A DNA stretch of 64,000 bases from Methylicorpusculum oleiharenae (GTDB taxonomy: Bacteria; Pseudomonadota; Gammaproteobacteria; Methylococcales; Methylomonadaceae), in the NCBI RefSeq assembly GCF_009828925.2, contig NZ_WUTY02000001.1, forward strand, positions 868,001-932,000, written 5' to 3'. The stretch's first letter is position 1; each line of letters starts with the position of its first letter. Shown one piece after another: positions 1-64,000 of this stretch. Position numbers and translations under genes: made by a program. Below the pieces are notes generated by a model. It made no database searches, was not told the origin of the DNA, and worked only from the letters and a program-made list of their open reading frames with translations.

Positions 1-1
1 G

Positions 2-658
2 GCCAAAATTTTGGTCGATTCCCTGTCTAGCGAACGCATTGATGAAATAATCAAGAATATGCGTATTGAGATGTCTAAAAGCCTGACAACTTATGGAATG
101 AAACAGAGCATGCGTAAATTATTCGACGAATTGCGCGAAGTTTTGCAGGACTGCGTCGATACCACGAATGAAACCCGGCGACTGGTCAAAGCCATTCATA
201 AAAAATTCCAGGATGAATACGGTTTTAAGGAAATAGAACCTCAGCTGTTTTCGATCAAGCAGTACCAATTCGAACTGGAACAAATTTTTGAAGAAGGTGA
301 GGCGTTCAGAAATAGCGCTCGCACCACCATGACCGAGCAAAGCATCGTAATCAATAAGCTCTATTCAACTCTGATTAATAGAGCAAGAGCAATTTTGAAA
401 ACGGCCAACAAAGACGCTACAACATGGTGCAATAGCGTTCTGACACCACTGATGCATCAGATCAAAGATCATAAAAAGCAAATTGAAAGCCGGTTGCAAA
501 TGCTGAGAAAAATCAACGACTCAAAAGGCAGCGTAGCGGAAAACATTGCACAGCTGGAACAAGAACTGGAACCGTTGAAACGACAAAGGAATGAGCTGAG
601 TACAATTATCAAAGCAATGCAAATGGAACTGCCTCCCGCTATGATCGAAAATAATTGA
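2..658 (+). CDS. C-terminal part of an unidentified coiled-coil protein (partial)
   Basis: The reading frame is open to the left edge, so the gene starts outside the window; a TTG at 11 is probably an internal Leu codon. About 219 residues are visible, almost all predicted helical and rich in Glu, Lys, Gln and Leu, ending in heptad-like segments (for example around EQELEPLKRQRNEL). There is no signal peptide or membrane segment. The size and helical character would suit the stalk or C-terminal region of a bacterial dynamin-like GTPase, which is only a guess because the GTPase part would lie upstream. It is followed by a strong hairpin at 667-696, so it ends a transcription unit. Confidence 0.6.
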   Translation, partial: AKILVDSLSSERIDEIIKNMRIEMSKSLTTYGMKQSMRKLFDELREVLQDCVDTTNETRRLVKAIHKKFQDEYGFKEIEPQLFSIKQYQFELEQIFEEGEAFRNSARTTMTEQSIVINKLYSTLINRARAILKTANKDATTWCNSVLTPLMHQIKDHKKQIESRLQMLRKINDSKGSVAENIAQLEQELEPLKRQRNELSTIIKAMQMELPPAMIENN

Positions 659-666
659 TAGCCCTG

Positions 667-696
667 TTGAAAAGGTGATTAATTTCACCTTTTCAA
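667..696 (+). terminator. Hairpin terminator after the first gene
   Basis: A perfect 12-bp inverted repeat, TTGAAAAGGTGA (667-678) against TCACCTTTTCAA (685-696), with a 6-base loop starts 8 bases after the stop codon. The stem is A/T-rich at its foot and there is no long T run, so termination strength is uncertain. Confidence 0.6.
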
Positions 697-927
697 AACC
701 AAACGGCAACTGCACACATTCCTCTGTTGATACCACAACTAAGCTCGAAGGTATTCCTCACTTTAAGCCCTTTCAGAATAAATTGAATAAACTTCTACCC
801 GCACCTCATGACAATACAAGGTAAAATCGCCTATGAGATTAATGAGCCGTAATAGTCTATTCTTTGCCGAACGAGGCATCACTATGACTTGGCTTTACCC
901 AGCCACATTCATTCAGGGGAGAGATTT

Positions 928-1788
928 GTGGGAAGATATGATTTATATGAACGAAAAAAGCCAATAGGTTTAATCATAACCCTATTGATCATTTTAATGG
1001 CTGCACTCGCAGCAGGTGCCTGGTTTTATATCACTCCTCAAGTGGTTGAGACCGGTAGTTCGGGATTGACGACTCAGGAGTTGGCCTTGCCTGTTACAAC
1101 GAACCAGGAACAAAGCACGCCAGCCGATACACTTAATCTATCGTCAGAAACATTGCCGAAAATCAGTACGGAAGAACCTTCAACAGGCAGTGACCAGGCG
1201 TTGCCTGCATTGGAAAATAGCGATGATTTTTTTCGCGAACAGGCAACCCGATTATCACCGGGTTTTAGCCAGTGGCTAAAAGAGGACGAACTCATTAGAA
1301 AGTTTGTGATCATCGTCAACGATTTTTCTCAAGGGCTTCGAGTTTACAAGCATATGAAACCGTTTACTTTAACGGAATCTTTCATTGCAGAAAAAGATAA
1401 ACAAGGGCTATACCTCTCGGCTAAAAGTTATCAACGCTACAATCATCTGGCTTCAGCGATTGACGACATTAATGTTAAAGATGGATTGCAAACCTATCGA
1501 ACTTTGAATGCGCTTTTTCAACAGATTTTCAAAGAATTCAGCTATCCGGAAAGTTACAGAGTGGATGATCTTTTTCAAAAAGCCGCTGCCGAAATATTGA
1601 CCGCTCCGGTCATAGACACCCGTATTGCTCTGGTCAAGGCCACGCTAGGCTACAAGTTTGCAGACCAAAAACTTGAGACGCTTAATCCTGTCCATAAACA
1701 AATGATCAGGATGGGGCCTCAGAATACCCGAATCATTCAAAATAAACTGCGCCTGTTGACCGAAGGCATCGCCAACATGTCGCCCTAG
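928..1788 (+). CDS. DUF3014 family membrane-anchored protein
   Basis: A protein of about 286 residues with one N-terminal transmembrane helix (IGLIITLLIILMAALAAGAW), a Ser/Thr/Glu-rich linker, and a conserved C-terminal domain I recognise as DUF3014 (the SYQRYNH segment, the LVKATLGYKFAD segment and RMGPQNTRIIQ near the end). The bulk should face the periplasm. I chose GTG 928 because AGGGGAGA lies 5-6 bases upstream; an in-frame TTG at 889 would add 13 residues but has no ribosome-binding site. Function is unknown in the family. It is convergent with the large kinase and shares a bidirectional terminator with it. Confidence 0.8.
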   Translation: MGRYDLYERKKPIGLIITLLIILMAALAAGAWFYITPQVVETGSSGLTTQELALPVTTNQEQSTPADTLNLSSETLPKISTEEPSTGSDQALPALENSDDFFREQATRLSPGFSQWLKEDELIRKFVIIVNDFSQGLRVYKHMKPFTLTESFIAEKDKQGLYLSAKSYQRYNHLASAIDDINVKDGLQTYRTLNALFQQIFKEFSYPESYRVDDLFQKAAAEILTAPVIDTRIALVKATLGYKFADQKLETLNPVHKQMIRMGPQNTRIIQNKLRLLTEGIANMSP

Positions 1789-1800
1789 CTTTATAAACTG

Positions 1801-1839
1801 AACCAAGCAGGGAGATAAAATGATTACCCCTGCTTGGTT
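1801..1839. terminator. Bidirectional terminator between DUF3014 gene and hybrid kinase
   Basis: A perfect 12-bp inverted repeat, AACCAAGCAGGG (1801-1812) and CCCTGCTTGGTT (1828-1839), lies between the two convergent genes; its right arm reaches the first base of the kinase stop codon. Confidence 0.65.
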
Positions 1840-4800
1840 TAACTGCTTGGATGAAACTTAAGCCTGAAATCCTGATCAGCCAACGCCGGAATTTTATCTT
1901 CCGATACCGGCGGACTAAAATAATAGCCCTGAACCTGGTGACAACCCAAACCCCTCATGACGAGTGCCTGTTCGATGGTTTCCACGCCTTCGGCAACGAG
2001 CGTGTAGTTGAGCGCATTAGCAAGACCGATAATGGCGCCCAGCATAAGCGGAGTCTGATGGCTGGAAAGAACATCCTGAACAAAAACCTTATCCACTTTG
2101 AGAGTGTCAATCGGTAGCTCTTTAAGCGAGGCCAGTGATGAAAAACCGCTACCAAAATCATCTATCGCGATCCTTACGCCAATTTCCCTCAGTTGCCTGA
2201 ATACAGTCAGATAACTTTCCTGTTGCATCGCATTTTCAGTCACTTCAAGTTCCAGAAACCGTCCTGAAATACCGGTTTTATGCAAAATTTCGCGAACCGT
2301 GGCTAATAACTCAGGATCACGAAAATGAAAAGGAGAAATATTGACCGATACGGATAGCGAACTCCAGCCTGCTGCATGCCATACGGCCAACTGTGAACAG
2401 GCGGTTGTCAGCACCCATTTTCCCAACTCGATAATAAGACCCAGATTTTCAGCCAGCGCGATAAACTCAAAAGGAGTCACTAAACGTCCATCCGGATGCT
2501 GCCATCGGATCAAGGCTTCAACGCTGACCATTTTGCCGGTTTGCAGTGTAATTTGCGGCTGGTAATACAGGATAAATTGCTTCATTTCAAACGCGTCTCG
2601 CAGTTGCTGTTCTTTTTTCATACGCTGTTTGACTTGCAAGGTCATTTCCGGCGTATAAAAAGCATAGCGTTGTTTACCGGCTTGTTTGGCCGAATACATC
2701 GCAGCATCAGCGGCCTTCATAATTTCTATTTCATCACGTCCGTCTCGCGGATAGATGGCAACACCGATACTAACGCGCGGTCTAAGCAAGTTGCCATCCA
2801 AATTCAATGGGAGATTAATCTGGTTTAAACAGCGTGTCGCAACTTCCGCCACACTCTCTTCATCGATGATGTTATCAACGATGATACAAAATTCGTCACC
2901 GCCCAGACGTGCAGCAAAATCAATGTCTCGGATAACCAACTTGATGCGTTGCGCAATGGCTTTCAAATACTGGTCGCCGACATTGTGGCCAAGTCCGTCG
3001 TTAATGTCTTTGAATCCGTCCAGATCAAGATACAGAAAGGCAAATTGCTCGTTTCGCCGGGCGGCGCTCTTGATAATGCCATCCATGCGTTCGTGATAAT
3101 AAGTACGGCTGGCCAGTCCGGTCAGACTATCGAAATAGGCCAGGCGGTGTATTTGTTTTTCGGATTCTTTTTTATGGGTTATGTCCTGAACTGTTCCGGT
3201 GATAATGGGATTGCTTAAATCGGTAATCGCCTCAATTTCCTGATGCACAAAAACAATATCGTAAGGCGTAATTTGCAGGCGATATTCGGTATGCTGAATG
3301 GAGGGGTTAAGTATTGAATTACGAATGATATTGCTGACGAAACTCCGGTCCTCAGGATGAATAAGTTCGAGAAAACCTTCCAAGGTGTTATCGAACTGAT
3401 TTGGATTTATCTCGCAAAGTTTTGCCAAATGAGATGATAACTTAAAGTAATTGTTCTTGCTGTCCCAGGTCCAGTAACCCAAGCGCGCGATACGCTGTGC
3501 GGCATCCAGCTGGAGCTTGCTGCTTCTAAGTTCAGAAGTGATTTGCCCGGTCCGTAATATAAATTGCAGGCGATGAGTCAAAATGGTGTAGTTTAACGGC
3601 TTGACAACAAAATCCGTAGCGCCGGCGGCAAAGGCCTTATTAATCGATTCGGTGTCACCTAGACCGGTCGTCATAATAATAGGGACATCCGCCAAATCTG
3701 GAAAAGCTTTAAGTTGTTTGCACGTTTCAAAACCATCCAGCTCATCCATCATCGCATCCAACAGAATAAGGTCAGGGATAGTTTCTTGAGCCTTGACTAG
3801 GGCTTCTTTACCGTTCGTTGCCATTTCGATTTGAAATCCGGACGAGCGCAGCACTTCACTGATCACCAGCCGGAAACTGGCGTCATCGTCAACCAGCAAG
3901 ATGCGTTGCGATGACTTTTCGACCTGGACAGGTTGAGTTAAACGCATTTCAAACGGGTTTATCGTCTCATGTAAAGCGGCTATGACGGTGGGCAGTTCGC
4001 CAGTCAGCGCTTCAACTCTAAGGGGCAAAACATCCAATAAATTTTTCTTGGCTTTTGTTTCTATTTCGTCCGCCAGTTTAGCAATTGAATCAGCGCCTAT
4101 GTTAGCCGATGCCGATTTAAATGCGTGAGCCAATGACGCTAACAACGGTGCATTTCTATCGTACAGGGCCTCCCGGATTTTTTCGATTTCTGATGCTGCA
4201 CTGTTCAAATAAAGTTCGACAGTCTTGTTCAGTAAAGAAGAGCCGTCTTCAGTCCTGATTTCCCGTAATTGGTTCAGCGTATCGAGGTTTAAAATGTCCA
4301 AACGTGATTGATCACTATTCAATCGGTTAAGAAGAGAGCCAATTTGAGGTTTATCACTGGGCTTCAACCATTTTTCCAACTCCGCCATTATTTGCTTTTT
4401 ATTAAATGGCTTGCAGATATATCCATTCATGCCTGCGGCAAGGCATTGTTCCGGGATGCCTTTCTGTACATCTGCAGTCAGAGCAATAATAGGCAATGCC
4501 TCATTATTTATGCCTAACTGCTGACGTATCGTGCGAGTCGCTTCAAAGCCGTCCATAGTGGGCATGTGGCAATCCATTAATACCAAATCGTAGTGTTTAC
4601 TTTTAACCGCCTCGACGGCCTCTAGTCCGTTATTAGCAATTTCCACGTCGCAACCGACCGCTTTGAGCAATCCTAATCCGACTTCCTGATTGATGATGTT
4701 ATCCTCAGCCAATAAAACGAGACCCTGAAATGACTTCACCGGACTGAGGAGAGCATTCTCCATACCGCCGTTATTTAACTGGGTGTTGCCGGACAGCTCA

Positions 4801-6854
4801 AGTAAGCATTGCAAAAGTTGCTTTTGAAAGATCGGCTTGTTCAGGGTTCGATAAATGCCGTATTCGGAGTATTTTTCGAAATCCATTCCCAAGGCATCAG
4901 AACTTAGCATGATCTGCTGTAAGGGTTTGATCATGGGGTCGTTTTTAATGCTTTTGGCAAGGGTCAGCCCATCCATATAAGGCATATGCCAGTCCAGTAA
5001 AGCAATCTGGTAAGGCTGCCCAAGCGCTGTTGCCTGACGAAGGTCTTGCAGGGCTTTTTGTCCGTTATCGACCGTTTGAACCTGTACCTCCCAGTAACTC
5101 AACAGGTCGAACAAAATATCGCGATTCGTTACATTATCATCGACGACCAGTATTTTCAGATTTTTGAGAACCGAAAGCTCAGGAACCCGCGCCTCTGCAA
5201 GGTTGCCTTTTTGCAATGTCAAACAAAAGTAGAAACAGGCACCTGTGCCGGGCGTGCTGATTAATTGCAGATCACCGCCCATCAATTGAACCAGTTTGCG
5301 GGAGATAGTCAGCCCTAGGCCCGTCCCGCCATGACGCCTTGTGATAGAGCCGTCAATTTGAGTAAAACTATCGAATATGGCTTTTTGTTGCTCAAGAGGA
5401 ATACCCGGACCGGTATCGGCAATCTCAAATTTGAGTTGTATGCTTTCAGATGTTTCAATAGGCTCCAACGGCCGGACTTTAAGCTCTACCTGACCCTGTT
5501 CGGTAAATTTGATCGCATTGCCCATTAAATTAATGAGAACCTGCCGTAGTCGCTCAGCATCGCCTATAACTTGAATATGTAAGTCGTAGGGCAAATTAAG
5601 CAGAAGTTCCAGATTTTTTCTATAGGCCTGGTCAGTCAGAATTTCCGTGGTTTCTTCCAGCAAACGGCTTAAACAGAATTCTGTTTCGTTGAGCTTGAAT
5701 TTACCGGCTTCGATTTTGGAAAAATCAAGAATATTGTTGATGATGCTCAATAAAGACTCTGCCGAACGAAAAGCAGTTTCCGCCAGCCGCTTTTGGCGAG
5801 GATCAAGCTCCGTGTTCAGCAACAGTTCGGTCATGCCCAGTACGCCATTCATAGGTGTTCTGATTTCATGACTCATTGTGGCCAGAAATTCGCTTTTAGC
5901 TTTGCTGGCTGCTTCCGCGCCCTCTTTTCCTTTTAAAGCTTCTTCGGTGGTAAGTTGTAGCTGAATATTTTTATCAAATAATTCGGCCGTGCGATCGGCT
6001 ACCTGCCTTTCAAGATGAAGCCGATATTCGTCCAATTGTTTATCGCGGCGCTCAATTTCGGCCAGCATTTTGTTGAATACACTGGAAAGCTGGCCAAACT
6101 CATCCGTTCCGGATTGAACCACACGGGCGGTGTAATCTTTTTTAGAAGAGACCGTATCCATGACCTTCATTAAATTCATCAAGGGCATGGAAAATATTTT
6201 CTGAAGCCGCGCAGACAAAAGCAATATCAGCAATAGACTGCCGAAACTAGCCAATCCCACGATGAAATAAAAAGTACTCAGATCCTTGTTTAACTTTGAC
6301 AGATCATTAATGAGGTGAACAGAGCCGATGATTTGCCCATTCAGCGTGATGGGATAGAGCAAGTGCAAAAAGCCCTGGTCATCATATTCAAAATCATCGA
6401 TAGCCTCTGCGGAACTTGTCCCTCGCCAATAGTCCGATTTCAATTGGGCCAGCCAGCCGGATCCGTTGTGTTCTGATACCGTAGTAAGGGGTCTAGAGAG
6501 TTGAGCGATTACTTTGGCTTCAGGCCATGACTTGTGAAAATCCGGATGCTGCTGGAATGACGCGAAGTGCTGCCCTTTAAGTGTATAAATATAAACCGCA
6601 ACAATATCCTTACGCGAAGAAAATCCGGCTAATGACTCTTCCGCCGTTTTAGGGTCGTTAAAAGCCAATGCTGCCGAACTGTTCCAGGAGAGAACGCTGG
6701 CCAAAGAGATCAATTCACCTTCAACAGCCCGCTTGATGCTTTGATATTGAAAGGTCACCATTGCGACCGTGACTAGCAGCATGGCAAAAATGGCTGTAAA
6801 AGCCATTATCAAAATGAGCTTAGTGCGAATTGAAACGTTGCCTATTCTAAGCAT
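1839..6854 (-). CDS. Giant hybrid sensor kinase with REC, Hpt, PAS, GGDEF and EAL domains
   Basis: A 1671-residue inner-membrane signalling protein. Domains in order: transmembrane helix (about 12-33), periplasmic sensor (about 35-185), second helix (about 190-212), HAMP, HisKA with phospho-acceptor H329 in [10 protein letters not shown], HATPase, a receiver with D621, a receiver with D761, an Hpt domain with H910 in AHAFKSASA, a third receiver with D1033, a PAS fold, a diguanylate cyclase with intact GGDEF (1318-1322), and a c-di-GMP phosphodiesterase with EAL at 1446-1448. It therefore joins a complete phosphorelay to both c-di-GMP synthesis and breakdown signatures. It is last in an apparent operon with a TonB receptor and a YfiR protein; 12 bases separate it from the yfiR-like gene. 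AAAGGA lies upstream of the ATG. Whether both enzymatic domains are active cannot be decided from sequence; the motifs are not degenerate. Confidence 0.93.
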
Positions 6855-6866
6855 TTTCCATGTCCT

Positions 6867-7469
6867 TTAGGGATTATCAGTGATGACATTAGCCACTTTG
6901 AGCAAACGGGCGCTCATTATGAACCCCGCTTGCCTAGCTAAATCAAGGTTGATATTTAAGGTTAATTTATCGTTATTTTTTTGCAGGTTCACGATGCCAT
7001 TGAAGGAAGTTAATCCCTCGGTGTCATCGACAGTAAGAATAGGCTTGCCTAATGCCGCGGCGTGAAGTTGAGCGAGTTGAAGCCTATCCTGGCCGCTGAT
7101 AAAAACAATGTGACAGTCATCAATGTTCCGGTTACGGTTGATATTGAAAATGACGACCGAATGCGCCCCAATTTTCTTGTCTGAAAGCTGTTCAAAGGCT
7201 TGTTGCACTATATTGTCACCTATCACGCAGAGCCGTAAATCTTCATCTTCGCTTTTAAATGTATGCTCAGGCCATTCTGTGAATATCGCAAGATTAAGTG
7301 TCACTGCGGTTTTAACCGCAAACTCTTCCAGTGTTTCAGCATTAACGCTCGCGCAAGATAATACGCCTGTCCATAACAGGGCGACAAATGCAAAAGACCG
7401 CGAATTTGAGGGGGTTTGGTTATTTACCCCACCGGACTTTCGAATAAACTTTGAAATGACAATCATCAT
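6867..7469 (-). CDS. YfiR family (DUF4154) periplasmic protein
   Basis: A 200-residue protein with an N-terminal signal peptide (cleavage probably after ASVNA) and a YfiR-type domain: VKTAVTLNLAIFTEWPEHTF near the start, then LRLCVIGDN, CHIVFIS, PILTVDD and a C-terminal NLDLARQAGFIMSARLLKVA. In Pseudomonas, YfiR is a periplasmic repressor of the diguanylate cyclase YfiN. Here its likely partner is the periplasmic sensor of the hybrid kinase/GGDEF/EAL protein encoded immediately downstream. The gene lies 41 bases after the TonB receptor, consistent with a three-gene operon. The exact start is uncertain: two adjacent ATG codons and no clear ribosome-binding site. Confidence 0.85.
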   Translation of the reverse strand: MMIVISKFIRKSGGVNNQTPSNSRSFAFVALLWTGVLSCASVNAETLEEFAVKTAVTLNLAIFTEWPEHTFKSEDEDLRLCVIGDNIVQQAFEQLSDKKIGAHSVVIFNINRNRNIDDCHIVFISGQDRLQLAQLHAAALGKPILTVDDTEGLTSFNGIVNLQKNNDKLTLNINLDLARQAGFIMSARLLKVANVITDNP

Positions 7470-7510
7470 TTAAGAGGCGCTATAAACCCATTCAAGACGA
7501 ATGCTTTTGG

Positions 7511-9523
7511 CTAAAATTGCCAAGCCAGCTTGCCATAGAAACCTCTCTGGTTTTCTGTGGGTTGGATAAAATTTTCACTGGTATATTCCAGTTGGCTGTC
7601 ATTCAGTAAATTTTGACCGACCAACGATATTTCGACATCTTTGTGGATACGCCAACCCAGGCGCATATCCATCGTGATATAGCTTTCAACAGGTGTAGCG
7701 CCGACCACGGTGAAGGCGCTGGCATCATCGGTATAACGCAGCCAAATATCCCAGCTGATATCCTTCCATGGGTTAATTGAAGAGCGCAATGAGACCTTGT
7801 GCTGTGGGGAAACAGCCTCTTGATAATACTCAGTGTTGTGTAGATGGGTTTCAATAAAGCTGTAGCTCAAATCCCATCGCCAGTTGTCCCGCATTTGCCA
7901 GACTACCGCGGTTTCAACCCCGTAGGTTTCTCCCGAATTGCCATTGTCAACGATGAAGGGTTGAGTAATATATGGATTTATCATCGGCAGGATTGGCTGC
8001 CCGGGATTAAATGATCGCAAACTTTTATAATCGTTAAAAAATGCCGATACATCCAAAGAAAATAATTTGGCAAAAGTAAAGCGGTAACCCACTTCATAAG
8101 CGAGCAGTTCTTCGGAATCAAAGCTTTTAGATCCATTAACGGTCGCTTCAACCGGATAAGGAGGGTAAGGTGATTGCCCGGCAGGAATGATGCTTCCTCG
8201 CAAAGTCATATCCGAATCAATACGGGAGGGGATTCTTACTGCTCTGGAAACGGCCGCCCAGGCCTTGTGGGAGGGATGCGGCGTCCACATAAGCCGTGCG
8301 GTGGGCTGATATTCAAAACCGGTATAATCGTTATGTTCAAATTTTGAGCCCAGCGTAAGCCACAAAGTCTCGTCAACCAAACTAATTTCGTCCTGTAAAA
8401 AAGCACTAAAATACTGATCGCCGCGGTTCTGTGGATCAAAAGAAATTGCCGGTGTCATATCGAACCGCGTTTCCGTTTCAGTATAACGGTAACCTCCCCC
8501 CCAAATAATGTCATTCCAGTCGTTCAGGGCAAAGCGATGCTGAAAATCAATATCGTAGGTGTTGCGTAATTCGTGAATATAGATATCTTCCCGGTCATAC
8601 CGGTCGTAGTAAAGTTGCATGGTATAACTTGAGGTGGATGAAAAGGTATGCTGCAAGCGTCCTACCACGTTAGCACCATAAACTTGGGCATTATCGTTAA
8701 CAAAAGCGGCGCCATTCGGCGTATCAAAAGCGGGGTAGTAAAGCTTTTGGTTAAAATTGCTATGGTATGCGTCGCCTTGAACGGTAAACGCATCCATATT
8801 GGTTACTAATGAATCGACTCTGAAACCGCCTTGTACTTTGTCCCAATCATCGCTTGACCTGGATTGGTCTTGATTGATCAATTCATCTCTTTCGAAACCT
8901 TTCATATAGACCCGTCCGGTGGTATCTTTGCCTAACTGGGTCCCGTAACGTGCAGAACCGAATCCAAGCTCTTCGGTTCCGCCACCGCCCGTAACTAAAC
9001 CGCCTTGAGTGTCGGCTGAGTGTTTGGTAATAATGTTGATCACGCCGTTGACTGCATTAGCGCCCCATAGCGCGGCGCCGGGACCTCTGATGACCTCAAT
9101 GCGATCGACATCTTCCATCATGACATCTTGCATTTCCCAATAAACACCCGAGAATGCCGGGGTATAAATATTACGCCCATCAATCAACACCAGCAGTTTA
9201 TTGGCGAAGCGGCCGTTAAAACCACGGGATGAAACAGCCCACTTATTGGAATCAATACGCGCAACATCTATACCGGGAGCTATGCGTAATGCATCAGGGA
9301 TAGTGGTAACACCGGACCGATTGATGTCTTCATTACTGATGACAAAAATAGCGGCCGGAGCGTCAGAAAGAGACTCAGCTTTTTTTGAAACGGAGGTTAC
9401 CTTGATATCTAACAGTTCTTCCAGATCAAGTGCGTAAACATCACTTGCGTCCTCCGCGTGAATGGCCTGTGAGACAAGCACCCAACCTATCAAACCACAT
9501 ATAAGGATAACAGTGTTGTTCAT
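7511..9523 (-). CDS. TonB-dependent outer-membrane receptor
   Basis: About 670 residues from ATG 9523; a TTG at 9547 would add eight residues ahead of the signal peptide. After the signal peptide (ending SQAIHA), an LDLEELLDIKVTSVSKK segment resembles a TonB box followed by the plug domain (SDAPAAIFVISNEDI, GFNGRFANKLLVLIDGR, RIEVIRGPGAALWGANAVNG). The remaining 450 residues are an alternating beta-barrel ending in the aromatic sequence GFYGKLAWQF, typical of outer-membrane export. The substrate is unknown; these plug motifs belong to a group often annotated as vitamin B12 or siderophore receptors. Position upstream of YfiR and a c-di-GMP kinase suggests that uptake or ligand sensing is tied to signalling. 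Confidence 0.9.
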   Translation of the reverse strand: MNNTVILICGLIGWVLVSQAIHAEDASDVYALDLEELLDIKVTSVSKKAESLSDAPAAIFVISNEDINRSGVTTIPDALRIAPGIDVARIDSNKWAVSSRGFNGRFANKLLVLIDGRNIYTPAFSGVYWEMQDVMMEDVDRIEVIRGPGAALWGANAVNGVINIITKHSADTQGGLVTGGGGTEELGFGSARYGTQLGKDTTGRVYMKGFERDELINQDQSRSSDDWDKVQGGFRVDSLVTNMDAFTVQGDAYHSNFNQKLYYPAFDTPNGAAFVNDNAQVYGANVVGRLQHTFSSTSSYTMQLYYDRYDREDIYIHELRNTYDIDFQHRFALNDWNDIIWGGGYRYTETETRFDMTPAISFDPQNRGDQYFSAFLQDEISLVDETLWLTLGSKFEHNDYTGFEYQPTARLMWTPHPSHKAWAAVSRAVRIPSRIDSDMTLRGSIIPAGQSPYPPYPVEATVNGSKSFDSEELLAYEVGYRFTFAKLFSLDVSAFFNDYKSLRSFNPGQPILPMINPYITQPFIVDNGNSGETYGVETAVVWQMRDNWRWDLSYSFIETHLHNTEYYQEAVSPQHKVSLRSSINPWKDISWDIWLRYTDDASAFTVVGATPVESYITMDMRLGWRIHKDVEISLVGQNLLNDSQLEYTSENFIQPTENQRGFYGKLAWQF

Positions 9524-9858
9524 GGCATTTCGGGTAAGGGGAAACAAAAAGGTGTTGAACGGTTAAGTTTAGACTAAATCCATTAATCCTTTTTTGACGT
9601 CCCTAAAATGAGAAGGGACGAAGTGGTTTATCCATTTATCCCGTTAGAAAGTAACAATTCGGCGCCCTGCATTAATTAAATGGAATACGATTATCCGGCG
9701 AACAGGACAGGCATTGGGGTTAAAAAATGTGTGAATGCCGCATATGAAACACTTCAGTTGTTATATACTTCGCGCGGTCAAAACCATAAAGATCAATGGA
9801 AGCTAAATTGAGTCTTGCCTATTACTATTTTTTTTAAATTCGGATTAATTACAACTCT
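9524..9858. other. Divergent intergenic region, TonB receptor / ppnN
   Basis: This 335-base stretch should carry promoters for both flanking genes. It contains a 7-bp inverted repeat CGTCCCT (9598-9604) / AGGGACG (9614-9620) just left of centre, which could be an operator; there is no T run to make it a terminator. I see no other gene. Confidence 0.4.
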
Positions 9859-11229
9859 ATGAAAAGTAATGTCGTCGATGCACGCATTTCCCCTGAAAGT
9901 CATTTGTCGGTATTGTCCAAAGCTGAAGTTCATAAATTACTTGATACCAGCCAGGGCGGCTTGTATAAGCTGCTCAGAAGTTGTTCTTTAGCCGTTCTCA
10001 ATTGCGGTAGTGCTATGGATGACGGGAAAGAATTACTGGAGCAGTATCAATCATTTGAAATTGCCGTGATTCAGGAGCAAAGAGGTATCAAGCTGGAATT
10101 GAAAAATGCTCCAGCCAATGCCTTTGTCGATGGACATATGATCAAAGGGATTAAAGAGCATCTGTTTAGTGTGTTACGTGACATCATTTATGTCAGTGAC
10201 GAAATCAATGAGAATCCAAAATTTGATTTACAAACAACAGATGGCGCAACGAGTGCCGTTTTTCATATTTTGCGTAATGCCGGGGTATTGCGAGCTCAAA
10301 CCGACCCGAAATTGGTCGTTTGTTGGGGGGGGCATTCCATCTCTCGCGAGGAATACAACTATACCAAGCAGGTCGGTTATGAACTGGGATTAAGGGGTAT
10401 GGATATTTGCACCGGTTGCGGTCCCGGTGCAATGAAAGGCCCGATGAAAGGTGCGACCATAGGCCACGCCAAACAGCGGATCTCTATGGGCCGTTATGTC
10501 GGCATTACTGAACCCGGCATCATTGCTGCCGAGGCACCTAATCCCATCGTTAATGAATTAGTGATTCTGCCTGATATTGAAAAACGTCTAGAAGCGTTTG
10601 TCAGAGTCGGGCACGGGATAGTCGTCTTTCCCGGTGGTGCCGGCACTGCCGAAGAGATTCTTTATTTGCTGGGCATCTTGTTACATCCGGACAATGTCGA
10701 AATACCTTTCCCATTGATTTTTACCGGCCCTAAAGCCTCTGAAAGTTATTTTAAGCAGATCCACCAATTTATAGGCGACACCTTGGGCCTTGAAGCCCAG
10801 CAACGTTATAAAATCGTAATTAATGATCCTGCCCGGGTTGCCCGTGAAATGAGAGAGGGGCTCAAATCAGTCAGAGAATATCGAAAACACAGGGATGATG
10901 CTTATTATTTTAATTGGTCAATCACAATCAGTCCTGAGTTTCAGCAGCCCTTCGAACCGCATCATGAGAACATGAGCAATTTAAAGCTGCACGGCAATCA
11001 ACCACGTCATCATTTGGCAGCCAATCTGCGGCGGGTTTTTTCCGGTATTGTTGCGGGCAATGTCAAAGCCGATGGCATAAGAGCCATCGAACAATTTGGC
11101 CACTTTGAAATAAAAGGAGATGCCGAAATCATGGATCCTGTGGATCAATTATTGAAGGCGTTTATATCCCAGCAGCGCATGAAGCTGCCGGGAAAAACCT
11201 ATGTACCTTGTTATCAGATCGTTAAATAA
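9859..11229 (+). CDS. ppnN: Pyrimidine/purine nucleotide 5'-monophosphate nucleosidase PpnN
   Basis: A 456-residue protein, close to the 454 residues of E. coli PpnN (YgdH). The family hydrolyses nucleoside monophosphates to base plus ribose 5-phosphate and responds to (p)ppGpp. The central Rossmann-like LOG domain shows CTGCGPGAMKGPMKGA and the hallmark PGGAGTAEEILYLLG motif (substrate binding and catalysis). The N-terminal (DUF4478-type) and C-terminal (DUF3412-type) extensions are both present, separating it from the short LOG/YgdH-like cytokinin enzymes. It is cytoplasmic and stands alone: divergent from the TonB receptor and convergent with a small secreted protein. There is no obvious ribosome-binding site before ATG 9859. 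Confidence 0.93.
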   Translation: MKSNVVDARISPESHLSVLSKAEVHKLLDTSQGGLYKLLRSCSLAVLNCGSAMDDGKELLEQYQSFEIAVIQEQRGIKLELKNAPANAFVDGHMIKGIKEHLFSVLRDIIYVSDEINENPKFDLQTTDGATSAVFHILRNAGVLRAQTDPKLVVCWGGHSISREEYNYTKQVGYELGLRGMDICTGCGPGAMKGPMKGATIGHAKQRISMGRYVGITEPGIIAAEAPNPIVNELVILPDIEKRLEAFVRVGHGIVVFPGGAGTAEEILYLLGILLHPDNVEIPFPLIFTGPKASESYFKQIHQFIGDTLGLEAQQRYKIVINDPARVAREMREGLKSVREYRKHRDDAYYFNWSITISPEFQQPFEPHHENMSNLKLHGNQPRHHLAANLRRVFSGIVAGNVKADGIRAIEQFGHFEIKGDAEIMDPVDQLLKAFISQQRMKLPGKTYVPCYQIVK

Positions 11230-11247
11230 TTCAAGGCGCTTGAAAAT

Positions 11248-11628
11248 TTACTCATTGACTTTAATCAGCCAGCCGCCGGTTCCTTTGCATTGATTGGGGC
11301 CGTTCGCTGCAATATTGATCCTTGCGAAGCTACCGGCTAAAGAGTTGGGAAGTTTACCGGTTACATTATATTTACCGCCTTTGGACGTCACTTTGATGTC
11401 AACCGGTTGATTTTTGATGGTCACTTTAATACTTTCCGGATTACTGACAGTGGCCGCTGTAAAAGAGAATTCCGAACCAACTGCAACTTCAGCCTTTTCG
11501 GGCGGAACAAACTCCGAAAAATAAGGCTTTTCGCAGGCTTTTTTACTGCTGCTGCTACTGCCATAGGCCCATAACTGGGTAGGCAGCGTGAGTATAATGA
11601 GTGCATTTAAGATTAAACTTGCTTTCAT
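11248..11628 (-). CDS. Small secreted protein of unknown function
   Basis: 126 residues with a clear signal peptide (cleavage near LWAYG), a short Ser run (GSSSSSKK), and a beta-rich mature part that reads like a single immunoglobulin- or SoxZ-like fold (SEFVPPEKAEVAVGSEFSF, IKVTIKNQPVDIKV, ARINIAANGPNQCKGTGGW). Two Cys residues, one near the mature N-terminus and one near the C-terminus, could form a disulfide. I do not recognise the family with confidence. AAAAGGTGGAGA precedes the start. It is convergent with ppnN. Confidence 0.75.
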   Translation of the reverse strand: MKASLILNALIILTLPTQLWAYGSSSSSKKACEKPYFSEFVPPEKAEVAVGSEFSFTAATVSNPESIKVTIKNQPVDIKVTSKGGKYNVTGKLPNSLAGSFARINIAANGPNQCKGTGGWLIKVNE

Positions 11629-11695
11629 AGATCTCCACCTTTTTATGATGTTTATTATTATGATTGTAAAAAATAAGCTATACCCATCGTAGATC

Positions 11696-11823
11696 CAAAT
11701 TCGGCACCGGGGTGCCCGTCAAAGGACGCCGTAAAACCATCCCTGTAGGCTCTATGCCAGCATCCATGCTGGCAAAGCCTTTGCCGAACAACCCGTTGCC
11801 TCCTTAGGCACTGCCGAAATTTG
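11696..11823. repeat. Imperfect palindromic intergenic element with inner hairpin
   Basis: In the 538-base gap between two minus-strand genes, outer arms CAAATTCGGCA (11696-11706) and TGCCGAAATTTG (11812-11823) enclose a perfect inner palindrome GCCAGCAT-CC-ATGCTGGC (11756-11773). The interior (GACGCCGTAAAACCATCCCT) resembles the interior of the element at 31354-31453, so both probably belong to one dispersed, non-coding family. The rest of the gap (11824-12125) shows no gene. Confidence 0.55.
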
Positions 11824-12125
11824 AAGTGCGAAAGGTATAACTTTCTGAATTTACAGACGCTAAGATCTGACTATCAGCGCTGGATTTTGTAAAGTTGTTA
11901 ATCCGTTCTGATCCAAAGCAAGAACAGCTCAACCCGTTTTTAAGATCGCTGCTGAAGCAGATCCATCGAAAGTCCCTTACCGGTAACTTATCAGGTTTTT
12001 AAAAAATGCTTAATTTTATGATCTGTGGATTGATTGGGTAATGCGGAATGAATAGCGGAGATTGAACTGACTTAATTAACAAGTCGTCTGGCGGCTTATA
12101 ACGTTCTTATCGAAAAATGGAGGGG

Positions 12126-12153
12126 CTTCCGAATGTAATGTAACATTCGGAAG
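12126..12153 (-). terminator. Terminator of the RlpA-like gene
   Basis: A perfect 11-bp stem, CTTCCGAATGT (12126-12136) and ACATTCGGAAG (12143-12153), with a six-base loop lies 14 bases beyond the stop codon of the minus-strand gene. Confidence 0.65.
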
Positions 12154-12167
12154 ATCCTCAAACTAAA

Positions 12168-12644
12168 CTAAGACTCGTCCCTGCCTAATTCAAGTATTGC
12201 TTGAGCGTGTGTCAGCGGTTCTATTTTTACCGTATCCACACCTTTTTTTACGATGCCCAACTCCTTGGCAGCAGCATATGATAAATCCATTTCTCTGTGC
12301 CCTACATAAGGCCCTCGGTCATTGATTTGAACAACTACACTTTGGTCGTTTTTAGGATTTGTAACTTTTACATAAGACATCAGCGGTAAAGTTTTATGAG
12401 CCGCTGTCATAGCATTCATATTAAACTTTTGACCACTGGCCGTTTTTTTTCCGTGAAACTTAGCGCCGTACCAAGATACTTTGCTTAATGGTTTATTACG
12501 AAGTCTCTGAATCAGATTTCTTTTAGCAATTTTTTTGGTTGAGTGTTCATCAAAATAAAGACCCTCTCCGTAAGCCGTTTTAATGGGGCTTCCGACATAG
12601 GTTCCGATTACAAACGCACACGTTGCCAACATGATTTTACTCAT
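12168..12644 (-). CDS. RlpA-like double-psi beta-barrel protein
   Basis: 158 residues: a signal peptide-like N-terminus (MLATCAFVIGTYVGSPI), a basic linker, and an RlpA double-psi beta-barrel from about residue 55 (VSWYGAKFHGKKTASGQKF, then AAHKTLPLMSYVKVTN, VVVQINDRGPYVGHREMDLS, AAAKELGI). The conserved NDRGPY and DLS motifs are intact. RlpA proteins act at the septum, some as lytic transglycosylases on denuded glycan. This one lacks the C-terminal SPOR domain of full RlpA and has no lipobox, so it is a short periplasmic relative. It stands alone with its own terminator. Confidence 0.85.
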   Translation of the reverse strand: MSKIMLATCAFVIGTYVGSPIKTAYGEGLYFDEHSTKKIAKRNLIQRLRNKPLSKVSWYGAKFHGKKTASGQKFNMNAMTAAHKTLPLMSYVKVTNPKNDQSVVVQINDRGPYVGHREMDLSYAAAKELGIVKKGVDTVKIEPLTHAQAILELGRDES

Positions 12645-13084
12645 AAATTAACACCTTTTCTCATTATCTACGCTTCGATTCTAACCGGGCAAGTCTTAAG
12701 CTTTTCTTAAACAGGACTAAAAACAGTCTATTTGAATTTTAAAAATGTGAATTAATAGAGATACTTATAAAATTACGCCGTCTTGTAAGCGTAAGAGGGA
12801 TAAGGGATGACACTTAGATAATCTTTATTTTTCTAAAAATACGGACCGTTATTTTTTAGCCTTTTGGTTATGCTGACTTCGGTCAATGCCTGCCCTTTTT
12901 TAGCGAACGGGCAATTTTCTGTAAAGAATAGCAATGCAAATTGTTTGCTTGTCACGTGATCCAGCCATCAAAAAAAGCGCTTGTCCGGCTTTTCGGTTGT
13001 CAATATTTAACCTGGAAACTACAATCGATAAGCACTTTTATGGGTTCCTGAAATTTATTGGGATCGTCAAATCAGGGGGAAATT
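12645..13084. other. Divergent intergenic region without a gene
   Basis: These 440 bases separate two divergent genes. They hold an A/T-rich imperfect hairpin around 12833-12859 and several T-rich stretches, but no convincing coding frame or RNA gene. Confidence 0.4.
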
Positions 13085-13414
13085 ATGGCAATACAAACAA
13101 GTAACTCTTTTAGAAGTATCACGTTAATGGCGGTTTCCCTGCTTTGCAGTGATATTGCCTTAGCGGACGAGCAAGAGGATATGCAAAATCGCTTGAATGA
13201 AATGGTGATGTCACAGCCGTTTAATGTCGCAGACAATGCAAAATTAGAAGCATACATCGAAGAAGCAACAAAAAAGGGTACGCCGCCCGTATCCACTCCC
13301 AGTAAATACTGGCGAAGGGGCTATACTTGCGCGGACCTTCGCCGTTATTCCTGGAATGATTATAGGGATTGCAGCTATTTCCATCGATATAACGGCTATT
13401 ATTGGCCTTATTAA
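13085..13414 (+). CDS. Small secreted aromatic-rich protein of unknown function
   Basis: 109 residues from ATG 13085, preceded by AGGGGGAAA; the frame extends nine codons upstream to a TTG at 13058 that lacks a ribosome-binding site. A signal peptide ends near ALADE. The mature protein has an acidic helical half and a C-terminal half very rich in Tyr, Arg and Trp (RRGYTCADLRRYSWNDYRDC, ending NGYYWPY) with two Cys about ten residues apart. I do not recognise the family. It precedes the TraT-like lipoprotein by 93 bases and could be co-transcribed with it. Confidence 0.7.
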   Translation: MAIQTSNSFRSITLMAVSLLCSDIALADEQEDMQNRLNEMVMSQPFNVADNAKLEAYIEEATKKGTPPVSTPSKYWRRGYTCADLRRYSWNDYRDCSYFHRYNGYYWPY

Positions 13415-13507
13415 TTGAATCCATTTGAAATCTTTTATTTTCAATTTTCCTGAATTTCAAACAATTTTTAACTTTTTATCTGGCGTAAACACTTTAAGGG
13501 GATGTTA

Positions 13508-14272
13508 ATGGTTAATTTTAAAAGAAAAACACTTTCTCTGTTTGGGAGCGCAGTAGTGGCAGCTGTGCTCTTAAATGGATGTTCAGCAGTCCATACCTCT
13601 ATTGCAAAAAAAGATCTGGACGTTCAGACCAAAATGAGCGATACCATTTTTCTTGATCCGGTAGGCCCTGATAAGAAAGTGGTGTATCTGGAGATTCGCA
13701 ATACGTCTGACAAATCCAATTTTGATATCATGGATCCCATTCGCCAATCATTACAGTCGCGAGGCTACGTGGTTACGAATGATCCGGAACGTGCTCATTA
13801 CTGGTTGAGAGCAAATATTTTGAGTGTTGGAAAAGCCAACCCGACAGCGGCAGAAACGGCATTGGGTTCCGGTTTTGGCGGTGCGCTGGGCGGGGCAGCA
13901 GCAGGAGCAGCGATCGGCGGTGGTTTAGGCGGCTGGTCGGGTGCCGGAATTGGCGGACTTGCCGGCGTTGCTGTGGGCGGTTTGGTTGAGACTATTGCGG
14001 ATGCCGCTGTTCATGACACCACCTTCATGGTTGTGACTGATCTTGAAATCGCTGAAAAAGCCAAACAAGGCGTGATGATCAGACAGGACAGTCAACAGGA
14101 TGCTAAACAAGGGATTGGCGGTTCAAGAACACAAACTTCATCAGAAGTCAGCGATAGAAAAAAATACCGCACCCGGGTCGTTAGCTCAGCAAATCAGGTC
14201 AATCTGGAGTACGAAGAGGCTGTGCCAGAGTTAACCAATGGTCTCGTTCGCTCTATTGCAGGCGTTTTTTAA
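13508..14272 (+). CDS. TraT-like outer-membrane lipoprotein
   Basis: About 254 residues from ATG 13508, six bases after AAGGGG; the ATG at 13502 directly abuts that site and is less likely. A lipoprotein signal ends in VLLNGC (lipobox Cys). The protein shows the TraT family pattern: KKDLDVQTKMSDTIFLDPV, an alpha/beta segment, then a long Gly/Ala-rich hydrophobic stretch (GSGFGGALGGAAAGAAIGGG and following) and a C-terminal part with RTRVVSSANQVNLEYEEA. Plasmid TraT mediates surface exclusion and serum resistance; chromosomal relatives are of unknown function. No conjugation genes are near, so this is a chromosomal envelope protein. Confidence 0.88.
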   Translation: MVNFKRKTLSLFGSAVVAAVLLNGCSAVHTSIAKKDLDVQTKMSDTIFLDPVGPDKKVVYLEIRNTSDKSNFDIMDPIRQSLQSRGYVVTNDPERAHYWLRANILSVGKANPTAAETALGSGFGGALGGAAAGAAIGGGLGGWSGAGIGGLAGVAVGGLVETIADAAVHDTTFMVVTDLEIAEKAKQGVMIRQDSQQDAKQGIGGSRTQTSSEVSDRKKYRTRVVSSANQVNLEYEEAVPELTNGLVRSIAGVF

Positions 14273-14308
14273 TACGCTATAAACACGCTGATTGTTATCT
14301 GCAGCAAA

Positions 14309-14346
14309 CTCATCATGAACAAGACCCATTGCTTTTTCATGGTGAG
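14309..14346. terminator. Probable terminator between traT-like gene and gor
   Basis: CTCATCATGAA (14309-14319) pairs with TTCATGGTGAG (14336-14346) with one mismatch, between two convergent genes. It lies nearer the TraT-like gene. Confidence 0.4.
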
Positions 14347-14500
14347 TGACTCAAAAATGGCTACAACAAGCGGCCCAAAGCCAGTCCGGTAACTAAAAAA
14401 CCCAATATCACCTTAGAAACTTTTTCTACCCCGTATCTTTCCGCGGAGAAAAGCCTCTAGCCGCTGCTATAAGACTTTCACAGAAAATTAAACCCGTGCA

Positions 14501-15853
14501 TCAATCTTCAGGTTTGCGCATCGTAACGAACTCTTCAGCGGCCGTAGGGTGAATGCCTATCGTCGAGTCAAAAACGGCTTTAGTTGCTCCGGCCCGGATT
14601 GCAATCGCCATCCCTTGAATGATTTCAGCCGCATTCTCACCAACCATATGAATACCCAGCACTTTTCCGGTACTTTGCCTGACAATCATTTTCATAAGCG
14701 TCTTTTCATCCAATCCGGAAAGAGTATGTTTCATCGGCTTAAAAACGGACTTATAAATATCGATATCCTGGTAACGCTTTCTTGCTTCGGCTTCAGTCAA
14801 ACCGACAGTACTTATATTAGGTTGACTGAAAACGGCCGTAGGAATATTGTCATAGTCAACGGGCGCAGGACGATCGGAATAGAGCGCATTAACCAAAGCC
14901 ATTGCCTCAGCAATAGCAACCGGCGTCAGGTTGACTCTATCGGTAATATCACCCAGCGCATAAATCGAAGGAATATTGGTTTGATAATTTTCGTCAACCT
15001 TGATTGCGCCCTTGCTGCTGAGTTCCACACCCAGCCCCTCCAGACCTAACCCGGCAATATTCGGTATCCGGCCGGTTGCATATAAAACAAGATCGGCTTC
15101 AAGTGGAGCAGCCTGTCCGGTTTGCACGGTAAAACCGTTTTCATTTTTTTCTACGGATTTGATTTCAGTATTGAACAGGATCTCTATCCCTTTTTTGCGC
15201 ATTTCTTCTACGCAAAATGTTCTGACATCGTCATCAAAACCTCTCAGCAGTTTATCGCCCCTGTGACAAAGCGTCGTTTTAACGCCCAGACCGTGCATGA
15301 TCCCAGCAAATTCCACCGCAATGTAGCCGCCTCCGACAATCAAAATTCGTTTGGGAAGTGTGGCTAAGGCGAACATTTCATTTGAAGTGACAACGTTTTC
15401 TTTGCCAGGAATGTCAGGAACAAAAGGGCGACCGCCGGTGGCAATCAGAATTCGTTCGTAAGAAAATTGCTGCTCGCCCACTCGGACCGTATGAGTGTCC
15501 AGTAGCTTGGCTTTACCATCAATCAGGGTGACACCTGAATTATCCAGCAAACCACCGTATATGCCTTGTAAGCGCTCAATCTCCCGGTTTTTTTGAGCCA
15601 ACAAACACGACCAATCGAATTGCGGCTCGCCGACCGACCAGCCAAAACCTTGCGACGCTTTAAAGTCTTCTCTGAAGCGGGAGGCGTAGACGAACAGTTT
15701 TTTGGGAACGCAACCAACATTTACACACGTGCCGCCAAGATACTGGTTTTCGGCAATTGCGACACGAACGCCCATTCCGGAAGCGGTTCGGGCCGCGCGA
15801 ACGCCGCCCGAACCGGCACCGATCACAAACAGGTCATAATCATAGTGAGTCAT
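14501..15853 (-). CDS. gor: Glutathione-disulfide reductase
   Basis: 450 residues, the usual length for bacterial Gor. It reduces oxidised glutathione with NADPH in the cytoplasm. Visible features: N-terminal FAD site ([13 protein letters not shown]), redox-active disulfide in [18 protein letters not shown]-binding fold ([21 protein letters not shown] followed by basic residues), FAD-contacting YALGDIT, and the C-terminal dimer-interface motif [16 protein letters not shown] with the catalytic His. GAGG stands upstream of the ATG. Just upstream in transcription come a peroxiredoxin and an EncFtn ferritin on the same strand; the 214-base gap makes co-transcription possible but not certain. Together they suggest a peroxide and iron defence group. 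Confidence 0.95.
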
Positions 15854-16067
15854 TTGAAACCTCTCGGATCGATTTTGAAAGGATGAAAAAGAAAAGGTCG
15901 ATGCGTTGACTGACCCCGGCTTAAGCTGTGTCCGGATTCTAAAACCCGCGATCTTCGTTACTGTTCAGCGAATCACTCAATGGCCGCAAACCATTGATTT
16001 ATCAAGCCATCTACAACAGGACTTTGCATTCATGCCTTACAAGGATGACTTCACACGTACTGAATAG

Positions 16068-16592
16068 TTAACGGTCTTTCAGATAAGCCAGCATGGTGTC
16101 TGCATCGCTAACCGTGAAAGGATCGTCGGGGCAATTGTCGGAAAGACCCGGTTCACTGAACACCTTGAAGATTGCTTTATCGTCAACCAGCATTGAATAA
16201 CGCCAGGAACGGTAGCCGAAGCCCAGGTTTTCCTTTTTGACTAGCATACCCATGCCCCGCGAAAAATCCCCATTTCCGTCGGGCAGCATTTTCACATGCT
16301 GAATACCCTGATGTTTCCCCCACTGAAACATCGTGAAAGCATCGTTAACACTTAAGCAATAGACTTCATCAACGCCTTGATCGATAAGTTCCTGGTATTT
16401 TGCCTCATAACCCGGCAGATGCGTGCTTGAACATGTGGGCGTAAATGCCCCCGGCAATGCGAATAGAACTATTTTTTTACCTTTGAAAATATCATCGGTG
16501 CCGACATCCTGCCAGCGAAAAGGATTTTCGCCTCCGATACTTTCATCACGGACGCGGGTTTTAAAAACTACATTTGGCACGGTATAAGTCAT
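16068..16592 (-). CDS. Peroxiredoxin, Prx5 type
   Basis: 174 residues with the Prx5-type signature PGAFTPTCSSTHLPGYE; C54 is the peroxidatic Cys and T51 the conserved partner. Another Cys is at 79. The family reduces hydrogen peroxide and organic peroxides, and some members use glutathione/glutaredoxin as reductant, which fits the gor gene downstream. There is no signal peptide, so it is cytosolic. Unlike the Haemophilus-type hybrid, there is no fused glutaredoxin domain. GGAG lies upstream of the ATG. It follows the ferritin gene by 29 bases on the same strand. Confidence 0.92.
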   Translation of the reverse strand: MTYTVPNVVFKTRVRDESIGGENPFRWQDVGTDDIFKGKKIVLFALPGAFTPTCSSTHLPGYEAKYQELIDQGVDEVYCLSVNDAFTMFQWGKHQGIQHVKMLPDGNGDFSRGMGMLVKKENLGFGYRSWRYSMLVDDKAIFKVFSEPGLSDNCPDDPFTVSDADTMLAYLKDR

Positions 16593-16621
16593 TTGAATTC
16601 TCCGGAAGTCGGTTCAAGCTG

Positions 16622-16909
16622 TTAATGATGAGCAAGTGGCTTATCCGTAAACAGATAATCACGTAATTCACTGTTAAATTTAGGATCCTGTCTGCGTATC
16701 CATTCCAGCAGCATTGCCGCGTGCTCTTTCTCTTCATCGCGGTTATGTGCGAGTATGCCTTTCAGCTCATTATTCTTGCAGGCGTCGACTCTTTGGTTAT
16801 ACCAGTCGACCGCTTCAAGTTCCTCCATCAAAGAGGTAATGGCTCTATGCATGTCCCGCGTTTCATCAGAAAGCTCGCTAATAGATTCGTGATAACCTTC
16901 ATTTGACAT
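16622..16909 (-). CDS. EncFtn-type (encapsulated ferritin family) ferroxidase
   Basis: 95 residues closely resembling encapsulated ferritin (EncFtn): two helices with MEELEAVDWYNQRVD and LAHNRDEEKEHAAMLLEW, ending LRDYLFTDKPLAHH. By alignment from memory to the Rhodospirillum rubrum protein, the ferroxidase ligands E30, E60 and H63 and the entry/relay residues E29, E32 and W36 are conserved. Such proteins form an annular decamer that oxidises Fe(II). In classical systems the protein carries a C-terminal targeting peptide and sits beside an encapsulin shell gene; here the protein stops right after the ferritin core and no shell gene is in the window. GAGG precedes the ATG; it is first in a cluster with a peroxiredoxin. 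Confidence 0.88.
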   Translation of the reverse strand: MSNEGYHESISELSDETRDMHRAITSLMEELEAVDWYNQRVDACKNNELKGILAHNRDEEKEHAAMLLEWIRRQDPKFNSELRDYLFTDKPLAHH

Positions 16910-17272
16910 GGTTGAATCCTCGTTAAAAGAGTTAAAAAAGTCTGCCTTAGTGAGTTCATGTGCAATAGTTTTATCGTCACAGCCAACTCATTTTTCAAGC
17001 AAGACCAGTTTATCGATCATTTGCCTTAATTAGAAATTGATTGTTACTATCAGAACAATTGATTTCATCAATAAAAAGCCATGCAATGCTTTGGGATTCA
17101 GGATTAAATCAGACGCAGATGAATAAGCCACGTTGTACAAAGGAGGGACGAGCGCGCAAAGTCCGTTCAGAAACGGCATTTTAGGAAAAACAACGGCTCT
17201 TAAATTTAGAACGTAAGGAATCAACTTGATCGGTGATTCCTTAATGTGACAAGGTGATTGATGGCTTTTAGA
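16910..17272. other. Intergenic region between Lon-like gene and ferritin gene
   Basis: These 363 bases should contain the promoter of the EncFtn gene on the minus strand (right end). Apart from the hairpin at 17214-17243, I see no gene or repeat. Confidence 0.35.
17214..17243 (-). terminator. Hairpin after the Lon-like protease gene
   Basis: TAAGGAATCA (17214-17223) pairs perfectly with TGATTCCTTA (17234-17243), 30 bases beyond the stop codon of the minus-strand protease gene. It is A/T-rich with no strong T run. Confidence 0.45.
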
Positions 17273-19660
17273 TCAGGCGCCTTCCTCTTTATCTTCTTCA
17301 TTCGTCATATCCGATATGGCTTTCAAGCGCAAAATAGCTTTGTAGTTAACGCTATTCTCCGGATAGTTGCCTTCTTCATCGGTTGCCCCGGCAGGCTGAC
17401 CCATCAGTATTTCCAGAGTTTCATCGACATTTGAAACCGTATAGACACTGAATAATCCCTGGGCGACTGCGTCGACCACTTCCTTCATGAGCATTAGATT
17501 ACGTTGATTCGCTTTAGGAACAATGACGCCCTGCTCACCGTTTAGCCCGCGTGCCTGACAAAGCCTGAAAAACCCTTCGATTTTTTCATTGACCCCGCCA
17601 ATTGCCTGCACCTCACCGTATTGATTGATGGAGCCGGTCACAGCAAATGTTTGTTTGATAGGCGTTAATGTCAAAGCCGAAATCAAACTGCACAGCTCAG
17701 CCAGAGAGGCGCTGTCGCCGTCAATATAACCGTAGGATTGCTCTATCGCGATGCTGGCGGAAATGGCCAGGGGAAATTGCTGCGCGTAACAATGTCCTAA
17801 ATAGCCGGTCAGAATCATCACCCCTTTGGAATGCAAGGCCTGTCCCAGTTCCACTTCCCGCTCAATATCGACTATACCGCGGGAGCCCGGATAAACCGTT
17901 GTGGTTATACGGGCAGGGGCACCGAAACTGCTGCCACCGATTTCAAGCACCGTAAGACCGTTCACTTTGCCGATGGCACCACCTTCGGTATCAATCAGAA
18001 TAGTGCCGTCCAGCATTTCTTCGAGTATCGCTTCCGAAATTCGCCCATTGCGATGTTCACGCGCCGCCAGCGCTTTTTCTACAAACTGTTTATCGATGAC
18101 ATCAACAGCCGCCTGCGTGCTTAATAAGTTGGCCTCGCCTATGATTTCCAGCGAATCGTTGATATGCGCAGACAAGCGGCGCTGATGCTCGGCCTGACGG
18201 CAACTGTGCTCGATAAGTCTTTCAATCGCGCATCGCGTCAGGGGTTTTGCTCCGGAATCGGCAGCTTGCTTAACCATCAATGTCGCAAACTGCTGAATGG
18301 ATAACGGCGTAATCTTGATATGATCATCAAAGTCGGCCAATATCCTGAACATTTCGTTAAATTCATTATCCAGTTCTTGCAACAAGTAATAGATGTCCCG
18401 GGAACCGACCAGGATCACTTTTATATTAAGCGGAATAACTTCCGGCTTCAGCGTCATGGTAGTGATGCCCAATTCCGAATAAGGCGACTCGATTTCAATT
18501 TTGCCGGATTTCAACGCCCGTTTTAAGCCTTCCCAAACAAACGGGTAGTTCAATAGTTTATCGGCATCAAGAATCAGATAACCGCCATTGGCCTTATGCA
18601 GGGAACCGGGGCAGATGCGCCGGTAATTGGTGACCAAGGTGCCTTGCTCATTCTGATATTCGATGCGGCCAAACAGGTTCTGATAGATAGGATGGGGTTC
18701 GTAAATGACCGGTGCGCCGCTGCCCTGCTTGTAATCGATGAGAATGTTGGGCGCGTAGCGCTCGACAAGCAACTGGCGTTTGGTTTGATTATCCCGGGAA
18801 TCCATGAATGGCAGATTCGCCAGTTCAATGGCAATGCTGTTGCGCAAATCTTTTTTAATTTCAGCCAGATAAGTGATGACATCATCAATATTCTGATACT
18901 GTTTCTTCAATTCTTTAAACAGCGGTGTAATCGCTTGTGTAATCGTTAAATCATCCAGCTCCCGGATGTCTTTAACCATCGCCCGGCGCCATTGTGGTAA
19001 TTCCAGCAACACATCGCTCAGAAAATTTTCCAGTATTTCCACCTGGGCTTTAAAAGCCTCGCGCTCTTCCTGAGGAAGCTGGGTAAACTGATCTTCGTCC
19101 AGGGATTTATTATCCCGGACAGGGAGAAAGGTGATCGTTTCGCTCTCTCGATAAACAGCAATTCCTGCCTCCTGCGCCCGGTTTTCAACCTGACTCAATG
19201 CAGCATTATATTTCTGATTGAACGCCCGCTCTATGGCACTCTTTTTTTGCTGATAGGTCGGGCTTTCAAAAACAGCGGGAAATGTCGCCAATAAATTATC
19301 GATTAATTTGTCAATGTCTTTACTGAATTTTGCACCGACGCCCGCCGGTAATTCGATGGCAACGGGTTCACGAAGATTTTCAAAATTATCGACATAAGCA
19401 AAACTGGGCGGAGCAGCATGATGTTGTGCCAGACTGTCCAGATGGCTGGTAATCATCGACAAACGCCCCGTACCAGGCTCACCCATGACATAAATGTTAT
19501 AACCGGAATTCTGCATGCTGACGCCAAATTCCAACGCGGATTGCGCCCGGGTCTGTCCCAGAATGGGTGGTTGTGATTTGGTGGTCAGCGAATAATCAAT
19601 TTCCTGGAGATCTATGGTTAATCTCAGGACTTCCGGAGCAAGGGGAAAATGTTCGGACAT
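17273..19660 (-). CDS. Lon-family ATP-dependent protease (YcbZ-like)
   Basis: 795 residues: an N-terminal AAA region, a long helical insertion (about 170-270), and a C-terminal Lon protease domain (peptidase S16). The catalytic dyad is visible: S650 in YIDGDSAS and K693 in GGVNEKIEGFF, 43 residues apart as in E. coli Lon. The nucleotide-binding loop reads GEPGTGRLS (60-68), with Arg where classical Walker A has Lys; I believe this is common in the YcbZ-type branch, but it may reduce or alter ATP hydrolysis. It lacks the Lon N-terminal substrate domain and is not LonA. It is cytoplasmic, a single gene with its own terminator-like hairpin. Substrates are unknown. Confidence 0.9.
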   Translation of the reverse strand: MSEHFPLAPEVLRLTIDLQEIDYSLTTKSQPPILGQTRAQSALEFGVSMQNSGYNIYVMGEPGTGRLSMITSHLDSLAQHHAAPPSFAYVDNFENLREPVAIELPAGVGAKFSKDIDKLIDNLLATFPAVFESPTYQQKKSAIERAFNQKYNAALSQVENRAQEAGIAVYRESETITFLPVRDNKSLDEDQFTQLPQEEREAFKAQVEILENFLSDVLLELPQWRRAMVKDIRELDDLTITQAITPLFKELKKQYQNIDDVITYLAEIKKDLRNSIAIELANLPFMDSRDNQTKRQLLVERYAPNILIDYKQGSGAPVIYEPHPIYQNLFGRIEYQNEQGTLVTNYRRICPGSLHKANGGYLILDADKLLNYPFVWEGLKRALKSGKIEIESPYSELGITTMTLKPEVIPLNIKVILVGSRDIYYLLQELDNEFNEMFRILADFDDHIKITPLSIQQFATLMVKQAADSGAKPLTRCAIERLIEHSCRQAEHQRRLSAHINDSLEIIGEANLLSTQAAVDVIDKQFVEKALAAREHRNGRISEAILEEMLDGTILIDTEGGAIGKVNGLTVLEIGGSSFGAPARITTTVYPGSRGIVDIEREVELGQALHSKGVMILTGYLGHCYAQQFPLAISASIAIEQSYGYIDGDSASLAELCSLISALTLTPIKQTFAVTGSINQYGEVQAIGGVNEKIEGFFRLCQARGLNGEQGVIVPKANQRNLMLMKEVVDAVAQGLFSVYTVSNVDETLEILMGQPAGATDEEGNYPENSVNYKAILRLKAISDMTNEEDKEEGA

Positions 19661-19890
19661 GGATAAAGGGACTCGACAGCAAACAAACCGACGATTCTAC
19701 CATTTAAGCCGGGAATTATGTTTAACCTGTCGCCTCGTCATCAGCTAAAAGAGCCGTTGACTCGCATAAAAGTACAACAAGTTTTGATTTTAGTGGCAGG
19801 TATGAAGCCCAAACAAAGCCCGGCAGCCTTTATAGGGCTTGATTCCGGCTGAGATATCTTGATGCTGGAAGCAGCAGATAATCAGGTTTT

Positions 19891-21462
19891 TCAATCATTG
19901 AATTGTTCGACCATGATGTCCAGCGTTCTACTGAGCTCTGACAAGTCTTCGCAAGATCGGCCGGCTTTAGCTGCGTGACTGGATGTTTCCTGAGATAGCC
20001 TGTCAATAGCGACTATATTTCGGGCTATTTCTGCGGAGACAGCGTGCTGTTGCTCCGCCGCAGTTGCAATTTGTAAGGTCATGTCACTGATGGTGTTCAC
20101 CGAATTATTGGTCTCAATCAATAATTGGGTCGATATTTGGCCTTGTTCCGCACTTTCAGAAGCTTTTCTTCGAACTTTCGCCATTTCTTCTACTGTCCTG
20201 CTTGTCCCCTGTTGCAAGGCCTGAATCATCGAATTGATTTCCTCAGTTGACTTTTGGGTACGTCCTGCCAAAGTCCTCACTTCATCGGCAACCACTGCAA
20301 ACCCGCGTCCCTGTTCTCCTGCCCGGGCAGCTTCAATTGCTGCGTTTAAAGCCAGCAAATTCGTTTGCTCGGCAATGCTTTTAATCACATCAAGCACACC
20401 GCTGATATCCAGGCTGTTTTTGGCCAAATGCTGAATGGCTGTTTCGGCGCCATCGATTTCTTGGGACAAAGAGCTTATCAAATCAAGTGTTTCACTGACA
20501 CGCGACAAGGTTTGCTTCGATTGCTGATTGGCATCCGTCGCTGCTTTAGCGGCATTACTGGCGCTTCGGGCAACTTCATCGATAGTACCGGTCAATTGCT
20601 GGACAGCACTGGCGATGCTATGAGTTTCTTGTAACTGATGGTGCATGGCCACCGTCACCTCGTTGACGGCAGAATTGGTCTCTTCGGCTTTTTGTAAAAG
20701 TGTCTCAGTTGACTGGGTCAGGCGCAGAATAATAGTTCTTGATTTTGCCTTAAGCAGTTTAAACGTCAGGAGTAATTGGCCTGCCTCCGTTTTATCGCGG
20801 GTATAGATGTGCTGCATTAATGGATTGTTGACTTCTTTCCTGGCAGTCTCCACGACATCTTGGAGTGGAGACAGAATTATCCTGATGAGCAATGAAGAAA
20901 CCAGTGTCGCCAGTGAAAAAGAAATGCCTGCCGATACTGGGCCGATTTCTCCCATTAGGTACAAGGCGGAAAACAAAACAGCGAACAGGGATGCGTTACC
21001 AAACATAATCCGGCCAAGAATACCCAGACGTCGGGAGTTAAGATCGGCCGATTTCCCTGATTGTATGTTTTTATAAAGTTGTTCGGCACGATCCAGAAGT
21101 TCACTATCGGGTTTAACGCGAACCGATTCAAAACCGATAACCCGGCCTTTTTCGATACGAGGCGTGACAAAAGCATCAACCCAGTAATGGTCACCGTTTT
21201 TGCAGCGATTTTTAACGATTCCCATCCAGGGTTTTCCCGCACTGATCGTTCCCCACATATCCGCAAATGCTTCACTGGGCATATCGGGATGCCGGACAAT
21301 ATTGTGGTTATGATTTAGCAATTCCTCTTCACTAAATCCGCTTAATTTGATGAAGTCAGGATTAACGTAACTTATAACGCCATTAGGGTCGGTAGCCGAA
21401 GTCAGGACCAGCGCACCGGGGTAATCAATAGCGTTTTGGGTAACAGGAAGGTTGTTTCTCAT
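19891..21462 (-). CDS. PAS-containing methyl-accepting chemotaxis protein (Aer-like)
   Basis: 523 residues. The N-terminal PAS domain (about 20-115; [19 protein letters not shown] and [14 protein letters not shown]) is of the Aer type, which in E. coli binds FAD and senses redox or oxygen. Two membrane helices (about 152-195) follow with no large periplasmic domain, then HAMP-like and coiled-coil signalling regions with the conserved hairpin tip [21 protein letters not shown]. It would relay an internal energy or redox signal to the Che pathway. No che genes are in this window. Transcribed alone; upstream ribosome-binding site is weak. Confidence 0.92.
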
Positions 21463-21749
21463 GATAGCCCTATAGGTAGTTTCATGTTTCCAAAGAGTGA
21501 AGCGGCAAACAGGTGTTGCTTAATCCTCATACCAAAAGCTTAGCTGATAATGGATTCCACGCAGAATAAGATTTGGATAACATGCTGGGGCGTTTCCTGG
21601 TAAGAAGCTTCGCGCAATACGGGAATTCAATGACAATGATCTTTGTAACTACTCGCCCTCTTGGAATTGAATGTGTAGGTGATTGATTGAAAAGGCTCTG
21701 CAACAGGGATATCTTCATGCGTCCTTATTTCGCTTAAGCTTCATCCAGG

Positions 21750-22610
21750 CTACTTTTTGTCCCGCTTCAAACGGTAAAGCGCCGAAATATCCTCGTCACC
21801 AAAACCTTGAGCCATCAGTTGTTCATAATCTTTCACCGTCTTATCCGACAGCGGTATTGCTGACCCTGATTTTTGAGCCATGTGCCGGCAAATGTTCAGG
21901 TCTTTGTGATGCAGCGCCAGCTTGAAGCCGGGGGCAAAAGTGCCCTGGGTCATTGTGAGGCCCCGGTGTTCCAGAAACCAGTTGCCTGAGGCACCGCCGG
22001 AGATGACGTCGACGACTTTATCCATGGGCAAGCCTTGTGCCTGGCCAAATGCCAACGCTTCGGTGACAGCCTGGCTGATGCCTGCACACATGATTTGATT
22101 GACGGCTTTAGTCGCCTGACCCATGCCTACCGGACCCATGTGGACGATGCGTTTGGTCATCGCGGCCAATACCGGACGAACACGCTCCAACGCGTCGGCA
22201 TCCCCGCCAACCATCGTGACCAGTGTCCCGTTATTGGCGCCTTCAACACCGCCTGATACCGGCGCATCCAGAAAGTCAACCTGCTTTTCGGCCATCATGG
22301 CTGCCGCTTGAAGCGCAGTGTCGCTGCTCACGGTGGACATATCGATAACGACAGTCCCGGGTTTGATTGAGTCCGCAATCGCGTTAACCACCGCCAGCAC
22401 ATCCTGATCGGCTGAAATACAGATCAGCACCACATCCACCACTTGTGCCAATTCGGCAGGATCAGTGTGAGCGCTGACCCTAAGTTCATCGGCCAAATCA
22501 TGCGCTTTACTTTCCGTGCGGTTGTAAACGGCGGCCAGCAAACCGGCTTTGGCCAGATTCCTTGCCATGCCCAAACCCATGGCACCTAAGCCAATCAAAC
22601 CTGCTTTCAT
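21750..22610 (-). CDS. NAD(P)-dependent beta-hydroxyacid dehydrogenase
   Basis: 286 residues of the 3-hydroxyisobutyrate / tartronate-semialdehyde reductase family: N-terminal Rossmann motif GLGAMGLGMARNLAKAG, substrate-site DAPVSGGVEGANNGTL, catalytic Lys in TKAVNQIMCAG, and a helical C-terminal domain. Candidates include 2-hydroxy-3-oxopropionate reductase (GlxR/GarR), succinic semialdehyde reductase and 3-hydroxyisobutyrate dehydrogenase; sequence alone does not decide. It starts one base after the speA stop codon, so the two genes are translationally linked, though no metabolic link to polyamine synthesis is obvious. Confidence 0.88.
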   Translation of the reverse strand: MKAGLIGLGAMGLGMARNLAKAGLLAAVYNRTESKAHDLADELRVSAHTDPAELAQVVDVVLICISADQDVLAVVNAIADSIKPGTVVIDMSTVSSDTALQAAAMMAEKQVDFLDAPVSGGVEGANNGTLVTMVGGDADALERVRPVLAAMTKRIVHMGPVGMGQATKAVNQIMCAGISQAVTEALAFGQAQGLPMDKVVDVISGGASGNWFLEHRGLTMTQGTFAPGFKLALHHKDLNICRHMAQKSGSAIPLSDKTVKDYEQLMAQGFGDEDISALYRLKRDKK

Positions 22611-22611
22611 A

Positions 22612-24447
22612 TTATTTCTCCAGGTACGTGTAAGAAACCAAACCGGCGTCCAGTTCTTTCAGGTACATTTGGCGCAGTGTTTCGTTGATATCGCTGAGTG
22701 CCAGTTTTTGCCGGTACGCCGCTCTTAATTCTTCCGGATTGATGTGCACATAATCCAGCAAGTCACCGACATTTTCGCCGATCTGCAAGTCGGAAAAATG
22801 GTAACCGTTAGGATCCAGCTCAATGTTGATCGAATGGGTATCGCCGAACAGATTATGCATATCGCCCAGGATTTCCTGGTAAGCCCCGACCATAAAAAAA
22901 CCGATCAAATAGGGCTCATTTAAATCGATAGCATGCACAGGCAAGGTTTTTTCAATGTTCTGTCCGTCCACATAAAGGTCTATCACGCCATCGGAATCGC
23001 AGGTCAGATCTTGTAATACGGCGCGCCGATCAGGTTGCTCGTTAAGCCGGTGAATAGGCATGATGGGGAAAACCTGATCTATACCCCAAATATCGGGCAA
23101 TGATTGAAATAGCGAGAAATTACAAAACACTTTATCGGCCAGTTTCTCGTTAAGCTCGGCAAGAATGGATGATTCGCTGTGAATATTCGGATTGAGCTGA
23201 CTTTTTATTTGCTGAAAAACCTGGATCTGTTGTTGCTCGGCGGTTGCCAGTTCAGTCAAGCCAAGTTTGCCTTGAGCGAATGCCTGACGCGCCTCGGCCA
23301 GGACGAATTGCGCATCATGATAAAGCTCGGCGATATTGTGTAGCGGCTGCACGGCGGGTTCACCCGATTGACCGATATAGACTTCAAGGTCGGTAACATT
23401 AGTGATCAGCACCGCATGATGCGCGGTCAGTGCGCGGCCGGATTCGGTAATAATGTTGGGGTGCGCGATACCGTGTTCACTGCAGCTATCGGCAAAACTG
23501 CGAACGATATTTTGCGCATACTCTTCCATGCTGTAGTTAATGGAGCATTCCCGCCGCGAGCGACTACCGTCATAATCGACGCCCAATCCACCGCCGGCGT
23601 CAACGGTATCAATGGGGGCACCCAGTTTGTGCAACTCCACATAAAACTGACCGGCTTCTTTAAGCGCGACTTTAATATCACGGATGTTGGCGATTTGCGA
23701 TCCCATGTGAAAGTGCATCAACTTCAAGCAATCCAACAAATTTTCTTGCTTGAGCCGAGTGATCAGATGCAGAAGATCGGCGGCATGAAAACCGAATTTG
23801 GATTTTTCGCCGCCGCTGTTCTGCCATTTACCGGCGCTGATGCTCGATAAACGCACGCGAACGCCCAGCTGCGGCTTTATGTTGAGTTGCGCAGCTTCCT
23901 GCAAAATCATTTCCAGTTCAGACGGCTTTTCGATGACGATATAGACATTCATCCCCATCTTTAAACCGATCAGGGCCAAACGGATATACGCGCGGTCTTT
24001 GTATCCGTTGCAAACGATCAAACCGTGTTTGGATAAAGCCAGTATCGCCAGCAATTCCGGTTTGCTTCCGGCTTCCAGGCCGACATTGTCACTTGCCAAA
24101 ATGCCTTCTATGACTTTACGCTGCTGATTGACCTTGATCGGATAAACCGGCGTGTAATGGCCCTGATAGTGATTATTACGGCAGGCTTTATCAAATGCTT
24201 GCTGCAATTGTCTCACCCTGTTTTTTAAAATATCGGTAAAACGAACCAGTACCGGCAACGACAGGTTTTTTTCTTTCAACGTTTGGGCTATTTCAAACAA
24301 ATCCAGCTCTACCGGCAGATCGGGATCGGGCTTGACTGACACCCGTCCGGCTTTATTGATGGAGAAAAAGCCGTCTCCCCAATTGTCGATTGAGTAAATT
24401 TCCGCTGATTCTTCGATGGTCCATGGTTTTGATGGGTTAGGTTGCAC
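22612..24447 (-). CDS. speA: Biosynthetic arginine decarboxylase
   Basis: 611 residues from a GTG start preceded by AGAGGC. SpeA converts arginine to agmatine, the first step of the agmatine route to putrescine. It is a PLP fold-type III enzyme: the PLP-binding Lys is in YPIKVNQQRKVIEGIL, and GGGLGVDYDGS, HFHMGSQIANIRDIK and the C-terminal GAYQEILGDMHNLFGD segments are all characteristic. No agmatine ureohydrolase (speB) or aguA/aguB is in view. The gene is divergent from speE (spermidine synthase), 164 bases away, which suggests shared polyamine regulation. Confidence 0.96.
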   Translation of the reverse strand: MQPNPSKPWTIEESAEIYSIDNWGDGFFSINKAGRVSVKPDPDLPVELDLFEIAQTLKEKNLSLPVLVRFTDILKNRVRQLQQAFDKACRNNHYQGHYTPVYPIKVNQQRKVIEGILASDNVGLEAGSKPELLAILALSKHGLIVCNGYKDRAYIRLALIGLKMGMNVYIVIEKPSELEMILQEAAQLNIKPQLGVRVRLSSISAGKWQNSGGEKSKFGFHAADLLHLITRLKQENLLDCLKLMHFHMGSQIANIRDIKVALKEAGQFYVELHKLGAPIDTVDAGGGLGVDYDGSRSRRECSINYSMEEYAQNIVRSFADSCSEHGIAHPNIITESGRALTAHHAVLITNVTDLEVYIGQSGEPAVQPLHNIAELYHDAQFVLAEARQAFAQGKLGLTELATAEQQQIQVFQQIKSQLNPNIHSESSILAELNEKLADKVFCNFSLFQSLPDIWGIDQVFPIMPIHRLNEQPDRRAVLQDLTCDSDGVIDLYVDGQNIEKTLPVHAIDLNEPYLIGFFMVGAYQEILGDMHNLFGDTHSINIELDPNGYHFSDLQIGENVGDLLDYVHINPEELRAAYRQKLALSDINETLRQMYLKELDAGLVSYTYLEK

Positions 24448-24563
24448 GTCTTGCCTCTGTTCCTAAATTTCGGTTACTTATCACGTTGTTGTGAATGGCG
24501 GAAGATCTTAAATTTGGAGAGGCTGATTTGTTCAGCACTTCCCCTTATGTCACAAAATTCTAA

Positions 24564-24569
24564 TATAAT
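24564..24569 (+). promoter_or_regulatory. Possible -10 element upstream of speE
   Basis: TATAAT stands 43 bases before the speE start in the speA/speE divergent region. I could not pair it with a convincing -35 hexamer, so this is tentative. Confidence 0.3.
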
Positions 24570-24611
24570 GCCCGTATTATTGTTTCATTTTAATTTCAGG
24601 AATTATCGCAC

Positions 24612-25457
24612 ATGAATCCCTCTGAATGGTTTACCGAGCAAGTCCCCGGTGCCGAATCGGCTTTTTCATTAAAAATCAAACGTAAATTGCACGAAGAACA
24701 ATCCCCGTTTCAATTTATCGAAATATACGAAACCGAAACCTTCGGCAATCTGATGGTGATAGACGGCTGTACCATGGTCTCGACCCGGGATAACTTTTTC
24801 TATCATGAAATGATGAGCCATCCGGTGTTGTTCACCCATCCCAATCCCAAAAATGTCTGGATTATCGGCGGCGGCGATTGCGGAACCCTAAAAGAAGTAT
24901 TGAAACATCCAGGCGTTGAGCATGTCGTTCAGATCGATATTGATGAACGCGTCACCCGGCTGGCTGAAATTTATTTTCCTGAATTGTGTGAATCGAATGA
25001 TGATCCCCGAGCCGAATTGAAATTTATCGACGGCATCAAATGGGTAAAAGACGCCGCACCCGGTTCCGTTGACATTATTATCGTCGACAGCACCGACCCC
25101 ATCGGTCCGGCGGAAGGTTTGTTCGGTGCCGAATTTTACCGTGATTGTTTCAATTGTTTGTCGGATACCGGCATCGTCATTCAACAAAGCGAGTCCGCTT
25201 TATACCATCTAAAATTAATGGGCGAAATGCGTTCAGCCATGCAAGGCGCGGGTTTTGATCATCTGCAAACCGTGTTTTTCCCGCAATGTATTTATCCTTC
25301 CGGCTGGTGGAGCGCGACGATGGCATCCAAAGCCGATCTGGGTCATTTCAGAGAAATGGATGCCGCTAAAAAGGGCTTTGAAACCGTTTACTACAATATC
25401 GATATTCATCGCGCAGCGCTTGCGCAGCCGGAATTTTTTAAGCGTGCTTTTGCATAA
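24612..25457 (+). CDS. speE: Spermidine synthase
   Basis: 281 residues, the normal length. It transfers the aminopropyl group from decarboxylated S-adenosylmethionine to putrescine. Visible are the N-terminal beta-domain (WFTEQVPGAESAFSLKIK, SPFQFIEIYETETFGNLMVIDG), the Rossmann nucleotide motif (VWIIGGGDCGTLKEVLKH), the acidic ligand QIDIDERV and the catalytic-loop VDSTDPIGPAEGLF. Classical SpeE has GGGDGGTLRE; here the fifth residue of that motif is Cys. No S-adenosylmethionine decarboxylase gene is in view. A MarR-type regulator follows 30 bases later, probably in the same transcript. Confidence 0.96.
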   Translation: MNPSEWFTEQVPGAESAFSLKIKRKLHEEQSPFQFIEIYETETFGNLMVIDGCTMVSTRDNFFYHEMMSHPVLFTHPNPKNVWIIGGGDCGTLKEVLKHPGVEHVVQIDIDERVTRLAEIYFPELCESNDDPRAELKFIDGIKWVKDAAPGSVDIIIVDSTDPIGPAEGLFGAEFYRDCFNCLSDTGIVIQQSESALYHLKLMGEMRSAMQGAGFDHLQTVFFPQCIYPSGWWSATMASKADLGHFREMDAAKKGFETVYYNIDIHRAALAQPEFFKRAFA

Positions 25458-25487
25458 TAACTGCGCGCTGTTCGGCGACAGGTTGGA

Positions 25488-26060
25488 ATGCGCGAATTAA
25501 GCACGTTCAAACTGATCGACAGAATCACTACGCTCTTACGTTCTGAAGAGCGTAAGAGATATCTGGCGATGGGATTACAGCCTATCCATGTGCAAATTCT
25601 GGAATATCTCGCGCAATGCAATAGACTGAGCGATACCCCGGCAGCAGTAACCGAGTATTTCGGTCTGACCAAAGGGACCGTATCGCAGTCTTTACAAGTC
25701 CTGGAACGCAAGGGCTATATAGAAAAAACAGCTAATCCGCTGGATAGACGGATTCTGCATTTGAACTTATCGCAGGAAGGCCAAGACCTGTTGGACGAAA
25801 TACTGGGGATTAATATGCTCCCCCATGCCTGCAAAACCCTGAATGACGATCAATTCGAGGAGATCAACAAGGCCCTGAATACGGCGCTGATCGCATTGCA
25901 AGCCGCTAATAACCTGAGAAGTTTCGGTGTCTGCTATACCTGTAAAAAAATGTCCGAGGTTGACAATCACTATCTGTGTGAACTAACACAAGAGCCTCTG
26001 AGCCAGGATGATACGATGAAAATTTGCCGGGAACATGTTCTGACGGAATCAGCGGATTAG
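25488..26060 (+). CDS. MarR-family regulator with Cys/His-containing C-terminal extension
   Basis: 190 residues. The first 145 are a MarR winged-helix repressor (HVQILEYLAQCNRLSDTPAAV, recognition helix near GLTKGTVSQSLQVLERKGYI, wing ANPLDRRILHLNLS). The C-terminus carries C149-x2-C152, C164 and C180-x2-H183, a pattern suggestive of a bound metal such as zinc or iron-sulfur, not part of ordinary MarR proteins. It lies 30 bases after speE, in the same direction. Targets are unknown; a redox or metal input is an inference from the Cys/His pattern. Confidence 0.85.
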   Translation: MRELSTFKLIDRITTLLRSEERKRYLAMGLQPIHVQILEYLAQCNRLSDTPAAVTEYFGLTKGTVSQSLQVLERKGYIEKTANPLDRRILHLNLSQEGQDLLDEILGINMLPHACKTLNDDQFEEINKALNTALIALQAANNLRSFGVCYTCKKMSEVDNHYLCELTQEPLSQDDTMKICREHVLTESAD

Positions 26061-26106
26061 CGTAAACTGTTACCATTACCTTTTAAATTATTTGAGCGAG
26101 TTTTTT

Positions 26107-26364
26107 ATGTTTGATCCAAAAGCACTTGATGAAATTGCCAGCCGTCTTGCCAACGCGGTTCCACCCGGCCTGAACAACCTTAAAGAAGATCTGGAAAAAA
26201 ACTTCCATGCGATCCTTCAAGGTGCGCTGGGTAAACTGGATTTGGTGACACGGGAAGAATTTGAAGTTCAAAAAGCCGTGCTGGCTAAAACCCGCGCCAA
26301 ATTGGAAGACCTGGAAAGCCGCGTAGCCGCCCTGGAAAATCCGAGTCCGCAACAAAGCAACTGA
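26107..26364 (+). CDS. ubiK: Ubiquinone biosynthesis accessory factor UbiK
   Basis: 85 residues from ATG 26107 (a TTG at 26092 is in frame but unlikely). It has the BMFP/YqiC pattern: an amphipathic N-terminal helix (FDPKALDEIASRLANAVPPG), LDLVTREEFEVQKAVLAKTR, and a C-terminal coiled coil (LEDLESRVAALE) that trimerises. UbiK binds UbiJ and helps aerobic ubiquinone synthesis at the membrane. Upstream of comM, an arrangement I have often seen in gammaproteobacteria. Confidence 0.93.
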   Translation: MFDPKALDEIASRLANAVPPGLNNLKEDLEKNFHAILQGALGKLDLVTREEFEVQKAVLAKTRAKLEDLESRVAALENPSPQQSN

Positions 26365-26460
26365 GTTATTTCGCAGGTCTGATCCGCTTGATAACAGATA
26401 CCCCTGGAAGTTGAATTTTCTCAGCCTCCAGGGTAATTAACCCTCCTTATATCGCACTCT

Positions 26461-27972
26461 ATGTCGCTGGCAATCGTATACAGCCGTGGCCGGTCAGGTA
26501 TTTCCGCACCACAGGTTACTGTCGAAGTTCATATTGCCAACGGGCTTCCTGCCTTGAGTATTGTTGGCCTTCCCGAAACGGCCGTTAAAGAAAGCAAGGA
26601 CCGCGTGCGGGGCGCCATCATCAATTCACATTTTGACTTTCCAATGGAACGCCTGACCGTCAATCTGGCTCCGGCTGATTTACCCAAAGAAGGCGGACGT
26701 TTTGATTTGGCGATTGCGTTGGGTATTCTCGCCGCTTCAGGTCAAATTGCAAAAAATCGGCTGGCTGAATTTGAATGCGTGGGTGAGCTATCGCTAGGCG
26801 GTGAATTACGCCCCATTTCCGGCGTCTTGCCGGTCGCCATACAAGCCAGAAACCAGGGCAGAGCGTTGATACTGCCCCGCGAAAACAGCGCTGAGGCCGC
26901 CCTGGTGCAAGGCATTCAACTGATACCGGCCGAACATTTGCTGCAGGTTTGCGCGCATTTAAGCGGTCAGCAGATTATTCAAACCGAGATTGAAAGTGCC
27001 GTACCGGAACCCTCGGATGATGAACCCGATTTTGCCGATGTGCATGGCCAATACCATGTCAAACGCGCCTTCGAAATAGCGGCTGCGGGCAATCACAATA
27101 TACTGCTGCTTGGCCCGCCAGGCACCGGCAAATCGATGCTGGCATCCAGATTGCCGACTATCCTGCCCTTGTTGTCTGAAGAGCAGGCCCAGGAAACGGC
27201 TGCGATTGCATCGGTCAGCGATCAGGGATTGAATGTTGCCAATTGGCGAAAACCGCCTTTCCGTGCACCGCATCATACCGCCTCAGCAGCCGCGTTAGTC
27301 GGAGGAGGCAGCAATCCAAAGCCCGGCGAAATCTCTTTGGCCCATAATGGCGCTTTATTTTTGGACGAATTGCCTGAATTTGACAGGAGAGTTCTGGAGG
27401 TCCTGCGTGAGCCACTGGAAACCGGACATATCACTATTTCCCGTGCTGCACGACAAGCTGATTTTCCCGCCCGATTCCAGCTTATTGCGGCCATGAATCC
27501 CTGTCCGTGCGGCTATCTGGGCGATCCTTCAGGCCGCTGTCATTGCAGCTCAGAACAAGTGGCGCGATACCGCTCCCGCATTTCCGGTCCGTTGCTCGAT
27601 CGAATCGACATGCACCTGGAAGTGCCACGCGTTTCTCTTGAAGTATTAAGGAAAGGCTCGCTTCAGGGCGAAGAAAGCAGCGCGAAAATCAGAACCCGCG
27701 TCATGAAGGCCCGCGATAGAGCCGTTCTCCGGCAAGGCAAAGCCAATGATGCGCTGTCCGCCAAGGAAGTCAAACTACATTGCCCGCTCTCTGAGCAAGG
27801 TCATCAATTGCTGGAACAGGCCATGGAAAAATTCGGTTTATCGCACAGAGCCTATCACCGCATTTTAAAAGTGGCCCGGACCATTGCCGATCTGGCAGGG
27901 TCACCGACTATCGAGATAACCCACCTCAGCGAAGCCATCAGTTATCGCAAACTGGACCGAGCGTTAAAATAA
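26461..27972 (+). CDS. comM: ComM/YifB family Mg-chelatase-like AAA ATPase
   Basis: 503 residues. ComM is a hexameric helicase that drives branch migration during integration of transforming DNA. The N-terminal Lon-protease-like fold (VTVEVHIANGLPALSIVGLP, LAPADLPKEGGRFDLAIALG) has no proteolytic role. Walker A is GPPGTGKSM, Walker B LFLDELPEF, sensor-type residues in AAMNPCPCGYLGDP (with the Cys pairs of the family), and the C-terminal RAYHRILKVARTIADL segment. Its presence fits natural competence, but no other competence genes are nearby. Runs alone after ubiK. Confidence 0.95.
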   Translation: MSLAIVYSRGRSGISAPQVTVEVHIANGLPALSIVGLPETAVKESKDRVRGAIINSHFDFPMERLTVNLAPADLPKEGGRFDLAIALGILAASGQIAKNRLAEFECVGELSLGGELRPISGVLPVAIQARNQGRALILPRENSAEAALVQGIQLIPAEHLLQVCAHLSGQQIIQTEIESAVPEPSDDEPDFADVHGQYHVKRAFEIAAAGNHNILLLGPPGTGKSMLASRLPTILPLLSEEQAQETAAIASVSDQGLNVANWRKPPFRAPHHTASAAALVGGGSNPKPGEISLAHNGALFLDELPEFDRRVLEVLREPLETGHITISRAARQADFPARFQLIAAMNPCPCGYLGDPSGRCHCSSEQVARYRSRISGPLLDRIDMHLEVPRVSLEVLRKGSLQGEESSAKIRTRVMKARDRAVLRQGKANDALSAKEVKLHCPLSEQGHQLLEQAMEKFGLSHRAYHRILKVARTIADLAGSPTIEITHLSEAISYRKLDRALK

Positions 27973-28008
27973 TCAAACGGGACAACAAATCTAATTTGAC
28001 TGGACCCT

Positions 28009-28491
28009 TTAGCGGCGGTATCGATAAGGGTTATCAACGACCCTGTAACCTTTTTGATGCCGGGTATAGTAAGTGTCGCCTGCGACATAATAGTCGACGC
28101 CCCGCTGCTTGACACGATGATGCAGCCTTGGCAGCGATATGACAATAGCACCGACAGGCGCATCAATGAGCCTGTAACCGTTTTGATTCGGCTGATAAAA
28201 ATAGCCCTCGTAATAGTAGTACTCATTTCGGCCGTGATTGAGTCGAGAAGCGCCATAGGGCAGGGGATTAATAACCCGGCCCGGGCGATAATCATTCCAA
28301 TAAGGCTGTGAATAAGAGCGCTGTTGCGGCTGTGTGCTGTGCCTGCGTGTTTGCTGCCTTTCCGCAGATGCTGGACGCGGTTTCGTATAACTATGCCGCA
28401 TTGAATTTTGCCCGTCATCCGCTCCGACTTCAGCTGTAAACACCAGACTAAGCCCTAAAAACAGGGCCTGTTTTGTAAGGTGATCAAACAT
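28009..28491 (-). CDS. DUF6515-type secreted protein
   Basis: 160 residues from ATG 28491, which has a perfect GGAGGT seven bases upstream; the open frame extends 29 codons further without support. A signal peptide (LFLGLSLVFTAEVGA) leads into a Gln/Arg/Ser/Tyr-rich spacer and a C-terminal domain I associate with DUF6515 (APVGAIVISLPRLHHRVKQR, GVDYYVAGDTYYTRHQKGYRVV). Function is unknown; similar proteins are periplasmic or surface-exposed. It lies 123 bases downstream of the Spy-like gene, in the same direction, and may belong to the envelope-stress regulon. Confidence 0.78.
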   Translation of the reverse strand: MFDHLTKQALFLGLSLVFTAEVGADDGQNSMRHSYTKPRPASAERQQTRRHSTQPQQRSYSQPYWNDYRPGRVINPLPYGASRLNHGRNEYYYYEGYFYQPNQNGYRLIDAPVGAIVISLPRLHHRVKQRGVDYYVAGDTYYTRHQKGYRVVDNPYRYRR

Positions 28492-28614
28492 AACACCTCC
28501 TTTTATGTGCCATGTCATAAATTGCCATGACACATTCAATGGGGATAAGTTTCCGTTGATGGACAAAGGCCAAATCAAGTGGCCTTTGCGCCCAGTCGTT
28601 TTAATTCAGATTGA

Positions 28615-28959
28615 TTATTTTGTCACTTCCGGTTTTTCAGACCGTCTTGTTTGAGCTTTTTCACGCCATTTGTCATGACGGCGCTGCTTCATTTCTTCCA
28701 GTTTTGTAAACTGCTCGGGAGTCAGTATGGTTTTCAACTGTGACTGGGTTTCGTCATGAATAGCTTTGTATTTTTCACCTTGTTCTTTGAATACAGCCCC
28801 TACTTTGGTTTGCTGCTCTTCGGTCAAACTTAATTCCTTGCTCATCCTTTCCATCCGTTTTACCTGATGACCTTCATCGTTGCCTTTACCACCTGGATAT
28901 GCAGCTACCGCCAAAGGAAATATCAGTGCCATCATGATCGCTATTTGTTTGGTTTTCAT
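28615..28959 (-). CDS. Spy/CpxP-like periplasmic chaperone
   Basis: 114 residues: a signal peptide (ending VAAYPGG) and a highly charged helical protein with two LTxxQ-type motifs (LSLTEEQQ and ILTPEQF). Spy and CpxP are ATP-independent periplasmic chaperones/sensors that buffer envelope stress, and Spy is a BaeR target in E. coli. The gene sits directly downstream of a BaeR-like regulator and BaeS-like kinase with a 119-base gap containing an inverted repeat, consistent with regulated expression. Confidence 0.88.
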   Translation of the reverse strand: MKTKQIAIMMALIFPLAVAAYPGGKGNDEGHQVKRMERMSKELSLTEEQQTKVGAVFKEQGEKYKAIHDETQSQLKTILTPEQFTKLEEMKQRRHDKWREKAQTRRSEKPEVTK

Positions 28960-29015
28960 AATAATGTCTCTCGGTTAATGATTGAAAAGAGAGCGTCTTA
29001 TTGCCGCCCTTGAGA

Positions 29016-29047
29016 CAAACTATACGCAGCAAATGCGTAAACAGTTT
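29016..29047. promoter_or_regulatory. Inverted repeat upstream of the Spy-like gene
   Basis: CAAACT (29016-29021), TACGCA (29023-29028), TGCGTA (29034-29039) and AGTTTG (29042-29047) form a nested inverted repeat in the gap between the response regulator stop and the Spy-like start. It could be a response-regulator operator or an attenuating hairpin after the kinase operon. Confidence 0.4.
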
Positions 29048-29078
29048 GCAGCGATTGTGAAATAAATGTGGAAGTTTT

Positions 29079-29759
29079 TTACTCGCTTTTTTGCGGCTCA
29101 TAACGATACCCGGCACCGTAGACCGAGTGAATGATCTCTTGCCCTGGAATCAAGCCGGTCAATTTTTTTCTCAGCTTCTTAATATGACTGTCAATGGTTC
29201 TGTCAGACACAATGCGTTGATCCTGATAGATCAAGTCCATTAGCTTGGAACGTGAGAAGATGCGTCCCGGTTGCTGATAGAGCGCATAAAACAGCTGAAA
29301 TTCCACTGAGGTCAGTTCGACCCCCCTGCCGTCATACTCGACTTTGTAACTTTCCGGATAGAGCGTCAGTGACTCATCGGGCGGGGTTGTCACCGGTGTT
29401 TGCAGCCTGCGCAATACGGCTTTGACGCGAGCCACCATTTCCCTGAGACTGAAAGGTTTACAAATGTAATCATCGGCGCCCATTTCCAAACCCAGCAACC
29501 TGTCGATCTCTTCGATACGCGCGGTAACCATGATGATCGGCACTTGACTGAAGCTCCGAATATCTCGGCATATTTCCAGACCGTCCCGCCCCGGCACCAT
29601 TAAATCCAGCAACACAAGATCAGCGCTGTTGTCTTTTAACCAGGGCACAACTTCCGGCCCCTGACTTAAACAATGCGTTTGAAAACCGGCGTTTTGCAGG
29701 TAATCAACTTCCAGCTGAGCCAGTTTGAGCTCATCTTCAACGATCAGGATACGGCTCAT
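29079..29759 (-). CDS. BaeR-like OmpR-family response regulator
   Basis: 226 residues: a receiver domain (ILIVEDELKLAQLEVDYL, phospho-acceptor in LVLLDLMVPGRDGLEI, switch Lys in DDYICKPFSLREMVARV) and a winged-helix DNA-binding domain (LTSVEFQLFYAL, RIFSRSKLMDLIY, DRTIDSHIKKLRKKL). The stretch ARIEEIDRLLGLEMGADDYICKPF is strikingly like E. coli BaeR. It overlaps the kinase gene by 4 bases (ATGA). The likely output is the Spy-like chaperone gene immediately downstream. Confidence 0.92.
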   Translation of the reverse strand: MSRILIVEDELKLAQLEVDYLQNAGFQTHCLSQGPEVVPWLKDNSADLVLLDLMVPGRDGLEICRDIRSFSQVPIIMVTARIEEIDRLLGLEMGADDYICKPFSLREMVARVKAVLRRLQTPVTTPPDESLTLYPESYKVEYDGRGVELTSVEFQLFYALYQQPGRIFSRSKLMDLIYQDQRIVSDRTIDSHIKKLRKKLTGLIPGQEIIHSVYGAGYRYEPQKSE

Positions 29760-31192
29760 GAAGTCACCGGTAAGATAATTTGAATCGCCAGACCGCCCAA
29801 AGAAGAGGGTGCCGCTATTAGGGATCCTTCATGGGCATGAACAATATTGCTGCAAATGGCAAGACCTAAACCGGCGCCGCCCAGGTGCCGGTTTCGCGAG
29901 CTGTCGACCCGGTAGAAACGATCAAACAGGTGATTTAAATCCTGTTCAGCAACGCCCGGACTGCTGTCGGCCAATTCAATGACCAGATTGTCTTCTAAGC
30001 GCTTTACCATGATGTGTATTTGCCCACCGTGATCGGTGTAGTTAAGACTGTTAGTCAATAAATTCCGGAATAATTGGGCCATTCTATCCGGATCCGCATT
30101 GATCTTTACCGGTTTGCTGAAGCGATTGGTAAAACGGATACTGATTTCCTTATGGGTGAAATCAGGTGTAAAGGCAGTCAGGTCTTCTTGTAAAAGCAAC
30201 ACAGGATCCAGCAGTTTTTTCCGGTAACTCAGGGCGCCCTGGTCGGACAAAGCCAGTTGATACAGGTCATCCGTCAAACGATTGAGACGCATCACATCGC
30301 CTGATAATGATTCAATTGCTTGCGGAGTCAACGGGCGAATACCGTCCATCAATGCTTCCAGTTCCCCACGTAAAACGGCCAGAGGCGTTCGCAGCTCATG
30401 GGAAATATCCGCCACCCAACGCCTTCGACTTTGCTCTGCCTGCTCCAATGCGGCCGCCATATCGTTAAAATTGCGCGCCAACTGACCCATTTCATCTGTT
30501 GACTCAACAGGCAAGCGGGTCTTGTAATTGCCGACAGCCAACTCTTTGGCCGCCGAAATAATGCGCTTGAGAGGCCGTCCCAACAGGTACGCCAGAAACC
30601 AGGCGATTAAGGCGGAAAGGACTACCATCACCAAAGCAATCCCGATCAACAATTGGGTTTGCCTTTTCATGAAAAAAATATCACTGGGTTGATTCACCGC
30701 ACTGCCCGGCATAAGCCCCAGGTAACCTACCGTTTGTTGATTATGTTGAATTGAATGCAATGTTAACTGGGGCAATGACTCTTTGCGGCCAAAAATAATC
30801 GATTTTTCGGTATTTAACAGCATGACACGCAGTTCAAAAGGTGTGATCCGTCTTTGTTTAATTTTGTCTGTTAATGCGGGAGGCCACAGGTTTTCCGGTT
30901 CCAGTTGCGCCTGTCTGATGATATGTCTGGGTGGACGATGCCGATGTGGGTCAGCGCGCCAGAGCAATAAAATCCAGCTCTGCTTGCTTGCCGCCAGTTT
31001 ATCCCAGCCTTTATTTTCAGCATAATGCTCTTCCAACTCTTCAATCAGTGTACTCACCCGTTCTTTTTCTCTTTTTTCGACAAATTCCGTGAACCCTTTT
31101 TCCAGGGACCACCGGGTAAAAAGATGCATTCCCACGACCACCACTAAAGTCGTCAGTAAAAAGGTTAAGAATAATTTGACTCTGATTGACAT
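29756..31192 (-). CDS. BaeS-like envelope sensor histidine kinase
   Basis: 478 residues: transmembrane helix (about 8-28), a periplasmic sensor domain (about 30-170) rich in charged residues, second helix (about 178-205), HAMP, HisKA with DISHELRTPLAVLRGELEAL, and HATPase boxes (LFRNLLTNSLNYTDHGG, GAGLGLAICSNIVHAH). The order kinase-regulator and the HisKA sequence resemble BaeS, which senses envelope damage and induces Spy and efflux pumps in E. coli. First gene of the BaeSR/Spy-like unit. The ligand is not evident. Confidence 0.9.
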   Translation of the reverse strand: MSIRVKLFLTFLLTTLVVVVGMHLFTRWSLEKGFTEFVEKREKERVSTLIEELEEHYAENKGWDKLAASKQSWILLLWRADPHRHRPPRHIIRQAQLEPENLWPPALTDKIKQRRITPFELRVMLLNTEKSIIFGRKESLPQLTLHSIQHNQQTVGYLGLMPGSAVNQPSDIFFMKRQTQLLIGIALVMVVLSALIAWFLAYLLGRPLKRIISAAKELAVGNYKTRLPVESTDEMGQLARNFNDMAAALEQAEQSRRRWVADISHELRTPLAVLRGELEALMDGIRPLTPQAIESLSGDVMRLNRLTDDLYQLALSDQGALSYRKKLLDPVLLLQEDLTAFTPDFTHKEISIRFTNRFSKPVKINADPDRMAQLFRNLLTNSLNYTDHGGQIHIMVKRLEDNLVIELADSSPGVAEQDLNHLFDRFYRVDSSRNRHLGGAGLGLAICSNIVHAHEGSLIAAPSSLGGLAIQIILPVTS

Positions 31193-31353
31193 GAATGGCT
31201 CGCGATGGATTTGCGGACGATAAGCTGACGTTATGTTACGGCAATTGTCATGCGAAATTGTGCAAAAAATAGGGAATACAGCATCTAACGAAGAAACAGT
31301 GCTGTTTTAAGGACTGACCAGCATTCCAAGTTTGAACTTTTATGTGGCTTTGA

Positions 31354-31453
31354 GGGTAGGCATAAGCCTTGCGAGGAACGCCGTAGATCCATCCACGGGG
31401 GCTTGACAGCAGCATCCCTGCTGCTGACATCCCCGCAAAGCTTACGCCTACCC
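31354..31453. repeat. 100-bp imperfect palindromic intergenic element
   Basis: GGGTAGGCATAAGCCTTGCG (31354-31373) pairs, with a few mismatches, with CGCAAAGCTTACGCCTACCC (31434-31453); inside is a second hairpin (CAGCAGCAT-CC-CTGCTGCTG region). A T run follows on the plus strand. The interior (AACGCCGTAGATCCATCC) resembles the element at 11696-11823. It fills much of the 370-base gap upstream of the BaeS-like gene; the rest of that gap shows no gene. Confidence 0.6.
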
Positions 31454-31562
31454 TTTTTTATCATCAAACTGGGAATTGCTGAAGACTGACGGCTATAAGG
31501 AGGGTTTTGCTTACATCCTCTATTTAAAGGTAATCCCATCCCTGAATTGTTTTGGCGTCTCT

Positions 31563-33050
31563 CTAATACCCTCTGCTGTGTTTTTCTTCGACCATCTCAT
31601 CTATTAAAGCCATGACATCGGCGCTGGCTTCCTCCGAACGCCGCATGGAAGCAATAATATTATCGAGTAAGGATTGATTAACCTGCCAATCTTCTCTCGA
31701 TCCACTATAGGCTTGTTGTGTGTATTTATGAACATCCGAATGAGGAAGATTAATTTTTGCATAAGCATTGGTTGTTCTGAATTTTTCGTAACCCAATCCT
31801 TCGAAATACCATTTGCCGAGTCTACAATTTTTATGCGACACATTGATCGCATCTGCTTGTGAACAATTTACCTGATTTTCAATGGCAATATAGCCGTTTT
31901 GCTTGTAAACGATATGATCCACTTTAGTCAACAATGCAAAGCTTTTGTCTTTGGCGTAAGCAATGTAATCAACAGAGTTTTTTGCTGATTGCGATAATTC
32001 AGCAAATTGACCTCTGAATTCGTTGACATGATCCATGATGTTTTGAGATATCTCAGCTGAGGTTTCCGCTTCGTCACGCATTTGTCTTACACGTTTATTG
32101 AATGAGTCCAGCGTTTTAGTCACTTCAAGAGCTGCATTCTTGGTATGTTCCGACAGATTTTTTACTTCTTCTGCTACTACGGCAAAGCCGCGGCCATGCT
32201 CACCCGCCCTGGCCGCTTCTATGGAAGCATTTAAGGCAAGCAAATTGGTTTGGTCAGCAATACCGGTAATCATGGACAGCGACTCGGTCACTTTTTTACT
32301 GTCATCGATCAACGCACTGATTACGTCAGTCACCGAATGAATATTGTGATTGATATTGCTCAGCGATTTACTGATCGTGTCAACGGAAGAAAGGCTGTTT
32401 TCAGCGTTATTGCCTGTGTTAGCGGCAATATCTTCCACTTTCTGCATTTGATCGCTGATGCTGATTAAATCTTGTTGATTGGATTTCAGGTTATTCAACA
32501 AATTGGATGTATTAAGACCATGTAATCCAGCTGAGAGGCGGTTCTTTTTAATCATAATTTCGTTTTTCGCCATCAGTTTTAAAGCAATATTGACTGATTT
32601 AGCTGACGTTTTAATCAAGCCGGGAAAACCATCAGCCAAGGTATAACGGTCATGATTGCCTTTGGAGACTTGATCGAAACACGTCGTAATTTCCTTAAAA
32701 TAGGATTCCATGATATCCAGCGTTTCATTTAATTCCCAGGCAATCTTGCCCAGTTCCCCCATACCTTTGGTACCGGTTATGCGATGATAAAGTTCGCCTT
32801 CATTCGTTTTTAACAGCACATTTTGTATTGCAATTATGACTCTGAAATACTTGTTAGCTGAATTTCGGGCAATGAGTGCAATGGTGATCAAGGCTAAATT
32901 GATCAATAAATTGATCCATGAAAATTCGTAGGCATAGATAGTGAAGGCCATGTTTGCCAGAGCCAACAAAGAAACGCTGACGGTCAAATAAAATACAATT
33001 GTTTTAAGGTAAGGGATATTTGCGCTGGAATGGTCTGAATTTGCACTCAC
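31563..33050 (-). CDS. Methyl-accepting chemotaxis protein with C-terminal CZB domain
   Basis: 495 residues from GTG 33050. Two close N-terminal membrane helices (about 15-70) with almost no periplasmic loop, a HAMP-like region, the chemoreceptor signalling domain with tip [21 protein letters not shown], and a C-terminal chemoreceptor zinc-binding (CZB) domain: [17 protein letters not shown] followed by HSDVHKY. CZB uses three His and one Cys to bind zinc and senses zinc or hypochlorous acid in characterised proteins. The gene begins one base after the stop of the PAS protein gene, so the two are translationally coupled; the PAS protein probably supplies the sensory input. Confidence 0.92.
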
Positions 33051-33051
33051 C

Positions 33052-33591
33052 TTAAACTCCTTTGGGTTTGTATAAACCTAACACAAGGCTATTGTAATTT
33101 TTTGCTCCGACTTGCTTTACTACATCGAATAAATATTCCAAAGAAGCATCCGGAGCTTCTTTTATTGAAGAACGATTTTCGATTGCCAGCATTTCTTTAT
33201 AAATAGGTATGATAACGTCAAGAGCCGATTGCGGTGGTTTACGTCTTACCGAATAATAACCTTGCAACTTTCCGTCCCGGTCATAATCCGGAGTGATATT
33301 GGCAAAGACCCAATAATAACCGCCATCGGCGCACAAATTTTTGGCAAACCCAAAAAACTCCTCGCCCGCTTTTAGGGTATTCCACATAAATCTGAATACA
33401 CCTCTGGGCATTTCAGGGTGACGAATAATATTGTGTTGAACACCTAATAAACTGGATTCAGGGTAACCGGCAATTTCCATAAAAATCCGGTTCGCATACG
33501 TTATACGGCCTGTTAAATCAGTTTTGGAAACAATAAAATCCTGATCGCCTAGTTTTTTTTCATGGTTATTGGGCACTATTTTTACTTTCAT
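33052..33591 (-). CDS. Stand-alone PAS domain sensor (Aer-type)
   Basis: 179 residues, cytoplasmic. The PAS fold ([61 protein letters not shown]) matches the Aer-type PAS also seen in the chemoreceptor at 19891. It has no signalling output of its own, only a helical tail. Immediately followed by a chemoreceptor without a sensor domain, it looks like half of a split Aer-type receptor. Cofactor (FAD or heme) cannot be told from sequence. Confidence 0.88.
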
Positions 33592-33718
33592 ATCACAACC
33601 TACCTTTAAATTTCTGGATTAAGTCTAGGCGAAATTCTTTAATCAGGTAGTTAAAAAAAGGGGATTTTAAAGTAGCGCCCAGTCCTGGAAGTCAGGGTTA
33701 AGTATGGACGATGATAAC

Positions 33719-33735
33719 TTCACTCAATGAGTGAA
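33719..33735. promoter_or_regulatory. Perfect 17-bp palindrome upstream of the PAS/chemoreceptor pair
   Basis: TTCACTCA-A-TGAGTGAA, about 130 bases upstream of the PAS gene start, has the size and symmetry of a dimeric repressor operator. There is no T tract. Confidence 0.35.
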
Positions 33736-33777
33736 CAGGATTTGATTTGCGGAGAAATTGGATACGAACTGAAAGCC

Positions 33778-33801
33778 GCTGGAAACGCCTGTGTTTCCAG
33801 C
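33778..33801 (-). terminator. Terminator of the glycine-zipper lipoprotein gene
   Basis: A perfect 9-bp stem GCTGGAAAC / GTTTCCAGC with a six-base loop lies 18 bases past the stop codon of the minus-strand lipoprotein gene. Confidence 0.55.
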
Positions 33802-33819
33802 AGCATTACGACAAGTGAA

Positions 33820-34215
33820 TCAATCGATGACGTTATGTCCACGGTTTCTCAGACAATTTTTATACGCACGTTTGAACCGATCTTCTGATTCTATGCCCAT
33901 CTTCGATCCACCGCCCATAGCTCCGGCAGTCGCGCCAATCGCGGCACCTGTGCCTGGGCTTCCGGCAATTGCACCAATCGCTGCGCCGGTTGCGCCGCCC
34001 AGCAATGCGCCTACGCCTGTGCCTTTGGCTGTCTCCATGCCTGTTCCTCCTGAAGCCTGACGAGCGAGCTGATCACATTCGGCCATATCCTGGCTAAGGC
34101 GGAATGAGTTGGGATTGTTGTAGGTGTCGACTGTCGGTGTCCATCCCGTCTGGGTTGCACAGGCCGAAAGCAATAAACCAGTGGTAAGGGCGATTATTGT
34201 GTTGGAAGTTTTCAT
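33820..34215 (-). CDS. Glycine-zipper outer-membrane lipoprotein
   Basis: 131 residues from ATG 34215, with GAGG ahead of it; the frame is open 34 codons further upstream without support. A lipoprotein signal ends in LLSAC with C19 as the lipidated residue. The mature part has an N-terminal Cys-containing segment (MAECDQLARQASGG) and a glycine-zipper region (GTGVGALLGGATGAAIGAIA and following) like SlyB/OmpA-like glycine-zipper proteins, then a charged tail with one Cys (YKNCLRNRGHNVID). Probably a structural lipoprotein of the outer membrane. Confidence 0.8.
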   Translation of the reverse strand: MKTSNTIIALTTGLLLSACATQTGWTPTVDTYNNPNSFRLSQDMAECDQLARQASGGTGMETAKGTGVGALLGGATGAAIGAIAGSPGTGAAIGATAGAMGGGSKMGIESEDRFKRAYKNCLRNRGHNVID

Positions 34216-34359
34216 GGTTGTTACCTCATTTTTAGACTTTATCAAAGTACATTCAAAGACCTGAATAGTCAGTGAATAACCTTTATCAATTAATTTATAG
34301 ATAGCATACGGGGGCACCCGATTCCGCTAAAAACACTCGTTGAAGGTATAGAATCCTAC

Positions 34360-36843
34360 TTAAAGCTCACTTAAAACGGCTAGAGGCGCTTTGTTAACGA
34401 CATCTTTTAAACTCCAGTAACCGGTAAGACCAATGAATAAGCCACTGATAACAGGCAGTATTAGCCATAAATAGAAATTGGGCTGGTAATCCAAATTCAA
34501 AACAAAGGTATACAGCAGGTAAAGTAGCGTTTCTGAAAGCATCGCAGCCAAAAGCCCCGAACTCAGCCCCAGCAAGGAAAACTCAAACATGTGTGTTTTG
34601 CGTAAAAACGAACGATGCGCACCCAGAGTCCGCATGATGGCGCTTTCATGAACTCTAAGATCAATGCTGGTGTATACAGCGGCAAAAAGTACGGTAAATC
34701 CCGCCATTAACGCAAAATACAACAAATAATTGATTGCCTGAGTCAATTGCGCCAGCAGCATATTGAACTGTTTAAGTATCGCATCCACTTCCAGTATCGT
34801 GATGCTGGGGTATGTTTTGGCCAGGGTATTGAGCCAATTTTTCTGAGTCTGCGGAATGTAAAAACTGGTAATAAAGGTGCTTGAAAACGAGTCCAATGTA
34901 CCGGGCGAAAAAACCATGTAGAAATTGGGTCTCATCGAATCCCAGCGCAAATCACGGATACTGGCGATTGTTGCTTTAAACTGTTCGCTGCCAACTGTAA
35001 ATGTCAATTTATCACCTAGCTTCACATCCAGGCTTTCAGCCAGTTTTCGTTCAACAGACACAAGCCCGGTCCGGTTATCCGTCCACCATTGCCCTTCGGT
35101 AATTTTATTTTCCTCCGGCAGGTTGGCAGACCAGGTTAAACTCAAATCTCTATGAATGGCCCGCTCCCCTTGAGACTCTTTACTGACAATTTTCTGAACC
35201 GGCATTTCGTTGATCGCTACCAAACGGCCGCGCACCACCGGAAAAAACTGGCTGCCGGAAATTTTTTGATCGGCCAATTCCTGCTTGAAGCTTGCCTCCT
35301 GATCAGGAAAGATGTTCAGTACAAAATGATTCGGCGCGTTTTCGGGCAATTGTTTTTGCCAATCGCTTAACAAGTCGTTTCTAACCGAAAAACTTAACAC
35401 CATCGCCATCAGCGTAATACTGAATGCCAGAATTTGACTGACGCTGGTTTGCCGGTTGCGCACCAGACCTTGCACGCCGAATCTCCAAACCCCGCTGAGT
35501 TTGGGCAATTGTTTCTGGCAAATCATCAACAACGCATGAATCAATAAACTGAGTAACAGCGTTAAAACGACACCTGCGCCCAGAATCGTTGATGTCATTC
35601 TGAAATCTTCGGTATATCGCCAAATCAAAACGGCCACCAGCAGCAATGCCATGCCATAAATCAGCCAGGCACTGTTCGGTAACGGCGCAAGATCTCGTCT
35701 CAACACTCGCAAAGGTGACACTTGCTTCAGACGCAGCAATGGCGGAAATGCAAACCCCAACAGAATCGCCATTCCGGTACTTAAACCCAAAAAAACCGAA
35801 AAGTATCCGGGAGCAGCAATTTCATCAGGTATCAAACCTTTCAGCAGGTAAAACAGACCGTACTGAGCGATAAACCCCAGAAGACATCCAATCGAACTGG
35901 CCAATAATCCTAAAATTAAAAACTGAACACCGTATAAGTACAACACTTCATTTTGTTTACAACCTAAACAGCGAAGTAACGCAGTGGTATCAAAATGGCG
36001 TTCACTGTACCTGCGCGTTGAAATGGCAATCGCCACTCCGGCAATTAAAACAACAACAATGCTCGACAATCCCAGATAGCGCTCAGCCCTTCTCAGCGCA
36101 TCGCCCAATTCAGGTCTGTCCTCATGAATATCCATTATCCTTTGAGAGGGGTTGAGTTGAGGCTTGATGGTCGTCTTGAATTGATTAATGGCCTGAACAT
36201 CACCGCTGAATTGGAAGAAATAATGAATGTGACTACCGGGCTGAATCACTTGCGTGGCCGCTAAATCGTCCTCGGCCATCATGACACGGGGTGACAAACT
36301 GTAGAAATCACCTCTTTTATCCGGCTCATGAGTAATGATGCGGGTAACTGTCAATTGTTTTTCGCCTACCGTCAACGGATCACCCACATTTATTTTAAGT
36401 GCGGCCAGGATGCGCTTTTCCACCCATACCTGACCCGGCTCGGGACCTTTGGTGACCGTTTCCTCCTGGGTCAAATCACCTTGGGTATTTCTCAAAAAAC
36501 CGCGTAACGGATAAGCGGAACTGACTGCTTTGACCCCTGCTAACAGCATTTCGTCATTTTCGATCAGTACGCTGGAAAATTCGACGGTACTGGATGTATT
36601 TAACCCAAGTAAGCCAGCCTGGTTCCGCCAATTTTCATCAATAGGCGTAGGTGTTGCGATGACCAGATCGGCAGCTAAAAAATCGGCTGACTGCAAGACC
36701 ATGGTTTTCTGCAAACGATCAGCAAACAAGGTGATTGCGGTTGAACACGTTACAGCGATCACCAATGCCGCAACGAGTATCGTTAACTCACCGGAACGCC
36801 CATCTCTGAACAATAATCGAAGCGCCAGGCTGAATCGGCTCAT
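34360..36843 (-). CDS. ybbP: ABC transporter permease, YbbP-type
   Basis: About 827 residues starting at ATG 36843, which overlaps the ybbA stop (ATGA); the frame extends 13 codons upstream inside ybbA. The protein has the MacB/FtsX-type architecture duplicated: an N-terminal helix (LTILVAALVIAVTCSTAITLF), periplasmic domains, and about ten membrane helices in two FtsX cores (for example SSIVVVLIAGVAIAISTRR; YLLYFALMAGFTVLFAAVYT). YbbA-YbbP pairs belong to the type VII/lipoprotein-exporter class; the substrate is unknown. The neighbouring divergent tesA gene is the usual partner locus in gammaproteobacteria. Confidence 0.9.
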   Translation of the reverse strand: MSRFSLALRLLFRDGRSGELTILVAALVIAVTCSTAITLFADRLQKTMVLQSADFLAADLVIATPTPIDENWRNQAGLLGLNTSSTVEFSSVLIENDEMLLAGVKAVSSAYPLRGFLRNTQGDLTQEETVTKGPEPGQVWVEKRILAALKINVGDPLTVGEKQLTVTRIITHEPDKRGDFYSLSPRVMMAEDDLAATQVIQPGSHIHYFFQFSGDVQAINQFKTTIKPQLNPSQRIMDIHEDRPELGDALRRAERYLGLSSIVVVLIAGVAIAISTRRYSERHFDTTALLRCLGCKQNEVLYLYGVQFLILGLLASSIGCLLGFIAQYGLFYLLKGLIPDEIAAPGYFSVFLGLSTGMAILLGFAFPPLLRLKQVSPLRVLRRDLAPLPNSAWLIYGMALLLVAVLIWRYTEDFRMTSTILGAGVVLTLLLSLLIHALLMICQKQLPKLSGVWRFGVQGLVRNRQTSVSQILAFSITLMAMVLSFSVRNDLLSDWQKQLPENAPNHFVLNIFPDQEASFKQELADQKISGSQFFPVVRGRLVAINEMPVQKIVSKESQGERAIHRDLSLTWSANLPEENKITEGQWWTDNRTGLVSVERKLAESLDVKLGDKLTFTVGSEQFKATIASIRDLRWDSMRPNFYMVFSPGTLDSFSSTFITSFYIPQTQKNWLNTLAKTYPSITILEVDAILKQFNMLLAQLTQAINYLLYFALMAGFTVLFAAVYTSIDLRVHESAIMRTLGAHRSFLRKTHMFEFSLLGLSSGLLAAMLSETLLYLLYTFVLNLDYQPNFYLWLILPVISGLFIGLTGYWSLKDVVNKAPLAVLSEL

Positions 36844-37529
36844 ACCATACACCCTGATTCCAACCTGATTGTGCGTTGACAACGCTTGGCCAGTCCCCGA
36901 TCATGTGTCACCAAAATCAAGGTCGTCGCATTCTCACGGTTCATTTCGAATAATAAATCGATGATTTGTTCTCCCGTCTTTCGATCCAGGTTCCCGGTAG
37001 GCTCATCCGCCAATAAAATAGCAGGGCCTGTGACGAAAGCCCTGGCCAAAGCCACGCGTTGTTGCTCGCCGCCGGATAATTGCCTAGGCGTATGTGAAAA
37101 CCGATGTTTAAGTCCTACCCGCTCAAGCAGATGTTCAGCTTGCGCTTGGGAATTTTTAATTCCCCTCAGTTCCAGGGGCAGCATGACATTTTCGACGGCA
37201 GTCAGGCCGGGAAGTAATTGAAACGATTGAAAAACAAAGCCTATCAGCTCATTACGGACCGCCGCTCTTCCGTCTTCATTCATTGCCGTCAGGTCATGAC
37301 CGTCGACAACCACGTTTCCCTGCGTCGGTGTGTCCAGTCCGGCAAGTAAGCCCAGCAAGGTTGATTTACCTGATCCTGATTCACCAATAATCGCCAAACT
37401 CTCTCCCGGTTTGATTTGTAAATCGACAGATGACAAGATATGCAACTCACCGTCGCCTGTTGTTACTGTTTTGCCAAGATTTTTGGTGTAAATAATATCG
37501 CTTAATGTTTGTTTAGTTTGAGTCAGCAT
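36840..37529 (-). CDS. ybbA: ABC transporter ATP-binding protein, YbbA-type
   Basis: 229 residues from ATG 37529, typical for the family; the frame is open a further 67 codons but that stretch lies antisense to tesA and lacks homology. Walker A (IIGESGSGKSTLLGLLAGLD), Q-loop (VFQSFQLLPGLTAVEN), ABC signature (LSGGEQQRVALARAF), Walker B (ILLADEPTGNLD) and the switch His (LVTHDRGLA) are intact. It belongs to the LolD/MacB-like class and pairs with the YbbP permease that overlaps its stop codon. Confidence 0.93.
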   Translation of the reverse strand: MLTQTKQTLSDIIYTKNLGKTVTTGDGELHILSSVDLQIKPGESLAIIGESGSGKSTLLGLLAGLDTPTQGNVVVDGHDLTAMNEDGRAAVRNELIGFVFQSFQLLPGLTAVENVMLPLELRGIKNSQAQAEHLLERVGLKHRFSHTPRQLSGGEQQRVALARAFVTGPAILLADEPTGNLDRKTGEQIIDLLFEMNRENATTLILVTHDRGLAKRCQRTIRLESGCMV

Positions 37530-37530
37530 A

Positions 37531-38133
37531 ATGTCCAAATATTTGTTTGCCGTATGGTTGTCCATCGTTTCAGCGACTGCTTCAGCCGAAGTCATCGTCG
37601 TTTTGGGCGATAGTATTAGCGCTGGGTACGGAATTGAAGCCGGTAAAAACTGGGTTAACCTGATTGAGAAAAAACTCGAGGCGGAAAAGTTCCCGCACCG
37701 GGTATTTAACGAAAGTATCAGCGGTGACACCAGCGCCGGAGGACTGGCTAGAATTGACAGCGCTCTGGCTCGTCATAAACCCCAATGGCTTTTGCTGGAA
37801 TTAGGCGCTAACGATGGTTTAAGAGGGCTAACACCGCAGCAAATGAAGGCTAATCTAACTGAAATTGTGCTTCGCAGTCAAAAAGCGGGGGCTCAGGTTC
37901 TCTTATTGGGCATGCGACTGCCTCCGAATTACGGGAAACGCTATATCGATATGTTTTACAACATTTATCCCGCTTTGGCTAAAGAGTTTAACCTTAGCTT
38001 TGTGCCTTTCATTCTTGAAGATGTGGCTTTAGACAAGGCCTTAATGCAGTCTGACAGACTTCACCCGAATACCGCCGCCCAACCGATCATCGCCGAGAAA
38101 ATATGGGGTTATCTAAGACCCTTGTTAAAATAA
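37531..38133 (+). CDS. tesA: Arylesterase / acyl-CoA thioesterase I TesA
   Basis: 200 residues with a signal peptide (cleavage after ATASA), so it acts in the periplasm. It is a GDSL/SGNH hydrolase: S28 in VVLGDSISAGYG, the block II Gly in ESISGDTSAGGL, block III Asn in LGANDGLRG, and block V D175/H178 in SDRLHPN. TesA proteins cleave acyl-CoA, aryl esters and lysophospholipids. The start codon lies one base from the start of ybbA on the opposite strand, so each gene's ribosome-binding site and promoter lie in the other gene. Confidence 0.94.
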   Translation: MSKYLFAVWLSIVSATASAEVIVVLGDSISAGYGIEAGKNWVNLIEKKLEAEKFPHRVFNESISGDTSAGGLARIDSALARHKPQWLLLELGANDGLRGLTPQQMKANLTEIVLRSQKAGAQVLLLGMRLPPNYGKRYIDMFYNIYPALAKEFNLSFVPFILEDVALDKALMQSDRLHPNTAAQPIIAEKIWGYLRPLLK

Positions 38134-38216
38134 AAACCCGCCTTGCCTTTTAATTTTTAACTTTCATGCCTTTTGTAACCGCAAAACGATTTTGAAACTA
38201 CATCGAGAGAGCTTCC

Positions 38217-38633
38217 ATGACCAGCCTGACATTGGAAAAAGCCAATACCATTATTAACATAGCGCTCGCAACAGCCAGAACACTAAATTTAGCTCCGCTC
38301 ACAGTCGTCGTTCTGGATGATGCCGGACATTTGAAAGCAATGCAGCGGGAAGATGGATCAACAATGATCCGGCAGCAAGTAGCCACAGCAAAGGCATGGG
38401 GTTCAGTCAGCATGGGCATGTCATCCCGAAGTCTTGCCGATGTTGCAGAGCAGCGCCCCAACTTTATGACTGCACTTGTCAATATTGCCGATGGTAAGGT
38501 AATGCCGGTTCCTGGCGGAATACTCATTCGTGATCATGATAACAGAATCATCGGAGCAGTAGGCATTAGCGGAGATGTATCTGACGAGGACGAACGTTGC
38601 GCAATTGCCGGCGTTAAAGCGGCCGGATTTTGA
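38217..38633 (+). CDS. GlcG/HbpS family protein
   Basis: 138 residues of the GlcG/HbpS (DUF336) fold: LTLEKANTIINIALATA, LTVVVLDDAGHLKAMQREDG, AKAWGSVSMGMSSRSL, PVPGGILIRDHDNRIIGAVG and SGDVSDEDERCAIAGV. Family members include heme-binding HbpS and proteins of glycolate-utilisation loci and polymerised assemblies; no precise function follows from sequence. No signal peptide. A terminator follows at 38665. Confidence 0.9.
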   Translation: MTSLTLEKANTIINIALATARTLNLAPLTVVVLDDAGHLKAMQREDGSTMIRQQVATAKAWGSVSMGMSSRSLADVAEQRPNFMTALVNIADGKVMPVPGGILIRDHDNRIIGAVGISGDVSDEDERCAIAGVKAAGF

Positions 38634-38664
38634 TAGTCAATTCGAATTAACCCAAATTGACAGC

Positions 38665-38699
38665 AATCACCGACAGCAAATGATCTGCCGTCGGTGATT
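38665..38699 (+). terminator. Terminator after glcG-like gene
   Basis: AATCACCGAC (38665-38674) pairs perfectly with GTCGGTGATT (38690-38699), 32 bases after the stop codon. It could also serve the convergent gene ending at 38741. Confidence 0.6.
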
Positions 38700-38740
38700 A
38701 ATCGCCAAACTCAATAAATTCAAACTCCTTAGTCACACGC

Positions 38741-39052
38741 TTACTTTGCAGGTAATGGCTGTGATGCGGGAACTTTCTCGTTTGCCGATGGTAGATCTGT
38801 CGGTGTAGGAACTGCGTCTGTTGAAGATACCGGCGCAGGTAACTTTGCAGCCTGCTCTATTTTTGTGAGCCGCATTCCTTCGCCGAACAGCGTACCCACT
38901 ACCATAACCATAATCAATGTAATAGAAGAAACCAGGAACCGCGTCGGTTTCTCCAAAAAAAACATGGGCCATTGCGGCTTGATCATCCCGGTAATAAAAA
39001 AAATAACCGTCAAAATGCCAAGATTGGCGGCTGCAATCAATTGTGGATTCAA
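38741..39052 (-). CDS. Small membrane protein of unknown function
   Basis: 103 residues with a strong GGAGGG about 11 bases ahead of the start. Two transmembrane helices (LIAAANLGILTVIFFITGMI and FLVSSITLIMVMVVGTLFGE) are followed by a Pro/Ala/Ser/Thr-rich soluble tail. I do not recognise the family. Confidence 0.7.
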   Translation of the reverse strand: MNPQLIAAANLGILTVIFFITGMIKPQWPMFFLEKPTRFLVSSITLIMVMVVGTLFGEGMRLTKIEQAAKLPAPVSSTDAVPTPTDLPSANEKVPASQPLPAK

Positions 39053-39407
39053 GTTTTATACCCTCCTTTCTGATAAAGAACGAATTATCGATAGTATCAA
39101 GTTTTTTTGCAAAGGCTATGGTGATTCCACCAAAAAAATAATTTGGTGATTTAACAGAAATCAGCGTTTGCCCCTTTACCATTGAAATACAGCCATTCAG
39201 CAATGTTTTACCTGTTTTCACCGAAAAAAATCAGATATTTTTTCAAGCGGAAGCTTTTGACCAGTCCTACAGAACAGCAGGATAACTCATTGCTTGAATC
39301 ACAAACATCACCACTTTAAATAAACTCAATAAATTTTGAATTGTTAGTTTTCGAGATACAATATGTTTCCGCAAAAGTAACAATTTATTTTCAACTAGAG
39401 GTTATCC
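39053..39407. other. Divergent intergenic region without a gene
   Basis: 355 A/T-rich bases between two divergent genes. A TACAAT at 39357-39362 could be a -10 element for the rightward gene; the rest shows no gene or repeat. Confidence 0.3.
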
Positions 39408-39845
39408 ATGAAAAGATATATTTCGTCTCGTTTCTTAGCGGGCATTTTAATTGCGGGTTTGACATCTTTTTTTATCAGTCCTGTTGCGATGGCCGGTGAT
39501 ACTGAGCATGAAACTCAGTGTTTTAATGAAATTCAGGGAAAAATTCCGTGGAATGAAGACAAAAACATGAATTGGGAGCCGGAAAATGTGAAACAACTCT
39601 GCAAAGGCACTTCCAAACCCACCCAGCCCGGTGAATGCTTTCTTGCAGTTAATTCCGGTCAAGTCAAGTGGGGAAAGGGAAGCAAGGCCGGTGAGTGGGA
39701 ATGGAAAAACGTCATCAATTTATGCTCAGGAACCGATGATGCCAAGAAGACAGTTGATTGTTTCAATGGTGCCACAAGTAAAGGCCAAGATTGGCGAGAT
39801 GCAATTTTGTTTTGTCAGCGAGGCCATGATAACAAGGTTGAATAG
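39408..39845 (+). CDS. Secreted protein with three Cys-pair repeats
   Basis: 145 residues with AGAGGT upstream and a signal peptide (cleavage after AMAG). The mature protein consists of three imperfect repeats of about 40 residues, each with two Cys (C38/C65, C77/C106, C118/C136) and shared words: CFNEIQGKIPWN...LCKGT, CFLAVNSGQVKWG...LCSGT, CFNGATSKGQDW...LFCQRG. Repeat order and even Cys number suggest three disulfide-closed modules exported to the periplasm or outside. I do not recognise a named family. Its own terminator follows. Confidence 0.78.
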   Translation: MKRYISSRFLAGILIAGLTSFFISPVAMAGDTEHETQCFNEIQGKIPWNEDKNMNWEPENVKQLCKGTSKPTQPGECFLAVNSGQVKWGKGSKAGEWEWKNVINLCSGTDDAKKTVDCFNGATSKGQDWRDAILFCQRGHDNKVE

Positions 39846-39862
39846 TTGACATAAAACTGAAG

Positions 39863-39888
39863 ATAGCCCGACTGTTTGTTCGGGCTAT
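39863..39888 (+). terminator. Terminator after the Cys-repeat protein
   Basis: ATAGCCCGA (39863-39871) pairs perfectly with TCGGGCTAT (39880-39888), 17 bases beyond the stop codon. Confidence 0.65.
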
Positions 39889-40256
39889 ATCCGCGTTGAA
39901 ATGAGATAATCATCAACCCAAGAAAGCGTTTGACTTGGAAAATTAATACTGAAAAGCTTCAAAATGGAAAGTAGCATTTTGAATGTTATTAATCGTTAAA
40001 ACGATAAACCGGCGATGGTTCGATTCTTACACACGTTGGTACATTTTGAGATTCATTGATTAACCTTGAAGCGGATATATTCCTTAAAAAGCAAGTGGAT
40101 CTCAAACACTCCCGGCCACAAATTAAAAAAAATTATCATACGAGCCAATAAAAACATCTAGGCCAAGGTTTCGATGAAGCTTTAGAAAGCTGAACTATTC
40201 AAAACACAATTACCCTTAATTATTAAAGTCAGTTATTCAAAATCCTAGGAAGCGAG
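39889..40256. other. Leader region of the SRPBCC/LOV genes
   Basis: 368 A/T-rich bases with no gene. They should hold the promoter of the light-sensor gene group; AGGAAGCGAG just before 40257 serves as ribosome-binding site. Confidence 0.35.
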
Positions 40257-40739
40257 ATGCAAACCAAATTACCTTTTGATACCACTAAGCCTATTGTTGG
40301 CGAGGCAAGCATAGAAATTGATAAACCGATAGATGAGGTTTTCGAGTTCATTGGTGAGCATTTTTTTGACAATTATCCGAAATGGGCGGTTGAATTGGTT
40401 GACTTTGAACCCTTGGATGGTAAACAGGTTTTTAAAGGTGCAAGAGCCAAACAGGTGCGGGATGAGAACGGTGAAAGAGTCGAATCCATATTCGAGATTT
40501 TAGATTTTACGCCTGTCTTCAAACTTATTTTCAAAGGATTAAATGCTCCTTACAAACATAATTATCTATTGACAAACAATACCGAAAATAAGCATACCCG
40601 CTTAAATTTTCGTTTTGAATTGTTGGAGCTGGAGTTTTTTATGCGGCCATTTCAAAAATTGATACGCATCGCCATTGAAGATGGAGCTGAAAACACCGTT
40701 GAAAATATAAAAAATCTACTGATAAACCAATCCCATTGA
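40257..40739 (+). CDS. SRPBCC (START/polyketide-cyclase-like) protein
   Basis: 160 residues with a START-like helix-grip pattern: GEASIEIDKPIDEVFEFIGE at the start, a beta-sheet core (ELVDFEPLDGKQVF, SIFEILDFTPVFKLIFKG) and a long C-terminal helix (LIRIAIEDGAENTVENIKNL). Such folds bind hydrophobic ligands such as lipids, carotenoid or polyketide intermediates. No signal peptide. It lies 36 bases ahead of a LOV photoreceptor gene, likely in the same transcript. Confidence 0.83.
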   Translation: MQTKLPFDTTKPIVGEASIEIDKPIDEVFEFIGEHFFDNYPKWAVELVDFEPLDGKQVFKGARAKQVRDENGERVESIFEILDFTPVFKLIFKGLNAPYKHNYLLTNNTENKHTRLNFRFELLELEFFMRPFQKLIRIAIEDGAENTVENIKNLLINQSH

Positions 40740-40775
40740 TTTTAAAAAAATAATTATAAGACCGGAGTTTTAGTT

Positions 40776-41231
40776 ATGCCCTTCATTGTTGAAAAAGATA
40801 ATGGATTAATTCCACAAGTACTTTCTGCCATATTAGATGAGTGTGTTAACGGCGTCACATTGGCAGATCCGGATTTAGAAGACGCTCCCATTGTGTATGC
40901 GAACAAAGCTTTTGAGCGTTTAACAGGCTACACACAAGAAGATATCATTGGTCATAACTGCCGTTTTCTACAAGGTAAAGATAGGGATCAAGAGGCACGT
41001 TTTCAAATTGCCGAAGCGATGAATAAGCATGAAGCAATTGAAGTAACATTGAGAAATTATAAAAAAGACGGAACGTTGTTTCATAACCGATTAAAGATCA
41101 CACCGCTATTTGATAAAAAAAACCGGGTTATCTATTACCTGGGGGTGCAATACGATATAACCGAGCAAGTCAATGCCACTAATGAGATTAAAGAACTGAA
41201 TGATTTGATAAACGCAATGCCGGGTAAGTAA
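40776..41231 (+). CDS. Short LOV blue-light photoreceptor
   Basis: 151 residues, consisting of one PAS/LOV domain with short flanking helices. The flavin-binding signature GHNCRFLQG contains the photoactive C62, which forms the light-induced cysteinyl-FMN adduct; the other FMN-contact segments are present (ANKAFERLTGY, RNYKKDGTLFHNRLKITPLF, YLGVQYDIT with the conserved Gln). It has no effector domain, so signalling must be through dimerisation or a partner. It lies between the SRPBCC gene and a fatty-acid-hydroxylase-like gene (46-base gap). Confidence 0.93.
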   Translation: MPFIVEKDNGLIPQVLSAILDECVNGVTLADPDLEDAPIVYANKAFERLTGYTQEDIIGHNCRFLQGKDRDQEARFQIAEAMNKHEAIEVTLRNYKKDGTLFHNRLKITPLFDKKNRVIYYLGVQYDITEQVNATNEIKELNDLINAMPGK

Positions 41232-41277
41232 GGTGCCCAGCAATGACCTCAACGAGATATTGAGAAGGTGTTAGTTC

Positions 41278-42108
41278 ATGAATGATGGTACAAGTGCCGC
41301 GGCTGATTCCGGTATGCTAATTAATCAAACTTTGTTTGGTCTCGCAATGCTCGCTTTTCTTGTGTTATTAATTGTTGAGAAACGCAAGCCCTTCCGCCAC
41401 TTCCCGATGAAGGTAAATAAAGAATCTTTCGTTACCAATACAACAGCCTTTCTGGTCAATAATCTCATATTGACGGTATTGAAAGCATCCTCATTATTTA
41501 TTGTCGCCCAGCAATTTGCATCGCATGGCCTTTTGAGCGATCTGGATAAAGGCCCTTTGAAATGGCTGCTGGCGTTTGCCTTTTATGATTTGGCCATTTA
41601 TCTGTGGCATTGGTTAAGTCATAAAAACGAATTTTTATGGCGCTTTCATAAAATTCATCATTCCGATAAAAGCTTTAATGTTTCCACCGGATTCCGCTTT
41701 CACGTTTTCGATTTATTACTCGAAATTGGCTACAAATGTTTGTTTGTCATCCTGTTTGGTGTGGACGCCTTCCTGATATTATCCATTGAAATTTTTGAAA
41801 TGTTTTTTATCTTCTTTCATCACGCCAATATTGCAGTACCGAATGAAGAAAAACTCTCGCAAGTCATTATCACCCCTTCGTTACACAGAACGCATCATTC
41901 GACACTCAGGTCTGAACACGACAGTAACTACGGCATCGTTTTTTCAATTTGGGATAGAATTTTTGGAACCCGAAAAGAAATGGTTCCAGCCAATATAGGC
42001 CTGGATATCATCGAAGCTGAAAATTTCATCCAGCTGTTTTCACTGGCCTTCATAACGGAAAGAAAAATTTTAAAATTGCTGGGCTGGATTCCTAAAGGAA
42101 AAAAATAA
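41278..42108 (+). CDS. Sterol desaturase / fatty acid hydroxylase family membrane protein
   Basis: 276 residues with about four membrane helices and the His boxes of the di-iron hydroxylase family: HWLSH, HKIHH and HRTHH, ending near SNYGIVFSIWDRIFGT. The family hydroxylates or desaturates sterols, fatty acids, carotenoids or alkyl-glycerols at the inner membrane with oxygen. Substrate cannot be inferred. It follows the LOV gene, possibly co-transcribed, suggesting light-linked lipid or carotenoid modification. Confidence 0.9.
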   Translation: MNDGTSAAADSGMLINQTLFGLAMLAFLVLLIVEKRKPFRHFPMKVNKESFVTNTTAFLVNNLILTVLKASSLFIVAQQFASHGLLSDLDKGPLKWLLAFAFYDLAIYLWHWLSHKNEFLWRFHKIHHSDKSFNVSTGFRFHVFDLLLEIGYKCLFVILFGVDAFLILSIEIFEMFFIFFHHANIAVPNEEKLSQVIITPSLHRTHHSTLRSEHDSNYGIVFSIWDRIFGTRKEMVPANIGLDIIEAENFIQLFSLAFITERKILKLLGWIPKGKK

Positions 42109-42331
42109 TTAACGGACAGGCTTAATCCACAAAAGAGAGAAGTAGATTCTTCTGAACATCCTTTATTCCTGAGATCCTTTCAAGGACTAACGGCAGCTTT
42201 GTATTCAGAAAGACTGATCAATCTGCAGCAGGCAGCGCATCCTTTGACTTTGCTCAGCGCGAACGATTTGCAATGGATTACTTCTGTTCTTATTGGGTTA
42301 ATTGCTAGTGCCGAATTCCAGGTACACATTC

Positions 42332-43282
42332 ATGATAATAAAAACTAAAAAAACAATTCCTGCCTCCGAAATTACCGATCCGCATGTATTTAAGGAAAGA
42401 CGCAAAATAATTAAAGCCTTGGTCGCGTTAACGGCCATGGGGTCAGGTATCGGTCCGGTTGTGGCGGGCAACAAACCCCGCTGGGCCAACGTACCGGAAA
42501 GCAATTTATCGGCGAAACTGATCACAACGCCCTCAGAAATCATAGAAAACTACACCAATTATTATGAGTTTTCTTATAACAAGCATGATTCAACTAAGTT
42601 AGCGCAACAATTGCCTACCGATCCTTGGTCGGTAGAAATAAGCGGTGAAGTGGAAAAGTCGGGCACCTATTATCTGGAAGATATTCTTAGACAGCAGACA
42701 TTACAGGAGCATATATACCGGTTTCGCTGTGTGGAAGCCTGGTCAATGGTCATTCCCTGGGTTGGCTTTGCGCTGGGAGATTTATTGAGAAAGGCCCAGC
42801 CTTTATCGACCGCCAAATTTGTGAAATTTACGTCGGTTTACCAACCGGAAATCATGCCCAGACAAAAGAAAGACACCCTGCTGGAATGGCCTTATTCTGA
42901 AGGTTTGCGCATCGATGAAGCAATGCATCCGCTCACGCTGCTGGCGGTCGGCATGTACGGCGATACGATGCCCAAACAAAATGGTGCGCCCTTACGTTTG
43001 GTGGTGCCCTGGAAATATGGTTTTAAAAGTATAAAAGCCATTGTCAAAATCGAATTGTCAAAAAAAGCGCCCACTACAAGCTGGAATCGATTTGCACCCG
43101 GGGAATACGGGTTTTATGCCAATGTCAATCCAAACGTTCCACACCCTCGCTGGAGTCAAAACAGCGAGCGGCTATTAGGAAGCGGCTTTTTTACCCCGCG
43201 CCGTGAAACCGAATTGTTTAACGGTTACGGCGAGCAAGTCGCGGGACTTTATAAAGACATGAATTTGCAGCATTTTTTCTGA
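42332..43282 (+). CDS. msrP: Protein-methionine-sulfoxide reductase catalytic subunit MsrP
   Basis: 316 residues from ATG 42332 (an in-frame TTG at 42302 is unlikely). The N-terminus has a twin-arginine signal (ERRKIIKALVAL); the molybdopterin domain has the Mo-ligating C133 in YRFRCVEAWSMVIPW and the characteristic GEYGFYANVNPNVPHPRWSQ. MsrP repairs oxidised methionines in periplasmic proteins, with electrons from MsrQ. Length and motifs match E. coli YedY. The msrQ gene follows two bases later. It stands 223 bases after the hydroxylase gene, so it may have its own promoter. Confidence 0.95.
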   Translation: MIIKTKKTIPASEITDPHVFKERRKIIKALVALTAMGSGIGPVVAGNKPRWANVPESNLSAKLITTPSEIIENYTNYYEFSYNKHDSTKLAQQLPTDPWSVEISGEVEKSGTYYLEDILRQQTLQEHIYRFRCVEAWSMVIPWVGFALGDLLRKAQPLSTAKFVKFTSVYQPEIMPRQKKDTLLEWPYSEGLRIDEAMHPLTLLAVGMYGDTMPKQNGAPLRLVVPWKYGFKSIKAIVKIELSKKAPTTSWNRFAPGEYGFYANVNPNVPHPRWSQNSERLLGSGFFTPRRETELFNGYGEQVAGLYKDMNLQHFF

Positions 43283-43284
43283 AA

Positions 43285-43902
43285 ATGATAAAATTCAACC
43301 AATTGAAGCCGGGTATCTTGATTGCCTGCTGGATACCTTTACTCTGGCTACTGCTGGATATCATTCTGGATAATCTGGGGGGCAATGCCGTTCAGGCAGT
43401 GCACATCCGGCTTGGAGATTGGTCTCTGCGTTTTCTGTGTATTGTTCTGGCGATAACACCTTTACAAACCATGACGAACTGGCGAGGCATGTCCGAATAC
43501 CGGCGGATGTTTGGCTTGTTTACATTTATTTACGCAACACTGCATTTGCTGGCCTATTTAGTCCTGGATCATTACCTGGTGTGGCCTATTATTGCTACCG
43601 ACATTCTCGAAAGCTCCTACATCTGGTTTGGTATTGCCGCCTATTTGATCATCCTGGCGCTAGCGGTCACCACGCCAAAATGGGTCGTCAAACTGATGGG
43701 GAAAGACTGGAAAAAACTTCACCGATTTATCTATTTTGCTGCCGGTGCAGCGATTATGCATTATTTCTGGCAACTCAAAGGCAATCTCGCTGAACCGCTG
43801 TTCTATTTGTCGATCATCATCTTGTTGCTTGGCTTTCGTCTGCTCCTGTCATTTAAAAACCGGGTCATTAACCGCTTGATGCTGCCTAAGGGCCGAAGAT
43901 AA
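43285..43902 (+). CDS. msrQ: MsrQ heme/flavin membrane subunit
   Basis: 205 residues, about six transmembrane helices. It is the ferric-reductase-like membrane partner (YedZ) that passes electrons from the quinone pool or cytosolic flavin reductase to MsrP through heme b. Visible motifs: HIRLGDWSLRFLCIVLAITP, RRMFGLFTFIYATLHLLAYL and KLHRFIYFAAGAAIMHYFW with candidate heme-ligand His residues. It begins two bases after the msrP stop. A strong terminator follows at 44025. Confidence 0.94.
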   Translation: MIKFNQLKPGILIACWIPLLWLLLDIILDNLGGNAVQAVHIRLGDWSLRFLCIVLAITPLQTMTNWRGMSEYRRMFGLFTFIYATLHLLAYLVLDHYLVWPIIATDILESSYIWFGIAAYLIILALAVTTPKWVVKLMGKDWKKLHRFIYFAAGAAIMHYFWQLKGNLAEPLFYLSIIILLLGFRLLLSFKNRVINRLMLPKGRR

Positions 43903-44024
43903 CTTCTGTTGAGCGCCAGACTCAACAGTTGCTGTTTATGTTCAAAACCAGTTCTGTGTCCGTTTGCAAAACCCCACCAACAACAGCGTCAAAGTCGCTT
44001 CAATATTTTAAGCAGAAGATCGTA

Positions 44025-44058
44025 TTTACCTCAAAGGGCATTTGACCTTTGAGGTAAA
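44025..44058. terminator. Bidirectional terminator between msrQ and slipin gene
   Basis: A perfect 13-bp stem, TTTACCTCAAAGG (44025-44037) and CCTTTGAGGTAAA (44046-44058), stands between the convergent genes, 19 bases from the slipin stop codon. Confidence 0.65.
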
Positions 44059-44077
44059 CCCATTTTTGAAAGGGCCA

Positions 44078-44929
44078 TTATTTGACTTTATCCATCATGC
44101 CTTTGACTGCTTGCAACAAATCGGCAGGCAGCACGATGGTCTTCGCATTATCCGATTCAGACAGCTGGCGCATCGCTTCAATGTATTTTTCACCCAATAA
44201 AAAGGTAACCGGCAATTCGTTGTCTTTAACGGCAGCAGTAACGCTTTCAATTGATCGGGCACTGGCTTCGGCCAATACCACCTTGGCTTTTGCATCTCGC
44301 AGCGACGCTTCAAGACGGCCTTCTGCTTCCAGAATGGCGGCCTGTTTCGCGCCTTCAGCTCGTGTTACAGCAGCCCGGCGCTGCCTTTCTGCGGCACTTT
44401 GTTCTTCCATAGAAGCCTGCATGGTTTTTGAAGGATTGATGTCCTGAATTTCTACGGTTTTCAGCGTAATACCCCAGTCGGAAATGTCATCTGAAATTCC
44501 GGCTTTCAACTTCTCCTTGATCATGTCCCGGGAAGAAAGCGCGGAATCCAGAGCCATTTCTCCGATAATAGCCCGCAGTGCAGTCTGTATCAGCTTTTGT
44601 ATGGCCAATTCATAATCTTCAACACCGTAGACCGCTTTTTCCGGCGAAACGATATTGATATAGGCAATCGCGTTAGCCACAATGACCGCATTATCCTGTG
44701 TGATAACTTCCTGAGCTGGAATATCCATCACGATATCTTTGGTCGTTATCCTGTGCGTTACTGAATCGATATAAGGCACAATAAAATTCAATCCCGGCGT
44801 CAATGTGCAGTAGTATTTTCCCAGCCGCTGAACAATGTGCTTGTATCCCTGGGGAACGACACGGACACCCTTGAAAACAGTGATAACGACCAAGCCGACA
44901 AATGCTGCAGCAATATATAAACCTTCCAT
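44078..44929 (-). CDS. SPFH/band 7 (slipin/stomatin-like) protein
   Basis: 283 residues: an N-terminal membrane anchor (LYIAAAFVGLVVITVFKG), then the SPFH domain (RVVPQGYKHIVQRLGKYY, VPYIDSVTHRI, DIPAQEVITQDNAVIV, LRAIIGEMALDSALSSRD) and an Ala/Glu/Lys-rich coiled coil (AAERQRRAAVTRAEGAKQAA). Such proteins organise membrane microdomains and oligomerise. The partner NfeD-like gene lies 14 bases upstream (minus strand). NfeD-slipin pairs are widespread; the role here is presumably membrane quality control. Confidence 0.93.
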   Translation of the reverse strand: MEGLYIAAAFVGLVVITVFKGVRVVPQGYKHIVQRLGKYYCTLTPGLNFIVPYIDSVTHRITTKDIVMDIPAQEVITQDNAVIVANAIAYINIVSPEKAVYGVEDYELAIQKLIQTALRAIIGEMALDSALSSRDMIKEKLKAGISDDISDWGITLKTVEIQDINPSKTMQASMEEQSAAERQRRAAVTRAEGAKQAAILEAEGRLEASLRDAKAKVVLAEASARSIESVTAAVKDNELPVTFLLGEKYIEAMRQLSESDNAKTIVLPADLLQAVKGMMDKVK

Positions 44930-44943
44930 TTGATGCTCCTCAA

Positions 44944-45429
44944 TTAAACAGTGTTTGAATTGGATTTGGATGCGCTGACAATCAGCGTATTACCTGAAAT
45001 ATCGCGAACAACCACCCGGCTACCTGGCTCCACAGCGTCTTCGCAAATGAATTGCCACTCGTCATTCCCAAGAATAGGGATAGTAAACCGTAAGGTTCCG
45101 CGGCCCGCATGAGCGCCGTTACACTCGATAACCAGGCCGGTCTGACCAATCATTGATTCTTTGGCCATGCCCGACAATGATTTTGTTTTAAAACTAGGCG
45201 ATATCCATTTAAACCAGACCCAAACATTGATCAAAGCCAGGATGACCCACAGCAGCAACTGACCCGATAACGGCATGGGCACGAAAAACAAGAGTGCGCC
45301 CACTACGACCGCACTGAGCCCGAACCACAGCAGAATAAAGCTGGGTAACAGAATTTCACCGCAAGCAAGAACGAATCCCAGCACAATCCAATGCCAGTAA
45401 GCGATGTGAGCATTTAACCATTCAAACAT
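44944..45429 (-). CDS. NfeD-like membrane protein
   Basis: 161 residues: several membrane helices (for example IVLGFVLACGEILLPSF and LLWVILALINVWVWFKW), then the OB-fold C-terminal domain (GQTGLVIECNGAHAGRGTLR, VRDISGNTLIV). NfeD lacks a protease domain here (short NfeD1b form) and pairs with the following SPFH protein gene, its usual operon partner. Confidence 0.9.
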   Translation of the reverse strand: MFEWLNAHIAYWHWIVLGFVLACGEILLPSFILLWFGLSAVVVGALLFFVPMPLSGQLLLWVILALINVWVWFKWISPSFKTKSLSGMAKESMIGQTGLVIECNGAHAGRGTLRFTIPILGNDEWQFICEDAVEPGSRVVVRDISGNTLIVSASKSNSNTV

Positions 45430-45474
45430 TTGTATGCCTTTATGATGAGGTTAGGTAACGGCTTGAATTATAGA

Positions 45475-47469
45475 CTAAAAATGAGACTGGCTTTTCGCCT
45501 TTGCACTGCAGCCCTTTTTAATCCGTAATTCGGAAATAGCCGATCTCAACAAGCTAATATCCCTAGCGGAGGGTTTTTTTCCGTAGCGATGCCGGATAAA
45601 CAAACCGGTAATCCTATCCACAGGCCCGGCAAGTTCCGGAGAAACTGACTTGATCCGTCCGGCAAAATCCTGAGGTCCCTCACCGGCTCTAATAACCAAA
45701 CCTGTTGCTGCCATTTTTTTACAGAATTGAGCGTATAGTTGCAGCGCTTTATCCTTGGGCTTTTGCCTTTGCAAGAACAAATACCCACTCAATACCGCCG
45801 TAAAAACCACTATCCCGGCGATCAGCCAGTACATCATTTTGTTCAGACCGGAAATGCCCAAAGAAGCCAAAAACTTCAATTGATTAGCCGAATGGTAGTT
45901 GATGACCCAGCGCTGCCAAGAATAATCGAGACTACGCCAAAGCTCGCGCGTTGTTTTTAACCACTCGAAAGATCCTTGCAAATTGCGGCGCGGTACCAAA
46001 TGAGCCAGTTCATCCCCAAACTGTTGCTGAAAATAACTGGTTTGATCGATTCTCTCCGGGGCAACGGCTGCGGTCGGGTCATACCTCACCCAACCTCGGC
46101 TTTTAATCCAGACTTCAGCCCAGGCATGCGCATCGGCCTGCCTGATTTCCAAAAATCCTCCAACTTCATTTAACGTGCCGCCTTGATAACCGGTCACCAC
46201 GCGAGCAGGAACATTAGCCGCACGCATCAAGTAGACAAAGGCGGCCGCATAATGGCTGCAAAAACCGGTGCGTGTTTCGAAAAGGAAGGTCTCTACCGGA
46301 TTATTCTCCATCAACGGCGGTCTCAATGTGTAGCTGAATCGCTCTTCTCTAAAATGCCGCATTATGTTGCCGACAAACTGTTCCGTTAACTGCGTGCCGG
46401 ATTGTAAATCTGCAATCAAGCGTCTGATTTTGGGTGATGCAGCACCCGGAATCTGGGTATTTCTTACCCACTCATCTTCCTGCAATAATCCCGTATTATA
46501 GTAAAGCGAGGATGTCAGCTGATATTCACTGCGTTTATCTGGCGCTTTGCGCGTCAACATTTGATAATCAGCATTTTGAAAAAGCTCGTCCGAAAACCCC
46601 GTGGGCATGTCCAAAGCATAAATCCAGGGCTTGTCTTGCGGTTCCATTAACAGCGTGTAACGGTAGACATCGCCTTTAAATTCAGGAACTGATGGCGTCA
46701 TACCCGAGCCCTGATGACGTCCTTGCGTCCAGCGTTTGCCGTCCGTATAAGAAAAGACCGGCCCCCGCCAGTAAAGCGAGGCAACCGGCGGAATATTGCC
46801 TGTAAATTTGACCCGGAATGCCAGTTCATCAGAAAGCCCCAGGTCACTGATAGAGCCTGGTTCCATGCTGTCTTTCAAACCAGTCATCGCTCTGTTCGGG
46901 TCTTCAAACAACAGCCACCGGGGAGCTTCTACCCGTGGGAAAAAGACAAAGATGATCAATGTCAACGGCAAGGCCTGCATCAAAATCGTCATCGCCTTTT
47001 TGAGTGACGTCTTAATATCGGCTTGACGACTGTTGATCATGACCATTGCAGCCAACAACACACTGCAGACAAAAACGATGTAAACCGCCATGAAGATGCT
47101 TTGTTCATAAAGAAACTGCGAAGCGGCAACAATGAAGGCGAGATAAGCGATTAAATAGATATCGCGCTGGCGTTTGACTTCCATCAGTTTTAACGACAGC
47201 GCCGTCATGAAAAGACTCGTGCCGGGGTCTCGCCCCAACCAACCTAAATGTTGCTGATAAAGCAGGGCAAGACCGGTAAAAGTAAGCGCATACAGTAAAA
47301 TTTTCCCAGGTAGCCAGCGTTGATACCAAATCCCTATAAACCGCCAGAACAGCATGATAAAGAAAAAAATCACCAAAGGGCCGGGGAGATGGTTGCTGTG
47401 CGGCAAAGCAATCAAACCGATGGCAGTCAGCAAGAAGACAAAGAGGGTACGGTTGGCTAGAACATCCAT
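45475..47469 (-). CDS. TgpA-like transglutaminase (DUF3488 and transglutaminase core)
   Basis: 664 residues: five to six N-terminal transmembrane helices (DUF3488), a periplasmic transglutaminase-like domain with catalytic C404 in TRTGFCSHYAAAFVYLMR, catalytic His in ADAHAWAEVWI and Asp in RYDPTAAV, and one further helix near residue 545 before a cytoplasmic tail. The family includes Pseudomonas TgpA, essential in that genus. The upstream DUF58 and MoxR genes form the standard three-gene cassette. Substrate is unknown; the cassette is often linked to envelope or metal-protein maturation. Confidence 0.93.
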   Translation of the reverse strand: MDVLANRTLFVFLLTAIGLIALPHSNHLPGPLVIFFFIMLFWRFIGIWYQRWLPGKILLYALTFTGLALLYQQHLGWLGRDPGTSLFMTALSLKLMEVKRQRDIYLIAYLAFIVAASQFLYEQSIFMAVYIVFVCSVLLAAMVMINSRQADIKTSLKKAMTILMQALPLTLIIFVFFPRVEAPRWLLFEDPNRAMTGLKDSMEPGSISDLGLSDELAFRVKFTGNIPPVASLYWRGPVFSYTDGKRWTQGRHQGSGMTPSVPEFKGDVYRYTLLMEPQDKPWIYALDMPTGFSDELFQNADYQMLTRKAPDKRSEYQLTSSLYYNTGLLQEDEWVRNTQIPGAASPKIRRLIADLQSGTQLTEQFVGNIMRHFREERFSYTLRPPLMENNPVETFLFETRTGFCSHYAAAFVYLMRAANVPARVVTGYQGGTLNEVGGFLEIRQADAHAWAEVWIKSRGWVRYDPTAAVAPERIDQTSYFQQQFGDELAHLVPRRNLQGSFEWLKTTRELWRSLDYSWQRWVINYHSANQLKFLASLGISGLNKMMYWLIAGIVVFTAVLSGYLFLQRQKPKDKALQLYAQFCKKMAATGLVIRAGEGPQDFAGRIKSVSPELAGPVDRITGLFIRHRYGKKPSARDISLLRSAISELRIKKGCSAKAKSQSHF

Positions 47470-47481
47470 AGTCGGCTTATT

Positions 47482-48423
47482 TTAAAAGAGCGCAAGCGCT
47501 TCCAGACAATTTAACTGATGGGTTTTGCCGTGATCGGGCGGTAGGTGAATTCCAGGGACGGTCAAACCATAAATCAATCCCTGCTGTTCGGCATCCAGAA
47601 CCCACCGGCAAAGTTGACTGAGTCTTTCTTCCACTGATCCTGACGTTGCTTCGTAATCCAGCCATAACTCAGAACCTTGTGTGCCGCTGTATTGCTTGAC
47701 CAATAAACCTTGTTGTTTGGCAAACGCCTTCCAGTGAATACTTTTAATCGAGGCGCCCGGGTAATAGGTCTGAACACCTGCAAAGTCATCAACACCACGT
47801 TTGGTGATACCTGAAATGGCTGCTCCGCTCAGTGTTTGAGGTAAAGGCAGTGGATATTGCCAGGGCTTGGGATAAACCAGCGTTTTGAAATTAAATCTTA
47901 GCGGTGACCAGGCTCTGAATAAGCCCAGCGGGTAATAACTGAAACAGGTAATTGTGTTCGCATAATGCCATCCACGCTGCGATGTCCGGGATTGAAGTCT
48001 TACCTGACTGTTGCTGAAGGGCGCCATATCAAGGCTTAGGGTACTTTCCAGCGACAATTGCACCTGCGTTCTGGCCGTTGCAGTTTGATTGTAAATCAGC
48101 ACGTCAAAGGCGGCGTCTTCTCCTGCAAATACCGGTGCGCTCTGTCCTTGTTGCAATACTAGCCCGGACAGTGATTGATAGCTATGTAATATGGTGACAA
48201 AAAAAATGCTGGCCAGTAAAAAGGTCAGCAAATAGACCAAGTTATTGTTGTAAACAAATGAGATCAACAACAACAGCAAAATAATAATGACAAAACCGAA
48301 TCCGGGAGCTGACGGCAAAATAAAGATTCGCCGTTGATTGAGCTCAATCGGCCCATCAACCGATTTCTCGCCACGAAAGAACCGGCTGAAACGAAAACGG
48401 TCTTTTAAACTGAGCGTATTCAA
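47482..48423 (-). CDS. DUF58 family protein (MoxR-associated)
   Basis: 313 residues with two adjacent N-terminal hydrophobic helices (FGFVIIILLLLLISFV; VYLLTFLLASIFFVTIL), a beta-sandwich (GEDAAFDVLIYNQT and following), and the DUF58 vWA-like motif YYPGASIKSIHWKAFAKQQGL. DUF58 proteins work with MoxR AAA ATPases, probably to assemble or chaperone other proteins. Its ATG overlaps the moxR stop by 4 bases, and the TgpA gene follows 12 bases later. Confidence 0.92.
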   Translation of the reverse strand: MNTLSLKDRFRFSRFFRGEKSVDGPIELNQRRIFILPSAPGFGFVIIILLLLLISFVYNNNLVYLLTFLLASIFFVTILHSYQSLSGLVLQQGQSAPVFAGEDAAFDVLIYNQTATARTQVQLSLESTLSLDMAPFSNSQVRLQSRTSQRGWHYANTITCFSYYPLGLFRAWSPLRFNFKTLVYPKPWQYPLPLPQTLSGAAISGITKRGVDDFAGVQTYYPGASIKSIHWKAFAKQQGLLVKQYSGTQGSELWLDYEATSGSVEERLSQLCRWVLDAEQQGLIYGLTVPGIHLPPDHGKTHQLNCLEALALF

Positions 48424-49325
48424 AACACGGGGACATTTTCAAGAATGGGCGCAACGATAGCCTGTGAATCGTGACTGCCAGCTTTAAGTCTATGTCCCGC
48501 CACAGACGGCAATACAGCTTGTACATCTTCAGGCAGAACGGCATCACGGTTGGCCATATACGCCCAGGCTTTGGCGGCATGAAGCAAGGCAATTCCGGCT
48601 CTGGGCGAGAGACCGGCAGCATAATCCGAGCTGATGCGCGTGTATGCGATGATGCCTTGCAGATAATCCAGCAAAGCGTCGGACACATGCACTTCAATGA
48701 CCTTTTGCTGAATGACGGAAAGCTGTTCAGCCGACATATGCGCGGTCAGCTTTTCAATCAGACTTCGCCGGGAACGCCCCTTCAGTAATTCACGTTCGGC
48801 CTGATGATCCGGATAACCCAGTTCTATCCTCATCAAAAAACGGTCCAGTTGAGATTCAGGCAATGGAAATGTGCCTAATTGATGAGAAGGATTTTGCGTT
48901 GCAATAACAAAAAAAGGCGTGGGCAGCGGGTAAGTTTTGCCTTCGACGGTCACTTGCTGCTCTTCCATCGCCTCTAACAGTGCACTTTGCGATTTGGGCG
49001 TTGAGCGATTGATTTCATCGGCCAGCACCATCTGGTTAAAAATGGGGCCCGGATGAAACTTGAACGTGTGATTATCAACGTCAAAAATAGACGCGCCAAT
49101 AATATCGGAAGGCAGCAAATCACTGGTAAATTGTATGCGTTGATAATTCATACCCATCAAAATTGCCAGCGTATGAGCCAAAGTGGTTTTGCCTACTCCC
49201 GGAATATCTTCAATCAGTAAATGCCCTTTGCAGAACAGACAGCAAACAGCCAAACGAACCTGAAGAGACTTGCCGAGGATGATCTGATCGGCACGGGATA
49301 GTAATTGATTAATGAGTGTATGCAT
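48420..49325 (-). CDS. MoxR family AAA ATPase
   Basis: 301 residues. Walker A is IPGVGKTTLAHTLA, Walker B VLADEINRSTPKSQSALLEAM, sensor-type VIATQNPSHQLGTFPLPESQLDRFLM, and the lid domain SPRAGIALLHAAKAWAYM completes the MoxR pattern. MoxR proteins act as chaperone-like ATPases for metal or cofactor insertion and complex assembly. It starts the operon moxR-DUF58-tgpA (minus strand). No methanol dehydrogenase genes are in this window, so no link to methanol oxidation can be claimed. Confidence 0.93.
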   Translation of the reverse strand: MHTLINQLLSRADQIILGKSLQVRLAVCCLFCKGHLLIEDIPGVGKTTLAHTLAILMGMNYQRIQFTSDLLPSDIIGASIFDVDNHTFKFHPGPIFNQMVLADEINRSTPKSQSALLEAMEEQQVTVEGKTYPLPTPFFVIATQNPSHQLGTFPLPESQLDRFLMRIELGYPDHQAERELLKGRSRRSLIEKLTAHMSAEQLSVIQQKVIEVHVSDALLDYLQGIIAYTRISSDYAAGLSPRAGIALLHAAKAWAYMANRDAVLPEDVQAVLPSVAGHRLKAGSHDSQAIVAPILENVPVF

Positions 49326-49822
49326 AAATTCACGGGTCCACGATAACGATTCTATGCTGCAAAACAGGTCACAGCGCCACCGCTCAGATAGGATTTAATT
49401 TTAATTATTGACTATAGCAGGATGAAGAAAAACCGCTTATTCCTGGGCCCTGTTTGTCTTTTTTCTGCCGGATTAATTTTAAAATCGAAACTCACTTACT
49501 CGTTAAGCCTGTGGTATCCTCTTTGGTCAGGAACTTAAATCGGCAGCCGTTATAGGGGCTGCCAGAAAGATGGATTTAAAAGACACCTGATTATAAAAAT
49601 GTTTCAGCTTTAACTCTCCATTCGTAGTCGGCTGCGTCATTTCGGCAGAGCCTGCCCCGGTCAGGGAATGCCGGGGGATTGCCGAAATCCAGACTACAGG
49701 GATAGCTCGAAGCTTACCCTCCATGGCACTGGATGCCCGTTTCAAGACGGGCATGACGGGCTTATGAATTTAGCTGAAAACATCTTGCTAATCAGGAAAT
49801 AACAAGAGTTAAAAGGTGCCCA
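49326..49822. other. Intergenic region with repeat, upstream of two divergent genes
   Basis: 497 bases: the left end should hold the moxR promoter, the right end the promoter of the DksA-like gene, and the palindromic repeat at 49624-49754 occupies the middle. No gene is convincing. Confidence 0.4.
49624..49754. repeat. Composite palindromic intergenic repeat
   Basis: Nested arms GTAGTC (49624-49629) / GACTAC (49692-49697) and ATTTCGGCA (49639-49647) / TGCCGAAAT (49680-49688) form one long hairpin; a second perfect hairpin ATGCCCGT (49733-49740) / ACGGGCAT (49747-49754) follows. The composition differs from genes on either side. Likely a dispersed non-coding repeat; copies elsewhere in the genome are needed to prove it. 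Confidence 0.55.
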
Positions 49823-50161
49823 GTGACAGAATCCGACGATATTCGTTCAACATTAATCGATATGCTGGAAGAACTTGATGATCGTTTGGCAAGAATTACC
49901 GATGACGTTAAACATACCCAGGAACCGTTAGCCAAAGATTCAGAAGAACAAGCGATACCCGTTGAAAACGATGAAGTTTTAGATTATCTGGGCAATTCAA
50001 CCCGCACTGAAACTGATCAGGTCAATCGCGCAATAGCAAAGCTTGAACAGGGACATTATGAAAATTGCGAGGCGTGTGGAGAACACATCGCTAAAGAGCG
50101 CCTGGAAATAGTGCCATTTGCCCGTTTATGCGTTCGTTGTGCTGAAAAATCCGAAGAATAA
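49823..50161 (+). CDS. DksA/TraR-type C4 zinc-finger protein
   Basis: 112 residues from GTG 49823. An acidic helical N-terminal coiled coil (LIDMLEELDDRLARITDDVK) is followed by the TraR/DksA C4 zinc finger C82-x2-C85 and C103-x2-C106 in GHYENCEACGEHIAKERLEI and ARLCVRCAEKSEE. DksA-like proteins bind in the RNA polymerase secondary channel. It is shorter than DksA and lacks the DxxDxA coiled-coil tip of true DksA, so its role may be different (related short family members are stress or phage/conjugation related). Confidence 0.87.
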   Translation: MTESDDIRSTLIDMLEELDDRLARITDDVKHTQEPLAKDSEEQAIPVENDEVLDYLGNSTRTETDQVNRAIAKLEQGHYENCEACGEHIAKERLEIVPFARLCVRCAEKSEE

Positions 50162-50171
50162 TCCTGTGTAA

Positions 50172-50375
50172 TTATGATTGCACCCAATGCAAGAAGCCTT
50201 TACCGATAACATTGTTAGCTATGGGTAAAGGCTCCTGATTTTTATATTTGGCTTTGCGGCTGTATTTGGTTTTATCCTGAAAAACATGGGCTTTATTAAA
50301 AGTTCGCGCATGTTTGGCGACTAAGTTCAAAACCACCTCATTGCCGGTTGGCGGGATTTTCTTGCATTTTTTCAT
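50172..50375 (-). CDS. Small basic conserved-looking protein
   Basis: 67 residues, very basic (KKCKKIPPTGNEVVLN, NKAHVFQDKTKYSRKAKYK), no membrane segment. An AGGAG nine bases before the ATG supports translation. The pattern of a lysine-rich, NLVAKHARTFNKAHVF core ending in IGKGFLHW suggests a conserved small family in related bacteria, but I cannot name it. It is convergent with the DksA-like gene and divergent from mnmG. Confidence 0.6.
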   Translation of the reverse strand: MKKCKKIPPTGNEVVLNLVAKHARTFNKAHVFQDKTKYSRKAKYKNQEPLPIANNVIGKGFLHWVQS

Positions 50376-50461
50376 CGGGGATACTCCTGATAGATAAAGG
50401 ATTTCTTGGATAACCAGTCGTTACAAATTAAAATAACATTTTATCTGACCGTAAGACGCTT

Positions 50462-52330
50462 GTGAAATTCAATAAAAAATTCGATGTAATTGTGGTAGGT
50501 GGCGGACATGCCGGAACAGAAGCCGCTCTGGCTGCTGCGCGTACCGGCGCCCAAACGTTATTGCTGACTCAAAATCTCGAAACTTTGGGACAAATGAGTT
50601 GTAATCCAGCCATAGGCGGTATAGGTAAGGGGCATTTGGTCAAGGAAATCGATGCGTTAGGCGGCATTATGGCCCGCGCCATTGATGAGTCGGGCATTCA
50701 ATTCCGTATCCTCAATGCCAGCAAGGGCCCTGCTGTCAGAGCCACGCGAGCGCAGGCAGACCGAAACCTTTACCGACTTGCGATACGGAAAGCACTGGAA
50801 AATCAACCTAATCTGGCGTTGTTTCAGCAAACCGTTGCTGATCTGATTGTCGAAAACAACCGCGTGGTCGGCGTTATCACCCAAATGGGGCTCAGTTTTC
50901 ATGCCGGTGCCGTCGTGTTGACAGCCGGTACGTTTTTAGGCGGAAAAATTCATATCGGCTTGCAAAACTATGCTGGCGGCCGTGCCGGTGATGCTGCATC
51001 CATTGCGCTCTCAGAACGCCTACGGGAACTGCCGTTTCGTGTTGATCGCCTGAAAACAGGCACGCCTCCGCGCATCGACGGACTAACCATTGATTACAGC
51101 AAACTCGAAAAGCAACACGGCGACGATCCAGTCCCGGTGTTTTCTTTCCTGGGCAGACGCGATCAACACCCCGCTCAAATTCCCTGCTACATCACCCGGA
51201 CAAATAACCAGACACACGACATCATCCGCTCGGGCCTGGATCGTTCGCCCATGTACAGCGGCATTATCGAAGGCATAGGTCCCCGTTATTGTCCTTCCAT
51301 AGAAGACAAGGTCGTCCGTTTTGCCGATCGTGATTCGCATCAGATTTTCGTCGAACCGGAAGGGCTTAATACCAACGAAGTCTATCCGAATGGCATATCG
51401 ACAAGCCTGCCTTTTGATGTTCAATATGCGCTGGTTCGCTCCATGATCGGTTTCGAAAATGCCGAAATCATTCGTCCGGGTTATGCCATTGAATATGACT
51501 TTTTTGATCCAAGAGACCTGAAAAGCTCACTCGAAACCAAACATCTGGATGGTTTGTTTTTTGCCGGCCAAATCAATGGCACCACCGGCTACGAAGAGGC
51601 GGCGGCTCAAGGCTTGATCGCAGGCTTGAACGCGGCACGCTTAACCAAAGATCTGGAAGCCTGGTGCCCCGGACGCGATGAAGCTTACATGGGCGTAATG
51701 ATCGATGATCTGATTACGCGCGGCACGCAAGAGCCCTACCGAATGTTTACCAGCCGCGCCGAATACCGCCTGTTACTGAGAGAAGACAATGCTGACCTCA
51801 GGCTGACGGATAAAGGCCGCGAATTAGGTTTGGTAGATGATGAACGCTGGATTGCATTCGAAACCAAACGGCAAGCTATTGACACGCTGCAGGTTGAATT
51901 GTCCAAAAAATGGATTAGACCGGACACGGAAGCAGGTCGGCAAGCGGAAGCTTTCTGGAATAAGCCGTTACTGCGCGAAGCCAATCTGATGGACTTACTG
52001 CGGCGGCCTGAAGTTGAAATTCAGCAATTACTGAGCTTCCTGAATCTGGGTGACATTGACGAGCAAGTCTCGGAACAGGTTGCCATTAAAGCCAAATATG
52101 CCGGGTATATAGACAGGCAACAAACAGAAATCAACCGGGCTCGGCGTTACGATCATTTACAGCTACCCAAAAGCCTGGATTACAAAGACGTCTCCGGACT
52201 GTCCAACGAAGTGAGCGAAAAACTGATCCGGCAGCAACCGGAAACGCTAGGCCAGGCTTCTCGCATTCCCGGCATCACCCCGGCAGCGATCTCGTTATTG
52301 TTAGTCCATCTTAAAAAGAAAAGCGCCTGA
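50462..52330 (+). CDS. mnmG: tRNA 5-carboxymethylaminomethyluridine-synthesis protein MnmG (GidA)
   Basis: 622 residues from GTG 50462, the standard length. MnmG with MnmE installs carboxymethylaminomethyl at wobble U34. FAD-binding motif [19 protein letters not shown], the conserved [19 protein letters not shown], the redox Cys in the active site ([13 protein letters not shown]) and [16 protein letters not shown] are present. It is first in mnmG-rsmG-parA-parB, the common proteobacterial block near oriC; the stop overlaps the rsmG start by 1 base. Confidence 0.98.
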
Positions 52331-52965
52331 TGGAGTCTTGTCGAAAAAACCTTGTTTCAGGCCTGGATCAACTGGGTTTGTCAATCAGCGAACAGCAAAT
52401 TGATCTGTTGTTAGCATTTATTCGACTGATAGAAAAATGGAATAAGGCCTATAATCTGACCTCCATCAGAAACAAGGATGAAATGGTCACCGTGCATCTG
52501 CTCGATAGCCTGTCCATTCTTCCTTACGTCAAAGGCACTCGCATCATAGATTGCGGGACAGGGGCAGGGTTACCGGGACTGCCCTTGGCCATTTGTTTGC
52601 CTGAATACCATTTTACGTTATTGGATAGCAACGCCAAGAAAACCCGTTTCGTGCAACAGGCGATACTGGAGCTTAAGCTAAAAAATGTTTCTATCCACCA
52701 TAGCCGGGTCGAAGACTATCAGCCTGAAGAAAGGTTTGATTGCGTCATTACACGCGCGTTTACACACTTATCCGAAATGATTTCATTGACTGCTCATTTA
52801 TTGGCTGATGATGGGGTCTTGTTGGCCATGAAAGGCCAGCATCCTGAACAGGAACTGGCCGCCGTCAAAGCCAAGACAAAGGTAATACCGCTGGTAGTAC
52901 CGGGGCTTGCGGCCGAACGGTGCCTGGTTCAAATTGAAACGGCCACACTTGCAGAGGTCCTCTAG
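52330..52965 (+). CDS. rsmG: 16S rRNA m7G527 methyltransferase RsmG
   Basis: 211 residues. It methylates G527 of 16S rRNA with S-adenosylmethionine. The GidB fold shows EKWNKAYNLTSIRNKDEMV, the SAM-binding IIDCGTGAGLPGLPLAI, LLDSNAKKTRFVQQAI, and VITRAFTHLSEMI. Starts at the last base of the mnmG stop and ends overlapping the parA start by one base, so three genes are translationally coupled. Confidence 0.97.
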   Translation: MESCRKNLVSGLDQLGLSISEQQIDLLLAFIRLIEKWNKAYNLTSIRNKDEMVTVHLLDSLSILPYVKGTRIIDCGTGAGLPGLPLAICLPEYHFTLLDSNAKKTRFVQQAILELKLKNVSIHHSRVEDYQPEERFDCVITRAFTHLSEMISLTAHLLADDGVLLAMKGQHPEQELAAVKAKTKVIPLVVPGLAAERCLVQIETATLAEVL

Positions 52966-53732
52966 TGGGAAAAATAATTGCTATCACTAATCAAAAAGGC
53001 GGGGTCGGAAAAACAACCACCAGCGTCAATTTGGCTGCCGCGCTGGCCATGGCACAACGAAAAGTCCTGCTGGTTGATATAGATCCGCAAGGCAATGCCG
53101 CTATGGGCTGCGGTGTCGATAAAGAACATGTGGCATATTCCAGCTGCAATTTGTTATTGGACAAAATACCCGCAAGCGAAACCATCATTGAACAAAAGCA
53201 ATGCGGTTTTTCAATCATCCCAGGCAATTCCGATCTGACGGCTGCCGAAGTTCAGTTAATGAGTGCTGAAAACCGCGAAAGACGGCTTGCCGAAGCACTG
53301 GAGCCCATCAAAGATCAGTTTGACTACATACTGATTGATTGCCCTCCGGCCTTGAACATGTTGACGCTAAATGCCATGGTGGCGGCTCACAGCGTACTCA
53401 TTCCCATGCAATGCGAATATTATTCACTGGAAGGATTATCGGCACTGATGTCGACACTCAGAAACATTCAGACCGTCAATCCCGGATTACACCTGGAAGG
53501 CATACTGAGAACGATGTTTGACAATCGCAGCCGCCTGACCAAGGATGTGTCGGATCAATTGCTGGAATATTTTAAAGATAAAGTGTTCCGGACCTGTATT
53601 CCCAGAAATATTCGTTTAGCGGAAGCCCCAAGCCACGGATTACCGGTCATTATGTATGACAAAGCATCACGCGGCGCCGTCGCTTATATTGCACTGGCTG
53701 GCGAACTCATTCGAAAAGAGAAGGAAGAATAA
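52965..53732 (+). CDS. parA: Chromosome partitioning ATPase ParA (Soj)
   Basis: 255 residues from GTG 52965. Deviant Walker A (TNQKGGVGKTTTSVNLAAAL), signature Asp in LLVDIDPQGNAAMG, and IDCPPALNMLTLNAM are characteristic of Soj-type ParA. It drives movement of ParB-parS complexes along the nucleoid. The parB gene follows six bases later. Confidence 0.97.
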   Translation: MGKIIAITNQKGGVGKTTTSVNLAAALAMAQRKVLLVDIDPQGNAAMGCGVDKEHVAYSSCNLLLDKIPASETIIEQKQCGFSIIPGNSDLTAAEVQLMSAENRERRLAEALEPIKDQFDYILIDCPPALNMLTLNAMVAAHSVLIPMQCEYYSLEGLSALMSTLRNIQTVNPGLHLEGILRTMFDNRSRLTKDVSDQLLEYFKDKVFRTCIPRNIRLAEAPSHGLPVIMYDKASRGAVAYIALAGELIRKEKEE

Positions 53733-53738
53733 GCGACT

Positions 53739-54629
53739 ATGATTAAAAAACGCGGTCTTGGCCGGGGTTTGGATGCGTTATTGGGTGAAATGCCAGCATC
53801 CAATAATACGGCCTCTCAGGAAAAATCAAACGCCATCCAATCGTTACCGATTGAATGGTTGCGGCGCGGAAAATATCAACCCAGAAAAGACATTGATCCG
53901 GAAAAACTGCAGGAACTGGCTGATTCAATCAAATCCCAAGGTGTAATACAGCCGGTAGTTTTGCGCAAAACGGGTGAAAATCTATACGAAATCGTCGCCG
54001 GAGAACGCCGCTGGCGCGCCGCGCAAATAGCCGGTTTGCAGGATATTCCGGTCATTGTCAGAGAGATTGACGACCGATCAGCAATGGCTATTGCCTTGAT
54101 TGAAAATATCCAAAGAGAGGATTTAAACCCTCTGGAAGAATCGGAAGCGCTTAAAAGACTGCTGGACGAATTTTCGCTCACTCACCAACAGATAGGCGAT
54201 GCGGTCGGCAAATCGAGAACCACCATCACCAATTTATTGCGCCTGATGGATTTGCACCCGGAAGTCAAAAAGCTTTTGAGCAGTAAAGCTCTGGAAATGG
54301 GCCATGCCAGAGCCTTGCTTGCCTTGGATGGCGCAGAACAGGTGGCCGCTGCACATAAAATTGCCCGCCAAGGCTTGAGTGTCAGGGCTGCAGAGCGTCT
54401 GGTAAAAGACATTCAAAATGCTACCGAGAAAAAATCCGCTCAAACACCCGATCGCGATATTCTCAACTTACAAGACGACTTGACGGCCAAACTAGGGGCT
54501 CAGGTTGCCATCAACCAAAAGAAAAACGGCTCAGGCAAACTGGTGATTTCCTATTCCAGCCTGGATCAACTGGACGGCATCATTGAACAGCTAGGCAGAA
54601 AAGAAGAATTATTGGCAGGGCAGGAGTAG
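53739..54629 (+). CDS. parB: Chromosome partitioning protein ParB (Spo0J)
   Basis: 296 residues. An N-terminal ParA-interacting stretch (RGLGRGLDALLGEM), the CTPase/N-engagement domain with the GERRWRAAQIAG arginine motif, the DNA-binding HTH (LTHQQIGDAVGKSRTTITNLLRLM) and a C-terminal dimerisation domain. ParB binds parS sites and spreads as a CTP-loaded clamp. No exact parS palindrome (TGTTTCACGTGAAACA) is present in the window. It ends the conserved block; a terminator overlaps its stop. Confidence 0.96.
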   Translation: MIKKRGLGRGLDALLGEMPASNNTASQEKSNAIQSLPIEWLRRGKYQPRKDIDPEKLQELADSIKSQGVIQPVVLRKTGENLYEIVAGERRWRAAQIAGLQDIPVIVREIDDRSAMAIALIENIQREDLNPLEESEALKRLLDEFSLTHQQIGDAVGKSRTTITNLLRLMDLHPEVKKLLSSKALEMGHARALLALDGAEQVAAAHKIARQGLSVRAAERLVKDIQNATEKKSAQTPDRDILNLQDDLTAKLGAQVAINQKKNGSGKLVISYSSLDQLDGIIEQLGRKEELLAGQE

Positions 54630-54652
54630 CTGTTTGGCTGGATAAACAGCTA
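54627..54652 (+). terminator. Terminator after parB
   Basis: TAGCTGTTT (54627-54635, including the parB stop codon) pairs with AAACAGCTA (54644-54652) around an 8-base loop. Confidence 0.6.
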
Positions 54653-54696
54653 ACGGGATCAACGGAAATTCGAATATCCCGTTCCCAAACCATCTC

Positions 54697-54726
54697 ATTC
54701 CCAAGCTCCAGCTTGGGAATGCCTAC
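54697..54726. repeat. REP hairpin with CTAC tetranucleotide
   Basis: Perfect stem ATTCCCAAGCT-CC-AGCTTGGGAAT followed by CTAC at 54723-54726, which is GTAG read on the minus strand. GTAG at the foot of a hairpin is the mark of REP elements mobilised by RAYT enzymes. The following bases (CAAATTAAAGCTATGAGCCG) resemble the leader and start of the RAYT at 57756, so this may be a decayed REP/RAYT junction. Confidence 0.7.
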
Positions 54727-54838
54727 CCTCAAGCTCAGCTTGACGAACATCTGATTCTGATCAAATTAAAGCTATGAGCCGTACCTACCTCGCTGGATTT
54801 GCGAATAACCTAACAAATAAAGTATTGCACAGGTCTAT

Positions 54839-55024
54839 TCAAGCATGCACATCGATACTTTCAGCAGGTATTGAAGCCGATTCCAATAATTGCAAAACCG
54901 CCTCCCCTTGTTGCTCTTGCATATCTTGCGCTTTATTCAGCACAGCAAGCTGAACTTGCTGCCCCGTTTTTTGTACTGACATTTGCGTTGCAAGTGAAGT
55001 AATGGAAGAAACAGAATCCAGCAT
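54839..55024 (-). CDS. YjfB-like putative motility protein
   Basis: 61 residues from ATG 55024, which has AGGAG seven bases upstream; the open frame runs upstream into the REP hairpin and is unlikely to be translated there. The short alpha-helical sequence (SSITSLATQMSVQKTGQQVQ, LNKAQDMQEQQGEAVLQLLE) is typical of the small YjfB family, whose members are linked to motility in Bacillus but whose function is unclear. Between REP hairpins. Confidence 0.7.
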   Translation of the reverse strand: MLDSVSSITSLATQMSVQKTGQQVQLAVLNKAQDMQEQQGEAVLQLLESASIPAESIDVHA

Positions 55025-55105
55025 GGCAAGCTCCTTTTTAGCGTTAATCAAACCGGTAATGTTATCGGCAGAAACTGCAAAAAGCACAGTTACTCTTTTG
55101 ATTAT

Positions 55106-55135
55106 CTCGTTCCCAAGCTCCAACTTGGGAACGAG
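55106..55135. repeat. REP hairpin without CTAC foot
   Basis: CTCGTTCCCAAG (55106-55117) pairs perfectly with CTTGGGAACGAG (55124-55135) around GCTCCA-type loop sequence. The GTAG/CTAC foot is missing, so this is probably a lone or decayed copy of the same family. Confidence 0.65.
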
Positions 55136-55172
55136 GCAGAAACCGCTTGCAAACGGCTAAAGAGAAACGGGG

Positions 55173-55460
55173 TTATAGCCAGTCCTCGGTATCCTGATGA
55201 CTTAAGATAGCCATGATTTCGACTATATCGCCATTGATCCGGTAATAAATGCTGTCGGTACCATACACACTCCGCCTATATCCTGCACGGATATAGTCAA
55301 CGGCCTGATATAAATAAGGCTGTTCTGCGATTTGCACAAAGCGGTCAAGCATTCCTTGATGATATTGATCGGCTCTCTGGATGCCATGTCTTTTAACACC
55401 GTATAACCAGATTCTCTTCAAATCGGCGCGGGCTTTTTTCGAGAGTTTATAAGAGCCCAT
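55173..55460 (-). CDS. RelE/ParE-family toxin
   Basis: 95 residues with the ParE fold pattern: KLSKKARADLKRIWLYGVKR, then RFVQIAEQPYLYQAVDYIRAGYRR and SIYYRINGDIVEIMAILSHQD. ParE-type toxins inhibit DNA gyrase; RelE-type toxins cleave mRNA, and the close family is not settled from sequence. It overlaps the upstream antitoxin gene by 14 bases, as in classic toxin-antitoxin operons. Confidence 0.87.
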   Translation of the reverse strand: MGSYKLSKKARADLKRIWLYGVKRHGIQRADQYHQGMLDRFVQIAEQPYLYQAVDYIRAGYRRSVYGTDSIYYRINGDIVEIMAILSHQDTEDWL

Positions 55461-55698
55461 CTTGCCGTGCTTCTTCCTTGAAGTTGGCTAATAAATCATC
55501 CGGCTGCTCGTCTGTAAAATCACTCTGTTCCGCTTTAATCAGTTCGGAACGGATATGTTCGATTTCAAGCCGCCGCCGCCGTTCCTGTCGGATGAGGTCG
55601 TTAATAACTTCGCTCTTGCTGCTGTATTCTGCACTTGCGACTTGAGCCTTTAACCATTCGTCGTTTGGCTCTGATACGGATATGCTCTGTCTTGCCAT
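55447..55698 (-). CDS. ParD/CopG-family antitoxin
   Basis: 83 residues from ATG 55698 (the open frame extends 11 codons upstream). The N-terminal ribbon-helix-helix (RQSISVSEPNDEWLKAQVAS, YSSKSEVINDLIRQERRRR) binds operator DNA; the acidic C-terminal tail (DEQPDDLLANFKEEARQDG) should wrap the toxin. It overlaps the ParE-like gene and probably autoregulates the pair. Confidence 0.87.
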   Translation of the reverse strand: MARQSISVSEPNDEWLKAQVASAEYSSKSEVINDLIRQERRRRLEIEHIRSELIKAEQSDFTDEQPDDLLANFKEEARQDGLL

Positions 55699-55966
55699 TG
55701 CCTGACCTTTCAAAAATCTACCATACACCATTATGGCACCAAATACGCACCACTTAAAACAAAAATCAGCTTCCTAAAAACGACCGTTTTTGAGAGATCA
55801 TCACACACCACAAAGGACAGTAGGTTCAAGGCTTATGGGTGACCCTGTTTTGTGCTAAACAACTGTGTCTAAATCCCTTCTTCGTAAGGTCTGGTGTTCA
55901 AACAAATGAGGTTTTTCTTGGCTAAGAAGAGCATAATTTTGCTTTATTCTCTGAGGAATTCAGCTC

Positions 55967-56509
55967 ATGACGATGAATCGAATTTATGTGCAAGCTGGCT
56001 TGTCATTGCCTGCTAAGCCAAGGAAGATAACTGTCTTGGTTTATTTGTGCCATCTGATCCTTGTATATGCAATAAATTATTGCCCCGAAGCTCGCGCAGC
56101 CAAAGATGAATATGTTTACGAAAACCAGGGCGAGGTCTATCGATATTCCGTTTTGCAAACGGGTGAAAACTACACTTTTGCATTTGACAATAATCCAGGC
56201 GAAATAAGCGAAAAACTTAAAGCCGGTTATCATGTACTCCAGTCCGTTTTTGACGATTCCAGTATAGAAACAAAACATAGTCAGGCCTATACCAAAGAAA
56301 GAGCTAAGTGCTTTGTTTTCGACAGCTCTTTTTACACTTATACAGCGTGCTTTCTTCCCAATGAATTCTCTACAACTAATCGTGAACGCTTTTGGGGATA
56401 TGTCTCCCAAATACCTAATTGGAAATGGCTGGTGACTCGGAATCTGCTGCCTGCAGTCCTGGCATTTGGGTTGTTCTTTTATATAGGGACTAAACGTAAA
56501 ATCAGTTAA
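55967..56509 (+). CDS. Unknown membrane-associated protein
   Basis: 180 residues (ATG 55967; a second ATG follows at 55973). An N-terminal hydrophobic helix (KITVLVYLCHLILVYAINYC), a soluble domain with two Cys in the CFVFDSSFYTYTACFLPNEF segment, and a C-terminal membrane helix (LPAVLAFGLFFYIGTKRK). No family recognised. In the accessory island between REP-rich blocks. Confidence 0.65.
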   Translation: MTMNRIYVQAGLSLPAKPRKITVLVYLCHLILVYAINYCPEARAAKDEYVYENQGEVYRYSVLQTGENYTFAFDNNPGEISEKLKAGYHVLQSVFDDSSIETKHSQAYTKERAKCFVFDSSFYTYTACFLPNEFSTTNRERFWGYVSQIPNWKWLVTRNLLPAVLAFGLFFYIGTKRKIS

Positions 56510-56663
56510 AAGTTGCTCTGGGGCAATACAAAACCAGGTTGTGTATTGGCTTTAGCTAAATTTGAAACAGCATTGGCCGCTCGGTGGCCAAGCACCAAGC
56601 AGAAAATGGGTGACCCCCAATTTTTGTTCAGCGCAGCTTGCACAATCTATAACAGGAACAATC

Positions 56664-56907
56664 ATGCAGTCCGGATACGCAAGCCATGCTGGATTGTCTG
56701 CGTCAGGCCGTCAGCAAAACGCTGGAACGCAAGCGCCGGTTAGGTCAATACGTGGTGCAATGGAACGGCAAAGCGCCTTTCGCGATTGGTGCGGTTCGCA
56801 ATCTCACCCAACCTTCGCCTACTTTTGGTTGGGCTGTTGCATTGGCACGTTCGAATCGTCTGTCGGGTTTTTATCTCGTTCCCAAGCTCCAGCTTGGGAA
56901 TGCCTAA
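56664..56907 (+). pseudogene. Frameshifted small gene fragment before the REP/RAYT array
   Basis: An ATG at 56664 with AGGAA upstream reads MQS, after which the frame goes off at CCGG; removing one base there continues as DTQAMLDCLRQAVSKTLERKR and on in the frame that opens at ATG 56686. The restored frame looks coding until it runs into the REP hairpin at 56875. It is probably a decayed gene of unknown function rather than a functional one. Sequencing error is the alternative. Confidence 0.4.
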
Positions 56908-56954
56908 CCTCAAGCTCTGCTTGACGAACATCTGCTTCTGGGCAAATTAAATCT

Positions 56955-57191
56955 ATGGGACGTAGCCGCTATAAAATTCTGAACGAAGCCTATCCTTACT
57001 TCCACACCTTAACGGTTGCTGGCTGGCAACCCGTTTTCACACGTCCGGAAAGTGTGCAACTATTGTTCGATAGTTTCATTTGGTTGCAGGAAAACACCGA
57101 TTTCAGACTTCATGCCTATGTTATCCTGGAAAATCACTTATCTCGTTCCCAAGCTCCAGCGTGGGAATGCCTAACCTCAAGCTCTGCTTGA
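56955..57191 (+). pseudogene. Truncated RAYT copy 1
   Basis: 78 codons: the first 62 match the full transposase (MGRSRYKILNEAYPYFHTL to ENHL), then 16 codons come from the following REP hairpin (SRSQAPAWECLTSSSA). It keeps H61 but loses H63 of the HUH motif and the whole catalytic remainder, so it cannot be an active nuclease. Whether the short peptide is made is unknown. Confidence 0.85.
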
Positions 57192-57221
57192 CGAACATCT
57201 GCTTCTGGGCGAATTAAATCT

Positions 57222-57458
57222 ATGGGACGTAGCCGCTATAAAATTCTGAACGAAGCCTATCCTTACTTCCACACCCTAACGGTTGCTGGCTGGCAACCCG
57301 TTTTCACACGCCCGGAAAGTGTGCAACTATTGTTCGATAGTTTCATTTGGTTGCAGGAAAACACCGATTTCAGACTTCATGCCTATGTTATCTTGGAAAA
57401 TCACTTATCTCGTTCCCAAGCTCCAGCGTGGGAATGCCTAACCTCAAGCTCTGCTTGA
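57222..57458 (+). pseudogene. Truncated RAYT copy 2
   Basis: Same structure as copy 1 (62 transposase codons plus 16 REP-derived codons). It carries private silent changes (CCCTAACGG and CACGCCCGG) that keep the protein identical. Confidence 0.85.
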
Positions 57459-57488
57459 CGAACATCTGCTTCTGGGCAAATTAAATCT

Positions 57489-57725
57489 ATGGGACGTAGC
57501 CGCTATAAAATTCTGAACGAAGCCTATCCTTACTTCCACACCTTAACGGTTGCTGGCTGGCAACCCGTTTTCACACGTCCGGAAAGTGTGCAACTATTGT
57601 TCGATAGTTTCATTTGGTTGCAGGAAAACACCGATTTCAGACTCCATGCCTATGTTATCTTGGAAAATCACTTATCTCGTTCCCAAGCTCCAGCGTGGGA
57701 ATGCCTAACCTCAAGCTCTGCTTGA
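57489..57725 (+). pseudogene. Truncated RAYT copy 3
   Basis: Same structure as copies 1 and 2; shares CAGACTCCATG with the full-length gene, marking it as its closest neighbour. Confidence 0.85.
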
Positions 57726-57755
57726 CGAACATCTGCTTCTGGGCAAATTAAATCT

Positions 57756-58289
57756 ATGGGACGTAGCCGCTATAAAATTCTGAACGAAGCCTATCCTTAC
57801 TTCCACACCTTAACGGTTGCTGGCTGGCAACCCGTTTTCACACGTCCGGAAAGTGTGCAACTATTGTTCGATAGTTTCATTTGGTTGCAGGAAAACACCG
57901 ATTTCAGACTCCATGCCTATGTTATCTTGGAAAATCACTTGCATTTTATTGCGAGCGGTAGCCAGCACAGCAAACGCATCCAACAATTCAAATCATTTAC
58001 TGCCAGACAAATTCTCGATTTATTAGAACAACGCAAGGCAACAACTTTTCTTAGCTATTTTGCGTATTACAAACGCAAGCACAAAACCGAAAGCCACTAT
58101 CAATTCTGGCAAGAAGGGTCACATCCGGAAGAAATGAATAATGACACGATGCTGATGCAACGCTTAGCCTACATTCATAACAATCCTGTCAAACGTGGTT
58201 ATGTGGACTTGCCAGAACATTGGCGTTATTCAAGTGCGCGGGCTTATGCGGGTAAAGACGCTTTGTTGCCTATCGTTTTGCTCTATTAA
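57756..58289 (+). CDS. REP-associated tyrosine transposase (RAYT)
   Basis: 177 residues. It belongs to the Y1/HUH transposase group (IS200/IS605 relatives) that binds and cleaves REP hairpins. The HUH motif is H61-L-H63 in ILENHLHFIAS; a conserved YIHNNPVKRGYV with candidate catalytic Y139 and WRYSSARAYAG follow. The ATG lies at the end of the fourth 267-bp unit, with REP hairpins on both sides (57676 region and 58311-58339), the usual single-copy RAYT layout. It looks intact and possibly active. Confidence 0.92.
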   Translation: MGRSRYKILNEAYPYFHTLTVAGWQPVFTRPESVQLLFDSFIWLQENTDFRLHAYVILENHLHFIASGSQHSKRIQQFKSFTARQILDLLEQRKATTFLSYFAYYKRKHKTESHYQFWQEGSHPEEMNNDTMLMQRLAYIHNNPVKRGYVDLPEHWRYSSARAYAGKDALLPIVLLY

Positions 58290-58310
58290 AATACCAAGCA
58301 GAGCTTGAAG

Positions 58311-58339
58311 GTAGGCATTCCCAAGCTGGAGCTTGGGAA
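58311..58339. repeat. Inverted REP hairpin with GTAG foot, 3' of RAYT
   Basis: GTAG (58311-58314), GCA, then the hairpin TTCCCAAGCT-GG-AGCTTGGGAA (58318-58339), in the orientation opposite to the array copies. This is the complete GTAG-plus-hairpin REP that RAYT enzymes recognise. Confidence 0.75.
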
Positions 58340-58453
58340 CGACGCATAAGACGCATAATTGGGGTGAGAGCATCGACTGGATTTAGAATAGTTAGAGAAC
58401 TACAATGATAGTGGACTCATTTTCCCTTCGCGGAATTAGCTAAAATCTTGAAT

Positions 58454-58834
58454 ATGAATCAAAAAATTATTTTAATGTTCGCCTTGTTAACCCCATACTG
58501 CACTTATGCTGATATCTTCAAATTCACTGATCCCTCGGGCCATGTTTATTATTCAGATCAGCCCGAGCATAAACATTACAAGAAGATCATCAAAACTAGG
58601 CCCGAGAGCTATGCTAAAACTAAAAAAGATATTAAGCCTAATATATCGACTCAGACTAAATCTTGTTACGAATTAAATTATATTTATGGTAGGTGCGCCG
58701 CTCATGGGTTTATGGGTTTGCCATGCGATCCGGAAGAAGATTTTGTCATGCCGGAACATTGCCGACGCGGCAATGACGCTGATAGAGGACTTAAAGACGG
58801 AACATTATCCACAGGTATTAAGTTCAAGCAATAA
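58454..58834 (+). CDS. DUF4124-containing secreted protein
   Basis: 126 residues from ATG 58454. A signal peptide (cleavage after TYA) is followed by a DUF4124 motif (IFKFTDPSGHVYYSDQPEH). The remainder holds four Cys (CYELNYIYGRC, LPCDPEED, EHCRRGNDAD) that may form disulfides. DUF4124 is a small exported domain of unknown role. It begins beyond the RAYT island. Confidence 0.75.
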   Translation: MNQKIILMFALLTPYCTYADIFKFTDPSGHVYYSDQPEHKHYKKIIKTRPESYAKTKKDIKPNISTQTKSCYELNYIYGRCAAHGFMGLPCDPEEDFVMPEHCRRGNDADRGLKDGTLSTGIKFKQ

Positions 58835-59315
58835 ATGAACAAATTACATCGTTCAAAATGTGAATATCCCTACTAGTAGCTAAACCCTGCATTTGCTTCT
58901 TTTACACCACAACTCACGCATACACTATTTCATTTAAATCCGTTCAGCCCATAGGATGCGGTGACAATAGGAACCGCATCAATCGCGACAGATGCGGTTC
59001 GTGCCTCACCGCATCCTACCGCCCTAACCGTCTGCAACAGATATGTTGCTGAGAGGTGCAGGGATGTATTCACGTGTCCTTTGAAATCAAGCATCTACGC
59101 CCTCAATTCAAAGCAGGCGATTAGTTGCTAAAATTAATTTTGCCGTTGAGGGTTTATTAGCGGACAGGCAACTTTAAAACTTAAACAAATCCACTTTCCT
59201 GGCTTTATTCCAAATCCATTGAATAGATTAAAAATGCAACATCGCATGGATTGATGTTGCAACCTATACTTGGTTCATTTGCATACATATCATAAAAATA
59301 CAAAAGGAATCTGCA
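58835..59315. other. Intergenic region before chemoreceptor
   Basis: 481 bases with no gene. It holds a 67-bp perfect palindromic element (58952-59018) and should carry the promoter of the chemoreceptor near its right end. Confidence 0.4.
58952..59018. repeat. 67-bp nested palindromic repeat element
   Basis: Perfect outer arms TAGGATGCGGTGA (58952-58964) / TCACCGCATCCTA (59006-59018) and perfect inner arms GAACCGCATC (58971-58980) / GATGCGGTTC (58991-59000). Core words like AGGATGCGGTGA are typical of small dispersed proteobacterial repeats. Confidence 0.65.
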
Positions 59316-60851
59316 ATGAATTGGTTTAGTAATCTAAAAATTGCCCGCAAAATCATGTTGTCTACAGGTATTCTCATGATATTGATTCTGTTGACAGGAA
59401 GCGTTGCTCTCTATGGTTACAATGCCATGCGGGCATCGCTGCAAACCGTTTACACTGATCGATTGGTTCCGTCACTTCAGCTGGGGGAAATCATGGATTT
59501 GATGAATACCAATACCCGTGAAGTTTTGTTGGCTATTCAGCATGATCCCGTAGTGCCGGTTTCAAAAACGCACGAGGCAACTCATCATGTCGACCGTCAT
59601 ATCCAAATTGTAAAAGACAATATTGAGAAGATCAGTGCTATCTGGCAAGCCTATATGGCTACAGACCTGACACCGGAAGAAAAGCGATTAGCCGCAGAAT
59701 TCTCGGTGTCCCGTGAAGCCTTTGTTAAAAAAGGTTTATTGTCCGCTCTGCATTTACTGGAAAAAGATGATTTTGAAGCTGCGGCGCTGCATATGGTAAA
59801 AACAGCGATACCGCTGTTTAAAACCGCTACCGACAATGAAAGGCTATTGCTGCAATTGCAGCAGGATGTCGCCAAAGCTGAAATGGAACGGGCTAATAAA
59901 ATGAATGAACAATTCATCGGCCTGATGATAGGCGTATCCGTAATAGCTTTCCTGGGATTATTGATTTCATTATGGATATCCAGGCGTATTACCGGACCGT
60001 TAAATACGATAGTGGGCATTGTCGGACAAGTGGCTGAGGGCGACTTAAGTGTAGAAATTGATATTCATAGCCAGGATGAAGTGGGTCAGTTAGGCGAATC
60101 ACTGCGTAACATGCGCGACCAACTCAGTCGAGTTGTCGCCGAAGTGCGATCCGGTTCCGACAATCTATCCAGCGCATCACAACAAGTCAGCGCTACCGCG
60201 CAAGGAATGAGTCAGGCGGCTACCGAACAAGCGGCCAGTGTAGAGGAAACATCAGCCTCCATTGAACAGTTGCAGTCTTCGGTTCAGCAGAACACCGAAA
60301 ATGCCATGGCAACCGAAAAAATATCCAGCCAATCTGCGAGCGAGGCAAAACAAGGAGGTGAGGCGGTCAATGAAACAGTAAGCGCGATGAAAAATATTGC
60401 CAAAAAAATTGGCCAGATTGAGGATATTGCCTACAAAACCAATCTACTGTCTCTCAATGCTGCGATAGAAGCGGCTTCTGCCGGAGAGCACGGCAAAGGT
60501 TTTGCTGTCGTTGCCGCAGAAGTTAGAAAACTGGCTGAAAGCAGCCGAATCACCGCCCAGGATATCAACGAACTGGCCATCAACAGTGTTTCGATTGCGG
60601 AAAAAGCAGGTGTGATGATTAATAATGTGGTACCAAGTATCGTTAAAACGTCTGATTTAGTACAAGAAATCACCGCCGCATCCACTGAACAGTCCAGCGG
60701 AATCAGTCAAATCAATGAGGCCATGCGGCAACTGGATAATGCTACCCAACAGAATGCCGCGGCATCCGAACAACTGGCCGCAACCGCAGAGGAGCTCAAC
60801 GGTCAGGCCGAACAACTTCAACAAGCCGTTGCATTTTTCAAAATTAAGTAA
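59316..60851 (+). CDS. Methyl-accepting chemotaxis protein with periplasmic helical sensor
   Basis: 511 residues: transmembrane helix (about 12-33), a four-helix-bundle-type periplasmic domain (about 35-190, QTVYTDRLVPSLQLGEIMDL), second helix (GLMIGVSVIAFLGLLISLWI), HAMP, and a signalling domain with tip [21 protein letters not shown]. The tip has Ser where most have Arg in EAARAGE. No C-terminal CheR-binding pentapeptide is visible. Ligand unknown. Confidence 0.93.
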   Translation: MNWFSNLKIARKIMLSTGILMILILLTGSVALYGYNAMRASLQTVYTDRLVPSLQLGEIMDLMNTNTREVLLAIQHDPVVPVSKTHEATHHVDRHIQIVKDNIEKISAIWQAYMATDLTPEEKRLAAEFSVSREAFVKKGLLSALHLLEKDDFEAAALHMVKTAIPLFKTATDNERLLLQLQQDVAKAEMERANKMNEQFIGLMIGVSVIAFLGLLISLWISRRITGPLNTIVGIVGQVAEGDLSVEIDIHSQDEVGQLGESLRNMRDQLSRVVAEVRSGSDNLSSASQQVSATAQGMSQAATEQAASVEETSASIEQLQSSVQQNTENAMATEKISSQSASEAKQGGEAVNETVSAMKNIAKKIGQIEDIAYKTNLLSLNAAIEAASAGEHGKGFAVVAAEVRKLAESSRITAQDINELAINSVSIAEKAGVMINNVVPSIVKTSDLVQEITAASTEQSSGISQINEAMRQLDNATQQNAAASEQLAATAEELNGQAEQLQQAVAFFKIK

Positions 60852-60855
60852 CCGT

Positions 60856-60912
60856 AGGAACGGGCCATGCCCACGATTGAACTACCTTAGATCGCGTAAA
60901 TGGCCCGTTCCT
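60856..60912. repeat. Long-armed hairpin after the chemoreceptor gene
   Basis: AGGAACGGGCCAT (60856-60868) pairs perfectly with ATGGCCCGTTCCT (60900-60912) across 31 bases. It lies 5 bases past the stop codon and may end the transcript; the arm words GGAACGGGCCAT are also typical of dispersed repeats. Confidence 0.55.
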
Positions 60913-60994
60913 GCAAAATACGCTTAACTTAACGGCATTGCCGGTTAGGCGAGGGGAATAAAAAAATTTATAATTTTCAATCGATTCAATCCCA

Positions 60995-61816
60995 ATGACG
61001 GTCATCAAACGAATGTTCTCGATTCTGCTGCCTTATCTGCTGTTACTCCTTGTTGTGTTTTTGTTACAGCGCAGTCTTATTTATTTCCCCGGGAAGCATT
61101 CACCAACTAGGCAACAAGAACTGGCAGATCAGCTTGACTTGAAACTTTGGCCGACAACTGACACCTATCTGGGGCTGATGTCCAAATCGCCAGTTTCAGA
61201 CTATAAAGGCACGGTCATCGTCTTTCACGGCAATGCAGGCTCGGCTGTAGACCGGAGTTATTATTTTGACGCACTGGAAAAGCTCGATTATCGTGTCATT
61301 TTGGCAGAGTATCCCGGCTATGGCGCCAGAGAGGGCGGGCCCTCTGAACCGGCATTGCTCGCAAATGGTCTTGAAACCGTAAAAAAGGCACTAGACGACT
61401 TTGGTGGTCCTATTTTTCTGTGGGGTGAATCGCTTGGCAGCGGAGTCGCCGGCGCTATTGTAAAGTCAGGCCAAGTGCCAATAAAAGGTATTGTGTTAAT
61501 GACCCCGTTTGACAGCCTGGCCAATGTTGCCCAACACCATTACTGGTTTTTTCTGGCCAAATGGCTGATCCGCGACAAATTCAATACGGTTAATAATTTG
61601 CATGATTATTCTGGGAATGCCGCAGTTTTAATAGCTGAAGAGGATCAAATCATCCCCAACAAGAACAGTTTGAAGCTGTTCAACTCTCTGCCCCATCGTA
61701 AACAACTCTGGTCATTCAAAAATGCGGGCCATAACACCCTGCCTCTGACACCCAATTTACCCTGGTGGCAAGAGGTCATGCAGTTTGTGTCCGGAGAAAA
61801 GGAAGTATCTCGCTAA
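60995..61816 (+). CDS. Alpha/beta hydrolase, membrane-anchored
   Basis: 273 residues with an N-terminal membrane helix (ILLPYLLLLLVVFLLQRSLI) and a serine hydrolase domain: oxyanion HGNAG (78-82), EYPGYG, nucleophile S146 in WGESLGSG, acid D217 in AEEDQIIP and H246 in NAGHNTLP. It resembles the BEM46/FrsA-like family of uncertain substrates. Standalone gene. Confidence 0.88.
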   Translation: MTVIKRMFSILLPYLLLLLVVFLLQRSLIYFPGKHSPTRQQELADQLDLKLWPTTDTYLGLMSKSPVSDYKGTVIVFHGNAGSAVDRSYYFDALEKLDYRVILAEYPGYGAREGGPSEPALLANGLETVKKALDDFGGPIFLWGESLGSGVAGAIVKSGQVPIKGIVLMTPFDSLANVAQHHYWFFLAKWLIRDKFNTVNNLHDYSGNAAVLIAEEDQIIPNKNSLKLFNSLPHRKQLWSFKNAGHNTLPLTPNLPWWQEVMQFVSGEKEVSR

Positions 61817-61941
61817 TCGTTTCAGCTTACGGTTTTTACCAGGCAGTCGGCCTGCCGCGATCACAACATCCAGCTTTCAAGCCCCCTTCGACAAGCTCTA
61901 TTCGATCGATGACTGAAACGGGACAACTGATTTATTGCTCA

Positions 61942-62781
61942 TCATGACAGCTCCCTCAAACACAGTTTTCGCATGCGTAAATAAAAATCTTCCATAACGC
62001 TAATAAACGAAGTCTGCTTCTGCCAAAATTCCGGGTAATCACCGCCTTTCTTAATGACAAGTGCCGGAATCAAGGCTTCTTGTGGTGATTCAATGGCTTT
62101 GGGTAGCGGCTTTTGACCCTGCCAAAATTGGTGGGAAGTGATTTGTTTGGGTAATTCCTGCGGTTTTGGTTGTGTATAAAAATGCTCTGCCGGAATCAAA
62201 CTTGGCTGGGTTGTTTCTTGCCCCTGGGCCAGTATTTTTCCCAATGGCGATTTGAGTAACTCCTTTCTCAGTTTTTCCGGTGACAAGCCGCGCATTTCAA
62301 AGAGTAAAAACGGATTATGGTCAAATTGCTGTGCCAAACGGAAACAAACTCCGGCAATGTGTTTGCAAGGTACCGCATAGTCAGGACAATCGCACTGCAC
62401 AATAAAGTCCTTGTAACTTTGCGGCAGCAAATGAGTATCCGCCGCTTTGAATTCATTTTCGATCGACTCAGGCATATCGTTAATCAAGAGTTTGGAGATG
62501 ACGCTCGCTTTTTGGCTGAACAGTGCAATCACTTGTTCCCATTGGGCTCCGGATAACGGAAGCATTTTTACACTGACGTGATATGTGGGCTCTTTGTACA
62601 CACCAAAATAAGGATTGATGTTGCCGCGAAGCGTGGCGCTGGCAATTCCTTTTGCCAGTTTCCAGGTTTTGATTCGATTATCCGTCGAATACGAACGACC
62701 TCTTGCCAAACGTCCGCTATCGGTAAAGTTTTCAAGAGCCGCTAAAAATTGTTGTCCCCACCATGTTTTACTGATTTTCAT
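61942..62781 (-). CDS. SWIM zinc-finger protein
   Basis: 279 residues. A SWIM zinc finger is at C130-x-C132 ... C139-x-H141 (CDCPDYAVPCKH), between an N-terminal LENFTDSGRLARGRSYSTDN segment and a C-terminal tail. SWIM proteins accompany SNF2-family helicases and probably help bind nucleic acid or partner proteins. The SNF2 gene ends three bases upstream, so both are one transcript. Confidence 0.92.
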   Translation of the reverse strand: MKISKTWWGQQFLAALENFTDSGRLARGRSYSTDNRIKTWKLAKGIASATLRGNINPYFGVYKEPTYHVSVKMLPLSGAQWEQVIALFSQKASVISKLLINDMPESIENEFKAADTHLLPQSYKDFIVQCDCPDYAVPCKHIAGVCFRLAQQFDHNPFLLFEMRGLSPEKLRKELLKSPLGKILAQGQETTQPSLIPAEHFYTQPKPQELPKQITSHQFWQGQKPLPKAIESPQEALIPALVIKKGGDYPEFWQKQTSFISVMEDFYLRMRKLCLRELS

Positions 62782-62784
62782 AAT

Positions 62785-64000
62785 CTAGTCCGCCATTACG
62801 CTGTTTTTATTGAGAGCAATCAACGCTCTAAATGCGTCATTATCGAGTTGCGTCAACCAGCTTTCATCGTTGCCGATTATTGTGTCGGCCATTTTTTGCT
62901 TGTCTTCGATCATTTGGTCTATGCGCTCTTCCAGAGTCCCAAGCGTAACAAACTTATGGACAAACACATTTTTTTGCTGACCTATACGAAACGCACGATC
63001 AGTAGCTTGATTCTCTACCGCAGGGTTCCACCAGCGATCAAAATGAAAGACATGATTCGCTCGAGTCAAAGTAATACCCACTCCCCCAGCTTTTAGCGAT
63101 AACACAAATACCGAAGGTGGCATGTCGGGATCCTGAAACTGATTGATCATCTGTTCGCGTTTTTGCCGCGCAGTACCGCCGTGTAAATAGTATGTACGTA
63201 CCTGCTTCTCTCTGCGCAAATAACGTTCAAGGCATTCGCCGATTTCAGTGAACTGAGTAAACACCAGCACACTGTCACCCTCGGCCAAGGCTTCTTCCAG
63301 CATATCGCCGAGGCGCTCCAGTTTATTAGAACGATCCGCGGTAAAGGCGCTGCCGTCTTGTAAAAACTGCATCGGATGATTGCAGATCTGTTTCAGTTTC
63401 ATCAAAGTGGATAACATCAAACCTTGTCTTGCAATTCCTTCCGATTGATCCAATTGCCGGTCAACGTCTTTAATCACCGCCTCATAAAGCGACGCTTGTT
63501 CCTTGCTTAAATTGCAATATTGTTTGCCTTCGATTTTATCCGGCAAATCCTTAATGATGTTTTTGTCAGTTTTCAACCTGCGCAGCATGAAGGGTTGAAT
63601 CAGCTTTTTAAGTATGGCTGATTGTTTGACGTCATTATCCCGTTGTACCGGCAGCTCATAGACCTTGCGAAATTGAGCCTGCTTGCCCAGATAGCCGGGA
63701 TTGAGAAAGTTGAAAATCGACCAGAGGTCCATGAGTCTGTTTTCAACGGGTGTCCCGGTTAACGCCAGTCGATGTGGGGCATCCAGCGTCAAAATAGCTT
63801 TGGTTTGGGCCGCTTTAGGATTTTTAATATTTTGCGCCTCATCAAGAACGATGCGTTGCCAGGTGCAGGCATTTATCAGCGCGGCGTCTTTGCGCACCAA
63901 GGTATACGAAGTAATGACCAAATCCACCTCTTGGCTGCCCTTTTGAAAGGCTTGACGCTCTTTTTCCCGGCCGCCTCCATGATGAATAAACGTTTTTAAA
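62785..64000 (-). CDS. SNF2/RapA-type helicase (partial)
   Basis: The frame runs off the right edge, so the N-terminus and Walker A are missing; about 405 residues are visible. Motif II IVLDEAQNIKNPKAAQTK, motif III LTGTPVENRLMDLWS, and the C-terminal helicase motifs (VLVFTQFTEIGECLERYL, YYLHGGTARQKREQMINQF, SLKAGGVGITLTRANHVFH, DRAFRIGQQKNV) identify an SNF2-family ATPase. It translocates on double-stranded DNA. Coupled to the SWIM gene downstream. Confidence 0.95.
   Translation of the reverse strand, partial: LKTFIHHGGGREKERQAFQKGSQEVDLVITSYTLVRKDAALINACTWQRIVLDEAQNIKNPKAAQTKAILTLDAPHRLALTGTPVENRLMDLWSIFNFLNPGYLGKQAQFRKVYELPVQRDNDVKQSAILKKLIQPFMLRRLKTDKNIIKDLPDKIEGKQYCNLSKEQASLYEAVIKDVDRQLDQSEGIARQGLMLSTLMKLKQICNHPMQFLQDGSAFTADRSNKLERLGDMLEEALAEGDSVLVFTQFTEIGECLERYLRREKQVRTYYLHGGTARQKREQMINQFQDPDMPPSVFVLSLKAGGVGITLTRANHVFHFDRWWNPAVENQATDRAFRIGQQKNVFVHKFVTLGTLEERIDQMIEDKQKMADTIIGNDESWLTQLDNDAFRALIALNKNSVMAD

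What the first reader, a model, noticed from the sequence alone, without database searches (positions are those of the whole stretch)
56873..57940. Head-to-tail amplification of REP plus RAYT 5' fragments
Four nearly identical 267-bp units each join a REP hairpin to the first 62 codons of a RAYT; the first three are truncated, the last continues into a full gene. RAYT genes normally occur once, flanked by REPs. A regular array suggests slippage, rolling-circle or target-side copying linked to the enzyme, or a decoy/regulatory function for the truncated peptides (which share the enzyme's N-terminus).
Basis: partly seen in the sequence, partly recalled or inferred. Interest (0 to 1): 0.78.

Follow-up and report, generated by a model that had tools for sequence, protein, structure and literature searches.

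The report
REP-anchored array of truncated RAYT genes
A relative of methane-eating bacteria carries four head-to-tail copies of a hairpin joined to the start of a domesticated transposase gene, and related genomes show the same kind of hairpin-anchored duplication several times over, so it looks like a recurrent by-product of the hairpin system and not a device of its own.

Summary
The join is not an assembly error: the exact junction also occurs in a sister MAG with two units; a third congener has one. Partial tandem duplications joining a REP to one end of its RAYT recur: 9 of 98 distinct RAYT loci including the window. In all 7 events that I could resolve, one breakpoint lies 0-8 nt past the REP stem, on the side away from the gene; the other is at varied positions in the gene. 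Best reading: a REP-foot cut-and-join, by the RAYT itself or by hairpin-promoted slippage (not separable here), made two units; unit-unit recombination took the window to four. The pieces look like passengers: all three 78-aa ORFs are identical and lack the second HUH histidine and the tyrosine; the sister's truncated copy is frameshifted. Tandem 'REP plus flanking DNA' is published; capture of the RAYT end was not described in the passages I read. New variant of a known kind, moderate interest.

The parts
56873..57139 (+). Unit 1: REP with perfect stem + leader + RAYT codons 1-62 (truncated)
57140..57406 (+). Unit 2: REP with one stem mismatch + leader + RAYT codons 1-62 (truncated)
57407..57673 (+). 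Unit 3: as unit 2 (truncated)
57674..57940 (+). Unit 4: as units 2-3, runs on into the full gene
57756..58289 (+). RAYT (TnpAREP), 177 aa, with HUH motif H61-L62-H63 and Y-motif Y139-x-x-x-N143-P144
56955..57191 (+). 78-aa ORF of unit 1: RAYT 1-62 + 16 residues read from the next REP; lacks H63 and Y139
57222..57458 (+). 78-aa ORF of unit 2, protein identical to the first
57489..57725 (+). 78-aa ORF of unit 3, protein identical to the first
58295..58342 (+). Downstream REP, canonical sense (GTAG-GCATTCCCAAGCTGGAGCTTGGGAACGA), inverted relative to the array REPs
54692..54783 (+). Upstream remnant: REP + RAYT leader to just past the start codon, 89% identical to the unit
55107..55134 (.). Solitary REP palindrome with feet on both sides

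Best explanation
It is a REP-anchored tandem duplication in two steps. Step 1, older than or shared with the sister lineage G002: the outer foot of the left REP was joined to a point inside the RAYT gene (between codons 62 and 63, in the HUH motif), giving REP+5' fragment followed by REP+full gene. I think the likeliest agent is the RAYT itself, a Y1/HUH protein of a family that cuts single-stranded DNA beside its REP and can rejoin the free 3'-OH to another cut; here one cut lay at the REP foot and the other inside its own gene. Step 2, in the window's lineage: unequal recombination or slippage between 267-bp units raised two units to four and homogenised them. The truncated copies are by-products with no shown function. 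Shown: the array, the junction in two genomes, the recurrence, the REP-side breakpoint, and unit numbers 1/2/4. Inferred: the enzyme's part, the order of events, lack of function.
For: Direct repeats taking in a RAYT end: 10 of 109 loci scanned, 8 distinct after removing two duplicate pairs; with the window, 9 of 98 distinct loci. The scan did not ask for a REP, yet in 7 of 7 resolved events (window and L063 counted once; L106 left unresolved) the outer and junction copies agree through the REP stem and part 0-8 nt beyond it, on the foot side. The gene-side cut can be placed right after CA in 5 of 7, Monte Carlo P 0.0065, post hoc; TnpAREP of Marinomonas cuts at CT or CA beside the REP, guided by GTAG (PMC8266576, passages; introduction). 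Window and G002 share the exact junction, with no similarity found between their immediate flanks; short homologues of both left flanks that lack a REP (102 bp at 79%, 94 bp at 76%) stop within 1-2 nt of the REP foot. W2-W4 share a REP base absent from W1 and both G002 units: expansion after the split.
Against: Two of 7 events (L044, L124) do not fit CA. Window, L068, L041 and L075 share 2-5 bases between REP foot and gene, as microhomology-driven slippage would. I first looked for CT, then CA, so the P value is not a clean test; the numbers of allowed placements were set by hand, and L118 is blurred by later changes. The array REPs carry TTAG, not GTAG, and units 2-4 a stem mismatch, which may impair recognition. 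No activity of this RAYT is known to me; in its own genome this REP lies at 7 places, all in one 3.7-kb stretch, so there is no sign of dispersal there. The 98 loci were chosen by likeness to the window's RAYT, and 12 of them have less than 400 bp on one side.
Confidence: 0.45

Rival explanations
1. Hairpin-promoted replication slippage without any transposase. After copying gene end and REP, the new strand folds the REP hairpin just behind its 3' end, lets go and re-anneals at a short match inside the gene, so that gene end and REP are copied again. The array then grows by unit-unit recombination.
For: It predicts a breakpoint just past the stem on the foot side, as seen in 7 of 7, and short shared bases at the join (GGCAA in L068, CAAT in L041, GCAA with one extra A in L075, AA in the window). 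REP hairpins fold well. Nine further TRF arrays with a REP-like hairpin but without RAYT lie in 7 of the same 98 loci, so RAYT sequence is not needed.
Against: The window event has only two shared bases and L044 none. It does not predict CA at the gene-side cut where the foot lacks CA, as in the window.
Confidence: 0.42
2. A selected array: truncated RAYT peptides or extra REPs act as decoy, dominant-negative or regulator of the full RAYT.
For: Three truncated ORFs are open and identical, and the four coding differences among the units change no amino acid.
Against: The truncated copy of G002 is frameshifted and G001 has none. Three of the four variants also occur in the sister genomes, so conversion can explain them. 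The peptide lacks H63 and Y139. Other events duplicate the 3' end. No expression data were seen.
Confidence: 0.06
3. Assembly artefact.
For: A tandem repeat of 1068 bp is a classic place for errors; reads were not available.
Against: The units differ at 6 positions, the genome is in 3 contigs, and the exact junction is in an independent MAG. Only the copy number could be wrong.
Confidence: 0.04

Closest known systems
REP clusters and BIMEs with co-amplified flanking DNA (Di Nocera et al. 2013, PMC3733652; Bertels and Rainey 2011, PMC3116915)
   Different: Here the flanking DNA is the start of the RAYT gene; [quoted passage not shown] and the REP is not dispersed in this genome.
REPs inserted inside tnpAREP genes, subclass 2.4 (PMC6006769, section 12)
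   Different: There the insertions keep the reading frame of one gene; here the join ends the frame and belongs to a head-to-tail array.
TnpAREP/RAYT REPtrons of E. coli, Stenotrophomonas and Marinomonas (PMC8266576, PMC2817692)
   Same: Y1/HUH protein gene between inverted GTAG-tagged REPs; cutting beside the REP is known in those systems.
   Different: Those are described mostly as single-copy genes with 'no evidence of tnpAREP mobility' (PMC8266576, introduction); here gene ends are duplicated and the cassette lies behind different flanks in sister species.

Membership tests
RAYT / TnpAREP (class 2 Y1 HUH) | NCBIfam REP_Tyr_transpos model above its cut-off | tested here: met
   99.2 bits, cut-off 80, for the full gene; truncated ORF 34.4, below it
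RAYT / TnpAREP (class 2 Y1 HUH) | HUH motif and Y---NP motif (PMC6006769, section 19) | tested here: met
   H61-L62-H63, Y139, N143 and P144 invariant in 15 of 15 aligned sequences; of the 19 first chosen, L041, L069, L075 and L089 were left out
RAYT / TnpAREP (class 2 Y1 HUH) | Relation to the solved TnpAREP structure | tested here: met
   Profile of A1 finds 4er8, E 1.4e-6; single-sequence phmmer found nothing at E 0.001
RAYT / TnpAREP (class 2 Y1 HUH) | Pfam Y1_Tnp at gathering score | tested here: not met
   15.3 bits against 23 for the window protein; 14 of 15 A1 members hit it at E up to 1
RAYT / TnpAREP (class 2 Y1 HUH) | Gene flanked by inverted REPs tagged GTAG | tested here: met
   Inverted REPs on both sides; right one GTAG, left ones TTAG, so the tag is met on one side only
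REPtron with dispersed REPs | Many REP copies scattered in the genome | tested here: not met
   7 places in 5.85 Mb, all within C1:922692-926342; M. buryatense G011 has 58 hits per strand at up to 3 mismatches, which takes in other stem variants
REP cluster / BIME | REPs repeated in tandem with flanking DNA | tested here: met
REP cluster / BIME | Alternating REP/iREP orientation | tested here: not met
   The four array REPs point the same way; only the downstream REP is inverted
IS200/IS605-like mobile element | Same element at different sites with defined ends; empty sites | tested here: inconclusive
   Different flanks in three congeners with ends at the REP foot; no clean two-sided empty site, and neighbours may have moved instead
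IS200/IS605-like mobile element | Single-strand cutting and circle formation | not testable with these tools
   Needs biochemistry

The most novel reading that the evidence does not exclude
The junctions are natural records of RAYT strand transfer in vivo: the enzyme cuts the REP at its 3' foot and its own gene at a CA-like site and joins them. In Methylococcaceae RAYT cassettes, whole or internally deleted, still behave as mobile elements with ends at the REP feet, against the view that tnpAREP is not mobile.
Probability: 0.28. Interest if true: 0.65.

Novelty: new variant of a known kind. Interest (0 to 1): 0.38.

Why it matters
How RAYTs spread REPs 'remains to be elucidated' (PMC8266576, introduction). 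REP-to-RAYT junctions that recur with a fixed REP-side breakpoint give a set of natural products to test that mechanism against. If they are slippage products instead, they show that REP hairpins can duplicate what lies beside them, including their own enzyme gene.

Tried and rejected
CT as the gene-side cut, as in E. coli, was my first idea from three junctions read on the gene's strand; the REP's own strand gave CA for 5 of 7, and CT is dropped. Clean empty site: the flanks of the mini-cassette L164 were compared with G000 and G002; the right flank starts at the REP foot (GAACA|AATTC in both alleles without the cassette), but the left side is rearranged, so mobility is not shown. Decoy peptides: see rivals. 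Strain name: the first 6 kb of each of the two smaller contigs, searched in PLSDB, gave no near record (the tool says records of the window's own genome may be left out); the organism is known only as a congener of MAGs labelled Methylicorpusculum and Methylomicrobium. RAYT relatives on plasmids: 5 of 72,556 records, none above 60% identity, so no plasmid link to this RAYT. L106 (5' type, scrambled) was left out of the breakpoint counts. The RAYT subclass was not settled. Papers 10.1093/gbe/evx146 and PMC3333891 are not held.

Full report
What is there. TRF reports one tandem array in the window, 56871-57940, period 267, 4.0 copies, 98% matches. Each unit is a REP, a leader of about 30 bases and RAYT codons 1-62; three end in a stop read from the next REP and the fourth runs into a 177-aa gene. 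The full protein passes NCBIfam REP_Tyr_transpos (99.2 bits, cut-off 80), has H61-L62-H63 and Y139-x-x-x-N143-P144, invariant in an alignment of 15, and its profile finds the TnpAREP structure 4er8 (E 1.4e-6). It falls short of the Pfam Y1_Tnp gathering score (15.3 of 23). The break lies inside the HUH motif: the 78-aa products keep H61 and lose H63 and Y139.

The genome and its neighbours. The window lies in a 3-contig genome of 5.85 Mb. This REP occurs there at 7 places, all within C1:922692-926342. Five more distant RAYT-like genes exist at 25-32% identity. The three genomes held of the genus have the RAYT between a parB-like gene and a gene that looks like a chemotaxis receptor (names from my reading of the ORFs, not from a family search), with 4 (window), 2 (G002) and 1 (G001) units. 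G002 has the identical junction CACTT|ATCTCG. Across 237 genomes of the family the 22-base junction is exact only in the window's genome (3) and G002 (1); 6 other genomes have one hit each at 3 mismatches, against 2 hits for the reversed-pattern control.

History of the units. The four units differ at 6 of 267 columns. Units 2-4 share a base that breaks the REP stem (fold -10.9 for unit 2 against -14.2 kcal/mol for unit 1) and is absent from unit 1, from both G002 units and from G001. So two units came first and the growth to four followed in this lineage. The four coding differences within the window change no residue, but three of them also occur in the sister genomes, which suggests conversion between copies and not selection on the pieces. 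The truncated G002 copy carries a one-base insertion.

Recurrence. I held 109 RAYT loci from two searches and compared each with itself. Ten had direct repeats of at least 60 bp taking in at least 20 bp of the RAYT gene; two pairs are the same contig, leaving 8. With the window that is 9 of 98 distinct loci. The 5' end is duplicated in the window, L063 and L106, the 3' end in L068 (Methylotuvimicrobium buryatense 5G), L041, L044, L075, L118 and L124. TRF on the same 98 loci reports 22 arrays with period 60 or more and at least 1.8 copies: 6 overlap the RAYT (window, L063, L068, L075, L124, L041), 9 (in 7 loci) hold a REP-like hairpin but no RAYT, 7 neither. TRF did not report the RAYT-end repeats of L044, L106 and L118, and the hairpin pattern missed the diverged REP of L075. 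The RAYT arrays thus look like a subset of a more general REP-plus-flank amplification.

Breakpoints. Read on the strand where the REP begins with its GTAG-like tag, the junctions are: window GGGAACGAGATA|AGTG (gene ATGCA|AGTG), L068 GAGGCA|AGAAGG (gene TGGCA|AGAAGG), L041 GAGACA|ATCCC (gene CCCA|ATCCC), L075 GCGCA|AAGAAG (gene GGGCA|AGAAG), L118 GGGGCA|GCGC (gene GGTGCA|GCGC), L124 GATGA|ATATCC (gene CTT|ATATTC), L044 CAGAGTAATG|CGCGG (gene GTGAAA|CGCGG). In 7 of 7 the outer copy and the junction copy part 0-8 nt after the stem. Gene-side cuts can be placed after CA in 5 of 7; Monte Carlo P 0.0065, with placements set by hand and the motif chosen after looking. In 49 other REP feet (those that a strict pattern found in the 98 loci) the bases 5-10 nt past the stem are rich in A (0.35-0.63, about 0.27 further out), so the array's join looks like an ordinary REP edge.

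Two mechanisms fit. In the first the RAYT cuts the REP foot and its own gene and joins them; TnpAREP proteins studied elsewhere cut single-stranded DNA at CT, or CT and CA, beside the REP and can transfer strands (PMC8266576, passages, introduction). In the second the new strand's REP hairpin lets the polymerase slip back to a short match in the gene. Both put the break just past the stem. The window's join has only two shared bases and a CA in the gene that is not in the foot, which leans to the first; joins such as L068 with five shared bases lean to the second. I give 0.45 and 0.42.

Does the cassette move? In the window's genome, G001 and G002 it sits behind different sequences, and short homologues of the left flanks of the window and G002 that lack a REP stop within 1-2 nt of the REP foot. 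The last unit with the gene is 97.5% identical between window and G002 (unit 1 against one G002 unit 99.6%), while the parA-parB stretch is 94.4% and the receptor stretch 89.5%, which suggests later exchange. Internally deleted cassettes (REP+leader, RAYT 3' end+REP, in three of the four with another repeat between) lie at four further loci, G001:C81 and C74 and G002:C136 and C68. But no clean two-sided empty site was found, and insertions beside a fixed cassette could also change its flanks, so mobility is not shown. No close relative of this RAYT was found on plasmids (5 of 72,556 records, all under 60% identity).

Against the literature. [quoted passage not shown] PMC6006769 (sections 12, 19, 30, passages) reports REPs inside tnpAREP genes of subclass 2.4 and no evidence of class 2 mobility; PMC3116915, PMC2817692, PMC3686654 and PMC8049555 were read as passages only. 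None of the passages seen describes arrays of REP plus RAYT fragments; in the searches no listed title or abstract start does, in a library that lacks most subscription journals. I file it as a new variant of a known kind.

Noticed in passing
window 55107-55134: A solitary REP palindrome with feet on both sides, where G001 has a full RAYT and G002 a 94-bp REP+leader; it may be a scar of deletion between the two inverted REPs of a lost cassette. The right flanks differ, so this is not proven.
   Followed up: partly
L164-L167 (G001:C81, G001:C74, G002:C136, G002:C68): Internally deleted RAYT cassettes: REP+leader at one end, RAYT 3' end+REP at the other, in three of the four with another short repeat in the gap. 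They resemble non-autonomous derivatives.
   Followed up: partly
window 58949-59020: A 72-bp dispersed repeat family that also sits inside three of the deleted RAYT cassettes of the sister genomes.
   Followed up: no
window 59031-59126: A 96-bp repeat with about 30 listed matches in G001 and about 20 in G002 (a capped list).
   Followed up: no
L068 2495-2953 (M. buryatense): The RAYT of M. buryatense also has a 128-bp direct repeat upstream, besides the 3'-end duplication.
   Followed up: no
G004:C26:35733-36979: Two full-length RAYT genes in tandem, starting 725 bp apart, with the same match score.
   Followed up: no
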